Origin: Bacillota bacterium
GTDB taxonomy: Bacteria; Bacillota; Clostridia; Christensenellales; Pumilibacteraceae
Length of the DNA: 49,101 bases
Reading direction: 5' to 3'
NCBI GenBank assembly: GCA_009783515.1
Contig: WRDI01000003.1
Span: forward strand, 1-49,101
Part shown: piece after piece, positions 1-49,101 of the stretch
Numbering within the stretch: the first letter of the stretch is position 1
Layout: each line of letters opens with the position of its first letter
Translations under genes and position numbers: made by a program
Notes under the pieces: model-generated
What the model was told of the DNA's origin: nothing
Database searches by the model: none
Seen by the model: only the letters and a program-made list of their open reading frames with translations

Positions 1-316
1 CCAGGGCCCCGGTAAAATCGTCCGCGTCGGCGGTCTCAAACTTGTTGTCAAGCTGCTTTTCCGCCTTGCGGTAATCGCCGACGTTTTTAAGGGCAGTCCG
101 AAGCTCGCTATAGGTATACGCGCCACCGGTTATCTCCTTAACCGCCCAGTTGCCGGCGAAATACACCCCGCCCACGATAATGCCGACCAACACCGCGACA
201 ACGATGGCAAACGCGATCAGGCTTTTTATCGCCTTAAAGCTTTTTACGGGCACCCCGCGGCCGTCCACCTTGACCTCTCTGCCTTGGTTATCCACAACCT
301 TTGGTTTTTTTGCCAT
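1..316 (-). CDS. N-terminal part of a single-pass membrane protein (runs off the window)
   Basis: Translated from the ATG at 316 to the window edge this gives 105 residues with no stop, so the 3' end is missing. A GGGAGGAAC ribosome site lies just upstream (about 324-334), which fixes the start. Residues 1-28 are basic and hydrophilic, residues about 32-52 form one hydrophobic membrane segment rich in Ile, Val and Gly, and the rest is a charged region outside the membrane (positive-inside rule). I do not recognise a family. It lies downstream of prs on the same strand, separated by a repeat cassette. Function is unknown. Confidence 0.7.
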   Translation of the reverse strand, partial: MAKKPKVVDNQGREVKVDGRGVPVKSFKAIKSLIAFAIVVAVLVGIIVGGVYFAGNWAVKEITGGAYTYSELRTALKNVGDYRKAEKQLDNKFETADADDFTGAL

Positions 317-340
317 TTTTAAGTTCCTCCCTTTAATAGA

Positions 341-449
341 ATGCTCAATGCTCAATGATGGTCGCGTTTTTTTGAGCGTATCAATTCTTAACATTCAAGG
401 CACATTACTTAAATTTGTCCTTCATTGAGCATTGCGCATTGAGCATTAT
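341..449. repeat. Intergenic repeat cassette with inverted GCATTGAGCATT arms
   Basis: The space between prs and the next gene is bounded by ATGCTCAATGCTCAATG (341-357) and, inverted, by CATTGAGCATTGCGCATTG-type copies (423-449). The interior shares a sequence with the cassette at 10920-11046: a T-run followed by GAGCG, then CAAGG, ACATTACTTAAATTTG and TTCATTG in the same order. It is therefore a dispersed element and not chance low complexity. Confidence 0.75.
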
Positions 450-462
450 CTATTTCGCATTA

Positions 463-1425
463 TTAATCATACAACTTCGACACAGGCTTCTCTAAGTATA
501 TGCTGTCTATCGCCTCGGCGAAAATCTGCGCTACGGAGATTTCCACCAATTTGCCGAACTTCTTTTCGTCCGGAATCTGAATGGTATCAAGAATGTACAC
601 TTTTTCGATTTCCGAGCTTTGTAGCCGCTCCACCGCAGATCCCGACAGCACCCCGTGCGTGCAGCAGGCAAACACGCTTTCCGCGCCACCCACCTCCTTC
701 AGCGCCTTAGCCCCTTGCACAATGGTACCCGCCGTGTCAATCATGTCGTCAATCATTAGGCATACCTTGCCCTTTACGTCGCCGATAATGCTCATAATCT
801 CCGTCGCGTTCGCCCTCGGCCGCCGCTTGTCCACTATAGCTAAGGGCGCGCCGAGTCTTGCCGCCATCTGCCGCGCACGTGTTACCGAGCCAACGTCGGG
901 CGAAACCACCACAAAGTCGTCGCCCTTTACAAAGCTTTCGCGGCAAATCACCTTTTTCAGCACGGGTATGCCGTACAAATGGTCGACGGGAATATTGAAG
1001 AACCCTTGCAACTGCGCCGCGTGCAAATCCATGGTCAGCACCCTGTCCGCCCCAGCCTTTTCAATCAAGTCGGCGACAAGTTTGGCTGTAATCGGGTCGC
1101 GCGCGATAGCCTTCCTGTCCTGCCGCGCATACCCGAAGTACGGGATAACCGCGTTAATCCTGCCCGCCGACGCCCGCCTTAACGCGTCAAGCATGACCAA
1201 TAGTTCCATCAGGTTGTCGTTGACGGGGGCGGAGGTAGATTGTATAACGAACACGTCCGCGCCGCGCACGGATTCGTTGATATGTACGCTTATTTCGCCG
1301 TCGCTGAATTTGCCCACCTCGCACTGTCCCAAATCCATGTCGAGTTTCCTGGCGATTTCGGCGGCCAAGAGCGGACAGCCGTTGCCCGCGAAGAGTTTTA
1401 GTCTATTGTTCCCCATTGCAACCAT
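463..1425 (-). CDS. prs: Ribose-phosphate pyrophosphokinase (PRPP synthetase)
   Basis: Makes phosphoribosyl pyrophosphate from ribose 5-phosphate and ATP for purine, pyrimidine, histidine and NAD synthesis in the cytosol. At 320 residues it has normal class I length. Visible motifs are SDGE (41-44), the ATP-binding segment near RQDRK (101-105), the catalytic histidine in MDLHAAQ (H135), the flexible-loop lysine in VDKRRP (K200), and the PRPP-binding signature CLMIDDMIDTAGT (222-234). An AAAAGGA site lies 10 nt before ATG 1425. It sits downstream of glmU, a neighbour it often has in Bacillota, here separated by an inserted small membrane-protein gene. The stop TAA is followed within about 15 nt by the GCATT-type repeat. 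Confidence 0.97.
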   Translation of the reverse strand: MVAMGNNRLKLFAGNGCPLLAAEIARKLDMDLGQCEVGKFSDGEISVHINESVRGADVFVIQSTSAPVNDNLMELLVMLDALRRASAGRINAVIPYFGYARQDRKAIARDPITAKLVADLIEKAGADRVLTMDLHAAQLQGFFNIPVDHLYGIPVLKKVICRESFVKGDDFVVVSPDVGSVTRARQMAARLGAPLAIVDKRRPRANATEIMSIIGDVKGKVCLMIDDMIDTAGTIVQGAKALKEVGGAESVFACCTHGVLSGSAVERLQSSEIEKVYILDTIQIPDEKKFGKLVEISVAQIFAEAIDSIYLEKPVSKLYD

Positions 1426-1479
1426 TTTTGATGTATCCTTTTGTGTATTGTTAGTCGAGAGTACGTTTTTTATTAGGGG

Positions 1480-1625
1480 TCAGGGATCAGTTATCAGGTA
1501 AAGGTCAATTTTTAATGCGCAATGCTCAATGTCGGTCAGATTTAATTTAAGGCGTGCCGTGCAAATTCCCCTCCCTCGGAGGGGTGCCCCACGAATACTT
1601 CCTCGAATTGGGGCGGGGTGGTTCT
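1480..1625. repeat. Mixed intergenic repeats upstream of prs
   Basis: This stretch contains a GATCAGTTATCAGG repeat (about 1484-1498), one TGCGCAATGCTCAATG copy (about 1516-1531), and the AATTCCCCTCC / GAGGGGTGCCCCACGAA element (about 1564-1597), whose relatives occur at 2185-2390 and 26935-27060. No gene is seen. Confidence 0.65.
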
Positions 1626-1639
1626 CTTACGGGGCGGGG

Positions 1640-2125
1640 CTAAGTCTTTGACCTGTTTTTTATTAAAAAAACCAAAAAGTATATAGAGTTTAGCAAAATT
1701 ACCAGTCCCGCAAATGAAATAATAATGGCGAACGGCGTCGCTAATATAAAAAACATTCCGTCACAGCCAAAAAGTGCATCATCAAGCCAAAAATGTACTG
1801 CAATATGAATTAGAACCGTAGCAACCATAGCAAGCGACACTAAAAAGAGCGTAAGGGCTAAACGCTTTTGAGGCCAACGGCTAAACCTTAAAGGAAACAA
1901 CATCAGCAATAAAAGCGCGATTGTAATATGTACGGTCGTAATGCAATAAAAAATAAACGCGGCTTTATCGTACCAAAAAACTAAAAATTGAAAGGAATAA
2001 AGCGCGACGGCACCTGACAACATAAAAAATATAAGTGCAAAAATCCATGTAAAACGCAAATAATTCTTATTTAACACGGGCATATTGTTTTTTTCTTCGG
2101 TTTTAGTCTCATCGTCGTCAACCAT
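1640..2125 (-). CDS. Small four-helix integral membrane protein, unknown function
   Basis: 161 residues from ATG 2125, chosen because AAAAAGGGGGGAG lies directly upstream. The open frame continues to 2176 but without a ribosome site. After an acidic, hydrophilic N-terminus (VDDDETKTEEKN) come four hydrophobic segments (about residues 19-40, 50-70, 83-105 and 118-150), ending with a basic tail. No conserved polar motif or named family is recognised. It lies between glmU and prs on their strand but is separated from both by repeat-rich gaps, so operon membership is uncertain. Confidence 0.7.
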   Translation of the reverse strand: MVDDDETKTEEKNNMPVLNKNYLRFTWIFALIFFMLSGAVALYSFQFLVFWYDKAAFIFYCITTVHITIALLLLMLFPLRFSRWPQKRLALTLFLVSLAMVATVLIHIAVHFWLDDALFGCDGMFFILATPFAIIISFAGLVILLNSIYFLVFLIKNRSKT

Positions 2126-2184
2126 ACTCCCCCCTTTTTGCTTATTTTTTAATCCTTTCAAGCTTTGTCTCGCCAATGACCGCT

Positions 2185-2480
2185 CAAAATTCCCCTCCCC
2201 ACGGGTGGCGGCGAAGCCGACGGGGTGGAAAGTTTAATGGACATAATGCGCGCTTTTTAAATGCTTTTCACAAACCCCTTTCCACCCCGCCCCGCCACCC
2301 CGCCCCCTATCAGGGAAGCATTCGTGGGGCACCCCTCAAGAGGGGAATGGAAAGCGTTCGTGGGGCACCCGCGGGGAGGGGAATTTGCGTGACGCCCTTT
2401 CGCATTATAACCCAACCTTCCCTAATCCCTATCTCCTAAACCCTAACTCCCAAACTGGCCACTGACCACTGGTCACTGGT
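2185..2480. repeat. Repeat-rich spacer between glmU and the membrane-protein gene
   Basis: No gene is seen. Three copies or partial copies of the AATTCCCCTCC...GAGGGGTGCCCCACGAA element lie here (about 2190-2235, 2280-2345 and 2345-2390). Then follows a GTGACCAGTGACCAGTGG micro-repeat (about 2456-2486) that runs over the glmU stop codon (TAG, 2483-2485). Confidence 0.7.
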
Positions 2481-2482
2481 CA

Positions 2483-3565
2483 CTACTCCTTGCTCTTCTT
2501 CCACCCTTCCTTGTTCGCCTGCCTCGCCCGCGCAACCGCCAATGCTCCCGCGGGAACGTCCTGCGTCACCGTCGAGCCCGCCGCCACAAACGCCCCATCC
2601 CCAACCAACAAAGGCGCGACAAGATTCGCGTTGCTGCCGATAAACACCCTGTCCCCCAAAACTGTACGATTTTTATTCTGTCCGTCGTAATTGCAAAAGA
2701 CGGTGCCGCAGCCGATGTTGCAGCCCTGCCCGATTTCCGCGTCCCCGATATAACTCAAATGCGCCGCCTTTGTGCCCGCGCCAAGCACGCTGTTCTTGAT
2801 TTCCACAAAATTCCCGATTCGGCAGCCCGCCCCGATACGAGATCCCGGACGCAAATGCGCGAAAGGCCCTACTTCCGTGTTCGCCCCCACAAGGCTGCCG
2901 CGAATCACGCTTTTTTCGACTACGCACCCCTTGTCTATGACCGAGTTTTCTATAATATTGCCGCACAAAAGCTTTACCTCGTCCTTAATTACCGTTTTGC
3001 CGCCTATGGTGTTGTCGGGGTGGATTACGCAGCCCCGCCCAATCACTACGTCGCAGCCTATCCGCGTTGTGGCGGGGTCGATGATTTGCACGCCCTGCGC
3101 CAAATGGTAGGACAAAATCCTCGCCTTTAACATATCGCCCACCATGGCGGCCTGCTTGAACGAAAAGGCGGTCAAAAAGTCTTCCTCGTCAAAAAATCTG
3201 TGGTCGCCCGCGTAAACCTTGTCGGCGGAACGTAAATATGCCGTCTTAAACACGTACCCCCGCGTCATCCTTAACACGTTTTCGCCCATCCTGTCCAAAT
3301 CATGCACCGCGTCTAATACCGTTTTGCGGGTGATAAGCGGCGTGTCCGAAAATAACACCACCGTAAATTCCGCATCGGTAAGGTGGGGGCGCAGAAGCTT
3401 CGGAAGCGTGACAGTGTCCGAAAAAGGCAGCGCGGCGACAAAATCCTCGCGCAGGGCAAGCGTCACCCACTCGAGCATAGTCTTTCCCAAAAGCTCAATA
3501 TCAGATGTGTCACCCATAGACGGGTAGCTGATTTTCAGGACAATGCCGCAGATTTTTTTGCTCAT
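2483..3565 (-). CDS. glmU: GlmU-like protein: intact acetyltransferase, degenerate uridyltransferase domain
   Basis: 360 residues against about 450-460 for normal bifunctional GlmU, which makes UDP-GlcNAc for peptidoglycan. The C-terminal left-handed beta-helix (from about residue 163) is complete. It has HLRPGS (R239, matching E. coli R333), GNFVEIK (K257), AAHLSYIGD (H269, Y272), CNIGCGT and CNYDG (291-295), with K298 matching K392. The N-terminal half is shortened. It lacks the LxAGxGxRMxSxxPK nucleotide-binding loop; the equivalent region reads [13 protein letters not shown]. It keeps only LFSDTPLIT (D74) and a YVFKTAYL segment. I infer acetyltransferase activity without normal uridyltransferase activity. 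No Shine-Dalgarno is present: ATG follows TATAAT by 6 nt. Confidence 0.85.
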
Positions 3566-3571
3566 AGTTAA

Positions 3572-3600
3572 ATTATAACCTATTGGCTGTTTTTAGTCAA
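3572..3600 (-). promoter_or_regulatory. glmU promoter, leaderless geometry
   Basis: On the minus strand, TTGACT (3600-3595), a 17-bp spacer, TATAAT (3577-3572), 6 nt (TTAACT), then ATG (3565). A start point 6-7 nt after the -10 box would be at the ATG itself. Confidence 0.8.
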
Positions 3601-3866
3601 GTTAAAAAGAAAGTTTGTGAAAATTTCATTTTGTTTAGAGTTAGATAATAGAGAACAGGGGGTTAAGTTTTTGACACGCGGCGGCATACAAGAGGTCATC
3701 GGTGCCGAGCCATGTATCGGTTGGCTATACGGTTATTTGGTGCCCGCTTTAATGCCGCTTGTTTGTACAAGGCGTTAAATTGCTTTTGGCGCCAGAAGCA
3801 GGCACGAGGAAGCGTTCGCAAGCGCACATTCAAAGGGAATTTGTCAGTTTTACCAACCACCAGCCA
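3601..3866. other. Gene-free spacer between tadA and glmU
   Basis: About 265 bp on top of the glmU promoter. I see no ORF with a ribosome site, no RNA gene and no copy of the repeat families found elsewhere in the window. Confidence 0.5.
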
Positions 3867-4412
3867 CTAATCCCCACTCCCCCGCATCCTCCTAAAATGC
3901 CCCGTCAGAATTTCCGCGCACTCCTTTTCCAAAACGCCTCCTACCACTACAGCACGATGGTTGAGCTTTTCGAAACAGGCGATGTTGACCAAAGTTCCGC
4001 AACACCCGAACCTATGGTCATATGCTCCGAACACCAAACGACGTATCCGCGCGTTGACGACCGCGCCGCCGCACATCGCGCAGGGCTCCAAAGTGACATA
4101 CAAATCGCAGTCCGCCAAATTCCACCGCGACAGCTTTTTCCCCGCCTTTTTTATCGCGACGACCTCGGCATGGGCGGTGGCATCGCAGCCGGTTATACGC
4201 AAATTATGTCCCCGCGCTACGATTTTTCCGCCAAAAACCACGACCGCGCCCACGGGAATCTCCCCCTTCGCCGCCGCCCTTGCCGCCTCCTTTATTGCCG
4301 CGCGCATAAATTTCTCGTCCGTGATTTTTCCAGCAGCCGATTTATCCGTTTTATCCGTCGATTTTTCCGTTTTGCCTGCCTTGTCCGCCGTGTTTTCCAT
4401 CGTTTTTTCCAT
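3867..4412 (-). CDS. tadA: tRNA adenosine(34) deaminase TadA with lysine-rich N-terminal extension
   Basis: Zinc deaminase that converts A34 to inosine in tRNA-Arg(ACG). Signature residues are HAE (H81, E83) and PCAMC (C111, C114), followed by the NARIRRLVFGAYD segment typical of TadA. The family core starts near residue 31 (TDEKFMRAAIKEA). The first 30 residues (KTEKSTDKTDKSAAGK) are a low-complexity Lys/Thr/Asp extension. ATG 4412 was chosen because a promoter lies 8 nt upstream; an upstream in-frame TTG (4460) is inside that promoter. A later start at residue 36 cannot be excluded. No ribosome site is seen, as for other leaderless candidates here. Confidence 0.92.
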   Translation of the reverse strand: MEKTMENTADKAGKTEKSTDKTDKSAAGKITDEKFMRAAIKEAARAAAKGEIPVGAVVVFGGKIVARGHNLRITGCDATAHAEVVAIKKAGKKLSRWNLADCDLYVTLEPCAMCGGAVVNARIRRLVFGAYDHRFGCCGTLVNIACFEKLNHRAVVVGGVLEKECAEILTGHFRRMRGSGD

Positions 4413-4420
4413 CCGCGTAT

Positions 4421-4450
4421 ATAATACCACAAAACGCGCAAATTTTTCAA
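4421..4450 (-). promoter_or_regulatory. tadA promoter
   Basis: Minus strand: TTGAAA (4450-4445), 18-bp spacer, TATTAT (4426-4421), then 8 nt to ATG 4412. This is close to the leaderless arrangement of glmU and polA. Confidence 0.65.
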
Positions 4451-4491
4451 GCGATAACAACCCTGTTTTAATATTCTTCTACTCCCAGCAA

Positions 4492-4671
4492 CTACCCGAC
4501 GGTCACATCGAAAATTTTTGCTATTTCGCACAACGTCTTATAGCTTGCTTCACTGCCTTGATTTTCCCAAAACCTAACCGCGGTATCCGTTACATTTAAC
4601 TTTGCCGCTAATTGTACTTGAGTGATACCTTTTTCTATTCTCATTTCTTTTAGTATTTTTCCAAAATCCAT
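4492..4671 (-). CDS. Truncated XRE-type HTH protein ending at an amber codon
   Basis: 59 residues starting MDFGKILKEMRIEKGITQVQ, a Cro/CI helix-turn-helix paralogue of the gene just upstream. Its ATG (4671) directly follows that gene's TAA (4674-4672), so the two are translationally coupled. The normal family ending is ADYLLGREK. Here the frame reads DVTVG, TAG, then LLGVEEY and TAA, so the amber codon sits where the conserved tyrosine of YLLG belongs. Other genes nearby (tadA, the 1640 gene, glmU) end with TAG, so TAG is an ordinary stop. The HTH itself is complete and may still bind DNA. Confidence 0.75.
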   Translation of the reverse strand: MDFGKILKEMRIEKGITQVQLAAKLNVTDTAVRFWENQGSEASYKTLCEIAKIFDVTVG

Positions 4672-4872
4672 TTACTTTTCCCTGCCTAAAAGATAATCGG
4701 CGGTAACGCCAAAAAAATTCGCAAGACGGCTTAATATTTCATAAGACGGCTCACAACCCCGCAATTCCCAATCCTTGACTGTCGTTTGGTGAACGTTAAA
4801 AACATCCGCCAGTTGTTTTTGGGTCATATCCTTTTCGAGTCGTAACTCTCTTAATATTTGTCCGAATTTCAT
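4672..4872 (-). CDS. XRE-family transcriptional regulator (66 aa)
   Basis: A minimal Cro/CI-type helix-turn-helix protein: MTQKQLADVFNVHQTTVKDWE (about residues 16-36) is the HTH, and FFGVTADYLLGREK is the characteristic C-terminus of single-domain XRE regulators. It is divergent from the cysteine-rich gene at 4982. Two TAAGG-N7-CCTTA dyads lie between the starts, so it probably represses its own promoter and the divergent one. TATAAT ends 6 nt before its ATG and no ribosome site is present, which suggests a leaderless transcript. Confidence 0.9.
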   Translation of the reverse strand: MKFGQILRELRLEKDMTQKQLADVFNVHQTTVKDWELRGCEPSYEILSRLANFFGVTADYLLGREK

Positions 4873-4878
4873 GCTTTA

Positions 4879-4907
4879 ATTATAAGGGATTTGTCCTTAA
4901 TTTGCTT
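4879..4907 (-). promoter_or_regulatory. XRE regulator promoter, leaderless geometry
   Basis: Minus strand TATAAT (4884-4879) lies 6 nt before ATG 4872. The -35 position 17 bp further (AAGCAA, 4907-4902) is poor, and an operator dyad (4883-4899) fills the spacer. Confidence 0.55.
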
Positions 4908-4928
4908 GACATAAGGATAATTTCCTTA
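4883..4928. promoter_or_regulatory. Paired XRE operators, TAAGG-N7-CCTTA
   Basis: Two 17-bp dyads, 4883-4899 (centre GATTTGT) and 4912-4928 (centre ATAATTT), with centres 29 bp apart. The second fills exactly the 17-bp spacer of the rightward promoter; the first overlaps the leftward -10 region. This is the expected layout for repression of both divergent promoters by the XRE protein. The binding assignment is inferred. Confidence 0.7.
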
Positions 4929-4934
4929 TATAAT
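4906..4934 (+). promoter_or_regulatory. Consensus promoter of the cysteine-rich gene
   Basis: TTGACA (4906-4911), 17-bp spacer, TATAAT (4929-4934), a perfect sigma-70 match. The spacer is itself the operator dyad. Confidence 0.88.
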
Positions 4935-4970
4935 ATTGAAAAACATCTTTCTATTGAAAAACATCTTTCT
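4935..4970 (+). repeat. 18-bp tandem duplication in the 5' leader
   Basis: ATTGAAAAACATCTTTCT occurs twice in a row (4935-4952 and 4953-4970), between the promoter and the AAGGAG ribosome site of the 4982 gene. The copies are identical, so the duplication is recent or maintained. Confidence 0.85.
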
Positions 4971-4981
4971 AAGGAGTATAC

Positions 4982-5245
4982 ATGAGAGCACAACAATGCA
5001 AAAACTGTATACACTACACAGCTTACCATAAAAAACTGCCCGCAAGCTACTGCCGATTGACCAACGGCTTTTGTTCTAAGCACGACAAACAGCAATCGCA
5101 GTCCGAAACCTTCGAAAGCTTTGTAAGCAACGAGCAAAAAGAAAAACGGGACGAATTCATACTGTTTCACTCTTTGGAGTGCGCTTTAAAATCCATAGAC
5201 CAAATCGCCCAAATCCTTAGTGAAAAAGAAATCAGTGGTCAGTGA
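4982..5245 (+). CDS. Small cysteine-rich protein under XRE control
   Basis: 87 residues; ATG 4982 has AAGGAG at 4971-4976. Cysteines at 6, 9, 24 and 31 (CKNC...YCRLTNGFC, then KH) form a plausible zinc site. The C-terminal half is helical and charged (SNEQKEKRDEF). I know no named family. The strong, doubly operated promoter suggests an inducible role set by the divergent XRE regulator. The last residues (SGQ, stop TGA) are encoded by the AGTGGTCAGTGACCA micro-repeat also seen at the glmU stop. Confidence 0.75.
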   Translation: MRAQQCKNCIHYTAYHKKLPASYCRLTNGFCSKHDKQQSQSETFESFVSNEQKEKRDEFILFHSLECALKSIDQIAQILSEKEISGQ

Positions 5246-5251
5246 CCAATG

Positions 5252-5362
5252 ATTAGGGTCTGTTCACGTAAAAGCAGCGGAAGAAGCCTTTTTAATGAAG
5301 TAAGTATGATTAATCTTTATACGAGCGGATAATGCGATGTTTTTACCTGAACAGACCCTAAT
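5252..5362. mobile_element. 111-bp MITE-like element with 22-bp terminal inverted repeats
   Basis: The left end ATTAGGGTCTGTTCACGTAAA and the right-end complement ATTAGGGTCTGTTCAGGTAAA differ at one of 22 bases when extended to the full arm (5252-5273 and 5341-5362). There is no ORF. The GGGTCTGTTCA-type end resembles IS5-group ends (from memory). The interior CTTTATACGAGCGGATA recurs in the element at 15952-16159, whose arms also carry TTCACGTAAAA. Confidence 0.75.
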
Positions 5363-5403
5363 TCGCAGTTGGCAATTTGCAGTTATTAGCAGTAGGTTTT
5401 AAT

Positions 5404-6459
5404 TTAAAAATTCGGCTGCCTCTCTGTCCTCTTCCCTGACCTGATACCTGATCTCTTGTACCCGATATTCCTCCTCTCCCGCCTCCTTATCTTTGCAAAA
5501 TACACCAAACATATCCCTATGTACACCGCGCCCAGCACCCCGATCACGGGATACAAAAAACTCACTACGTTTTCAAACCCCAAATTAGAAAAGATAAGCC
5601 CCGCAAGCAACACTAAAATCACCGAATATTTGGTATCGCCGATTAGCCCCTTAAGCCACTGGGTCAGACCGCTCATCGCCACCATCATACTGGTGAAAAT
5701 ACACGCTGCAATCGCCGCAAGCGCCACATAAAACAGCGTCTTGTTTTTGTTTAGGGCAATCTGCATAAGCGGCATATCCGTCTTGATCCCCGTAGTGTTG
5801 AGCGCGAAAATTATCAGCGACATAATCGCAGCGATAACAAGCGCGGCCAAAACCGACGACATGATTATCTGGCGCAGGCTCAAATCCTTGATAGTCATAT
5901 AAACAGTGCCGGCAAGCATCATGTTCATGCTGACGTAGACGATGACGGCGGACGGGTAAAACCACCTAAACGAATACAAAAACTGCGGCGTCCCTATCGA
6001 AAAACAGCAAATAATCACGATTAACACAATCAAAACGGGCACGAGTATCATGTTGCCGCCCAACAGCCCTTTTATCCCCTTTGCGACAATAAGCGCGCAC
6101 AAAATTCCGCTTATGATGGAATAGGCGGGGACGATGGGCAAAACCATAGAAAAAAGGCTGTCCATAGCCGCAAGCATTCCCGACAACACCACCAAACTAT
6201 TAAACAAAAGGAATATATCAGCGGCAACATGGGCTCTACCCATGATTTTGCTGTTCGCCGCGCTAAGGCTTTCGGCCTTGATACGTTTGCTAAGCGCCAA
6301 AAACAGCACCGAACAGCCGAATATAAGTAGGCCCGAGAGGGGCGCGATATAAAAAGGGATGTTATCGCCGAAAAACGACAAAATCTCTTTGCCGGAGGCA
6401 AACCCCGCGCCTATTATCGTGCCCACCAGCAGCATCGCCATCGAAAACGTCTTTTTCAC
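5404..6459 (-). CDS. YkvI-family membrane transporter-like protein
   Basis: 351 residues with about ten hydrophobic segments. The N-terminal signature GTIIGAGFASGKEIL (13-27) is the hallmark of the YkvI family, distant relatives of APC/NSS-type amino-acid transporters; the substrate is unknown. Translation starts at GTG 6459 with no clear ribosome site; ATG codons at residues 7 and 9 are alternatives. The C-terminal tail after about residue 325 (RRRERRNIGYKRSGIRSGK) is basic, and its last part is encoded by the GATCAGGTATCAGG repeat, so the repeat has probably extended the protein. Confidence 0.85.
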   Translation of the reverse strand: MKKTFSMAMLLVGTIIGAGFASGKEILSFFGDNIPFYIAPLSGLLIFGCSVLFLALSKRIKAESLSAANSKIMGRAHVAADIFLLFNSLVVLSGMLAAMDSLFSMVLPIVPAYSIISGILCALIVAKGIKGLLGGNMILVPVLIVLIVIICCFSIGTPQFLYSFRWFYPSAVIVYVSMNMMLAGTVYMTIKDLSLRQIIMSSVLAALVIAAIMSLIIFALNTTGIKTDMPLMQIALNKNKTLFYVALAAIAACIFTSMMVAMSGLTQWLKGLIGDTKYSVILVLLAGLIFSNLGFENVVSFLYPVIGVLGAVYIGICLVYFAKIRRRERRNIGYKRSGIRSGKRTERQPNF

Positions 6460-6489
6460 GGTTTATGTTTATGTGGCGGGGGGCTTGTT

Positions 6490-6776
6490 TATGATGAGAG
6501 TGGAGTGTGGAGTTAAGGAAGGTCGGGTTTGATATGCCGTAGGGCGGAGCGCTGCAACGCACCGTGCCGTAGGGCGGGGGCTTGCCCCCGCCGCAGTTAG
6601 TAGTTATGAGTTAAGGTTGTGGGTTTTAGTGTACGATAAACCAACGCCTTAGCGCAACAATGACGGCAAATTTTAATTGTCATCCTTTAGCTCCAATGTC
6701 ATCCTGAGCGTAGCGAAGGATCTCAACCATACAGAAAGAGGAATAGATTCTTCGCTGTGCGTTAGAAATGACAAAA
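6490..6776. repeat. Repeat cluster upstream of the YkvI gene
   Basis: Contains a GAGTGGAGTGTGGAGTTAAGG array (about 6497-6520), the palindrome GGGCGGGGGCTTGCCCCCGC (about 6574-6593), and a larger palindromic element. That element starts TGTCATCCTGAGCG and AGCGAAGGATCTC (from about 6697) and ends with the inverse GATTCTTCGCTG...AATGACA (to about 6773). The last type is frequent in Clostridia genomes (from memory). No gene is seen. Confidence 0.7.
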
Positions 6777-6814
6777 TAGAGAAAACGCCCGCTTAAAATT
6801 CCCCTCATCAAAGT

Positions 6815-7012
6815 TCACTTCCGATAGATTTTGTATTGTTTAATCAACTCTTTGGGGAAATCGGGAATTATGCAGCTCTCGCAAGCTCCAAAGCCCGAAA
6901 TGTGTATTGTATCTAATACACATTTTTTGTTATAATTATAACTGCACAGCTCAAAATCGCAAGAAATAGCAATTCGGGCTTCCGTATTGTTTTTTACAAT
7001 TTGTTTTTCCAT
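6815..7012 (-). CDS. Small cysteine-rich protein, DUF1540-like
   Basis: 65 residues from ATG 7012, preceded by GGGCGGGGTGT. The spacing CDFELCSYNYNKKC...GFGACESC (Cys 18, 23, 31, 44, 47) resembles DUF1540-type proteins, which have C-x4-C-Y-N-x-C and an I-x-I-x-G-x-x-A segment; family assignment is from pattern memory. It probably binds a metal. The gene stands alone between repeats and an AT-rich spacer. Confidence 0.6.
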   Translation of the reverse strand: MEKQIVKNNTEARIAISCDFELCSYNYNKKCVLDTIHISGFGACESCIIPDFPKELIKQYKIYRK

Positions 7013-7244
7013 ACACCCCGCCCTTTTTTTGATTGCTTTTCATAACAGTATTTATTTTAAACTCATACCGCAAAACACTTCTAACATAGTTTGCTATATC
7101 CAAACCATTATTTGCAAATATTACAGCATATAAAATCATAAATTTCAAGCGTTTTTGACTAAAATCGCAAACAAAATCTAATAAAAACATAAATTATGAT
7201 ATTTTATTTCATGCGTTGTGATTTTGACAACACCATTGTTTAGA

Positions 7245-7289
7245 GTTGGATTATTATTTAGGACTATACTTTTACTAAGTTAATCCAAC
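7245..7289. promoter_or_regulatory. GTTGGATTA / TAATCCAAC dyad upstream of XRE pair
   Basis: A perfect 9-bp inverted repeat (7245-7253 and 7281-7289) ends just before the AGGTGAT ribosome site of the 7302 gene and surrounds a TATACT (7265-7270). It is probably the autoregulatory operator of the XRE pair. A clear -35 was not found. Confidence 0.5.
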
Positions 7290-7301
7290 GAGGTGATAAT
7301 T

Positions 7302-7601
7302 ATGGACAAAAATGAAATCATACGCCGTATAAGCAGGCTGCGGACAAAAGCCAATCTCTCGGCAAGAGAATTATCCCACCGCATCGACCTGAACGACGGC
7401 TACATAAACCGTTTAGAAAGCAAAAAAGACTTCTTACCGAGTATGGAAGTCTTCTTAAAAATCATAGCCGCTTGCGGCAGCGTTCCGGTCGAATTTTTCT
7501 ACCACGATATTGACGCTTACAAGCAGGATGTGCAAATTATCGAATTGCTGAATGGTGTCGGAGCTGAAAAGAAAGCGGCTGTTATAGCATTATTAAAGTA
7601 A
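7302..7601 (+). CDS. XRE-family regulator, first of a pair
   Basis: 99 residues from ATG 7302, which has AGGTGAT 5 nt upstream; the in-frame GTG at 7293 is inside the ribosome site. The N-terminal HTH (LSARELSHRIDLNDGYINRLE, about residues 19-39) lacks the usual glutamines. A helical C-terminal segment (VEFFYHDIDAYKQDVQIIELL) follows, as in XRE proteins that monitor a partner. The next gene begins 5 nt after the stop, so the two form an operon. The regulated target is unknown. Confidence 0.85.
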   Translation: MDKNEIIRRISRLRTKANLSARELSHRIDLNDGYINRLESKKDFLPSMEVFLKIIAACGSVPVEFFYHDIDAYKQDVQIIELLNGVGAEKKAAVIALLK

Positions 7602-7606
7602 ACGAT

Positions 7607-7858
7607 ATGAACAAGCAAAACGTATTAAAAGAAGCCGATTTTTTTATAAATCTAAAAGAAAAACTCGGCGAAAGAATAAAAGATCTTAGAAAAGAAAGGG
7701 GTCTTAACCAAATTCAAACCGCCGAGGCATTAAAAATCGACAAATCCACTATAGCAAAGTATGAAACGGACGTCAGTGCGCCAAGCGTGTTTTTGCTTAT
7801 TGATTTGGCAGAATTTTTCGAAGTTTCTACGGATTATCTTTTAGGATTGGAAGAGTAA
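7607..7858 (+). CDS. XRE-family regulator, second of a pair
   Basis: 83 residues. RIKDLRKERGLNQIQTAEAL and STIAKYETDVSAPS form a typical Cro/CI HTH at residues about 21-60, and the protein ends STDYLLGLEE, the standard single-domain XRE C-terminus. It starts 5 nt after the previous stop without its own good ribosome site, consistent with coupling. It is closer to the 4672 protein than to its operon partner. Confidence 0.85.
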   Translation: MNKQNVLKEADFFINLKEKLGERIKDLRKERGLNQIQTAEALKIDKSTIAKYETDVSAPSVFLLIDLAEFFEVSTDYLLGLEE

Positions 7859-7960
7859 AATTCTCTTATGTTAAATTTTGAATCCGTGTGTACGAACTGA
7901 AAAATCGCGCGGGTTATTGTTTTAATTTTTCATTTTTCGCTGTTTATACCACGGTTTTGT

Positions 7961-8116
7961 TTGACTGCCAAACCACCGACACTATATAATGGGGTCTGCT
8001 GGTTTTTAAGCAAAAATCAAAGTTTTCAAAGCTAAGCTTAAACGGCTCATAAAGCAAAAAAAGGCCCGTTTGCTCTGCTGATTTCGGTTAGCGGACGGGT
8101 TTGTAAGGAAACAAAA
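7961..8116 (+). promoter_or_regulatory. degV promoter and about 120-nt leader
   Basis: TTGACT (7961-7966), 18-bp spacer, TATAAT (7985-7990). The predicted start near 7997 leaves a leader of about 120 nt. It contains an imperfect hairpin with CCCGT/ACGGG at its base (about 8068-8099), just before the AAGGAA ribosome site. I could not match it to a known riboswitch. Confidence 0.65.
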
Positions 8117-8968
8117 ATGAAATATACCGTAATCTCGGACTCGTGCTGCGACCTTCATTTAAAGGACATATCTTCGGAAAAAATAGATTTTCACATAGTG
8201 CCTATCACGCTTATTGTCGGCAAGGAAGAAATGCCGGACGACGAGAATTTGGATACCGCCGTGTTTTTAGAAAAAATGAAGGCGAGCAAAGTCTGCCCAA
8301 AAACGGCTTGCCCCTCTCCCGACGCCTTTGCCGAAATTATGCGCAGGGGAGAGAATGTCATTGTCGTGACGCTGAGCTCTAAATTGAGCGGAACCCACCA
8401 AAGCGCGATGATTGCCGCCGAAATGATCAAAGCCGAAACCCCGGACAAAAAGCTGTTTGTACTGGACGGCTTAACGGCGGCGGCGGGGGTCGCCAAGCTG
8501 CTGCTTTCGCTTACGGAATTTATCCAAAGCGGAGAGTTCACCTTTGAACAAATCACCGAAAAGCTGACAAGGCTTGCGACGCGCACCCGCACGCGGTTTT
8601 TGCTGCAAGACCTCACCAACCTGATTAAAAACGGCAGGATGGGGAAAATCGTGGGCACCATAATAAATACTGCGAAAATCAAGCTGATTTGCGAGGATAA
8701 CCGCGCGGGCGAAATAAAAAAGCAGGGCATGGCGCTCAGCACCCGCAGAGGCCTTCAAAAAATGGCGGAGATGATAAAAAGCGACGTCGGCTCTTATGAA
8801 GAAAAAGAGGGGGCGCTTGTGACCATAACTCACGCCCACAACAAAGAGGACGCGTTTTTTTTGAAAAGCTTTTTGCAAAAATTAGGATTTAATAATATCA
8901 AGGTGATGCTTATGCGGGGCACCGCGACGCTTTACGCCGCCGACAAAGGCATTGTGGTGGCGTGTTAG
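8117..8968 (+). CDS. DegV family fatty-acid-binding protein
   Basis: 283 residues from ATG 8117 with AAGGAA 6 nt upstream. DegV/FakB-type proteins bind a fatty acid and, as FakB, deliver it to FakA kinase for phospholipid synthesis. Visible family marks are ISDSCCDL (6-13), ACPSPDAF, the ligand-phosphate loop TLSSKLSGTHQSA (about 89-101), and the domain-2 segment LTNLIKNGRMGKIVGTI. No fakA is in the window, so the role as a FakB subunit is inferred from the family. It is convergent with the TPR gene and shares a terminator with it. Confidence 0.92.
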   Translation: MKYTVISDSCCDLHLKDISSEKIDFHIVPITLIVGKEEMPDDENLDTAVFLEKMKASKVCPKTACPSPDAFAEIMRRGENVIVVTLSSKLSGTHQSAMIAAEMIKAETPDKKLFVLDGLTAAAGVAKLLLSLTEFIQSGEFTFEQITEKLTRLATRTRTRFLLQDLTNLIKNGRMGKIVGTIINTAKIKLICEDNRAGEIKKQGMALSTRRGLQKMAEMIKSDVGSYEEKEGALVTITHAHNKEDAFFLKSFLQKLGFNNIKVMLMRGTATLYAADKGIVVAC

Positions 8969-9206
8969 TAGGGCGGGGGCTTGCCCCCGCCGAGAGTGAG
9001 GAGTGAGGAGTGGGGAGTGAGGAGTTAAGGTCATATTTTAATGTTCAACGCGTTAATAAAGGACGAATTAATAATTAAAAATTCGTCCTTTACTTTATCT
9101 TTTTTATTTTTTCTCTCTTCTTTTTTTTCTAACTGACACCTTAACTCCTCACTCCCCACTCCTCGCTCCTCACTCCCCACTCCTCACTCCTCGCTCCTCA
9201 CTCCCA
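8969..9206. repeat. Repeat cassette between convergent genes: GAGTGAGGAGT arrays around a terminator
   Basis: The degV stop is followed by GGGCGGGGGCTTGCCCCCGC (about 8972-8991), then a GAGTGAGGAGTGAGGAGTGG array (about 8994-9025). The inverse array CTCCTCACTCCCCACTCCTC runs from 9143 to 9206. The right array overlaps the end of the TPR gene. Between the arrays is the terminator at 9057-9092 and a pyrimidine-rich stretch. Confidence 0.85.
9057..9092. terminator. Bidirectional terminator, 13-bp stem
   Basis: TAAAGGACGAATT (9057-9069) and AATTCGTCCTTTA (9080-9092) pair perfectly with a 10-nt loop, with T-rich runs on both strands. It serves the convergent degV and TPR genes. Confidence 0.8.
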
Positions 9207-10902
9207 AACACCCCATATACCGCTTCATTTCCTCCGCGTCGCAGCCGAATAAATGCGCGCAGTTGACCGGGGCGGCAATTTTTTTGTGTCCCGCCGCGAA
9301 AAAGATAACGGCGGCAAGCGTTTCCTCATTGGTTAACGCGTCCTTATGCTTTAAATACCTTTTTAGTAATTTATTTCCCGTGACATACAGGCGGTTTTCA
9401 AATCCAGTGTCCGAAAAAGCATAAGAGGAAAAAGCCAAGCAGTACGCCGCCCTAAACCGCCCGTCCATACCCTCGGGATAACGGGGCTTCAGCCGCACAA
9501 AAAGCCCGTCGATAACAATCCCCAATTTATCAAGCCCGCCGAACAATAGGAGGGATAAGAGGCAGGATTTTTTGGCGGATAGGTCAAGGTAATTGTCCAA
9601 AAGTTGCTCGCACAAAAACGGCCGCCAGCTTTTAAGCCTGCCCAAAGTGAGGGCGGCGCGGCCTTGGCTGACCGAAAATCGGGTCTGGAACAGCCAGCGT
9701 ATTTTATCCTTAAAGTCTTCGTCGGAAGCGAAGTCTGCATCATAATTGCCGTATTTGCCGTATGTTCCGTATTTGTTGCCGCTTTCGCCGTCTTCGCCCT
9801 CCGCCGCCGACCCCTTCCTCACATGCACACCGCTCCCATCGCCGCTCCATCCCACCCCCGCCGCCATCCTTATCAAAGCGAGGGTATCCTCTATACTCTC
9901 CATAAACTCCTTGGTAAGCTCGTCGGGCAATAACGGGTACAGCGATAATTTCCTCCTCTCCCGTATGGCGTCAGCCAGCACCTTTACCGTCACATCTTCA
10001 GGGTACGTCCTGCCCGCCTTAATCATCAGTTGCCGCGCCTGCTCCCTCTGCCCGACATCATACATAGCCAAAGCGTAGGACACAAGCGAATCGCGCCCGG
10101 CAACGCCCGCATCGTACAGCGCGCGCAAATGCCCAAGCGCCCTTTTCGCGTCGCCCATTTTAATATAAGCGAACGCGACGGCCCTGTGTTCCTCGGTTTT
10201 AAGCTTTAACCGCTCCAGCTTATCTGCGATGTTTTCCGCGTTTTCATGTTCGCCCAAAGCGTGGCAGGCCATCATCATGTCGCATCTGCCGTCTATGCTG
10301 TCGCCTTTTTCCAAGGATTTTTCCGCATACTTTAAGGCGTCGGCAGGCTCGTTATTATCCAAAGCGGAAAGCGATAAAAGGTTGCAGGCGGCAATATAGT
10401 GCTCCGAATCCGGCTTTACAGTTAACAAAACTTCATTAGCATAGGCCGTATCGCCGCTTTGCAAAAGCTTGAACGCGATATTAAGCGCGACGGCGTCGTC
10501 CTTTTCTATCACCCTTATGGGAGAGGGCGGCAAAATCTCGTTGTCAATGTCGCATTCCTCCATAAGCCTTTTAAAGTGTCCCACGCTCATGCGCGCGCGG
10601 TAGTAGAAAAACGCCGTTTCCTCATCGCCCATGTCAAAAAAACATTCGGCTATGCTCTCGCGTATATCGGGATCGTCGGGAGCCGAATCAAGCGCCAAAA
10701 AAAGATACTTAAGGCCTCTTTCGGGCTCACCCATGTCCGCATAGGTTTCACCCAAAGCGACCAAAGATTCTATGTCGCGGTGGGTAAGGTACGAACGGTA
10801 AAAGTAATGCACGGCGTCGGGGTAGTCCCCCTCGTCATACTTGTCCTCGGCAATATCGAAGAATGTCTTTGCGTTCGGCTGGAATTTTATAAGTTTCTTC
10901 AT
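9184..10902 (-). CDS. Tetratricopeptide-repeat protein with repeat-derived C-terminus
   Basis: 572 residues from ATG 10902; upstream in-frame codons are intergenic repeat sequence. Residues about 10-330 hold TPR helices (for example AEDKYDEGDYPDAVHYFYRS, and later ALGHLRALYDAGVAGRDSLV). A Gly/Tyr-rich low-complexity linker lies near residue 385-410 (GNKYGTYGKYGNYDADF), followed by a helical C-terminal domain of unknown type. It is probably cytosolic: no signal peptide or membrane segment is seen. The last six residues and stop (GVRSEE, TGA) are read from the GAGTGAGGAG array, so the repeat supplied the C-terminus. No ribosome site is evident. Function unknown beyond protein-protein interaction. 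Confidence 0.82.
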   Translation of the reverse strand: MKKLIKFQPNAKTFFDIAEDKYDEGDYPDAVHYFYRSYLTHRDIESLVALGETYADMGEPERGLKYLFLALDSAPDDPDIRESIAECFFDMGDEETAFFYYRARMSVGHFKRLMEECDIDNEILPPSPIRVIEKDDAVALNIAFKLLQSGDTAYANEVLLTVKPDSEHYIAACNLLSLSALDNNEPADALKYAEKSLEKGDSIDGRCDMMMACHALGEHENAENIADKLERLKLKTEEHRAVAFAYIKMGDAKRALGHLRALYDAGVAGRDSLVSYALAMYDVGQREQARQLMIKAGRTYPEDVTVKVLADAIRERRKLSLYPLLPDELTKEFMESIEDTLALIRMAAGVGWSGDGSGVHVRKGSAAEGEDGESGNKYGTYGKYGNYDADFASDEDFKDKIRWLFQTRFSVSQGRAALTLGRLKSWRPFLCEQLLDNYLDLSAKKSCLLSLLLFGGLDKLGIVIDGLFVRLKPRYPEGMDGRFRAAYCLAFSSYAFSDTGFENRLYVTGNKLLKRYLKHKDALTNEETLAAVIFFAAGHKKIAAPVNCAHLFGCDAEEMKRYMGCLGVRSEE

Positions 10903-10919
10903 CTTAATAATTATTTTTC

Positions 10920-11046
10920 GTTTTAATGCGCAATGCTCAATGTGCAATGCGTTAGTGGCGGTTATGTTTTTTAGAGCGCATACTATCTGCCAATCAAGGT
11001 ACATTACTTAAATTTGACTTTCATTGCGCATTGTGCATTGAGCATT
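10920..11046. repeat. Intergenic repeat cassette, second copy of the 341-449 type
   Basis: TGCGCAATGCTCAATG arms (about 10926-10952) face inverted CATTGCGCATTGTGCATTG arms (about 11022-11046). The interior repeats the motifs of the cassette at 341-449, including ACATTACTTAAATTTG. It fills the whole space between the 11050 and 9184 genes, starting 3 nt after one stop. Confidence 0.8.
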
Positions 11047-11049
11047 ATT

Positions 11050-12099
11050 CTACTGTTTCTTCCGTTTCTTTGGATTCACATACGCCTTCTTAGGCTCCTG
11101 CTTCTTGGGTTCCTGTTTTTGCTGCTTTTGCCCTGCCTGCCCTGCCTGCCCCGCCTGCCCTGCCTGCCTCGGCTGTCCCGCGGGCTGCGGCTTTAACGCG
11201 ACCGTCTGCTTTTCCTGCGGCTTGTCGGAATAAAGCATATCGAATAAATAATGCGAATATATCGTCCACACCACGGCAAGCCACGAAAAAGCAAGCATAA
11301 AAAATATCACATACGCTACCATTTGTATAATAGGATTAAAGGTCAAAAGCGGCAACACCATTCCGACCAGGCCTATTATCGCTATCACAAGACACTGCAA
11401 AATAAATTTAGAGCCAAGCAACAGGCTGTTTTTGAGTATTTCCATCAGCGTCAGATTGAAAACCGCCGCCTGCGTGCAAACAAAAACGGACAAGAGGCAT
11501 ACAAACAGCGTCAGCAAAATCGCCGCTATATAGCTTATCACCTGCCACACCATGGCGATATCGGTATAAACCTTAAACACGTTCAGCACAAACGTCCCCA
11601 ATAAAAAGCAGACGGCCAACATCATTCCCACCCACAAAAAGGGCGCGAAGCTGTTTTTTACGCCGCGGAAAAAAGTGGATATTACCTTTATCTGAAACCC
11701 CCAAACAAGGTACTTTATCACGTTGAAAACTCCCGCCAAACCCACGGACGCGACGGCGATACACGGCATCATGATAAGCGCGCGACGCATGGCAAGGTCA
11801 AAGTCCATCCTCGCGCCCACTACAAAAGCGTCGGTGACCGGAATGTACCCCAACCCGATATTGGCGCTGTACGCTATGCCCGTGTCGGCCTGCACCTGCC
11901 ATATCCGGCTGATTATTATCCACGCGACGACGGGAATGCAAAACGCTAACATAAGCCAATTCGCCTTGGCGTTGTTAAAAAGTTGCCCCAAAAAAGCCTT
12001 TTTAAGGGTGGCAAAGCTCCCTGTTTTGGGGCGGTTTTCGTGTACTATTTTCAGATTGACTTTGTCGAGGGTCAATCTTTCGATGAAGGGTGCGGACAT
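11050..12099 (-). CDS. YesL/DUF624-like polytopic membrane protein with Gln/Ala/Gly tail
   Basis: 349 residues; ATG 12099 has GTGAGGAAAA directly upstream. About six membrane segments lie between residues 45 and 285. The pattern of an N-terminal FNNAKANWLMLAFCIPVV and a later FFRGVKNSFAPFLWVGMML resembles YesL (DUF624) proteins, often linked to sugar-uptake loci; this is a moderate-confidence resemblance. The cytosolic C-terminus is low complexity (QAGQAGQAGQ, then KKQEPKK), coded by a roughly 9-bp GC-rich tandem repeat that probably varies in length. The upstream neighbour is divergent. It may be co-transcribed with the TPR gene across the cassette. Confidence 0.75.
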   Translation of the reverse strand: MSAPFIERLTLDKVNLKIVHENRPKTGSFATLKKAFLGQLFNNAKANWLMLAFCIPVVAWIIISRIWQVQADTGIAYSANIGLGYIPVTDAFVVGARMDFDLAMRRALIMMPCIAVASVGLAGVFNVIKYLVWGFQIKVISTFFRGVKNSFAPFLWVGMMLAVCFLLGTFVLNVFKVYTDIAMVWQVISYIAAILLTLFVCLLSVFVCTQAAVFNLTLMEILKNSLLLGSKFILQCLVIAIIGLVGMVLPLLTFNPIIQMVAYVIFFMLAFSWLAVVWTIYSHYLFDMLYSDKPQEKQTVALKPQPAGQPRQAGQAGQAGQAGQKQQKQEPKKQEPKKAYVNPKKRKKQ

Positions 12100-12318
12100 T
12101 TTTCCTCACATTAGGGAGCAATCGGCTGTTTTGCAGGGCACGACACTCCCCTACTATTGTATTCAGGAGTATTATACCATAAGTCAAGATTTTTTCCAAC
12201 CGATTTAGTTTGCAAATTACAAATTACAAATTACAAACGTCGGTCAATTTTTAGAAATATTTTTCCTGTCCCCGTGGCGGTGGCTTGCCCCCGCCACGGG
12301 GACTTCAATTACTTTTGC

Positions 12319-12348
12319 TTGACAATTCTGACCCAAAAAGGTTATACT
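12319..12348 (+). promoter_or_regulatory. Promoter of the GGDEF gene
   Basis: TTGACA (12319-12324), 18-bp spacer, TATACT (12343-12348), about 30 nt before the start codon. Confidence 0.75.
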
Positions 12349-12378
12349 TCCCCCACAGCACAAAAAAAGGAATACAGC

Positions 12379-13275
12379 ATGCAAAACGAAGCGATGTACT
12401 TAGAAATCATCAATAACCTTCGCGACGGCGTTTACTTTGTCGACGCAAACAGGCGGATAAACTTTTGGAACAAGGCAGCGGAGGAAATCACAGGTCATTC
12501 GGCAAAAGATATGCTGGGCAAATTATGTCACGAAACCCGCCTTCAGCACATCAACGCGGAGGGGAAATTAATTTGCGTCATGGGCTGCCCGCTTTTCGCC
12601 ACACTCGAAGACGGGCAGCAGCGGCAGCACGAGGTTTTTGTGCGCCACCGTGACGGTCACCGCATCCCCATAAAGGTCAATATTTTCCCCATAACGGAGG
12701 AGGGCAAAATCGTCGGCGCTATCGAAATTTTCACCAAAAACTCGCCCAACGTATATGAGGAAGAGCTGATTGAGCAACTGGCTAATTTCGCGACGCGAGA
12801 CAAGCTGACGGGGATTCCCAACCGTCGCAGCGTCGAAAGCTATATCGAATTCCGCATTGCCGAGATGAAACGCTTTAACACCAAATTCTGCGTCGTATTT
12901 TTGGACATCGATAATTTCGGAAAATTCAACAATACCTACGGGCACGAACTCGGGGACGAGGTGTTAAAAACCGTGTCAAAATCCGCCATGCATACGATAA
13001 GGAGGTCGGATTTGTTCGGGCGTTGGGGAGGCGAGGAGTTTATCGGCGTTTTTGAAGTCAGCGGAAGCTCCGCCGCGGTACACATGGCGGAAAAAATCCG
13101 CGCGCTTATCGCAAATTCCGAGGTTGATTTTGAGGGACAGCCGCTCCGCGTCACCGCATCCTTGGGCGTCACTATCGCGCAGGAAAGCGACACTATTGAA
13201 AGCGTTGTAAAAAGGGCGGACGATTTGATGTATTTGAGCAAGCAGGCGGGGAAGAACAGGGTAACGTCGAACTAA
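12379..13275 (+). CDS. PAS-GGDEF diguanylate cyclase
   Basis: 298 residues from ATG 12379 with an AAAGGA site 7 nt upstream. The N-terminal PAS domain is about residues 8-118 (DGVYFVDANRRINFWNKAAE). The GGDEF domain is about 140-295. The active-site loop is GGEEF (217-221), the metal aspartate is in FLDIDNF (D176), and an inhibitory I-site RRSD (208-211) lies five residues before GGEEF. It should therefore make c-di-GMP with product feedback. There is no membrane segment, so a cytosolic signal is sensed. PAS cysteines C50, C66 and C70 echo a cysteine cluster in the histidine kinase PAS domain (22968-26309). Confidence 0.93.
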   Translation: MQNEAMYLEIINNLRDGVYFVDANRRINFWNKAAEEITGHSAKDMLGKLCHETRLQHINAEGKLICVMGCPLFATLEDGQQRQHEVFVRHRDGHRIPIKVNIFPITEEGKIVGAIEIFTKNSPNVYEEELIEQLANFATRDKLTGIPNRRSVESYIEFRIAEMKRFNTKFCVVFLDIDNFGKFNNTYGHELGDEVLKTVSKSAMHTIRRSDLFGRWGGEEFIGVFEVSGSSAAVHMAEKIRALIANSEVDFEGQPLRVTASLGVTIAQESDTIESVVKRADDLMYLSKQAGKNRVTSN

Positions 13276-13450
13276 AAATTACAAATTACAAATGTGTAGG
13301 GCGGGGGCAAGCCCCCGCCCTAGTGTGGAGTTTGGAGTTATGGATGGGCGAGATCCTTCGCTTCGCGTTAGGACAGGGGCGGACCTACGAAGCAAGACCA
13401 CGAACGCTTCCATGCCCGGTCTTATTGCCCGTCCGAAACATTCAAAATCA
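13276..13450. repeat. Mixed intergenic repeats after the GGDEF gene
   Basis: Contains AATTACAAATTACAAAT (about 13278-13293, also at 12215-12238), the palindrome GGGCGGGGGCAAGCCCCCGC (about 13298-13318), a GTGTGGAGTTTGGAGTTA unit (about 13322-13340), and one copy of CCTACGAAGCAAGACCACGA with its GGTCTTATTGCCCGTCCG end (13384-13435). No gene. Confidence 0.75.
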
Positions 13451-13451
13451 C

Positions 13452-13486
13452 AAAAAGCCGCGGTCTGAAACAACTGCGGCTTTTTT
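13452..13486. terminator. Bidirectional terminator
   Basis: AAAAAGCCGC (13452-13461) pairs with GCGGCTTTTT (13476-13485), a 10-bp stem with T tails on both strands. It serves the convergent GGDEF and glycosidase genes. Confidence 0.82.
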
Positions 13487-13517
13487 ATCAACCCCCACTT
13501 TCATTGTGCATTGTGCA

Positions 13518-15890
13518 TTATATCCGTATATCCAACGTCACAACCTTATTTGCGGGCAGTTCCAAATCCTGCAAAACATAGCCCTCCGCGTCAACGACTC
13601 CTCCGCCTTTGACGCGCTTTAGGTTGTCCGCAAATTTAAGCGTTACCATGCCCGCCTTTATCGCCTTTTTAGCCTTTAACTTCAACGAAATCTGCCCCTT
13701 CTTCCTGTCCCAAACCAATTCAACAATTTCAACCCCGCAGCGGGTCAAAAAACCACCAATTTCGCCCTTTGATTGATTGCACGCGGACAAAATCCAAATC
13801 GTATCTTTGTTAGAACGCACGAACATCTCCTGTATGGCGTTTGTCAAAACCAAATTCGGCTCTATCCCGTAGGCCGCCCAGATGTCGCTGTTTCCAACTC
13901 CCATGCCACTCCAGTCGCTTTTGGCAAAAATCAAATTATTCATGGCGGTAAACCTTACCATCGCTGAAATTATATCCTCCGCCGCCGAAGGATTGTTAAG
14001 CCGCACAAAAATATTCGCATACCGCGCCAAGGTAGCCGACGTGTGGTGCGCCCCGTAACAAAACCGGCTGTTCGCCGTCTTTTCGTACTGCTTAAAAATC
14101 TCGCCGCTTTTGTCCGTCACCTCGCAGCCGGGGTACAAAGGATAGAACGCGGCTGTCCCCCCGCTCCGCAGATTGTCCGTCAACCTATTGTCAAAATACT
14201 CCCGCACCGTGCCGTCGGGGTTAGTCTTGTAAGACGGAATGTGCCGCACAAACCCCTTCCACTCCTCGATTTCCTTCCTGTTGACCCCCGCCGCAATACT
14301 ACCCTCAATCAGATTATCAAATAACTCACGCGCTATTGCAAAGTCAATAAGCGGGTTTTTGACCGCCACAACTCCCTCGCCCGACAAATTGCCGGGTTCA
14401 CTTAAAGGCGAATACCCCGGCACGCTTTCAAAAAAGCTGTCGTCCTGCAAGGTAAAAAAGTCGGTGTAAAACTGCGCCGTCTCCTTTAAAAACGGTAAAA
14501 TCCTCTTTAATAACTTCACATCGCCGGTGCATAAGTAGGCGTCGTACATCAGCTTGCAAAGCCAGCCCGCTCCACCCGTAAAGTAAATATTCTGCGCGTC
14601 CGTCGCCCCCAAAAGCCCCGTGCCCCGCGATGTAATAGGTGATATAACTATCCCCTTGCAGTCGAAAAGCCGAATGGCGTTCTTTTTAAGGTCGTCAAAC
14701 ACGGCCTCGTAACACGTAATCAGCGCGTCGGTATATTCGGCGAGGTTGCCCGCCGCGGCATGTTCATAACATAACTGGAGGCTTCCGTCGGCGGTCGGCG
14801 TGCTGTCCGGCGCCTTGTAATCGCCGCACCAAATCCCGTAAGGAGAGAGCGGCGCGGAGGTCGGCGACGACGCGCTCACCGCCAAATGACGGCCATACCC
14901 CCACAATTTTTCGAGTAAAACGGAGGGCAGATCCCCTCCCGCGCTCGCTTGGCGAGTCAATTCGTCCACGTAAGCGTCCTCGCCCTCAAGGTCTATGTAA
15001 GCCCGCCCGACGGTTTTCGCCGCCTCGTTTGCCTGCTCTTTCAGCAGTTTTTCGTATGTCAGCTTAAAGCCCTTTAATTCGTCCCTGATTTCCTTCCACT
15101 TGCTTTCGCGGTTTTTAACGTTAATGAACGGCTTTATGACGATAAAAAGCTTTTCCGCGCCTGTGATCGTCGCGGAAGTCTCGCCGGGCGTAAGCGTCCC
15201 GCCAAAATAGCTTATGTACGCTACCGCGCCGAAGTCCGTGCCCGTGTCGCCGCGGGCGGCGAACATCAAAAACTTGCCGTCCGTTTTTGCGGCCGCGCCT
15301 TCGGGCAGGGTGGTAAAGGACTGCGGGGTGCGGTTGTTAAATTTCTCGTGTAAACAAAGCGAAAACTCGGCATCGATTGCCTTTGTCCCCGCCTTTGTCA
15401 CCTCAAAAACGATATAATCCTGCGTTTTGGGCACAAACAAGCTGCGCTGGAACTTTGTGCTGCCGTCGCGATAGCTCACGACAATCTCGCCCGTATCCGT
15501 GTTTACGCTGCGGAGGTAATCCTTGGGCGGACGATCAAGACGCATATTTATCTTAAAATCGCAAAGCGGTAGCGGATAACTTGGTTGCGGACGATAACTC
15601 TTGGCGACCAGCGCGTCTGGCAATACCTCCCCCGCCTCCTTGTTTTTCCCCGCCGCGAGTAAGGACTTGACTTTGCCCAGCTTTTCACAGACCTCGGGCA
15701 AAACCCCGGCTCTCCCCTGCCACCACAAATCGGAGTGGGTCACCATGACGCTGTCAAAAGCCGCGCCACCCAAGACGCCGCAACCGATCACTCCGTTTCC
15801 GGTGACCAAGGCCTCGCGCCAGCCGCTGCCCCACCATTTTGCGGGGCTTTGGAATTTAAGAATATTTTTCGTCTTTTTTCCGACAGCCAT
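13518..15890 (-). CDS. GH95-like glycoside hydrolase (alpha-fucosidase clan)
   Basis: 790 residues from ATG 15890 with GGAGACGCC just before it. The N-terminus WREALVTGNGVIGCGVLGG followed by SDLWWQG (24-59) matches the GH95 opening WxEALPxGNGRLGAMVFGG...LW.G. The central GIWCGDY segment and the C-terminal GGFLTRCGVEIVELVWDRKKG also match family order. The family's catalytic NINLQ motif here reads DGSLQ, so both asparagines are replaced and fucosidase activity is doubtful. No signal peptide is seen, so it would act on imported oligosaccharides. It may be an (alpha/alpha)6 enzyme with another specificity. The stop codon overlaps a GCATT repeat. Confidence 0.75.
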   Translation of the reverse strand: MAVGKKTKNILKFQSPAKWWGSGWREALVTGNGVIGCGVLGGAAFDSVMVTHSDLWWQGRAGVLPEVCEKLGKVKSLLAAGKNKEAGEVLPDALVAKSYRPQPSYPLPLCDFKINMRLDRPPKDYLRSVNTDTGEIVVSYRDGSTKFQRSLFVPKTQDYIVFEVTKAGTKAIDAEFSLCLHEKFNNRTPQSFTTLPEGAAAKTDGKFLMFAARGDTGTDFGAVAYISYFGGTLTPGETSATITGAEKLFIVIKPFINVKNRESKWKEIRDELKGFKLTYEKLLKEQANEAAKTVGRAYIDLEGEDAYVDELTRQASAGGDLPSVLLEKLWGYGRHLAVSASSPTSAPLSPYGIWCGDYKAPDSTPTADGSLQLCYEHAAAGNLAEYTDALITCYEAVFDDLKKNAIRLFDCKGIVISPITSRGTGLLGATDAQNIYFTGGAGWLCKLMYDAYLCTGDVKLLKRILPFLKETAQFYTDFFTLQDDSFFESVPGYSPLSEPGNLSGEGVVAVKNPLIDFAIARELFDNLIEGSIAAGVNRKEIEEWKGFVRHIPSYKTNPDGTVREYFDNRLTDNLRSGGTAAFYPLYPGCEVTDKSGEIFKQYEKTANSRFCYGAHHTSATLARYANIFVRLNNPSAAEDIISAMVRFTAMNNLIFAKSDWSGMGVGNSDIWAAYGIEPNLVLTNAIQEMFVRSNKDTIWILSACNQSKGEIGGFLTRCGVEIVELVWDRKKGQISLKLKAKKAIKAGMVTLKFADNLKRVKGGGVVDAEGYVLQDLELPANKVVTLDIRI

Positions 15891-15897
15891 GGCGTCT

Positions 15898-16246
15898 CCA
15901 ATGCACAATGCAGAATGCACAACGCACAAAGGTGGTCATTTTTTATTTTATGGTGTATTCACGTAAAACCGGTGATATCACCGCTTTCCGCACGATTTCT
16001 TTTGTATCGCGCCTTTATACAAGCGGATATTTGTGCTAAAAACCGACGTTTTGCGCCGACAGTATACAGCAAATACATAACTTGGCGCAAAACCGACCGC
16101 TTTTAAACCCGGGGCGGATATAGACCACGTATAAAGCGCCGGCTTTACCTGAATGCACCTTAATTTCACCCTTTTTGTGCGTTATGCATTGTCTCATTGT
16201 GCGTTATTAAATTCAACCTTCATTATGCGTTGTGCATTGTGCATTT
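15898..16246. repeat. GCATT-type repeat cassette enclosing a MITE-like element
   Basis: ATGCACAATGCAGAATGCAC arms (about 15899-15926) and inverted TGCGTTGTGCATTGTGCATT arms (about 16180-16244) bound the space between the 16249 stop and the 15890 start. A second element (15952-16159) sits inside, so the insertion is nested. Confidence 0.7.
15952..16159. mobile_element. 208-bp MITE-like element related to 5252-5362
   Basis: Arms GGTGTATTCACGTAAAACCG (15952-15972) and the complement of 16139-16159 (GGTGCATTCAGGTAAAGCCG) match at 18 of 21 positions. It shares TTCACGTAAAA and CTTTATACAAGCGGATA with the element at 5252. The interior is full of smaller dyads (CCGGTGATATCACCG; GGCGCAAAACCGAC). No ORF. 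Confidence 0.65.
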
Positions 16247-16248
16247 AC

Positions 16249-19131
16249 TTACAAACTTCCGACTGCCACCTCATAATACATTCCGTATCTTACCTGTCCG
16301 TCTTTACCGGTTATATAATGCGAAATCAGCGCGAAATCCGGAGATCTGTCCGTGAAAAGCGTGGCCTGGGCGGGATACCACACATATTGGCGATAAACAA
16401 CCTCTACCTGCCCCGCGATTTGTCCCGCCGCATAGGTTAAGACAACACTGAAAGCCCCCTCCTCAAGCGGCAGGCGAATCATCATGCTTTCCTTTTTTTC
16501 ATCGTTTAAAAACTTCATCTCGCCGCCCTCGCCGTATGCGACGGTCACCTCGCTAATATTCCCGGTGCCGATAAGCGTAAGCTCGGACAGACCGATGGGG
16601 GTTCCGTTTTTAGCGGGGGTCACGTTGATTTTGCCGCCGCCGCTGACGCCGACGACTTTGGGTGCATCAAGGCTCTTGCCCGCCCACGTAAATGGAAATT
16701 CTTTGACATAAGCCTTGCGGGCTGCGTCCCATCTGTACCCCGACAGGGCATAGCGCAGGCTGCCGTACAGCGCCTTATCGTGTATCTCCAGATTGGTAGT
16801 GGTCACGCCTTTTGTATTCTCAATATAAGAAATTACAACCGAGTCGTCAAACAGCGACATCGCGTAATAATCGCGCCCGTAATTCTCAAAGCCGTACACT
16901 GACGCGCCAATCGGCTTGCTTAATGACGCGGAAATCATGATAATAACCGCCGCCGTCACAGCAATCGCCGCCATAGCGACGGGGTGGCTGTAATGCCAGT
17001 GGATTTTCTCCTTGGTAATCTTTTGACCGGTCACCACAGTGAACTTGCCTTTTTTGGCTTTATCCTCTACCCTTTCGGTGACAGTCCTCTCCACCCTTAT
17101 AGTGCGCTTGGGCAACTTTTCGAGCAGGCGAGTCGCGGGAGCTTTAATCGCCAAAAGATAAGGCGCGGTCATGCCTGTCAGCAGCATAAACGGCAGTATC
17201 AGCACGGGCGCAAGCACCATCGGCGCAACCGAAAACAGTATGCAGATAACGGGCAAAATGAATGGAAGGGCAAAGGTGACGGGAATAATATAAAACATCA
17301 TGCGCTCGATATCCTGCCCTGTGGCTAACCTGAATTTTTCTTTGAAAACACTCGTGACAAGCATGGTAATGGCGGCTAAAGCGGCGGGCAACCACAAAAG
17401 CGCGCCTATCGAAGGATAGGCGAAAATAAGAATTACAGAAACCAAAAGAAATAGCAAGACGCCGCCCCGCGCTATGTCCGTAGCTTTTAACGCCCCAATC
17501 CGCGTACCGTCCTCGGATTTAACCCCGAAAAGATTCCTAAATAAATTATAAAACAGCCCCTGCAAAGCAACCGCCAAGAGTACAAAGCCGATAATAAGCG
17601 CAGGATTAAAATAGGTGAAGCTCAATATTCCCACCAGCGCCACCGCCCCGAAGCCCGCCAGTATCAACATGGTGAAAAAGTAAACGGCAAATATCGACAC
17701 CATAGCCGCCCCTATCGCCAAAAGCTGTAACAGAAGTCCCTTGCCCATTGCGGACAAACTGAACGCCTTCTTTTTTGCGGAGGCAATCAACGCGGCGAAT
17801 ATCAGCATAACCAAAGCCCCGCCGAAAATATACGCGGCAAATTGCGGAAAAGCGACGGTAAACATTCCCAAGACGGAAAAGTAAACCATGTTCGTCTTTT
17901 CGGACGTAATAACAAAAGAAGCAGTTTCCTCGTCAAGCTCTACCTCTCCGCCAACGTCTATCGTAATGTAAGTTCCGGCAAGCGGTTTGTCAGCAAAATA
18001 GTCCTTTACGCTTAAAAGCATATCCGCTTTTTTGGCGGTAAGCTTTGTCACATAATCCTTGCCCAAAGCGCTTATGCTGTCGGCTGCGTTGCCCTCGTTT
18101 TTCAAATTGCCGAAGGTGATAAGGTTAAGCGAGGTAATCCCCACGTCCTTAAGCGCATTAAACCCGCTGCTAAAACCACCCATAATATCCGTAATAAACG
18201 AAGAAGACAGGCTGCCGCCCATCATGGAGGCGTAATCAGTCACCGCGACATTCCCTACCGCGCCCAAAAGCATACTCGCATGCCCAGTGCCGATCGCATC
18301 AAAGTTGGCAGCAAACCTAATTCTGCTGACAAGGTCGGTAGGCAGCAAGGCCTCGCCGTCTTCGGACTGGCTCCACCTAAAACCGGTGAACTGGTGCAAA
18401 AACGCGTAAAGCCCGACCGAGTTATCATAACGTCCGTCGGTAAACAAAAACACCAAATCGTTTTCACCGTCATATCCGTTGCCAACAAGCCTCTCTATCT
18501 CCGTCATCATTACGGCGAGCATGACCAATTCCGACGCGTCCTCGGACGCGGGTATTTTCTTAGACGGGTCCATGTGCGCCGTGAACAAAATCGCGTCAGC
18601 ATCCCTATCTCCCTTTTGGGTCTTTGCGCCGGGAATAAGCACTACAATGTTGTCGACCACCCTGCCCGCCGAGATAAGATAATGCTCGGAGGCTAAAGAA
18701 GACGACATAGCCGCTACCGTGGCGGAGCGCAGGGGTTCGGGCTGGGCAAAATAAGCGGGCATGATTTTTCTGTCCGCGGTAGAGCTTGTCCCGTAATACA
18801 CAAGGTTATAGTATTCGCCCGTATTTATCCCGTCCTTATCCCTGATGGGATAATTCCTCCATGACGCCGCAGGCATTCTCGCACTACCAAACCCCGACAA
18901 AAAATCGCCTCTAATATAGTCGCGAAGCTTTTCCGTCGTATCCCGGCCTGCGGTCTTGTCGCCAAGGCGCGCCTGGGCAAGTTTACCCGTTATTTCCCAA
19001 GCCCTATCCAAAAAAGCGTCATTCGCCCTGCTTGTATTTCCCGCGGCGTACACATGCACAAAGCCGGTCACGACAAACGACAGGACAAGCAGAATTACAA
19101 GGGGAAAGTAAATCCATTTTACAGTTTTCAT
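16249..19131 (-). CDS. Membrane M28-family-like protein, probably a pseudo-peptidase
   Basis: 960 residues; ATG 19131 has GGAGA 8 nt upstream. Residues 6-28 form an N-terminal membrane anchor. Residues about 60-385 form an M28 fold in the layout of Ermp1/Pff1-type membrane proteases. Then come roughly eight to nine membrane helices (about 425-790) and an extracytoplasmic domain of about 170 residues. Of the M28 residues, HxD is present (H186, D188). The bridging Asp region reads ASEDAS (E197/D198), the catalytic Glu-Glu pair is replaced by R234-Y235 (TDGRYDNS), D278 is kept, and the last ligand His is not seen. Proteolysis is therefore unlikely; a binding or scaffold role is inferred. Confidence 0.78.
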   Translation of the reverse strand: MKTVKWIYFPLVILLVLSFVVTGFVHVYAAGNTSRANDAFLDRAWEITGKLAQARLGDKTAGRDTTEKLRDYIRGDFLSGFGSARMPAASWRNYPIRDKDGINTGEYYNLVYYGTSSTADRKIMPAYFAQPEPLRSATVAAMSSSLASEHYLISAGRVVDNIVVLIPGAKTQKGDRDADAILFTAHMDPSKKIPASEDASELVMLAVMMTEIERLVGNGYDGENDLVFLFTDGRYDNSVGLYAFLHQFTGFRWSQSEDGEALLPTDLVSRIRFAANFDAIGTGHASMLLGAVGNVAVTDYASMMGGSLSSSFITDIMGGFSSGFNALKDVGITSLNLITFGNLKNEGNAADSISALGKDYVTKLTAKKADMLLSVKDYFADKPLAGTYITIDVGGEVELDEETASFVITSEKTNMVYFSVLGMFTVAFPQFAAYIFGGALVMLIFAALIASAKKKAFSLSAMGKGLLLQLLAIGAAMVSIFAVYFFTMLILAGFGAVALVGILSFTYFNPALIIGFVLLAVALQGLFYNLFRNLFGVKSEDGTRIGALKATDIARGGVLLFLLVSVILIFAYPSIGALLWLPAALAAITMLVTSVFKEKFRLATGQDIERMMFYIIPVTFALPFILPVICILFSVAPMVLAPVLILPFMLLTGMTAPYLLAIKAPATRLLEKLPKRTIRVERTVTERVEDKAKKGKFTVVTGQKITKEKIHWHYSHPVAMAAIAVTAAVIIMISASLSKPIGASVYGFENYGRDYYAMSLFDDSVVISYIENTKGVTTTNLEIHDKALYGSLRYALSGYRWDAARKAYVKEFPFTWAGKSLDAPKVVGVSGGGKINVTPAKNGTPIGLSELTLIGTGNISEVTVAYGEGGEMKFLNDEKKESMMIRLPLEEGAFSVVLTYAAGQIAGQVEVVYRQYVWYPAQATLFTDRSPDFALISHYITGKDGQVRYGMYYEVAVGSL

Positions 19132-19242
19132 TATTCGTTCTCCGATTGCCGGCCCCGGGAAGAAAGCCCAAAGCGGCGGTAAGCATTTTGCACCCCAAAA
19201 AAGCGGCGGAAAAGTCAAAAAAACCTACACCTTTTTAAGGAC

Positions 19243-19437
19243 ACTAAACTGCGGCTGGTTTTAGACGTGAATTCGGATATATTTTTGTGGCAGAAGACGG
19301 CGTTTTCAGCTTTAAACGCGGTAGCGCTACGTGAAACCTGAAAACCGACGGCTTATGACCCCGGGATCCCCACAAAACAAGTTTTGTGGGGCGGAAAAAG
19401 ACGCCGAAGAACGTTTAAAATCAGACGACAGTTTAGT
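19243..19437. mobile_element. Hairpin element A (195 bp)
   Basis: ACTAAACTG... at 19243 and ...CAGTTTAGT ending at 19437 start an imperfect inverted repeat of about 26 bp (about 21 identical). Inside, CCCCACAAAAC (19368-19378) and GTTTTGTGGGG (19381-19391) form an 11-bp hairpin preceded by CCCCGGGAT. No ORF. The same inner hairpin motif is in elements B (19703-19907) and E (27881-28027). Confidence 0.7.
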
Positions 19438-19702
19438 ATTTCATTAGTATGCTGAATATTTTACCACAGAATAAGTAAAAACTCAAATCTTTTTGATGTA
19501 AAGGGGAAAAATATTTAGCAAAGTTTGCCGTAATCGACCAAATTTTTGCCGTATTTCTTAAAAAACTTTCTTTAGCTCCCCAAAACCTGCCAAAAGCGCA
19601 TGATTTTTCGGGAAAAAACGAAATGTTCCATATGGTACTGCGCCCCCGACGCACCGTGCTATATTAATGTGTATTATTTGATGGCACGTCAATTTTTATG
19701 AT
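19438..19702. other. AT-rich gene-free spacer
   Basis: It lies between elements A and B. An open frame on the minus strand (about 19433-19654) has no ribosome site and no recognisable protein features. Nothing else is seen. Confidence 0.5.
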
Positions 19703-19907
19703 TTATTACTACGGAAATGAAATATATTGCTTTTTGACGAGCGGATTTTAGACGCCAAAGCCTTAAAAACCGTTCTTTTGCGTACTGGAAGTACGCAAAA
19801 TGGTTGTTTTTGAGGCTTTGGCGCCCCGGGGTCCCCACAAAACTTGTTTTGTGGGGTGGGAATAGACGCCGCTCAAAAAGTATTCTTTTTCGTTGCCGTA
19901 GTAATAA
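19703..19907. mobile_element. Hairpin element B (205 bp)
   Basis: The ends TTATTACTACGG (19703-19714) and CCGTAGTAATAA (19896-19907) are perfect inverted repeats, and the similarity continues inward for about 40 bp to CTTTTTGA...GCGG. Inside are GCGTACTGGAAGTACGC (a dyad also found in element C at 39377-39543) and the hairpin CCCCACAAAAC / GTTTTGTGGGG (19833-19856). No ORF. Confidence 0.75.
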
Positions 19908-19995
19908 GTTATACGGTGCGCCAACGGGCGTCAGGCACTACAACATATTCCAACCTTGACTCGGCTCTCTACATTCTATACTTACCTAATTCCTG

Positions 19996-20036
19996 CTACG
20001 AAGCAAGACCACGAATGCTTCTTTGCAATGGTCTTA
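19996..20036. repeat. CTACGAAGCAAGACC repeat copy
   Basis: CTACGAAGCAAGACCACGAA, then TGCTTC and GGTCTTAT. The same unit is at 13384-13435 and 30722-30773, always between genes; the other two copies end TTGCCCGTCCG. Confidence 0.8.
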
Positions 20037-20050
20037 TATCTGATCCCTCC

Positions 20051-20308
20051 CTATACCGCCGCCGCGTCGCTGTAAAGCACCGCCGCGCCCTCCGCCGTCA
20101 TGACCACCCTTGCCGCCAGCCTTTTCGCGCCTATGTTTTTTAACGCTTCAAAAAAGGCGGGGCATCCCTCCGGCTGGCTGTGCATCGCAAAACCTATTAC
20201 GCCGCCCGCCATACTTTTAGCCGCGATTTCGCCGAACTGATAGTCCTTTTCTAATACCAGCGGCTCTCCCACCGCGGTCTTTTTAAGCGTTGATACGCAT
20301 ATATACAT
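20051..20308 (-). CDS. Small protein of unknown function, divergent from WYL regulator
   Basis: 85 residues from ATG 20308, with a strong AAAGGAGA ribosome site 8 nt upstream, so it is probably real. The sequence (MYICVSTLKKTAVGEPLVLE, later GGVIGFAMHSQPEGCPAFFE) has a mixed alpha/beta character with no membrane segment. I recognise no family. It is divergently placed next to the WYL regulator (20429), which may control it. Confidence 0.65.
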   Translation of the reverse strand: MYICVSTLKKTAVGEPLVLEKDYQFGEIAAKSMAGGVIGFAMHSQPEGCPAFFEALKNIGAKRLAARVVMTAEGAAVLYSDAAAV

Positions 20309-20366
20309 CTTTGTTTCTCCTTTTGTACTGTTTTTTTATATTTTCTTGTATTATACCACATTAATG

Positions 20367-20393
20367 TTGACACATGGTCATCAATATTATAAA
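20367..20393 (+). promoter_or_regulatory. Probable promoter and dyad for the WYL regulator
   Basis: TTGACA (20367-20372), 15-bp spacer, TATAAA (20388-20393). TGACACATGGTCA (20368-20380) is a 13-bp dyad overlapping the -35 box and may be an operator. The spacing is short, so the exact -10 is uncertain. Confidence 0.45.
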
Positions 20394-20428
20394 ATATATA
20401 GGTAAAATTTTTGTTACGGAGAGCAATT

Positions 20429-21355
20429 ATGCAGTTTTCGGTTATTTTAGGGATGTTACTTACTATTCTAAATTCGCGCAAGGTGACGCGTACACAACTT
20501 GCAGAAAAATTCGAGCTTGACAAGCGCACCGTTTCACGCTATATAGAAATCCTCGCCACGGCGGGCGTCCCTATCGAATCAATAAGCGGCAAGTCCGGCG
20601 GCCTGCGCATTCCGGACGACTACCGTTTGGACAACTCGTTTTTTTCAAAGGAAGAGCTGTCTCGTCTGTCGGTCTGCCTAAACGCTATGCAATCCTCGTT
20701 TGACGACGGTTTAAATTCCCTTCTTTTAGACAAGTTTGCGAACATGGCAAAAAATAAGGAGGACGAAAAGTACCTCCTAAAAACCGACTCTTTAATAATC
20801 GACATAGGTACGTGGACCAATCCGCGCCAATACCGGGCAAAAATCGAAATAATCAACAAGGCGATGCACGACGAGCTGACCTTAAAGTTAGAGTACGTCG
20901 ACCGCAACAACCTTGCAAGCGTACGAAAATTAGACCCCTATACCCTTGTGCTTAAAGAGGGCGCGTGGTATCTTTACGGCTGGTGCCTATTAAGGCGTGA
21001 TTTTCGGCTTTTAAAGCTTTCGCGCATACGCGGTCTTGACATAACGCCCAACCGCTATACGCGCAGGGCGGGCGACGTGTACGGTAAGTTGAACGAGGAT
21101 TTTGAGGACAAGGAATTGGTGGACTTAGAGATTGAGTTTTTCTCCACCGCCTATCCTGACATCGAGGAATGGCTGGGCCGGGACGCGATAATCGACCGTG
21201 GACAAAAATACCGCGCCGCGGCGACGCTGTACGGCGGCAACGTCCTGATCAACAAGCTTTTATCATTCGGCTCCGCAGTCAAGGTGCTTTCTCCCTCCGC
21301 GCTAAAAGAAGAGATCGCCACGGAGTGCCGCCGTATTGCGGATAATTATTTATAG
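20429..21355 (+). CDS. YafY-type transcriptional regulator (HTH-WYL)
   Basis: 308 residues from ATG 20429 with CGGAGAG 7 nt upstream. The N-terminal winged HTH (LAEKFELDKRTVSRYIEILA, about 23-42) is followed by ISGKSGGLRIPDDY, typical of this family. The WYL domain is about residues 135-225, with the GAWYLYGWC signature and a downstream SRIRGLDI arginine. A WCX-type C-terminal domain follows. WYL domains bind ligands such as nucleotides or nucleic acids. The divergent small gene at 20051 is its most likely target. Confidence 0.9.
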   Translation: MQFSVILGMLLTILNSRKVTRTQLAEKFELDKRTVSRYIEILATAGVPIESISGKSGGLRIPDDYRLDNSFFSKEELSRLSVCLNAMQSSFDDGLNSLLLDKFANMAKNKEDEKYLLKTDSLIIDIGTWTNPRQYRAKIEIINKAMHDELTLKLEYVDRNNLASVRKLDPYTLVLKEGAWYLYGWCLLRRDFRLLKLSRIRGLDITPNRYTRRAGDVYGKLNEDFEDKELVDLEIEFFSTAYPDIEEWLGRDAIIDRGQKYRAAATLYGGNVLINKLLSFGSAVKVLSPSALKEEIATECRRIADNYL

Positions 21356-21530
21356 ACAATGCTCAATACACAGTTTTCAATTCACAAATACATTGTCACA
21401 TTTTATAGTGGTTATGGTTTAGAACTGTATTTTTGAAATAAAAGTCTAAAGAGCAGGCGATTCCAAATCGTAATTACTATAATTTAACCTCGACCTTAAT
21501 TGTGCGTTGTGCACCCCCCATTGTGCATTC

Positions 21531-21562
21531 AAAAGGGTGCTCAAACAAGCACCCTTTTTTTT
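21531..21562. terminator. Bidirectional terminator
   Basis: AAAAGGGTGCT (21531-21541), 6-nt loop, AGCACCCTTTT (21548-21558), then T-run. It terminates the WYL gene and, on the other strand, the 21614 gene. It is preceded by a GTGCGTTGTGCA / TTGTGCATT repeat. Confidence 0.85.
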
Positions 21563-21613
21563 CTTCTATAACCCCCAACCTTAACTCTACACTTCACTTT
21601 CCACTCTTCGCAC

Positions 21614-21958
21614 CTACGAAAAAAGCCTCTTAAGCTTCACCCGCTTCCTCCTATTCGGAATATACGCATTCTCCCCCACCCTGACGGCGCGGTAAAGGAT
21701 TCCCTCCCACTCTAAAATCGTATACTCAGGCTTGCCCGCAACATAAGCGCGAAAAACAGGTCTATCTGCATTTGGCTCGACCTTGGCGATGTCGCCCTCT
21801 AAAAATTTTTTGTCCGAAGAAGCCTCAAACACCTCAAAACCCTTCAAAACCATGTACGATTTGAACTGCCCCAACCTTTGGTACAATCCACTGCTATCCA
21901 GGACAAGGGACAAATCCCCCTCCGGATGATAGGCGGTTATTCTGAAATACTTCAACAT
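21614..21958 (-). CDS. Small basic protein of unknown function
   Basis: 114 residues; ATG 21958 follows GGGGGAGGAGAAA, a strong ribosome site. The start LKYFRITAYHPEGDLSLVLD and the aromatic, strand-rich middle suggest a small beta-rich domain. The C-terminus is strongly basic (PNRRKRVKLKRLF). No membrane segment or named family is recognised. It is separated from the upstream TetR gene by about 45 bp on the same strand, so it is probably co-transcribed with it. Confidence 0.72.
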   Translation of the reverse strand: MLKYFRITAYHPEGDLSLVLDSSGLYQRLGQFKSYMVLKGFEVFEASSDKKFLEGDIAKVEPNADRPVFRAYVAGKPEYTILEWEGILYRAVRVGENAYIPNRRKRVKLKRLFS

Positions 21959-22002
21959 TTTCTCCTCCCCCTTTGCTTATTTCCGATACTCGTTCATAAA
22001 TG

Positions 22003-22554
22003 TTACTCTCTTACTAATTTTTCAGTAACCTCGATTAGCAGGCGATAGACGTCCGCGTCGCTGAACTTTGACGTCTTAGATATAATCATCGCCGCTATAC
22101 CGTTGCAAAAAATACCCAGCTTTATATATATGTCTTCGGCGCGGTGGGTGTCCTCTATCCCGTACGCCTGTTGTATCAATTCCACGACGTACGGCTTGTT
22201 GTCATCCAAGCTGTGCTCGACGATGGATTTATTTTCTTCCCTGTCGTTGAAAAAAATGAGCTTGAACAAGTGCGGATAGTCGCGGGAAAACCGCACATAA
22301 TTAAGCCCTATCGCGCTGACATCCGGCACGCCGGGTATTTTACAAAGCAAACAATCGGTATACTTTTTCTTTGCCTTTGCCAAAACAACGTCCTTAAGAC
22401 TGTCCATGTTCTCAAAAACCCAGTAAATCGGTATCTTGGAGCAATTCAATTTTTTTGCGACCGCGTCCGCCGTGACAAATTCCATGCCGTAGTTCTTCGT
22501 TATTTCGAACGCCGCCTCGATAATCATTTCTTTGGGAATCCTTACTTTGGGCAT
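22003..22554 (-). CDS. TetR/AcrR-family transcriptional regulator
   Basis: 183 residues; ATG 22554 has AAAGGAGC upstream. The N-terminal HTH (EMIIEAAFEITKNYGMEFVT, then AVAKKLNCSKIPIYWVFENM, about residues 9-50) is typical, with a ligand-binding C-terminal helical domain that includes CLLCKIPGVP. An inverted repeat TATATAC-N6-GTATATA (22604-22623) in its promoter region is the probable autoregulatory site. It is followed on the same strand by the 21614 gene. Confidence 0.9.
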   Translation of the reverse strand: MPKVRIPKEMIIEAAFEITKNYGMEFVTADAVAKKLNCSKIPIYWVFENMDSLKDVVLAKAKKKYTDCLLCKIPGVPDVSAIGLNYVRFSRDYPHLFKLIFFNDREENKSIVEHSLDDNKPYVVELIQQAYGIEDTHRAEDIYIKLGIFCNGIAAMIISKTSKFSDADVYRLLIEVTEKLVRE

Positions 22555-22587
22555 ACCCCGCTCCTTTCATTCGCCTCTTGTTTTTCT

Positions 22588-22623
22588 ATTATATACCCTT
22601 ATGTATATACCGTTTCGTATATA
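22588..22623 (-). promoter_or_regulatory. TetR promoter and operator dyad
   Basis: TATATAC (22604-22610), 6 bp, GTATATA (22617-22623) is a perfect dyad of TetR-operator size. The minus-strand -10 TATAAT is at 22593-22588, and the dyad centre falls on the -35 position (GAAACG), so binding would block transcription. Confidence 0.7.
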
Positions 22624-22786
22624 TAAACCCAAAAATCACGCCGTTTTTTATGCGGCGTCGTTTTATCTGTGACTTCGTGTGCATTCTATCACATTTTTAA
22701 CCATTTTGCAAGCGTTTTTTTGCATAAATATTATTATATTCTAAAAATTTACATATAGGTTTGCATGAAAAAATACGAAAATCAAA
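22624..22786. other. Spacer between TetR promoter and HK-operon terminator
   Basis: AT-rich, with a short GCCGTTTTTTATGCGGCG dyad (about 22640-22658). No gene seen. Confidence 0.45.
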
Positions 22787-22808
22787 AGGGCGTCCAAGCG
22801 AACGCCCT
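22787..22808 (-). terminator. Terminator of the histidine-kinase operon
   Basis: AGGGCGT (22787-22793) pairs with ACGCCCT (22802-22808). Read on the minus strand the stem is followed by TTTTGATTTT. It lies 38 nt after the 28-residue ORF. Confidence 0.75.
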
Positions 22809-22845
22809 GTCGCACTGTTTCAAGCGGAACTTTACTTATTTTCAT

Positions 22846-22932
22846 TTATAGCTTTTCGTTATCATAAAGAAGTTTTCTAAGCGGGTGGTTGCTTCTCCGT
22901 TCCTCCTCCCGCACTCTTTTTTCCTCGTCCAT
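22846..22932 (-). CDS. 28-residue charged microprotein downstream of the histidine kinase
   Basis: Begins MDEEKRVREEERRSNHPLRK and ends LYDNEKL. An excellent AAGGAGA ribosome site lies 8 nt before ATG 22932. It starts 35 nt after the kinase stop and is followed by the operon terminator. It is short, highly charged and helical. Function unknown; the strong ribosome site and operon position argue that it is translated. Confidence 0.6.
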   Translation of the reverse strand: MDEEKRVREEERRSNHPLRKLLYDNEKL

Positions 22933-22967
22933 TATTTTTGTCTCCTTGTTTGAGGTGCCTTTTACCT

Positions 22968-25900
22968 CTATTTCCCCGAATACAGCATAATCTTCTCAAT
23001 CACCGCCTTCTCGTCTATCGGCTTCGCCAAATGGTCGTTCATGCCGCTCTCGAGACAACGGTCGATGTCCTCCTTAAAAGCGTTGGCGGTCATGGCGATT
23101 ATCGGGATACTTTTCGCCTTGGGTATATCCATCGCCCTGATTGCCCGTGTCGCCTGATAGCCGTCCATCTCCGGCATCTGAATATCCATAACGACAAGGT
23201 CATACCCGTCCGGATTTTCCCCAAACTTAGCAACGGCAACCGCCCCGCTTTCAGCGGTATCTATTTTAATCTTTGTATTTTTCAACAGCTCGATAAAAAT
23301 TTCCCTGTTAATCTCCACGTCCTCCGCCAAAAGTATGCTTATGCCCGACAGGTCGGGGACTCCGGTACTCTTTTTCGTTCCTATATTCAAGTTTTTAAGC
23401 GTACTACCCACAACATCGTTAATCGCATCCAAAACGGAGGAGGGGAACAGCGGCTTGGTGATAAAACGGGTTAGCTGGTTGTCAAACGCGGATTTCTCAA
23501 TCCTGTGCCATTCTAAATATGTTGTGATGATGATAACGGCGTTCTTTCCGACGCGGCTGCCTACATTATTTACAAAATCGACGCCGTTCGTCCCAGGCAG
23601 GTGATAATCCAAGAATACTATATCGTACGGGCGGCGTATATTCTCCGCCGCATCCAAAAGAGCGACCGTTTGGGCGCCGTCTGCCGCGGTATCCGCCCGT
23701 ATGCCAAAGCTGTCCGTTATGCTTAATAGATGTTTCCTTACATCGTCGTCGTGCTCGACAACCAAAAGCCGTATATCGCTCGGACGGATACCGTCAAAAA
23801 TGATCGTGTCCTGATGGACGGCGCGTTCCAGCGTCACCTCAAAACTGAAAGTCGATCCGACGCCGGGCACCGATTCCACCCAAATACGCCCGCCCATTTT
23901 TTCTACGATGTTTTTGGAGATGACAAGGCCGAGGCCTGTGCCGCCGTACTTACGAGACACGCTGCCGTCCGCCTGCTCGAAAGCGTTGAAAAGCCGGGAA
24001 ATCTGCTCTCCGGTCATGCCTATACCGGTGTCGGTCACCGAAAACCGTACCGTATTAGAACTTTCGTACCGCGCCGTCTGCTCTACGCTCAGCGTTATTT
24101 TACCGCCTGCGGGCGTAAACTTTACGGCATTTGAGAGAAGGTTTGTAATGACCTGCGAAAGCCTCAAGTCGTCCGCGACGTAGCTTAAATTCAGTTCCTT
24201 GCCCAAAAAGACACTGAACTTCTGACCCTTTTTCTCCATGTTATCGATTACAATATTGCAGATTTTCATCAGCATTTTTTCGATATTCATGGGAATTTTT
24301 TCCAGTTCGAATTTCCCCGCCTCGATTTTTGACATATCCAAAACATCGTTGATAATCGCCAAAAGGTGGCGGGATGATACGTCTATGGTGGTAAGGCAGT
24401 ATTTCAGCTTGGATACGTCGTCCGTCTTTTCGGCTATCCTCGCCATGCCTATTATCGCGTTCATGGGGGTGCGCATTTCGTGGCTCATATTGGCAAGGAA
24501 GTTTGATTTCGCCTGGCTTGCCGCCTTTGCCTGAGCCTGTTCACCCGCTAATTGCTCTATGCTCGTTATGTCCTGAATAATCTCGATAAAGCCTGTAATT
24601 TTGCCGTGCAGGTCTTTAAGCGTTGCGACATCGACTTGATACAACACGCCGTTATGCGTAAACCGCGTTTGCCTTTCACCGCGTTTAGAGCAGACTACGG
24701 CGCAGTTTTCGGTGTTGCAGACGGCGGTGTTCCATGTACTGCAAGCGAGCCCCATTACCTCGTCCCGCTTTTTACCCAATATTTTTTCCAGCGCAGCATT
24801 GACGAAAGTCCATTTCATGTCCATGTTCTGAACAGAGACTAAGAATGGGATAGAATCCAAAATCGAGCCGTACCAATGCACCATCGCCCGAAATTTTTCG
24901 GACTCGTCGTTAATCTCGTCCATCATCGACTGACGTTCCTTTAAGATACCGTCTAATTTTGCGGTCAGCGTGTTAAACCAATACGCCAAATCTCCTATTT
25001 CGTCTTTTTGTTGGTCGGGGACTTGTTCGCTTAAATCCGCACGGTCCTCGGCGATGTCCCGAATCTTTGACTTAACCATAGCCAGAGGCACTGAAATCAG
25101 CCTGTGCGAACGCAACAGCAGTACGGTGATAGGGGCGAGCGTCATGCACAGTAACATAATAAACAAAATAAATCTGCCTGTGTCCGCAAGACCCGATACA
25201 GCGGAGGTATCCATAGCGCAGATAAGTACGCCTGTTTGTTCCTGCTTATAGTCAAAAAGGGGATGAACCGCCAACGTCATGTTATCGCGGCTATAATTTT
25301 CAAAATAGATACCGTCGGCGGTTTTTCCGATACTCAATAAGGCGGAGGTTATTAACTTGTTTTCAAACAAATCAACCTTTGTTTGTTCAGTTTCGCGCCT
25401 TTTTTCTTTATCTCTTTTTACCTCGTCGTTGTCTGTTTCAGCCTCGGCGATTACCGCCGCGTCGACGCTCTTTGTACGGATAACCCGTATAAAGTCGTCG
25501 TCAAACGGCGGGTATAATTCCGGATTGGCGAGGTCTGCGGAAAAGAATGTCAAATCTCTATTGGCATAAATAGCGACAAAGACCTTTGCTTCATCGATAG
25601 CCGAGGTAATAATCGGGGGAAACTGTTGCAATACCTCTACGGTGCCCATAAATATATCGTCACCGGTACCGAATACCCCGTCTTCGCCCGGGTCAAAGAT
25701 AGGGACAACCCCGCGTATCGCGAATCCCCCGCTACCGGGCTCTAAACCTAAAGCGAGTTTTGTACCCTTATTCTCGATAACGTGCATAACGGTGAACCGA
25801 TACGAGCGAAGGTCGTCGGACCAATCGTGGTTTCTTCCGTCATTGTTGGACGCAACGCGCCACATACGAGCCAGGCTAAGCCCGTTGGGCAGGTGAAAAT

Positions 25901-26309
25901 GTAATTCTAAATTAGTGCCGCCGGATAACGCTCTGTAACTGCTCAGCATCGGACCGAGTTCACTATGCAAATGCGCGCGCGCATCCTTGAACTCCTGTGC
26001 TTCGACTATTTCCTGAAGCTCCTCTCCGTCAATACCTTCGTCTATCTTATAGCCGTAAGGATTATGAAGCGCCATTTTATACGCCTCTATTACCGCGGGT
26101 TGACGGACAAACAGCGAGGATTCCCTCACCGATTTCTGCGCACTTATATTGATTTGATCAAGGATAAAATTCACGCGGTTTTCTAAAACGTCGCGGACGT
26201 GCTCTTCGCGCATATTGTTAAACGATGAATTGATTGCAAGAAAGCTGCCGATGCCAAAGATTATTACGATAATTATTTGCGGTATGGCTAACTTTAAGAC
26301 AAGTTTCAT
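22968..26309 (-). CDS. Hybrid sensor histidine kinase (sensor-HAMP-PAS-HisKA-HATPase-REC-REC)
   Basis: 1113 residues. TM1 is 5-27 and TM2 about 378-400, enclosing a 350-residue extracytoplasmic sensor, possibly a double Cache fold. HAMP is about 401-455, and PAS about 475-590 with cysteines 523, 531, 536 and 540. HisKA has NMSHEMRTPMN with phospho-acceptor H610. The ATPase has LLSNAVKF (N727), DTGIG (760-764) and GGTGLGL (789-795). REC1 has D901 (FLDYHLPG) and K952. REC2 has D1042 (VMDIQMPEMDG) and K1096. All phosphorelay residues are present; no Hpt domain or output regulator is encoded nearby. ATG 26309 has AGAGGAT 10 nt upstream. Confidence 0.95.
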   Translation of the reverse strand: MKLVLKLAIPQIIIVIIFGIGSFLAINSSFNNMREEHVRDVLENRVNFILDQINISAQKSVRESSLFVRQPAVIEAYKMALHNPYGYKIDEGIDGEELQEIVEAQEFKDARAHLHSELGPMLSSYRALSGGTNLELHFHLPNGLSLARMWRVASNNDGRNHDWSDDLRSYRFTVMHVIENKGTKLALGLEPGSGGFAIRGVVPIFDPGEDGVFGTGDDIFMGTVEVLQQFPPIITSAIDEAKVFVAIYANRDLTFFSADLANPELYPPFDDDFIRVIRTKSVDAAVIAEAETDNDEVKRDKEKRRETEQTKVDLFENKLITSALLSIGKTADGIYFENYSRDNMTLAVHPLFDYKQEQTGVLICAMDTSAVSGLADTGRFILFIMLLCMTLAPITVLLLRSHRLISVPLAMVKSKIRDIAEDRADLSEQVPDQQKDEIGDLAYWFNTLTAKLDGILKERQSMMDEINDESEKFRAMVHWYGSILDSIPFLVSVQNMDMKWTFVNAALEKILGKKRDEVMGLACSTWNTAVCNTENCAVVCSKRGERQTRFTHNGVLYQVDVATLKDLHGKITGFIEIIQDITSIEQLAGEQAQAKAASQAKSNFLANMSHEMRTPMNAIIGMARIAEKTDDVSKLKYCLTTIDVSSRHLLAIINDVLDMSKIEAGKFELEKIPMNIEKMLMKICNIVIDNMEKKGQKFSVFLGKELNLSYVADDLRLSQVITNLLSNAVKFTPAGGKITLSVEQTARYESSNTVRFSVTDTGIGMTGEQISRLFNAFEQADGSVSRKYGGTGLGLVISKNIVEKMGGRIWVESVPGVGSTFSFEVTLERAVHQDTIIFDGIRPSDIRLLVVEHDDDVRKHLLSITDSFGIRADTAADGAQTVALLDAAENIRRPYDIVFLDYHLPGTNGVDFVNNVGSRVGKNAVIIITTYLEWHRIEKSAFDNQLTRFITKPLFPSSVLDAINDVVGSTLKNLNIGTKKSTGVPDLSGISILLAEDVEINREIFIELLKNTKIKIDTAESGAVAVAKFGENPDGYDLVVMDIQMPEMDGYQATRAIRAMDIPKAKSIPIIAMTANAFKEDIDRCLESGMNDHLAKPIDEKAVIEKIMLYSGK

Positions 26310-26348
26310 CTAAGTTTATCCTCTTTTTATCCATTTGTATAGTGGTTT

Positions 26349-26377
26349 ATTATACCATATCCGTGTGGAGAAATAAA
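26349..26377 (-). promoter_or_regulatory. Histidine-kinase promoter
   Basis: Minus strand TTTATT (26377-26372), 17-bp spacer, TATAAT (26354-26349), about 40 nt before ATG 26309. Confidence 0.55.
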
Positions 26378-26442
26378 GCGTTTGACTGACTTTTTCTGAA
26401 ATTTTGTTTATATCAGCAGGTCTAAATAATTCAGCCCGCATT

Positions 26443-27174
26443 CTACTTGCTCTTAAATTCGTACACCCGCTTTGCAAGCCACACCCGCTTTATGTATTCT
26501 TCCGTCTCCTTAAACCTCACCTCGCCCGCCCAACGCGAAAGGTTGCGCTCCCCCGCGTTATAGGCGGTTATCGCGTCGTTTTCCCCGTATTTTCTTATCA
26601 GATAACTCAAGTAATATGTACCCAATTTTATGTTATAGTCCGCCTCGTACAGCCTTTGTCGGTTGTACTCTTCCCCCACCTTTTCCGCGCACCACTCGGC
26701 GGTAGATGGCAAAAGCTGCATCAGCCCGACGGCCCCCGCCCTGCTGACCGCGTTTTTATCAAATTTACTTTCCGTCCAAATCACGGCGTAAACAAGGCGG
26801 CTGTCCACATTGTACTGTTTTGAATACGCCTCGACCGACCCTGTATATTTAAACGGAAACAAAATATTAAGGAACAAAACGGCGGCAACAAGCAAAACAA
26901 CCGCGCCCGCCGCCACGCCTTTTAGCAACCACCCCGCCACCGGACCACCCCGCCACCGGACCACCCCGCCTCCTGTCAGAGAAGCATTCGTGAGGCACCC
27001 CTCCGATGGAGGGGAATTAAAGCATTCGTGGGCACCCCTCCGATGGAGGGGAATTTTAGCTGTCCCCATCGCCTCGCTTTGTTCGACCTTTGCCGCATAA
27101 CCCGTCTCGTATTTCTTTGTACGGCGGGACGCTTCCGAGGGCGATTCTTTTTTCGATTTTTCGGTAAAATTCAT
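26443..27174 (-). CDS. Membrane-anchored lytic transglycosylase with a repeat-derived insert
   Basis: 243 residues from ATG 27174. The C-terminal SLT domain (about 112-240) cleaves peptidoglycan: catalytic Glu in VIWTESKF (E135), then GAVGLMQLLPSTAEW and DAITAYNAGE. One membrane helix (83-105) anchors it outside the cell. Residues about 40-80 are read from intergenic-type repeats, which stay open in frame and enlarge the cytosolic N-terminus. The start is uncertain: ATG 27174 overlaps coaE by about 119 nt in another frame, while ATG 27069, after GCGAGGCG, would overlap by only 14 nt. It is in the polA-coaE cluster. Confidence 0.85.
   Translation of the reverse strand: MNFTEKSKKESPSEASRRTKKYETGYAAKVEQSEAMGTAKIPLHRRGAHECFNSPPSEGCLTNASLTGGGVVRWRGGPVAGWLLKGVAAGAVVLLVAAVLFLNILFPFKYTGSVEAYSKQYNVDSRLVYAVIWTESKFDKNAVSRAGAVGLMQLLPSTAEWCAEKVGEEYNRQRLYEADYNIKLGTYYLSYLIRKYGENDAITAYNAGERNLSRWAGEVRFKETEEYIKRVWLAKRVYEFKSK
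26935..27060. repeat. AATTCCCCTCC-type repeats inside the slt reading frame
   Basis: Two copies of the element (GAGGGGTGCC and CACGAATGC blocks ending at AATTCCCCTCC) plus tandem CCGGACCACCCCGCCAC units. The block begins at the coaE stop codon (TAA, 27058-27056) and ends before the slt membrane helix. Relatives lie between genes at 1564-1597 and 2185-2390. Confidence 0.8.
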
Positions 27175-27769
27175 TGACGTTATCCCTTAATTGCTCCCCG
27201 TCTCCGTTATTTTCTATACAAAAGTCGCATTTCTCCCTTAAAAACTCGTCAGTGTACTGCGTTTTGATTATTGCGGCGGCTAACTGCTCCGTCATGCCGT
27301 CGCGCCTAAGCACCCTCTCTATCCTGATTTTTTCGTTCGCCAAAATACCCAAGGTAACGTCGCAAACGCCGTAGAATCCGCTTTCAAACAGCAACGGAAC
27401 CTGCACGACGACCCAATCCCTCCCTTTTACTTCCTCCGCCACCGCCGCTAAAATATACGGATGAGTAATAAAATTAAGTAATTTCCTGCTGTTTTCGTCG
27501 GAAAAAACCAAGTTTTTAAGTAGGGAACGCTGCAAAACTCCATCAACCACGCAGCTCGGAAATGCTTCTATCAGCTTTTGATAGCACCCCATACCCTCAA
27601 CCATAACGCGGCGCGACACCTCGTCGGTATCTATAATATATGCGCCTTTGCCTTTTAGTATTTGCGCCACGGTGCTTTTGCCCGCGCCTATCCCGCCGGT
27701 CAGGCCAACCAAAAACGTATGGCAGTAATTATCAAAATTTACATATACTTTTATTTTCTGTTTTTTCAT
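27056..27769 (-). CDS. coaE: Dephospho-CoA kinase
   Basis: Last step of coenzyme A synthesis: phosphorylates the 3'-hydroxyl of dephospho-CoA. 237 residues against about 200 usual. The P-loop GLTGGIGAGKST is at 23-34, DTDEVSRRVM follows (metal/substrate region), and the VPLLFESGFY segment and IRIERVLRRDGMT lid arginines are present. About 18 extra residues precede the domain and about 25 follow it. The C-terminal extra part ends exactly where a repeat block begins, so the stop may have been displaced. No clear ribosome site; an in-frame start nearer the P-loop is possible. Same strand as polA. Confidence 0.93.
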   Translation of the reverse strand: MKKQKIKVYVNFDNYCHTFLVGLTGGIGAGKSTVAQILKGKGAYIIDTDEVSRRVMVEGMGCYQKLIEAFPSCVVDGVLQRSLLKNLVFSDENSRKLLNFITHPYILAAVAEEVKGRDWVVVQVPLLFESGFYGVCDVTLGILANEKIRIERVLRRDGMTEQLAAAIIKTQYTDEFLREKCDFCIENNGDGEQLRDNVNEFYRKIEKRIALGSVPPYKEIRDGLCGKGRTKRGDGDS

Positions 27770-27835
27770 GTATATAAACCTACAAATTATTATTTTTTCT
27801 TATTTGGTTTTACGGCAAATCTACTTTTATGCCTT

Positions 27836-28030
27836 AACCAGATGTTTTTCCCAGCCTTTATGCGTTGCGGGGGTCTGGAGGGCACTGCGTTAAGCAAACA
27901 GTCCAGTGGACTGTTTGTAGCAAGTGCCACCGCAAGTGTCCCCAGCGCCTATTTACCACCCCAAAAAACATAAATGTTTTTTGGGGACCCCGGTTTGTAC
28001 TTTTTCGGCGCACGAAAAAGTACAAACAAT
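27836..28030. mobile_element. Hairpin element E between polA and coaE
   Basis: Three consecutive hairpins and no ORF. AAACAGTCCA / TGGACTGTTT (27896-27916) lies inside GGCACT/AGTGCC. CCCCAAAAAACAT / ATGTTTTTTGGGG (27959-27986) is 13 bp and perfect. GTTTGTACTTTTTCG / CGAAAAAGTACAAAC (27993-28027) is 15 bp and perfect. On the minus strand the middle part reads CGGGGTCCCC plus an A-rich hairpin plus GGGGTGG, the same motif as in elements A and B. Confidence 0.7.
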
Positions 28031-28055
28031 GAGGTAAGAATACGCTTACTTTATG

Positions 28056-30575
28056 TCATTTACAGTCAATCCATCTTTTTCCGATACCGGCTTCCACGCG
28101 CAAAGGCACGCCCAACTCCACCACGTTCTCCATCTCGTGTACCAATAATTCACGTACGGCGTCCGCGTCCTTTTCCTCCGCCTCGGCTATCAGCTCGTCG
28201 TGAACCTGCAAAATCAGCTTCGCGGTCGTCCCCGCCAAAGTCTTGTGGACGTTAATCATAGCCGCCTTGATTATATCCGCCGCGCTGCCCTGCAAGGGGG
28301 TGTTCATAGCGGCGCGCTCGCCAAATTTCCGCACGTTCATATTGGGCGACTTTAATTCGGGAATCCGCCGCACCCGCCCCAAAAACGTTTTCACATAACC
28401 GTCCCTGTACGCCTTTTCCACGCACCCGTCCAAATATTCTTTAACCCCCGAGAACCGCTCGAAATAGCGTTTTATCAGTCCCCCAGCTTTAGCAACCGAA
28501 ATCTTTAAAGTTTGCGACAGCCCGAAGTCGCTCATGCCGTACACAATCCCAAAATTGACAGCTTTTGCAGACTGCCGCATCTCCTTGGTAACCTTATCGA
28601 GCGGCACGCCGTACACCGCCGCCGCCGTTTGCTTGTGTATGTCCTCCCCATTCAAAAAAGCTTGTATCATAGCGGAATCGCCCGAAAAAGCCGCCAAAAG
28701 CCGAAGTTCAATCTGCGAATAGTCCGCCGAAATTAGCACACTGCCCTCTCTTGCCGTGAAAAGCGCGCGTAATTTGCGCCCTTCCTCCTCTCTTGCGGGA
28801 ATGTTTTGCAGGTTGGGCTCCACACTGCTCAATCGCCCCGTCACGGTCAATGCCTGCTTAAACTCTGTACGCACTACCCCCTCGCCGTCCGCTAAGCGTT
28901 TATACCCCTCGATATAGGTGCTAATCAGCTTACTTATTTTGCGATATTGCAGTATTTTTGCGACAATCGGATAGTCTTCCTTTAACGGATCCAAAATCTC
29001 AAATGCTGTGGAGGTCGCCTTGCCCTTCTTTGGGTACGGAATTTGCAAATCGCTGAAAAGCACCTCTAAAAGCTGTTTAGGCGAATTAACGTTAAAGTTT
29101 TTGCCGCTTAAGGTGAAAATCTCAGCGGTCAAGGCTTCGGCTTCGACAGCGTAAACACGGCCTAAACGCTCGTTTTCCGCCATATCAAGCTTAAAACCGG
29201 TGTTTTCCATATCGAAAAGCACGTCGCAAAGCGGCAGTTCCAATTTGTAATACAAATCGTCCAAACCGGTTCCCTTTAATTTTTGTTTTTGTTCGGTCGC
29301 AACCGTCCAAAGGGCGTGCGCCGCGTCCTCCTCCTTGTACCCAAACTCACCGCAAAACTCGCTTAAACTCTCGAATTTAACGTTGACGTTCAACAAATAT
29401 TGCGCCAATTTTACGTCAAAAAAGCCGTTTAAGCCTACCCCCCACTCCCGTAACGTGTGTTTCAGTTGCTTGGCGTCCAATACCGCTTTGAAGATATTTT
29501 CATTTTCAAATCGCGGCTTTAACACCCCTATAATCTGTCCCAAGGACGGTCCGAAAAGGTCGGTTCCCAATCGGATTTCGTACTGCACCCCCTCTTTCGC
29601 CAACAAAACCGCGTCTTTATTAACACAAAACGCAAACCCGCCTTTTGCCAAATCGGGCAGTATCCTCAAATCAATAACAATCTCCCGCCTTATTTCCGCC
29701 GCCGAAACGACCCGCTTTTCCTTGCCAAAAAGCTCCCCCCGTGCCGCTAAACTGCGGAAATTCAGTTTTTCAAATTTTTCGCGTACCCCGTCGTTAAACG
29801 GGAATCTTAATTCGCAATCGCTCAAATGCGCGTCAAGCGGCACATTGCAGTCTATTTTGGCTAATTCCCGCGATAAATACGCGCTGTCCCGTCCCTCTTT
29901 CAGCTTCTCGCCCAGTTTCCCCGCAATTTCGTCAATATTTTGGTACACTACGTCCAAAGTGCCATACTTGCACACCAGTGCGGACGCTGTCTTATCCCCC
30001 ACCCCCGCGACGCCCGGAATATTGTCGCTGGTGTCGCCGCACAGCGCCTTATAATCGACGATTGCGGCGGGAGCAAAGCAAAACTCCTCTATAAATTTGT
30101 TTTCATCGTATAATTCGACGTAAGAAATGCCTTTTTTGGTGAATGCCACACGCGTGTTTTTGCCGATAAGCTGAAACGCGTCGCGGTCACCCGTAATTAT
30201 GACGGAGGGCGCGGGCAGACGGCAAAGCGTACCAAGAATGTCGTCTGCCTCGTATCCCTCTTTCTCGAAAATTTTGACGCCCATCTCGCGAAGCAGACGT
30301 TTTAGGATAGGTAGTTGCACCGCTAATTCGTCCGGCATCCCCTTCCGCGTCGCCTTGTACGCGTCGTATCGCTTGTGGCGAAAAGTGGGCGCGGGCAAAT
30401 CGAAGGCAACGGCAACGTGCGTGGGGGCATAATCCGCGATTGCCTTAATCAGCATGGTACAAAACCCGTACACCGCTTGCGTGGGGTTGCCGTCCTTATC
30501 GCTTAGGGGCGGGAGCGCGTAAAAAGCGCGGTTGATAAGACTGTTGCCGTCTATCAAAATCAAAAATTCTTTCAT
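28056..30575 (-). CDS. polA: DNA polymerase I, proofreading site lost
   Basis: 839 residues from ATG 30575. It does Okazaki-fragment processing and repair synthesis. The N-terminal 5'-3' nuclease (about 1-290) has LILIDGNSLINRAFYA, GDRDAFQL and the helix-hairpin-helix CGDTSDNIPGVAGVGDKTA. The middle domain lacks the DxE residues of the 3'-5' exonuclease, as in many Bacillota. The polymerase has EPNLQNIP, motif A SADYSQIELRLLA, the O-helix RQSAKAVNFGIVYGMS, and motif C QVHDEL. There is no ribosome site: TATAAT lies 6 nt before the ATG, which predicts a leaderless message. Downstream are coaE and slt. Confidence 0.97.
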   Translation of the reverse strand: MKEFLILIDGNSLINRAFYALPPLSDKDGNPTQAVYGFCTMLIKAIADYAPTHVAVAFDLPAPTFRHKRYDAYKATRKGMPDELAVQLPILKRLLREMGVKIFEKEGYEADDILGTLCRLPAPSVIITGDRDAFQLIGKNTRVAFTKKGISYVELYDENKFIEEFCFAPAAIVDYKALCGDTSDNIPGVAGVGDKTASALVCKYGTLDVVYQNIDEIAGKLGEKLKEGRDSAYLSRELAKIDCNVPLDAHLSDCELRFPFNDGVREKFEKLNFRSLAARGELFGKEKRVVSAAEIRREIVIDLRILPDLAKGGFAFCVNKDAVLLAKEGVQYEIRLGTDLFGPSLGQIIGVLKPRFENENIFKAVLDAKQLKHTLREWGVGLNGFFDVKLAQYLLNVNVKFESLSEFCGEFGYKEEDAAHALWTVATEQKQKLKGTGLDDLYYKLELPLCDVLFDMENTGFKLDMAENERLGRVYAVEAEALTAEIFTLSGKNFNVNSPKQLLEVLFSDLQIPYPKKGKATSTAFEILDPLKEDYPIVAKILQYRKISKLISTYIEGYKRLADGEGVVRTEFKQALTVTGRLSSVEPNLQNIPAREEEGRKLRALFTAREGSVLISADYSQIELRLLAAFSGDSAMIQAFLNGEDIHKQTAAAVYGVPLDKVTKEMRQSAKAVNFGIVYGMSDFGLSQTLKISVAKAGGLIKRYFERFSGVKEYLDGCVEKAYRDGYVKTFLGRVRRIPELKSPNMNVRKFGERAAMNTPLQGSAADIIKAAMINVHKTLAGTTAKLILQVHDELIAEAEEKDADAVRELLVHEMENVVELGVPLRVEAGIGKRWIDCK

Positions 30576-30581
30576 TTTTTT

Positions 30582-30610
30582 ATTATACACCAAATAATTT
30601 TTTTTCGCAA
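30582..30610 (-). promoter_or_regulatory. polA promoter, leaderless geometry
   Basis: Minus strand TTGCGA (30610-30605), 17-bp spacer, TATAAT (30587-30582), six A, then ATG 30575. Confidence 0.8.
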
Positions 30611-30639
30611 GTTTTTACAGAAAATATTTGGTTTTTATT

Positions 30640-30780
30640 CGACAGGGCAGACGACCGGTGGTCGCCCCTACGGTCTGTTAAAATCAGATTTTCGCGGTTT
30701 TAATGTATCCGTAGGGACGGGCCTACGAAGCAAGACCACGAATGCTTCTTGGCACGGTCTTATTGCCCGTCCGCCGACCT
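30640..30780. repeat. Intergenic repeats upstream of polA
   Basis: Includes GACAGGGCAGACGACCGGTG and GTAGGGACGGGCCTACGAAG, continuing as the third copy of the CTACGAAGCAAGACC...TTGCCCGTCCG unit (30722-30773). No gene. Confidence 0.65.
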
Positions 30781-30838
30781 AATTGAATAATTACCAAATA
30801 TTTTTCGCCGAATTTTTAGTAAACCCCTGTGCTTTGCC

Positions 30839-30868
30839 TTTACAAAAGCCGTGCGTTTGCAGTATAAT
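30839..30868 (+). promoter_or_regulatory. queT promoter
   Basis: TTTACA (30839-30844), 18-bp spacer, TATAAT (30863-30868). The predicted start near 30875 is about 18 nt before the riboswitch. Confidence 0.78.
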
Positions 30869-30891
30869 ATTGTCGATATCACAACTCAATA

Positions 30892-30938
30892 AGGACAGTT
30901 CGAAACTCCACCCTGTCATAATAAACAAAACTATGGAA
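30892..30938 (+). promoter_or_regulatory. preQ1-I-type riboswitch aptamer
   Basis: P1 GACAG (30894-30898) pairs with CTGTC (30913-30917) around a loop beginning TTC and ending CCACC. An A-rich tail ATAATAAACAAAACTATGGA follows, and the loop TCCA can pair with the tail TGGA to close an H-type pseudoknot. This is the preQ1-I plan (stem, TTC...ACC loop, stem, AT-AAAA-ACTA tail). The gene downstream is queT, a known partner. A terminator follows directly. The tail is a little longer than the usual consensus. Confidence 0.75.
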
Positions 30939-30973
30939 AAAAACAGGGCGGATTCTACCCTGTTTTTGTTTTT
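30939..30973 (+). terminator. Riboswitch-controlled terminator
   Basis: AAAAACAGGG (30939-30948) pairs with CCCTGTTTTT (30958-30967), then TGTTTTTGTTG. The left arm ACAGGG can instead pair with CCCTGT in the aptamer (30911-30916). Ligand binding, which locks P1, should therefore free the terminator and switch queT off. Confidence 0.78.
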
Positions 30974-30984
30974 GTTGTTTTTTC

Positions 30985-31180
30985 GTCCCGACCTATGTCC
31001 CACACACTGCGGCGGGATTGACACGTCGCTGCTCGCCTCTCTGAGGTCTGCTGTCGCAGACCTTGCAAATCGCAAGCGATTTGTCGGCTCGCTACGCTCC
31101 TCGCAATGACGGCCCCCGCCCTACGACAACCTAACCCCAACCTTAACTCCACACTTCAAACTCCACACTCCACTCTCACA
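30985..31180. repeat. Repeat block inserted between riboswitch and queT
   Basis: The approximately 200 bp hold GAGGTCTGCTGTCGCAGACC and AAATCGCAAGCGATTTG palindromes, a GGCTCGCTACGCTCCTCGCA unit with AATGACGG, a CCCCCGCCCTAC piece, and ACTCCACACTTCAAACTCC (about 31146-31175). These are families common in intergenic regions of this window. It lengthens the leader to about 315 nt. Confidence 0.7.
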
Positions 31181-31190
31181 AAGGACTGCC

Positions 31191-31685
31191 ATGAAAAACC
31201 TCACAACAAGGAAACTGTTGCGCGCCGCCGTTATCGCCGCTCTTTACGCCGCCCTGACGCTGGCTTTCGCGCCTATAAGCTACGGGCCCTTTCAATTCCG
31301 CATAAGCGAAGCTCTCGCTATCCTACCCCTGTTTTGCCCCGAAGCCGTAATCGGTCTTACGATAGGCTGCTTTATTGCGAATACTTTAAGCGCCTACCCA
31401 TGGGACGTCGTTTTCGGCACGCTCGCCACTCTTTGCGCCGCCACGTTAACCTGTCTTATCGGCAAAGGCATGAAAAAGGATTGGCGCGTAGCGGTCGGCA
31501 TTATCCCCCCTATAACCGTCAACGCTTTTGTCGTACCCTTCCTCTTTTTGGCGGCAATCGAGCTAAAAGAATTGTATTTAATAAGCGTTTTGCAGGTGGG
31601 CGGAGGTCAGGCGGCGGTTTTGGTCGCCCTCGGCATCCCCCTTTATTTCGCGCTTAAAAGGGTATCGGACAAGATCTTTAGCTAG
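31191..31685 (+). CDS. queT: QueT-type queuosine-precursor transporter
   Basis: 164 residues, four to five membrane segments; ATG 31191 has AAAGGACTGCC upstream. The segment YGPFQFRISEALAILPLF, followed by GLTIGCFIAN, is the QueT signature. QueT is an ECF-type S component thought to import preQ0/preQ1 or queuine. No ECF ATPase or T subunit is nearby, as usual for shared modules. The preQ1-I-type riboswitch and terminator upstream agree with this role. Confidence 0.92.
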   Translation: MKNLTTRKLLRAAVIAALYAALTLAFAPISYGPFQFRISEALAILPLFCPEAVIGLTIGCFIANTLSAYPWDVVFGTLATLCAATLTCLIGKGMKKDWRVAVGIIPPITVNAFVVPFLFLAAIELKELYLISVLQVGGGQAAVLVALGIPLYFALKRVSDKIFS

Positions 31686-31734
31686 TGTGTGACTTGTGTA
31701 TTGGTCATACCCTATCTCTTTCATACGGTCAATC

Positions 31735-31860
31735 GCAACAAGTTGCGGGGAATAGACACAAATGGATAACATCACATTGCAGATTGATAACGGGGTTAGT
31801 TCGGCACGGATAGTTTTATCGTTGCCACCAAAATAGATAGCGGATATGAATGGTTACGGA
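31735..31860 (+). pseudogene. Decayed tyrosine-integrase fragment
   Basis: ATGGATAACATCACATTGCA and the following bases give a short frame (NITLQIDNGV, then SSAR) that matches the element integrase (HTNITLQIDNGV...VSARAR) with a 4-codon gap. Flanking bases keep weaker similarity to the LRHT and DVYMH regions but contain stops. It lies just outside the left att copy and is probably a relic of an older integration at the same tRNA. Confidence 0.5.
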
Positions 31861-31920
31861 TATGCTTTTAGGAATTTTTTCTTTTTTATCATTCATAAAA
31901 GTATATTTAGAAAAGTAAAA

Positions 31921-31970
31921 TATGGCGGCGGGTAGAGATTATAATCTTCTGACTCGCCGCTATTTTTTTA
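31921..31970 (+). terminator. Probable queT terminator
   Basis: TGGCGGCG (31923-31930) pairs with CGCCGCTA (31955-31962), including one G-U pair, then TTTTTTTACC. It lies about 240 nt after the queT stop, beyond the integrase relic. Confidence 0.6.
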
Positions 31971-32033
31971 CCCTTTTTATGAGCAAAACATCAATCAATA
32001 CTTTTTTATTTTAAATCCTTTAATAAAATCAAA

Positions 32034-32083
32034 AATCCGAACCAGCCGTCGCCATAAATTATGCGGTTTAGGCGGTTCGGATT
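32034..32083 (-). terminator. Displaced tRNA-Ala terminator
   Basis: AATCCGAACC (32034-32043) pairs with GGTTCGGATT (32074-32083). On the minus strand it is followed by TTTGATTTT. It lies just beyond the left att copy, where transcription of the tRNA gene would have ended before the 6.4-kb insertion. Confidence 0.6.
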
Positions 32084-32090
32084 ATTTGAC

Positions 32091-32137
32091 TTTGGTGGAG
32101 GTAGTCGGGTTCGAACCGGCGACCTCTTGAATGCCAT
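32091..32137. repeat. Left attachment site (attL), 47 bp
   Basis: Identical to 38486-38532. It is the 3' end of tRNA-Ala from the CCA through the T arm to the anticodon loop (TGGTGGAGG...GAATGCCAT). The match ends at 32138 (A versus T). Only the right copy belongs to a complete tRNA. Confidence 0.93.
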
Positions 32138-32541
32138 ATCTCCCCGAAACCGAAAATAACGTTTTTAACGTCCGTATCTTTGCATAAAATTCATGTTTTT
32201 CGCGGCATTTATAGCGTTTTCAACGTGTTCCTGTAAGTTTCACGTTGTTTCTATAATCCGCTATGTGCACAACTTTTCCGTTTTGCTATAAGTTTTCTTA
32301 GAAAAAATTTATAAAATTTATACACAAAATCAGAACTTTTTTCGATATTCGGCGTTTACCAAAGTCAATTTCCTCACTGCGCAAGCAAATTGTAGCATAA
32401 TTTTGATTTTTTGTCAAGAAATAGCGTCGCCAAAGATAAAGTATCTCCACGATTTTCAATTTGAAAGTGCCTGATATGGGTGCTTTTTTTGCTTTTTCCC
32501 GAAAAAATAGCGAATTTCAGCGAAAAAGCGAAGGAAATTGA
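32138..32541. other. AT-rich gene-free left end of the element
   Basis: 400 bp with no ORF having a ribosome site. It may hold arm-type integrase sites; no clear direct repeats were recognised by eye. Confidence 0.5.
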
Positions 32542-32570
32542 TTGGATTTTGAGAGATAATGTCGTATAAT
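32542..32570 (+). promoter_or_regulatory. Promoter of the BspA lipoprotein gene
   Basis: TTGGAT (32542-32547), 17-bp spacer, TATAAT (32565-32570). The predicted start near 32577 is the first base of the structured leader. Confidence 0.75.
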
Positions 32571-32576
32571 ATAGAC

Positions 32577-32660
32577 GCGACACATTACAAATAGGAAAGT
32601 CTGTCCGAAAATATAGCCAATCGGCTATACTCCCGGACAGGTTTTCCTGTAATGTGTCGC
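32577..32660 (+). ncRNA. Structured RNA leader, three stacked stems
   Basis: Outer stem GCGACACATTACA (32577-32589) with TGTAATGTGTCGC (32648-32660), 13 bp and perfect. Middle stem CTGTCCG (32601-32607) with CGGACAG (32634-32640). Inner stem TATAGCC (32612-32618) with GGCTATA (32623-32629). The transcript should begin exactly at the outer stem, and a terminator follows at 32687. I cannot match it to a named riboswitch class. Confidence 0.65.
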
Positions 32661-32686
32661 AAGCATTTTTGGGGTAGGCTGTGCGG

Positions 32687-32721
32687 AATGCCGCCTCTTA
32701 AATGCAGGCGGCATTTTTCTT
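32687..32721 (+). terminator. Leader terminator (attenuator) before the BspA lipoprotein
   Basis: AATGCCGCCT (32687-32696), 9-nt loop, AGGCGGCATT (32706-32715), then TTTCTTTTTG. It lies 40 nt before the start codon and inside the transcript from the 32565 promoter, so it must be overcome for expression. Confidence 0.85.
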
Positions 32722-32760
32722 TTTGTCGCCGCAAAAAAAACAAAAGCGAGGGAAAACAAA

Positions 32761-35214
32761 ATGAAAAAACTATGGACAAAATTACTCTCGATACTGCTTG
32801 TCGGAGTAATGGTGTTTGGGTTTGCTGCTTGCGGTATTGACGGCAAAGACGGACGGGACGGCACAAACGGTGCGGACGGCAAATCCGCATATCAAATTTG
32901 GCTTGACAACGGTCACAGCGGCACACAAAGCGATTTTCTGAATTGGCTTAGGGGTCAAGACGGAACTAATGGCACTAACGGTACAAATGGCTTGGACGGC
33001 ACCAAAGGCGACCAAGGCGAAAAAGGTGATACAGGCGCAAAGGGCGAGCAAGGTGCAAAAGGCGAGCAAGGCGAAAAAGGCGAAAAAGGTGATACGGGCA
33101 TAAAGGGCGACCAAGGCGCAAAGGGTGACACGGGTGCCAAAGGCGAGGACGGCAAGGACGGGGAAAGCCTGTTTGACATATTTATTCGGCATAATCCCGA
33201 TTATTTAGGCAACGAGGCGCAATGGATAAACGACTATATTGCGGGGCGGCTTGTAAGGTTCACAATCACATTCAAAGCCGCGGGCAGTCCCGACATAGTG
33301 AAAAGCGTCTTTTACGGCTATTCATTAACAGACATTCCCGAAGTCCCCGAACAAGTCAATAATACGGGAACTTGGAATCGTACCGATTTTACCAATATCA
33401 CCGAAAATATTGTCGTAACTGCGATTTATGTCACAAAAGGCTTGTCGTTTCAGCTTATTAACGACAATACGGAATATGTTGTCACGACAGTCAATCTTGA
33501 AAACAATGTAACAGTTTTATCAATCCCGTCCGAGCATTTGGGAAAACCCGTGACGGCTATCGGTTATCAGGCGTTTATGGGGAACACGGGCTTGAAGTCC
33601 GTGGTTGTACCCGATTCCGTAAGGCTGATAGAAAGCCGCGCTTTTTTCGGCTGTAACAATCTTGAAAGTATAACTCTACCTTTTGTCGGGGAACGTCCGA
33701 GCGGCACGGTCAACAGAGCGTTTAACTACATATTTGGCGGTAGTAATAGCAATGTCCCGTCACCGCTAACGGTCATAATTACAGGCGGCGATAATATTCC
33801 AAGTTCTGCATTCAGTTCTTTATCTCAATTAAGAAGCATAACAATCTCCGATAGCGTGACGAGTATCAATGGTGGGGCGTTCTATAATTGCACAAGCCTA
33901 ACCAGTATCACAATCCCCGACGGCGTGACCAGTATCGGCAGTTATGCGTTCAGCGGTTGCACAAGCCTAACCAGTATCACAATCCCCGACAGCGTGACGA
34001 ATATCGGCGGTTCCGCGTTTTCAAGTTGTAATAACATAAGGAGCATAACAATGGGAAGCGGTCTGTCCACCACTGACAATATTCCTATATCAAATCAAAA
34101 TCTAACCGAAATCAATGTCAGCCCACAAAATCAAAATTTCAGTTCAATCGGCGGGGTTTTGTTAAATAAAAATGCGTCCGCACTGATACGTTTTCCTCGC
34201 AACCATACCAACATTGATTATACAATCCCAAACAGCGTCGTTAGCATAGAAGCTGGCGCATTTCAAGACTGCACAAGTCTAACAGGCGTAACGATACATG
34301 ACAGTGTAACGAGTATCAGCAGTAGTGCGTTCAATGGGTGCATCAATCTTAAATTTGAAACGTTTGGCGGCAGTTTAAGGTATTTGAATAATGCTTTAAT
34401 AGGAGTAACAAACACATTTATTACAAGCGCAACGCTAAAATTGACAACTACGGTTATTGCCGACGAAGCTTTTAGCGGGTTAGCTAATTTAGCAAGTATC
34501 ACAATCCCCGACAACGTGACCAGTATCGGCTATTATGCGTTCTCAAATTGCACAAGCCTAACCACTATCACAATCCCTGACGGCGTGACGAGTATCGGCA
34601 ATTATGCGTTCAGCGGTTGCACAAGCCTAACCACTATCACAATCCCTGACAGCGTGACCAGTATCGGCGATGTTGCGTTCTACGGTTGCACAAGCCTAAC
34701 CAGTATCACAATCCCCGACGGCGTGACCAGTATCGGCAGTTATGCGTTCTACGGTTGCACAAGCCTAACCAGTATCACAATCCCCGACGGCGTGACCAGT
34801 ATCGGCGATGTTGCGTTCAGCGGTTGCACAAGCCTAACCAGTATCACAATCCCTGACAGCGTGACCAGTATCAGCAATTCTGCGTTCAGCGGTTGCAGGG
34901 GTTTGACAAGCATTACAATCCCTGACAGCGTGACCAGTATCGGCTATTATGCGTTCAGCGGTTGCAGGGGTTTGACAAGCATTACAATCCCCGACAACGT
35001 GACCAGTATCGGCTATTATGCGTTCTCAAATTGCACAAGCCTAACCACTATCACAATCCCTGACAGCGTGACCAGTATCAGCAATTCTGCGTTCAGTGAC
35101 TGGACTGACGAGCAAACAATAATCGTGCCTTTTGCCGACCAAGCGGCGGCGGACGTGGCGTGGGGCGCGGGTTGGCGTGGCGGTTGCAATGCGATAATTG
35201 CTTATCAGCCCTAA
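32761..35214 (+). CDS. Surface lipoprotein: collagen-like stalk plus BspA leucine-rich repeats
   Basis: 817 residues; ATG 32761 follows GAGGGAAAACAAA. The lipobox is VFGFAAC (C24). Gly-X-Y collagen-like blocks are at 25-40 and 66-135 ([15 protein letters not shown]), split by [21 protein letters not shown], a motif usual in bacterial collagen-like proteins. An InlB_B-like beta domain is at about 165-215. LRR_5/BspA repeats are at about 235-790 ([15 protein letters not shown] units of 23 residues). The protein would be lipid-anchored outside and extend from the cell, binding host or plant material or other cells. It is cargo of the integrative element. The repeats are nearly identical in DNA, so unit number probably varies. 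Confidence 0.9.
34492..35097 (+). repeat. 69-bp tandem repeats in the BspA gene
   Basis: About nine 69-bp units (ATCACAATCCCTGACAGCGT, then GACCAGTATCGGC, TATGCGTTC, GGTTGCACAAGCCTAACC) that differ by only a few bases, for example CGGT/CAAA or AGG/ACA blocks. Less similar units extend back to about 33820. Confidence 0.85.
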
Positions 35215-35295
35215 AATATTATTTTATTATGGTTGTTTCGCCAAATTTAACAGGGCGTATCAATAAAAATTTACAAAAAAAGGAGACTAACTATT

Positions 35296-35910
35296 ATGAC
35301 TATTTTAGAGAAAAAGACATTTTCAGGCGAAAATAAGGTTTTTATTAGCCACGCTCACGCTGACAACGAATTTGCTATACCGTTTGCAGAAATGCTCAAC
35401 AAGCTGGGTGTAAATGCTGTTTTTTGTTCATCAATAGAGGGACAAGGTGTAAAAAACGGAGATAAGATTGAGGAAAGCGTAAGAAATGAGATAGTCCAAG
35501 ACAAAGCATTGCTTTACATATTATCAAGTAATTTTATGATAAGCAATTATTGTTTGGAAGAACTTGGTGCGGGTTGGATTTTACATGACAGTCGAGTACA
35601 AGGGAAACGCCTTTTTCTATTAGGATTACCTGATGTAAATATCAACAGCATTATCGGCTTTATAAATGGTGGGGATAAATTTGCCAATACAAACTCGGAC
35701 AGCTTACTTGCCCTCATTGATGAAATGGAAGCCGAGTTAGGTATAAGTAAAAAAGAAAAGGCAGAAAAAATAGAGATTATTGACGCTTTTTTACAAGCTG
35801 TGAAGCCTTTTTTGTGTGAAGCAAAAAAGAATGTTGATAATGGTTTCAAACCTTTAATTGGCAAATTTGTCGAGTTGAATGATATAGACTGGGAAAAACC
35901 AAAGCAATAA
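35296..35910 (+). CDS. Standalone TIR-domain protein
   Basis: 204 residues; ATG 35296 has AAAGGAGA 9-10 nt upstream. The TIR fold spans about residues 13-130: KVFISHAHADNEFAIPFAEML (strand A, helix A), a BB-loop region GVKNGDKIEESV, YILSSNFMISNYCLEELGAGW with the probable catalytic glutamate of NAD-cleaving TIR proteins, and LFLLGLPDV. A helical C-terminal part of about 70 residues follows. Bacterial TIR proteins commonly act in phage defence as NADases or signal makers. No ThsA-type partner is seen. It is more AT-rich than neighbouring genes, as expected for recently acquired DNA. Confidence 0.88.
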   Translation: MTILEKKTFSGENKVFISHAHADNEFAIPFAEMLNKLGVNAVFCSSIEGQGVKNGDKIEESVRNEIVQDKALLYILSSNFMISNYCLEELGAGWILHDSRVQGKRLFLLGLPDVNINSIIGFINGGDKFANTNSDSLLALIDEMEAELGISKKEKAEKIEIIDAFLQAVKPFLCEAKKNVDNGFKPLIGKFVELNDIDWEKPKQ

Positions 35911-36161
35911 ACAGTCAAATTTTCTATAAATTAAGGCTTTTCAAAATCGGGTAGCTGTGTCCCCGACCGATACGGCTATTTTGGCGTGTATCCCAAACTA
36001 AACAATAAGTTGGGGCGGAGCTTACCGCAAAGCCTCGAAAAGGGCGGATCAATATAACCAATAACAGGAGCAAAAGCGATAGAGAAAAGGCGGCGAGAAA
36101 GCTGTTAGACGCTGATATAATCAAATTTTGTGATTATTTCAAGTGTAAAGAGCCCATTATT

Positions 36162-36635
36162 ATGGGCGACCACAGTATCAGCGTCAAGGGCGAGTCCTTT
36201 GGCAGATGTCCCGCGCCACAGCAGATAATATTCGGTATGTTTGCGCTGTTGACAGGGAGTGGATTTGACGAAGTTCACATGGGTGTGGTGTTAGGCGATT
36301 CCATGTATGGCTCGACTTTCAATGAAAAATTGGTTGAGGTTTGTAGAAATGCTTTTATTCCGAGATTTCCCAAAATATTTTACCCTATCCAGGAAGTCTG
36401 CAAGGAGGCGATTTATCTGACTTTGCAAGGGTATGACGAGCTAATCGGCACAAATTTTATCAAAAATCTTACCTGTTGCGAGAGCGTAAAAACCCCTTGT
36501 GACAAAATTAAAGAATGCCAACCTTGCAAAACCCAATTAGAGGTTTTCAAGAGATTAAAATGGGTATGCGACCCACCACCAAAAAAGGCATCTAAGAAAT
36601 CGGCTGAAAAGCCCCGTGACGCAAATAATTTATAA
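36162..36635 (+). CDS. C-terminal half of a QueC-like (7-cyano-7-deazaguanine synthase-like) protein
   Basis: 157 residues from ATG 36162; the frame is open back to 36009 (ADIIKFCDYFKCKEPIIMGD) but has no good start. It resembles the C-terminal half of QueC: PAPQQIIFGMFALLTGSG matches the NLLFLSFAA helix, HMGVVLGDS follows, and the zinc motif is CCESVKTPC...ECQPCKTQLEVF. The N-terminal ATP-pyrophosphatase motif SGGxDS is absent; about 250 bp upstream contain stops in all frames. It is therefore truncated or a pseudogene. QueC-like proteins also occur in Qat and type IV CBASS defence, which fits the adjacent TIR gene. Confidence 0.6.
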   Translation: MGDHSISVKGESFGRCPAPQQIIFGMFALLTGSGFDEVHMGVVLGDSMYGSTFNEKLVEVCRNAFIPRFPKIFYPIQEVCKEAIYLTLQGYDELIGTNFIKNLTCCESVKTPCDKIKECQPCKTQLEVFKRLKWVCDPPPKKASKKSAEKPRDANNL

Positions 36636-36661
36636 TGTATTATAAAGGAAATGTGTGAAAA

Positions 36662-37012
36662 ATGAATGTTTCAATGAAGAAAATGGACGAAATTTTCCAA
36701 GAAGCCCAACGAGAGGCGCACCTTGATTACGCCCGTATTGACGGGATATGCTGCCCAAGCTGTACTGACGCCGAACTTATTGCTTTGTACGGCGAGGACT
36801 CAAAGGGCATTTGGATAAAATGGTTTTCTTACGGGGCGAATAAAAGTCGTTGGAGTGAACAAGACGAATTTTATATCGCTCACGACCTTACCGACGAGCA
36901 AAGGGGCAAGGTGATTGAAGTCCTAAGCCGTTGTTTTCAAGTAGATTTTAACGGCGACAAAAGCAAATGTATCAAAATCGCCGCGCCGCGAGCATACGTC
37001 AAAAAAGAATAA
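36662..37012 (+). CDS. DUF6891-like small protein
   Basis: 116 residues. GICCPSCTDAELIALYGEDS followed by a GIWIKWFSYG strand, and a long C-terminal helix-strand unit (LTDEQRGKVIEVLSRCFQVD), recall DUF6891, whose function is unknown. AAAGGAA lies about 12 nt before ATG 36662; the later ATGs at residues 5 and 8 are alternatives. The integrase gene starts 13 nt after its stop, so the two are probably co-transcribed. Confidence 0.6.
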   Translation: MNVSMKKMDEIFQEAQREAHLDYARIDGICCPSCTDAELIALYGEDSKGIWIKWFSYGANKSRWSEQDEFYIAHDLTDEQRGKVIEVLSRCFQVDFNGDKSKCIKIAAPRAYVKKE

Positions 37013-37025
37013 AAAGGAGGCTCTT

Positions 37026-38447
37026 ATGCACATCAAAGAGCCGCGCAAAAATAAAAACGGGAGCGTGTCCTATCAGTTTTATTGTATGGGACGCGACCCT
37101 AAAACGCGCAAAAATAAGCTATATCAAAAAACGTATCAGCTCCCCGCAGACTGCATAGGGAAAAAGGCTGTTGACAAATTCCTGTTAGACCGTCAAAAGG
37201 AGTTCCAAGACGAAGTGGAAAAACTGTCGCTTGGATTGGTCGTCAAGCGGGAAAAAATCAAATTTAGTGATTTCGCCGCCGAAGTCGTCGAAGGAATTTT
37301 AAAGCAAAACCCCGAAGCCTATCTATACTACAACGCGAGCAAAAACAATCTGAAAACCGTCAATGACAAATTGGGGCATTACTATCTGCATGAGATAAAT
37401 CAATTTATTATTCAAGATTTTTGCGCCTATATCAACCAACGGACTTATACCAAAACGGTCTTAACCGTCAAGAAAAGTCTGCGCCCGATTCTTAAAGAGC
37501 GCAAATTGACCTATGAAAAGGCGGCTGAGGGGAGCGGCATAGCGTATATAACGGTTCAAACCGTCTTAAAAGTCGGCAATAATGTAAGCTCCGACACGGC
37601 GACAAAATTTTGCTCATTTTTAGAAGTGCCGATAAGCAAGTATTTTAGCGTGGAAACAGAGGAATCACCCTATTCCCGCAGTGCAAATACTGGCTTAAAG
37701 GCTCTTGTGAGCAAAATTTTATCCAAAGCCGTCAAACGCGGGTATATCGAGCGTAATTATGCTTTGAGCGAGTTTACCGACCCCGTGACGGGGACGGAGG
37801 GCGAGAGGGCAATCTTTGAAACCGCAGACGAATTGCAAAAATTCATGCAATGCGTTAATGCCGAAAAGGATATTCGCAAAAAGGCGGCGTTTTCCATTCT
37901 GCTGTATATGGGGCTTCGTATAGGCGAGGTTTTGGGGCTTGAATGGTCGGATTTTAATTTTGACACGGACGAGATTGCTATTAGGCGGCAAAGCGGGTAT
38001 GCGGGTAAGGAGTTCGGGGTTATCACAAAAGCCCCCAAGACAAAATGCTCACAGGCAGTTTTGACCGCTCCGCAGGGCTTAATGGCGTTAATGCAAGAAT
38101 ATAGGGCTTGGTGGACGAAGCAAAAAATCCTTCACGGGGATTTGTGGGAAAACACGGATAGACTTTTTTGCCAAGATAGCGGCAAGAATATGGCAAGTTC
38201 GACGGTAAGAGAATGGTTGATTGCTTTTGAGCAAAAAAACGGGCTAAAACACGTTACGCCCCACGGCTTACGTCACACCAACATCACCCTGCAAATTGAC
38301 AACGGAGTGGATGTTAAGACGGTTTCGGCGCGGGCAAGGCACGCGAAAGTCCAAACCACGCTTGACGTATATATGCACCGCACGGCACGCGCCGACAAAC
38401 AGGCGGCAAATATCATTGACAAGGTGTTGACGCTCCAAAACGCCTGA
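37026..38447 (+). CDS. Tyrosine recombinase (element integrase) with inserted HTH domain
   Basis: 473 residues; ATG 37026 follows a perfect AAGGAGG site. An N-terminal arm-binding region (1-65), core-binding helices (75-145), and then an XRE-like helix-turn-helix segment (about 147-207, RPILKERKLTYEKAAEGSGI...TVQTVLK) lie between the core-binding and catalytic parts. The catalytic domain (about 260-465) has R298 (GLRIGE), a lysine in KAPKTK (336-340), H413 and R416 (HGLRHT), H439, and nucleophile Y449 (TTLDVYMH). All are present, so it should be active. It recombines the tRNA-Ala 3' end 40 bp downstream. Confidence 0.95.
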   Translation: MHIKEPRKNKNGSVSYQFYCMGRDPKTRKNKLYQKTYQLPADCIGKKAVDKFLLDRQKEFQDEVEKLSLGLVVKREKIKFSDFAAEVVEGILKQNPEAYLYYNASKNNLKTVNDKLGHYYLHEINQFIIQDFCAYINQRTYTKTVLTVKKSLRPILKERKLTYEKAAEGSGIAYITVQTVLKVGNNVSSDTATKFCSFLEVPISKYFSVETEESPYSRSANTGLKALVSKILSKAVKRGYIERNYALSEFTDPVTGTEGERAIFETADELQKFMQCVNAEKDIRKKAAFSILLYMGLRIGEVLGLEWSDFNFDTDEIAIRRQSGYAGKEFGVITKAPKTKCSQAVLTAPQGLMALMQEYRAWWTKQKILHGDLWENTDRLFCQDSGKNMASSTVREWLIAFEQKNGLKHVTPHGLRHTNITLQIDNGVDVKTVSARARHAKVQTTLDVYMHRTARADKQAANIIDKVLTLQNA

Positions 38448-38452
38448 CAACA

Positions 38453-38481
38453 AAAAAGCACCCGTAAAAAGGTGCTTTTTC
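38453..38481. terminator. Terminator at the right end of the element
   Basis: AAAAAGCACC (38453-38462), 8-nt loop, GGTGCTTTTT (38471-38480). It ends the integrase transcript and, on the other strand, gives the tRNA gene a new terminator in place of the one displaced to 32034-32083. Confidence 0.85.
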
Positions 38482-38485
38482 GCTT

Positions 38486-38563
<78 letters not shown>

Positions 38564-38701
38564 AAAAAAATAGGGTTTTTCAGAAAAATTTTATAAAGTT
38601 TTTATAACGATTTTTGTGAACGCCTCAAAATCAGTGAAAAACGGCTTAAAATAGGGCTTTTTTAGGTAAATATACGGCATTTTAGGCAGTATGCTTTATA
38701 T

Positions 38702-38750
38702 GACCTCTTATATGCCATTCAGGCGCTCTACCAACTGAGCTATATCCCCA
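38702..38750 (-). pseudogene. tRNA-Ala 5'-half relic 1
   Basis: On the minus strand, GGGGATATAGCTCAGTTGGT and the following bases to the anticodon loop and GAGGTC match the tRNA with a few changes. The T arm and acceptor 3' strand are missing. The upstream 140 bp also resemble those before the intact gene, so the whole 5' part is repeated in tandem. Confidence 0.8.
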
Positions 38751-38878
38751 AAAAAATAGATTTTTTTCAGACTTTTTTTATAACGATTTTTGTGAACGCC
38801 GCAAAGATACCGAAAAAAGGCTTAAAACACGGGCTTTCTAGGTAGATTAACGGTATTTTCGACAATATTACTTAGTAT

Positions 38879-38925
38879 GACCTCTTATATGCCATCAAGC
38901 ACTCTGCCAACTGAGCCATATCCCA
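38879..38925 (-). pseudogene. tRNA-Ala 5'-half relic 2
   Basis: GGGATATGGCTCAGTTGGCA and GAGTGCTTGATGGCAT are a more diverged second half-copy, truncated at the same place (GAGGTC). The repeat unit is about 180 bp (38516-38701, 38702-38878). Confidence 0.75.
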
Positions 38926-38992
38926 AAAAAGACCACCATTCGAATCATACCAATTTACAAAACAGTCTGTCGTTATTATATTCAAAAAAAGA

Positions 38993-39043
38993 ACAAAAGT
39001 CAAGGAATTTAAGCTTGGTTTGCCATAATTCTTTGACTTTTGT
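38993..39043. repeat. 17-bp inverted repeat
   Basis: ACAAAAGTCAAGGAATT (38993-39009) and AATTCTTTGACTTTTGT (39027-39043) pair with one G-U. Its role is unclear; it could be a weak terminator on either strand. 39044-39376 holds no gene that I can support. Confidence 0.65.
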
Positions 39044-39376
39044 CCGCTATTATTCGATTCAACGACCGGTATCTGCCGTAGTGGCAGAGTCCCGAGCCCA
39101 CACCTTCCTTGACGCGATATTCGCAACAAGCCGCGGTTATGTGCCTTTTGCGGCGGAATCACCATGCTGCCGCCAAATTTCCGGTTTGTTCCGCCGCTCA
39201 CTCCCCGTTCTTACGATTGCGGTATATCGCGTAATGCCGGCCTCCTCCTTTCCGATAAAGGCTTGCGGCCTTACAGACATTGGCTCGGCGGGCATTTTTT
39301 CTTCACATTCTTCCGTGAAAGGCCAACAAATACCGGATGGCGCACAAAAAAGAGCGGCGTTTTAACTTTTTCTTTT

Positions 39377-39543
39377 TATAGCTAAACAGTTTACAAATGA
39401 GATATAATTACGAGTGGATTTTTAGGCAAAACAAAGATTTTTTGAGCCTTTAAGCGTACTGTAGGTACGCTTAAAGGCGAAAAAAACTTTAGTTTGACAA
39501 AAAGACGCCGTAAGTACCCTCATTTGTAAACTGTTTAGCTATA
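39377..39543. mobile_element. Hairpin element C (167 bp) with perfect 25-bp inverted repeats
   Basis: TATAGCTAAACAGTTTACAA (the start of the left arm, 39377-39401) is matched perfectly in inverse by 39519-39543. Inside is the dyad TTAAGCGTACTGTAGGTACG... (about 39447-39473), also found in element B. A right-end AAAAAGACGCCG is shared with element A. No ORF. Confidence 0.8.
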
Positions 39544-39641
39544 CTTGCCTTGCCAAGCAATATATACAGGTTTAATTTCACCCCGACGTTTGACACCGAG
39601 CCTGCGTGCGTTTGACACAAAAACGCCTTTTGGGCGAAAGC

Positions 39642-39677
39642 AAAAACCACCGGCATTGTTTCGTCGGTGGTTTTTTT
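39642..39677. terminator. Terminator of the giant BspA gene
   Basis: AAAACCACCG and CGGTGGTTTT (within 39642-39677) form a 10-bp stem with T-runs on both strands, 63 nt after the minus-strand stop at 39740. Confidence 0.8.
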
Positions 39678-39739
39678 GTAAGGTGTGCTGATATTGTTGC
39701 AAAGCCGGTACGCCAAACCGTGAACGCCGGATCTTGCTC

Positions 39740-42700
39740 TTAATAATTAGTGACGGGTTGATTCCAGTTTATCGTGGCACCCGGTTCGCACCATCCCTCG
39801 GCCCAGCCGCCGGGTATGTCGTACGGTGTACGCCCCTGAACGTTGACTATCGTCGTGTTGTTGCCGTTACTGAAAGCATTGACACCAATCTTTGTCACGC
39901 TTAAGGGGATGTTAATGGTGATGCCGTAACGGAAAGCGCCGGACTCTATCGTCGTTACGCCGTTGTGCAGTCTCACGGTTTTGGTCGGCGCGGCGGTGCC
40001 CATACTAAAGGCATAGGTGCCGATGGTTGTCACCATTTCGGGAACCGTATAGATTGCCATATTTTTGCCAAACGGATAAAGCGCGAGCGTGTTGCCTGCT
40101 TTATTGAAAAGTACGCCGTCTATCGCCGTAAAGTTAAGGTTGTTTTCGCTTACGACAAACTGCCTAAGGTTGTTACATTGGCCGAAAGCCTCCATGTCAA
40201 AGCCCTCAATCTCATCGGGCAGGGTAATCGAGTTAAAATTCGCGTTAGTGCAACCCTGGAAAGCAAATTGCCCGATACGCGTCAGCGAAGAGTTTTGCCC
40301 AAAGTTTACGCTTGTAAGGCTTGTGCAGCCGCTGAACGCCCTGATACCAAGGGTCCTCATACGGCTGTTGTTGGCAAAGGTTATCGTGACAACCGTGGAG
40401 GCGGCAAAAGCGCTTTCGGAAAGATTGACCAGGCTGGCGGGGAGATTAAGCGTAGTCCCTCTGAAAGTACCGTTAAACGCATTAGAGCCGATACTGACTA
40501 CGCGCTCGGTGACATTTAAAGTGGTCCCCAAAGTATTCCAGCCGCCCGCAAAGGCGTTGTTTCCGATGGTCAGCGGCACATTTCCGCTCCCAAAGTCTAT
40601 CGAACTGACGCCAGTACCGTTATTGAAGGCAAAGTCGCCGATGCTTGTTACGCTTGCGGGGATTGTTACGGCTCTGTAATTGGAGCAGCCGAAGAACGCC
40701 CTTTCATCGATGGTTTGCAGCTGGCTTGTGCCGGTATAATTTACCGTAGCAAGGGCGGTACAGCCGTTAAAAGCATATGCGCCTATGCTTGTTACGCCGG
40801 CGTGAATGTTGACGGTAGTAATGTTTGTGCGTCCGGCAAAAGCGTAAGCGGGAATGCTTGTCACGCTGCCGGGAATGGTAATCGTGGGCGTGCTGGAGAT
40901 GACACATGCGATGCTGCCGGTCGTTATATACATCAAGAAGCTGCCGTCCTTTTCAAAAACACTATGCGGCTCGTTCATTAAAACGGTGGCGATTGCCAAA
41001 CACCCGCCAAAGGCGCCCGGGCCGATGACTTTCAGCCCGTCGGGAATGCTTATGGTTGCAAGCGAGTTGCAGCCGTAAAAGGCGCCTTCACCGATGCCCG
41101 TCAGCTTGCTTGTCGCTAAGGCCGCCGTAAAGGCCGTAACCGAGCTGTTTTGGAAAGCGTAAGCGCCGATAGTCACCACATTGTCGGATAGCGTAATCGA
41201 GGTGACTTTCGGACGGTAACTGGCGTTAAGGCCGGCAAAGGCGTAATCGCCTATTGCCGTCACGGCAGTCGGTGTCGTAAACGCCCCGGTTTTGCCCAAA
41301 GGATAAAACAAAAGCGTAGTTCCGGCCTTATCGTAAAGCGCGTCGTTCAAAGCCGTATAGGGACTGGCAGGGTCGGTAATGGTATACTGCGTGGTTGCGT
41401 TGCCGAAGAAGGAGTATATATCCTGCGGCAATATAGAAGCGGGCAGGTTCTCTATCGCCTTGGGTCCCGCGCCATAATAATGGAAAGGAGCATAATCGTA
41501 TACGCCGTTTGCATTCTTGGCTCCCAACTCGACGCTTGTTAATTGGCTTCCCGGCGCAAAGGTTAAGGTTGTAAAGAGTGCTGCTGGTGGTGGTGATGTG
41601 AGGGGTTCCAATGCTCTGTAGCCAATGGTTGTTACGCTAGCCGGTATTGTTACGCTATCGAACCTGTGCCCACGGAAGACTTGATCGCCTATGGCCGTTA
41701 TCCCTTCCGGAAGTTCGACAGAAGAAAAATAAGAACTGCTGATTATGCCCTGACCCATGCTTGTCACGCTGGCGGGGATCCCCAATTTACCGGTAAACGC
41801 GAAGCTGGAAAAAGCCGTGTCGCCGATGCTTTTCACGTTGGTGGGCAAAATCAAATCCGTACCGACAAGCTTAGAACTGCCACCGAAAGCGGTTACTCCT
41901 ATGGTTTCTAACTTGCTTGCCGCGGCAAAACTCAAGGTCATGCCGGAGTTGGTGTTCTGACTTCCGAAAGCGTCTTGAAAAGCACTGTCGCCGACGCTCA
42001 CCACATTCGCGGGAATCACAAGGCTGTTGGCAATTTTAAAGCAAGAATAGAAAGCATACTGGCCGATAACTTCCAAGCTGTCCGGCAGAGTCAAAGCGGT
42101 AAGCGCCCGCTGGTCGCGGAAGCCGTGGTCGCCGATTATTTTCAGGCTGCTCGGCAACGTCAAGTCGGTAAGAACGAATCCGCTCGCCGAAGGGGCGCGG
42201 AAAGCGCTGTCGCCGATTTCTTCCAAGCCTTCGGGAAGAACCAGCGTTGTATTAGCGATGCCTTGGAAGGCATAGTCGCCGACGGTTTTAAGCTGGATTC
42301 CCTCTTCAAAAGTCACATTTTCAAGACCATAGACAGCGTATGTCCATGTCGGCGCGCCTAAGGATACCACTATGGTACAACCCTGGAAGGCATAATCGCC
42401 TACGGCTTTTACACTGGCGGGAATAATCACGGATTTAAACGTAACGCTTGCGGCAGTGCTGCCGTTAAGACAGCCTTGGAATGCGTAATCGCCGATGTTT
42501 TGCACCTTGCTGTCCGCTTCGAAGGTCAAGGTCGCAAGACGGATGCAGCCCTGGAAGACGTTAGTCCCCATTACCAGTTCTGCGCTGCCCGCGCCGCCTT
42601 TGAAGGTTATCGTGGTTATTTGATTGTTGCCTTGGTAAGCAAAGCTGCCCAGCGTCGTCACGGTGTTCGGAATTTCCACAACCCTGAAGTTTGCGTTGGT

Positions 42701-45700
42701 ACAGCCCTGGAAGGCGTAATTGCCGATTGTAGTCAGCCCCACCGGAAGTATGACGCCTGCCGCGCCCGTGGCGGTGAGGGCAGTACAGCCTTGGAAGGCA
42801 TAGTCGCCGATAACCTCCAGCTCGCTTCCGGCAGCAAAATTGACCGTAGTAAGAGCGGTGCAGCCCTTGAAGGCGCCTTCGCCTATCAGTGTCACCGTGC
42901 TGGGGATGGTCATGCTTGTAAGGCCGGTCATACCGGCGAAAGCATAGGGCTGTATACTTACGGCGCCCTCGGCGAGCGCCATGGTTGTAAGCCTTGTGCA
43001 GCCGCTAAAGGCGTACGCGCCGATGCTTGTCACAGTCCCGGGAAGCGTCATGGTCTGAAGGTTGCTGCAACCGTCAAAAGCGTAGGTAGCGATGGTCTCC
43101 AACACGCTCACCGCTTGATAGGTTATCGTCGTGAGATTTTTGCAATCTTTAAAAGCGTAAGTGGCAATGGTTTGTACGGTGTTGGGAACTTCGTACGACG
43201 TATTTGTCCTTGCCGGGGCATAGCGCAATAATGTGGCGCCGTTATTTGCCAAAAGCGCGCCGTTTAACGCCGTAAAGACGGGGTTGCCCGTTGCGACGGT
43301 GAAAGCGCCGATGCGGGGGCAGATATCCAAGGCGCCCGCGTCGATGCTTGTCACGCTCGCCGGCAGCTGGTACGCTATACCTCTCATAGCGGCATGGTAC
43401 ACAAGCCTTGTCATATCCGCGGTATAAAGTACGTCGAGTTGCGCCACGTAATTGGGATTGGTTTCTTCCGTAACAAGGATTGTTTCCATATTGACGCAGT
43501 CCGCAAACAACGAGCCGTTAAGATTCGTCGCCAATCCGGGCAGCGTGATTTGGATTAAGCTGACGCAACCGTTCAGCGCGCCCGCGCCGATGGTCACGAC
43601 CGAGCCCGCGGCAAACGTCAACGTCCTGAGCGCGGCGCAACCTTCGAAAGCTTTTGCATCGACAGATGTCAATCCTACGGGAAGCGTTACGCTCTCCAGC
43701 GCTTTCAAGTTGCTGAAAATATCGTCATACAATCTTGTAAACTCGGTTGTTCCCTCAAAGATCACGGTCTTAAGGCTTATCGCGTCCTTAAAGACCAAGG
43801 TGCCGATCTCGCTAAGCTGGCTACCATCCGCGACGGTTACCGTTTCCAACCGAGAAGCGCCTTGGAAAGCGTAATTGCCTATTTTTTTAACGCTGGCGGG
43901 TATGTTTATTTCGATAAGCCCCGCATTGCTGAAGAAAGCATTTGCGCCGATGGTTTCCACCATACTGCCTTCTTCGAAGATCACTTCGTTCAGCCTGTAG
44001 GCTCCGACAAACGCGCTTTCGCCTATGTCCAAACCGACTGTGCTGCCCCCTGCGAAAGTTATTTTTCTCAACCCGGTGCAGTTCTCAAAAGGATTTATCC
44101 CGATGTACGTCATGTCCGCGGGGAAAGTTATCTCGGTAAGCTTATAACAGCCCGAGAACGCGTAATCGCCGATAGTTTTTATGCCCTTGAGCAGCGTTAC
44201 GCCGGTAAGGTTGTTGCAGTTATAAAACGCGTCCTGACCGATGGTTTCCACATATCCCGGAATCGTGATCTCGGTAAGACCTAAGCAGTTTTTGAAAGCC
44301 TTGTCGCCGATGCTTGTCGTGCCTACAGGGATTGTAAGTGTGGTTCTTCCCGTGGGATAAAGCGCCAGCTCCGTCCCGACTTTGTTGTAAAGTATGCCGT
44401 TTCTGTCGCTGTAAAGCGTACTGCCGGGGTTTGCGTAAATATTAACAAGGCTCCTACAACCGTTGAAAGCGTTGTCTTCAATTATCTCTATGTTCTTACC
44501 CACCGTTACGCTTTCTAACAGGGCGTAAGAAAGTATTCCGATGACGGTTACCGGCAGGCCGTTGTACGTATCGGGTATAACCACCGAGGTCACCAAACCG
44601 ATGTCTGGACCTCTCGTCACCGTGTAAGAACTTCCCTGCGCAACAAAACTGAGAAGCTGCGCATAAAAAGCGTAAAGCACCATGTCATCCGCATCCGCTA
44701 CCGTCCACGGGGTATAGCCTACACCCCTTTCGTTCGTAAACTTATCGCCTTGTCCGTCCGGCTGTGTGTACCAGCCAACAAATCCGTTCCCTTCTACTGC
44801 GGGAACCTCCAACGCGTAATAGCCGTCGTAAGTCACTTCCGGTTCGGCGTTGACCACAACCCCCTCGCCGTAATCGAGCGTAAGCGTGTATCTATGCGCC
44901 TTCCAATCGGCGTATAATACAATGTCCCCGCCGGTAAACGTATTGTTCGTGTACTTTCCGGCATTCTGCGCCGCACCGCCCGGAGATGTATACCAGTTGT
45001 TTTGGTCGTACCCTGTCCTTGTCGCGACCGGGAAATCGTCCACGGGATCGCCAAACGCCTTGTACAGCTTGGTTGTCTGCAAAAGCCCGCCGCGCGCCTC
45101 GAAGCTTACGGTATAAGCGTAAACCTGTATTATGGCCTCGTCCCAAGACAGCGGTTCGCCATCGGCGCTAAAGGCCATGAACGTTATGGTGTTTGTTTGC
45201 GGTTGAGTAAGCTCTATCCTGACGTTGTTTGCGTCGTACACAACATAAGTGCGCGCTGCCGCGGTCCCGGTGTTCACCTTTATTTCATATCTTGCCGCGC
45301 CCAGCACATATTGCCAATAGACAGCGCCCTGATAGTAAGAAATTTCGGCGGACATCGCGTTCCCGACGACAACCGAATCGCTGTATAACGAAGGCGACGC
45401 TCCGTCCGCCCTTACGCTCAACTCAAAACTGCTTGCGCCAAGCGCCTTTAAAGCGGCCAAATCATCGGCCGTCAACTCGTACTCGATATCGCCCTCAAGT
45501 TCCCCATCCGGCGTAACATCAATTTCCAAGCCTCCGATTCTTACGTTATATCCCGTCGCATTCGTTACAGGAGACCACTTTATAACATTCCCCTCAAGAC
45601 GGACGTCACCGGGCGCGGCAAGGCTTGTCTTGTTATAGGCAAACCATATCGCCGCTCCCTCGGGAGAATTATACCCGACCGTTTCGGGACGCACGCTTAT

Positions 45701-47239
45701 CTGCAACGCGCCCGCGTTGTAACCTTTGAGTGAATAAACAGTCTTTCCGCCGTTGTCTGTCTGATACTCGGCGGTTCCGGCTTTGACCGAAACGATATAG
45801 TTGGTGGCGTTAGGCACGGGAGTCCATATCGCCGTTTGAGTAACGGTGTCAATTTCGACCGCGGTTACCTTTGCCAGCGTCTTGTCATACGGTACTGTCC
45901 TTGATTCCGAGGTTACCCAGCCGCTACCCAAAGCCTTAACCGTAAATTTGATTCCCCCCCGTTGCATCTCGCAGGTGGAAAAATCATAAACGGTAGAATT
46001 GCCGAGGTTGACGTCCGTATGGTTGTGAAGCTTGTTACCGCAATCAACCGTCAAAAGGTATTGCGTAGCATTTTTGACGGGCTCAAATTTGAGCGTCTTA
46101 GCGTCGGTTATGTCAAAAATCGAGACCCTTGCCAATGCCCTGTTTATGTAATGCCTTACCGCAGGCTGCGAAACATAAGCCGACGAGGCGCCTATCGCCG
46201 TCATCGTGACAACATAATTTCCCGCTTGAGAAAACGTAAACGGATAGGACGAGGACTGCACGGAAACCGTCGTGTCGATCGCAGTGATTCCGTTAGGGTC
46301 GACTATCTTAAGCGTGCAAGACGTGGCGACTGCGTCCAAAGTCCACTTGATCAAGCCTGCGGAAACCTCCACGACAGGCTCGGCGGGTGTTAGACCGCCC
46401 GTCACGTTCTCTTGCCACAGAGCGAACAGCGTGGTGTTCTCCTCGAATACCGTGCTCGCCAAAACAAGAGGGTAGGCAAGCCTGTCTCCGCGGTCATGCA
46501 TGCTCACCCACCAGCCGCGGAATGTATATCCGTTCCGCGTTATTTGCGCCGGCTGGGTATACAGCTTGCCGCCGATCGTCTCCGTTTCCGCAGGGTTTGC
46601 CGGCGCCCCGTTAAAGTTCCAGTCAAAGCCGACCGCAAACTGCCGACCGATTCCCATCGGCGCGAAGTAAGCGTACAACGTCATGTTCCCGGTTACAACA
46701 TCATCGCCGAACCTGAACGCGGTCGCAAACGAAGATTCCTTGTACCAGCCGACAAAGTAATAGCCGGCGCGGACGGGGTCGACAGGCTTTTGGCTTGCCT
46801 GTATAGTCCTGCCGTTCATCACCGGAATAGAGGCGGGAACCGGAACGCCCTGATCTGCGTTAAAGTCGACAGTAAACACAACCTGTTTTAAAAACGTTAT
46901 TGTTTCGCCCGCGTAGTCCATGGTTATGACTAACCCTTGCAACGTCGCCGTTACGTCAGCGACGTCCGCGTCCTCCGCTTTGACGAAAACAAGTTTTAAC
47001 TGCGAGCCCTCTAACGTGTACTCGCCGAACCTTATTGTGTCCTTGACGGAAATGGCGAACTGATTGCCGCTGTGCAACGTGAGCCGATACTCCGACTCGT
47101 CGTTGTTCACGCAGTAGTATGTCCCCGACTCCGGTCCCGGCGGTACGATTACCGCGGGCGGGCGACAAGCGACGGCTGCTAAGCCCGCGAAAACCACCAC
47201 TGCGATAAGCAGCACACATAACAAACTTTTCCTTTTCAT
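39740..47239 (-). CDS. Giant BspA-type leucine-rich-repeat lipoprotein (2499 aa)
   Basis: ATG 47239 follows TGGAGGT by 7 nt. The lipobox is GLAAVAC (C25), so the protein is lipid-anchored and exported. In order: a small beta domain (about 38-112); two InlB_B/Listeria-Bacteroides repeats ending VGWYKESSF and RGWWVSMHD (about 113-275); fibronectin/Ig-like modules with GYNVRIGG-type cores (about 285-700); two more InlB_B repeats (NNWYTSPGG, VGWYTQPDG; about 705-865); then several dozen LRR_5 units (ITIPGYVETIGQDAFYNCNN) to the C-terminus. It has no sortase motif. It is likely an adhesin. Unlike the element-borne paralogue, its repeats are well diverged in DNA. Confidence 0.93.
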   Translation of the reverse strand: MKRKSLLCVLLIAVVVFAGLAAVACRPPAVIVPPGPESGTYYCVNNDESEYRLTLHSGNQFAISVKDTIRFGEYTLEGSQLKLVFVKAEDADVADVTATLQGLVITMDYAGETITFLKQVVFTVDFNADQGVPVPASIPVMNGRTIQASQKPVDPVRAGYYFVGWYKESSFATAFRFGDDVVTGNMTLYAYFAPMGIGRQFAVGFDWNFNGAPANPAETETIGGKLYTQPAQITRNGYTFRGWWVSMHDRGDRLAYPLVLASTVFEENTTLFALWQENVTGGLTPAEPVVEVSAGLIKWTLDAVATSCTLKIVDPNGITAIDTTVSVQSSSYPFTFSQAGNYVVTMTAIGASSAYVSQPAVRHYINRALARVSIFDITDAKTLKFEPVKNATQYLLTVDCGNKLHNHTDVNLGNSTVYDFSTCEMQRGGIKFTVKALGSGWVTSESRTVPYDKTLAKVTAVEIDTVTQTAIWTPVPNATNYIVSVKAGTAEYQTDNGGKTVYSLKGYNAGALQISVRPETVGYNSPEGAAIWFAYNKTSLAAPGDVRLEGNVIKWSPVTNATGYNVRIGGLEIDVTPDGELEGDIEYELTADDLAALKALGASSFELSVRADGASPSLYSDSVVVGNAMSAEISYYQGAVYWQYVLGAARYEIKVNTGTAAARTYVVYDANNVRIELTQPQTNTITFMAFSADGEPLSWDEAIIQVYAYTVSFEARGGLLQTTKLYKAFGDPVDDFPVATRTGYDQNNWYTSPGGAAQNAGKYTNNTFTGGDIVLYADWKAHRYTLTLDYGEGVVVNAEPEVTYDGYYALEVPAVEGNGFVGWYTQPDGQGDKFTNERGVGYTPWTVADADDMVLYAFYAQLLSFVAQGSSYTVTRGPDIGLVTSVVIPDTYNGLPVTVIGILSYALLESVTVGKNIEIIEDNAFNGCRSLVNIYANPGSTLYSDRNGILYNKVGTELALYPTGRTTLTIPVGTTSIGDKAFKNCLGLTEITIPGYVETIGQDAFYNCNNLTGVTLLKGIKTIGDYAFSGCYKLTEITFPADMTYIGINPFENCTGLRKITFAGGSTVGLDIGESAFVGAYRLNEVIFEEGSMVETIGANAFFSNAGLIEINIPASVKKIGNYAFQGASRLETVTVADGSQLSEIGTLVFKDAISLKTVIFEGTTEFTRLYDDIFSNLKALESVTLPVGLTSVDAKAFEGCAALRTLTFAAGSVVTIGAGALNGCVSLIQITLPGLATNLNGSLFADCVNMETILVTEETNPNYVAQLDVLYTADMTRLVYHAAMRGIAYQLPASVTSIDAGALDICPRIGAFTVATGNPVFTALNGALLANNGATLLRYAPARTNTSYEVPNTVQTIATYAFKDCKNLTTITYQAVSVLETIATYAFDGCSNLQTMTLPGTVTSIGAYAFSGCTRLTTMALAEGAVSIQPYAFAGMTGLTSMTIPSTVTLIGEGAFKGCTALTTVNFAAGSELEVIGDYAFQGCTALTATGAAGVILPVGLTTIGNYAFQGCTNANFRVVEIPNTVTTLGSFAYQGNNQITTITFKGGAGSAELVMGTNVFQGCIRLATLTFEADSKVQNIGDYAFQGCLNGSTAASVTFKSVIIPASVKAVGDYAFQGCTIVVSLGAPTWTYAVYGLENVTFEEGIQLKTVGDYAFQGIANTTLVLPEGLEEIGDSAFRAPSASGFVLTDLTLPSSLKIIGDHGFRDQRALTALTLPDSLEVIGQYAFYSCFKIANSLVIPANVVSVGDSAFQDAFGSQNTNSGMTLSFAAASKLETIGVTAFGGSSKLVGTDLILPTNVKSIGDTAFSSFAFTGKLGIPASVTSMGQGIISSSYFSSVELPEGITAIGDQVFRGHRFDSVTIPASVTTIGYRALEPLTSPPPAALFTTLTFAPGSQLTSVELGAKNANGVYDYAPFHYYGAGPKAIENLPASILPQDIYSFFGNATTQYTITDPASPYTALNDALYDKAGTTLLFYPLGKTGAFTTPTAVTAIGDYAFAGLNASYRPKVTSITLSDNVVTIGAYAFQNSSVTAFTAALATSKLTGIGEGAFYGCNSLATISIPDGLKVIGPGAFGGCLAIATVLMNEPHSVFEKDGSFLMYITTGSIACVISSTPTITIPGSVTSIPAYAFAGRTNITTVNIHAGVTSIGAYAFNGCTALATVNYTGTSQLQTIDERAFFGCSNYRAVTIPASVTSIGDFAFNNGTGVSSIDFGSGNVPLTIGNNAFAGGWNTLGTTLNVTERVVSIGSNAFNGTFRGTTLNLPASLVNLSESAFAASTVVTITFANNSRMRTLGIRAFSGCTSLTSVNFGQNSSLTRIGQFAFQGCTNANFNSITLPDEIEGFDMEAFGQCNNLRQFVVSENNLNFTAIDGVLFNKAGNTLALYPFGKNMAIYTVPEMVTTIGTYAFSMGTAAPTKTVRLHNGVTTIESGAFRYGITINIPLSVTKIGVNAFSNGNNTTIVNVQGRTPYDIPGGWAEGWCEPGATINWNQPVTNY

Positions 47240-47287
47240 AAATTAACCTCCAGTCTTTTTATGAGTTCTCACCGTGAATATGCTGTG

Positions 47288-47316
47288 ATTATATCACGTA
47301 TACTTTCCACTGTCAA
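47288..47316 (-). promoter_or_regulatory. Consensus promoter of the giant BspA gene
   Basis: Minus strand TTGACA (47316-47311), 17-bp spacer, TATAAT (47293-47288), about 50 nt before ATG 47239. The spacer contains GTATAC, and GTGATATAATCAC is a dyad over the -10. Confidence 0.88.
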
Positions 47317-47319
47317 GCG

Positions 47320-47681
47320 TTTCTATGATTTTTTTCGTGCCAAAATAAACTTTTTATATTATTTTTTATGAAATTTATACTTTTTTATCCATAAAGACGT
47401 GCCGGCACATCTCAATAACGGGTTTATCTCCGATGCAAGCCTTGCGCCGGGGCGACCGCCGTGTCCCCCGCAAATGCCCGTACATAAACCGCGCAGGGGT
47501 AAACACAATACGATGTCACTGACTTGCGTACGCCCAACAGTGCGGTCTCCGCTACGAAAAGTTTGTTTCTTTCACTTTCGACATTTTTTCATTTTTTGTA
47601 AATTTCAGAACAACTCCTCTACAGATGAGCCGGAAAATCCAAAGTTATTTGTGAAATTTGTAAAGATCGTATAGAAATGAC
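47320..47681. other. Gene-free divergent spacer
   Basis: 360 bp between the two divergent promoters. I see no ORF with a ribosome site, no RNA gene and no member of the repeat families found elsewhere. Confidence 0.5.
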
Positions 47682-47710
47682 TTGACAACTTGGTCGACAC
47701 GTTATAATAT
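47682..47710 (+). promoter_or_regulatory. Probable promoter of the 47784 gene
   Basis: TTGACA (47682-47687) with TATAAT at 47703-47708 (15-bp spacer) or the overlapping TAATAT at 47705-47710 (17-bp spacer). Confidence 0.6.
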
Positions 47711-47783
47711 ATATAGTGTGTATAGGTGCACAGTGTGCGTGCGTTGTTCGCCGTGCGGAATCGCCGACGAAAGGAGGATAAAG

Positions 47784-48824
47784 ATGTATAGAAACGGTCC
47801 TTTCAAAAAGCACTACTCTCGGCTGGTTTGGGAAGGAATACTGAAGGCGCTGATTTTCGGGCTTATTGTCGGCTTTGCGGCGGGTCTGATTTTTTCGGTT
47901 TGCTCGTTTGCGGCGAACGGCTTTGCGACCGTAAGTAATTTTGTCTCTATCGCTTCAACCGCCCTTAAAACAAGCCTGATTGCAGCGGGATGCCTTGTCG
48001 GGGCAACCGCCCTTACCGCCCCGCTGTTCTATTTTTGGTTGTTCCGCCCCAAGGCAAAGCAAATCGCCGAAAGGGTAGACCGGCTGGGACTGGAAGAGCG
48101 GTTAATCACGATGATTGATTTGGAGAAAGACGAATCATATATTGCGATGATCCAGCGCGAGGATGCTAAGGCAAAGCTGGGTACGGTAAGCGGACGGCGG
48201 CTTAAGCTTGCCGTGTTTATGCTTGTCCCCGTTATTGCCGTTTCGGCGGTCGCCTTGGCCTTCATAACGATGACAACTATGTCGGCTTTGAGCGTCCAAT
48301 CGCCGATAGAATGGCATCGCCACGACCCGAGGGAAAAGAAAAAGGAGGATCCTCCCGACGACAAGGAATACACCTATTGGTGGGTAGAATACCTCGTATC
48401 AGGAGGAGGGTATATCGACGGAGACGAGTTTCAGGTCGTAGTCGACGGCGAAAACGCAACTAAGGTCACCGCGATAGCTTTTGAAGGATTCGGGTTTGCA
48501 TACTGGCTCAGCGGCTGGGAAGAACCCGTCAAACATGATTTGGATGTTCGCGAGGACAGGGTTGATATCGCCTTCTTTTATCCGCTGAGCGAAGACGCTG
48601 AAGACGACGGTGACGGTGACCAGGATCAGCCGCTTCCAAACGAGGGAGGCGAAGACAAATTTGAATTTGACCCTAACAGAGTCATCGACGGCACAATATA
48701 TTACCGCGAGGAAGAAATATTTGAGGAATACCTCGCCAGGATACACGCGATGCTTACCGCCGGAGAGGAATTGCCCCAAGAACTGCACTGGCTTTTAGAA
48801 CTTTATTTCTATGTCATAACATAG
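47784..48824 (+). CDS. Membrane protein with divergent InlB-type repeat domain
   Basis: 346 residues; ATG 47784 has AAAGGAGGATAAAG upstream. It has three membrane helices (about 17-40, 55-80 and 138-163), with a cytosolic loop between the second and third that holds the motif VDRLGLEERLITMIDLE. An extracytoplasmic domain follows (about 185-255: SGGGYIDGDEFQVVVDGENA, then FEGFGFAYWLSGW), matching the divergent InlB B-repeat plan. An acidic linker (EDDGDGDQD) and a helical C-terminus complete it. The loop motif recalls DUF4175-type proteins that accompany MoxR ATPases, which agrees with the next gene. Function unknown. Confidence 0.75.
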   Translation: MYRNGPFKKHYSRLVWEGILKALIFGLIVGFAAGLIFSVCSFAANGFATVSNFVSIASTALKTSLIAAGCLVGATALTAPLFYFWLFRPKAKQIAERVDRLGLEERLITMIDLEKDESYIAMIQREDAKAKLGTVSGRRLKLAVFMLVPVIAVSAVALAFITMTTMSALSVQSPIEWHRHDPREKKKEDPPDDKEYTYWWVEYLVSGGGYIDGDEFQVVVDGENATKVTAIAFEGFGFAYWLSGWEEPVKHDLDVREDRVDIAFFYPLSEDAEDDGDGDQDQPLPNEGGEDKFEFDPNRVIDGTIYYREEEIFEEYLARIHAMLTAGEELPQELHWLLELYFYVIT

Positions 48825-49023
48825 CTATGCCGGTTATAAACGATTTAGTTTCGACAAAGTTTGATAATTTTTTTGATAATTTTATATAAATCTTAATATA
48901 TATCGTTTTATATAGATATATGCAGCGGCGAGTACGTGCCCACAGGATATAATCCGTATCAAATGCGGATATAATACAAAAACCAACCAAAAAAAAACAA
49001 ATTAAGGAAGGGACAAGAAAGCC
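48825..49023. other. AT-rich spacer before the probable moxR gene
   Basis: Contains two GGATATAATCCG / GCGGATATAATAC repeats (about 48946-48978), each with a TATAAT. TTGATA and TATATA about 16 bp apart (about 48872-48889) could form a promoter. Confidence 0.4.
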
Positions 49024-49101
49024 ATGATAACAGAGCAGAGTATCAAGCAGTTCAGCGAGCAGTGCAAGAAGATTTTCTACCAGGTAGAGAGGGACATGAT
49101 A
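49024..49101 (+). CDS. N-terminus of a probable MoxR-family AAA+ ATPase (runs off the window)
   Basis: Only 26 codons are visible (MITEQSIKQFSEQCKKIFYQ, then VERDMI). This resembles the start of Clostridial MoxR ATPases, where a helix is followed by the Ile-Val-Gly segment before the Walker A motif. The ribosome site is GGAAGGG, 13 nt upstream. Assignment relies on short similarity and on the upstream membrane gene, a common partner of MoxR. Confidence 0.5.
   Translation, partial: MITEQSIKQFSEQCKKIFYQVERDMI

What the first reader, a model, noticed from the sequence alone, without database searches (positions are those of the whole stretch)
35296..36635. TIR protein beside a QueC-like protein: possible eroded defence system
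The TIR protein keeps the CLEEL glutamate expected for NAD cleavage. The neighbour keeps the QueC zinc motif and dinucleotide-site helix but has lost the N-terminal ATP-binding half. QueC-like proteins occur in Qat and type IV CBASS systems, where deazaguanine chemistry modifies a partner. A TIR-QueC pair could be a remnant of, or a minimal variant on, such a system.
Basis: inference. Interest (0 to 1): 0.68.

Follow-up and report, generated by a model that had tools for sequence, protein, structure and literature searches.

The report
Mobile element with TIR, QueC remnant
A small piece of mobile DNA inserted in a transfer-RNA gene carries an intact TIR immune-type gene next to the broken end of a queuosine-type enzyme gene; the two look like neighbours by accident of cargo exchange, so this is probably an ordinary gene scar and not a new defence system.

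Summary
Both genes are real. 35296-35910 encodes a complete TIR-only protein closest to SpbK, with the NADase glutamate in place. The next frame is a very divergent QueC-like protein: of 38,880 PHROG families only the QueC family rings (E=0.004), collinear with QueC from about residue 38 to the zinc end. Pfam, NCBIfam, PADLOC and PDB sequences do not detect it. What is missing is about the first 38 residues, including the SGGxDS ATP loop. No such motif exists in any frame of the element. Coding signal starts about 110 nt upstream of the first start codon, so the gene is 5'-truncated. The pair lies inside a 6.4-kb integrated element: the tRNA-Ala 3' end is repeated perfectly over 47 bp at 32091-32137 and 38486-38532, enclosing a BspA-like surface protein, TIR, the QueC remnant, a 116-aa ORF and a tyrosine integrase. 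TIR has clearly lower GC than the QueC-ORF116-integrase part, TIR relatives have no QueC neighbour, no QatB, CD-NTase or QatA lies in the element, and QueC and QueD were not found in the host draft genome. Best reading: cargo exchange beside an integrase left a QueC pseudogene next to an unrelated TIR gene. Interest is low.

The parts
32091..32137 (.). attL: perfect 47-bp copy of the tRNA-Ala 3' end; left edge of the integrated element
   Evidence: exact direct repeat with 38486-38532
32761..35214 (+). collagen-like + BspA-type LRR surface lipoprotein gene, cargo of the element
   Evidence: LRR_5 E=2.7e-139, Collagen E=8.2e-12
35296..35910 (+). TIR-only protein, SpbK-type TIR domain without the SpbK N-terminal sensor domain; intact, with strong ribosome-binding site AAAGGAG
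   Evidence: PF13676 E=1.5e-10; PADLOC spbK residues 11-170 vs profile 147-306/308; PDB 9phb E=6e-9; RBS seen
35911..36050 (+). stretch without coding signal in the QueC frame and without any SGGxDS motif; the place where the first ~38 QueC residues should be
36009..36635 (+). 5'-truncated QueC-like gene; open frame from 36009, coding signal from ~36050, first ATG/GTG/TTG only at 36162
   Evidence: phrog_1550 E=0.004, residues 22-201 vs profile 183-367; codon usage; no start codon in 36009-36161
36662..37012 (+). 116-aa ORF of unknown function upstream of the integrase
   Evidence: no family hit; no relative in 200 genomes
37026..38447 (+). tyrosine integrase (with an internal HTH-like segment)
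   Evidence: PF00589 E=1.6e-23; phrog_1 E=1.9e-46; related copies at tRNA genes
38486..38532 (.). attR inside the tRNA-Ala gene; right edge of the element
38488..38563 (-). tRNA-Ala(ggc), integration site
   Evidence: ARAGORN, Rfam tRNA

Best explanation
The region is a 6.4-kb integrative element that entered the 3' end of a tRNA-Ala gene by its own tyrosine integrase (shown by the 47-bp duplication and gene layout). Next to the integrase lies an exchangeable cargo slot (inferred). The slot once held a QueC-family gene (inferred). A later exchange placed a lower-GC TIR gene, and perhaps the BspA-like gene, into the slot and cut off the first ~38 codons of the QueC-like gene, leaving a pseudogene without the ATP-binding loop (truncation shown, order of events inferred). 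If anything works here today it is the TIR protein alone: an NAD+-cleaving TIR of the SpbK kind (inferred from homology) that would need a trigger or partner not seen in the element.
For: Perfect 47-bp repeat at tRNA-Ala and integrase at that edge; QueC hit only from residue ~38 onward, collinear to the zinc end; coding signal starts at ~36050 but the first start codon is at 36162 with a poor ribosome-binding site, while TIR and the integrase have strong ones; no SGGxDS in any frame of the element; TIR GC 35% and GC3 0.32 against 43-46% and 0.47-0.54 for QueC-like, ORF116 and integrase; TIR relatives lack a QueC neighbour; integrase relatives in the same genome and another genome sit at other tRNA genes with different cargo; canonical QueC and QueD not detected in the host draft.
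Against: No intact relative of the QueC-like gene was found, so the ancestral full-length gene is inferred. The frame from 36009 to 36635 has no stop or frameshift, so decay is recent or the shorter protein is kept. The QueC assignment rests on one family hit at E=0.004 plus cysteine layout. The host genome is 86% complete, so absence of QueC/QueD is not firm.
Confidence: 0.7

Rival explanations
1. A remnant of a real TIR-QueC defence system in which a QueC-like ligase once modified the TIR protein or a lost partner, analogous to Qat or type IV CBASS.
For: Both genes are adjacent, same strand, in a mobile element; QueC-family proteins act in two defence systems (PMC13279940, PMC13329287); the 'CES....PC' start of the cysteine cluster resembles Cap9 by eye.
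Against: Composition differs between the genes; no co-occurrence in TIR relatives; no QatB/CD-NTase in the element; the TIR N-terminus is MTIL, not the MGGS/MGTS glycine motif of known QueC-ligase substrates (PMC13279940; sequence); the Cap9 resemblance is no better than shuffles.
Confidence: 0.12
2. A functional pair: the TIR works with a QueC-like protein that has shed its ATP loop and acts as a binding or zinc module.
For: Open frame of 157-208 aa without stops, codon usage still gene-like; two genes in tandem.
Against: No relative of the short form found in any collection; the QueC-family branches described in detail keep SGGxDS (PMC13329287); the only usable start codon lies inside the homologous region with a weak ribosome-binding site.
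Confidence: 0.05
3. The 36162-36635 protein is not related to QueC; the cysteine cluster and the PHROG hit are chance.
For: Pfam, NCBIfam, PADLOC, PDB sequence searches negative; hhalign against a 38-sequence QueC alignment only E=0.01, probability 4%; unusual cysteine spacing; alignment to the C-terminal part of Cap9 no better than shuffles; single-sequence fold uninformative.
Against: It is the only family of 38,880 that matches, full-length and collinear, reversed control negative; 12 of 2000 shuffles reach the QueC profile score.
Confidence: 0.13

Closest known systems
SpbK (Bacillus subtilis TIR NADase; PMC12847820)
   Same: TIR domain and C-terminal stretch, active-site glutamate position (CLNE/CLEE), carried on a mobile element
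   Different: Lacks the ~94-residue N-terminal domain that binds the phage portal; 204 aa, TIR from residue ~11
ThsB (Thoeris TIR protein)
   Same: TIR-only protein of similar length
   Different: Sequence is further than SpbK (PADLOC E=7.6e-7 against 1.8e-22); no ThsA next to it
QueC family PF06508 (canonical QueC, QatC, Cap9; PMC13329287, PMC13279940)
   Same: Collinear match from residue ~38 to the C-terminus; cysteine cluster near the C-terminus; P-x4-C/T-K segment
   Different: No SGGxDS ATP loop, VPxRN and YPDC motifs altered or absent, cysteine spacing C-x6/7-C-x5-C-x2-C, below every curated cut-off
tRNA-integrated small genomic islands / integrative elements with tyrosine integrase
   Same: Integrase at the tRNA edge, duplicated tRNA 3' end, short cargo
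   Different: Only five genes; cargo is a BspA-like surface protein, a TIR gene and a QueC remnant

Membership tests
QueC family PF06508 | Profile match above the curated cut-off | tested here: not met
   No Pfam hit up to E=5-10
QueC family PF06508 | SGGxDS ATP-binding loop | tested here: not met
   Absent in all six frames of 32091-38532
QueC family PF06508 | C-terminal zinc cysteines C-x8-C-x2-C-x2-C | tested here: inconclusive
   Four cysteines in order but C-x6/7-C-x5-C-x2-C (sequence; aligned)
QueC-like, wider (PHROG phrog_1550) | Remote-homology profile match | tested here: met
   E=0.004 over residues 22-201, reversed control negative
Qat system (qatABCD) | QatB with N-terminal MGTS, QatA ATPase, QatD TatD DNase beside QatC | tested here: not met
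   Element holds only BspA-like, TIR, QueC remnant, ORF116, integrase; no PADLOC Qat hit
Type IV CBASS | CD-NTase with MGGS N-terminus next to Cap9 | tested here: not met
   No CD-NTase among element genes; a true Cap9 locus in plasmids shows it clearly
SpbK | C-terminal TIR NADase domain | tested here: met
   PADLOC E=1.8e-22, 9phb E=6e-9 with glutamate aligned
SpbK | N-terminal portal-binding domain | tested here: not met
   TIR begins at residue ~11 and matches profile only from 147/308; frame open only 15 codons upstream
TIR NADase | NAD+ cleavage activity | not testable with these tools
   Needs biochemistry
Thoeris | ThsA effector in the genome | tested here: inconclusive
   No STALD domain found in the draft genome, but the control genomes do not ring either
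tRNA-integrated element | Duplicated tRNA 3' end at both edges with integrase at one edge | tested here: met
   47/47 bp

The most novel reading that the evidence does not exclude
A two-gene defence unit in which a sensor-less TIR NADase is controlled by a QueC-derived protein that has given up ATP-dependent chemistry and uses only its zinc-bearing C-terminal fold to sense or bind.
Probability: 0.04. Interest if true: 0.7.

Novelty: new member of a known kind. Interest (0 to 1): 0.2.

Why it matters
It is mainly a caution: adjacency of a TIR gene and a QueC fragment beside an integrase is expected from cargo turnover and should not be read as a system without linked relatives. It also records a small tRNA-Ala element with a TIR gene in a poorly sampled lineage with a small genome.

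Tried and rejected
Frameshift in 35911-36161: rejected, no frame there carries the missing N-terminus. Homologues of the QueC-like piece: none in own genome, 101 relatives, 396 genomes of the order, plasmids, phages, 3 viral scans, 2 genome-contig scans including degenerate patterns made with artificial variants of the query used only for pattern search; two weak hits in the order were unrelated proteins. AlphaFold2 single sequence: pLDDT 37, not used. Cap9 membership: the resemblance of 'CES....PC' did not survive a shuffle test on the C-terminal part. Repeat or MITE origin of the 35911-36050 stretch: no other copy in the genome or in phages, and its longest open peptide finds nothing in plasmids. 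Integrase and ORF116 relatives in viral contigs: none. Integrase relatives in ten loci carry neither TIR nor QueC-like genes.

Full report
What is there. The window is contig C3 of an unnamed 1.49-Mb, 86%-complete genome. ORF 35296-35910 is a TIR protein: TIR_2 E=1.5e-10, nearest defence model SpbK E=1.8e-22 over residues 11-170 against profile positions 147-306 of 308, nearest solved structure SpbK 9phb E=6e-9. In that alignment CLEEL of the window falls on CLNEM of SpbK, where E192 was one of the residues mutated in the SpbK study (PMC12847820; numbering by my reading of N191, G194 and W197 in the same segment). The protein lacks the SpbK N-terminal domain that binds the phage portal (PMC12847820).

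The neighbour. The frame 36009-36635 (first ATG at 36162) gives no hit in Pfam, NCBIfam, PADLOC or PDB sequences. One PHROG family of 38,880 matches, phrog_1550 'QueC-like queuosine biosynthesis', E=0.004, residues 22-201 against positions 183-367. A genuine QueC from a relative occupies 146-361 of the same profile, so the match begins near QueC residue 38 and runs to the zinc end. Starting from the ATG the hit is E=0.009, the reversed sequence does not match, and 12 of 2000 shuffles reach its score against my own QueC profile. I take it as a divergent QueC-family protein with about 85-90% confidence.

Truncation. Codon-usage scores in the QueC frame are negative through 35910-36000 and turn positive from about 36050-36060. 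There is no ATG, GTG or TTG between 36009 and 36161; the ATG at 36162 has only a weak upstream AAAGAG, while the TIR and integrase genes have AAAGGAG and AAAGGAGG. No SGGxDS-like motif occurs in any frame of the whole element. The ATP loop is conserved in the QueC-family clusters examined in detail by Libby and colleagues, including QatC and Cap9 (PMC13329287). So an ATP-dependent ligase activity is very unlikely.

Surroundings. A perfect 47-bp direct repeat of the tRNA-Ala(ggc) 3' end lies at 32091-32137 and 38486-38532, the second inside the tRNA gene. Between them are a collagen-like/BspA-LRR surface protein, TIR, the QueC remnant, a 116-aa ORF without known family and a tyrosine integrase. 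Identity of the unselected copy suggests a recent insertion (inference). Related integrases in the same genome (C14, 49% identity) and in another genome of the order (40%) also adjoin tRNA genes, with other cargo.

Are TIR and QueC a unit? TIR GC is 35.3% (GC3 0.32), the QueC-like gene 43.0% (0.47), ORF116 44.7%, the integrase 46.1% (0.54); the difference TIR against QueC-like has z=2.6, against the integrase z=4.5. Eleven TIR relatives in the order and six on plasmids have no QueC gene near. No QatB, QatA, QatD or CD-NTase lies in the element; a real Cap9 locus fetched for comparison shows its CD-NTase two genes away. QueC-family defence ligases use 7-carboxy-7-deazaguanine (PMC13279940); canonical QueC and QueD were not detected in this genome, which instead has a QueT salvage transporter at 31191-31685 (E=6.4e-43) with a weak preQ1-riboswitch match upstream. 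The draft is incomplete, so this point is supportive only.

Conclusion. The economical account is cargo exchange next to an integrase: a TIR gene now sits where the front of a QueC-like gene was. The TIR may be a working NADase; that it works with the QueC remnant has no support beyond adjacency.

Noticed in passing
30890-31685: QueT transporter (PF06177 E=6.4e-43) with a sub-threshold PreQ1 riboswitch match at 30890-30940 (23.5 bits, E=0.25); a 50-bp stretch there is conserved in the only same-genus genome (L078). It lies just outside the element, so it is host salvage, not part of the finding.
   Followed up: partly
L104:10829-13814: In another genome of the order, the related integrase (40% identity) next to tRNA-Thr is preceded by an ORF resembling a gokushovirus (Microviridae) VP4 replication initiator: possibly an integrated microvirus or rolling-circle element. 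Judged by eye only.
   Followed up: no
38599-38930: Two further degenerate copies of the tRNA-Ala 5' half with flanking repeats lie to the right of the tRNA gene (repeat families D3, D4, D6), suggesting repeated insertion or duplication at this site.
   Followed up: no
37026-38447: The integrase carries an internal Cro/C1-type HTH-like segment (residues ~152-204, PF13443 E=0.022) between its SAM-like and catalytic domains.
   Followed up: no
L114:2183-4327: Halococcus plasmid queC split by an ISH3 transposase, leaving a QueC piece without ATP loop: an independent example of the same kind of decay.
   Followed up: no
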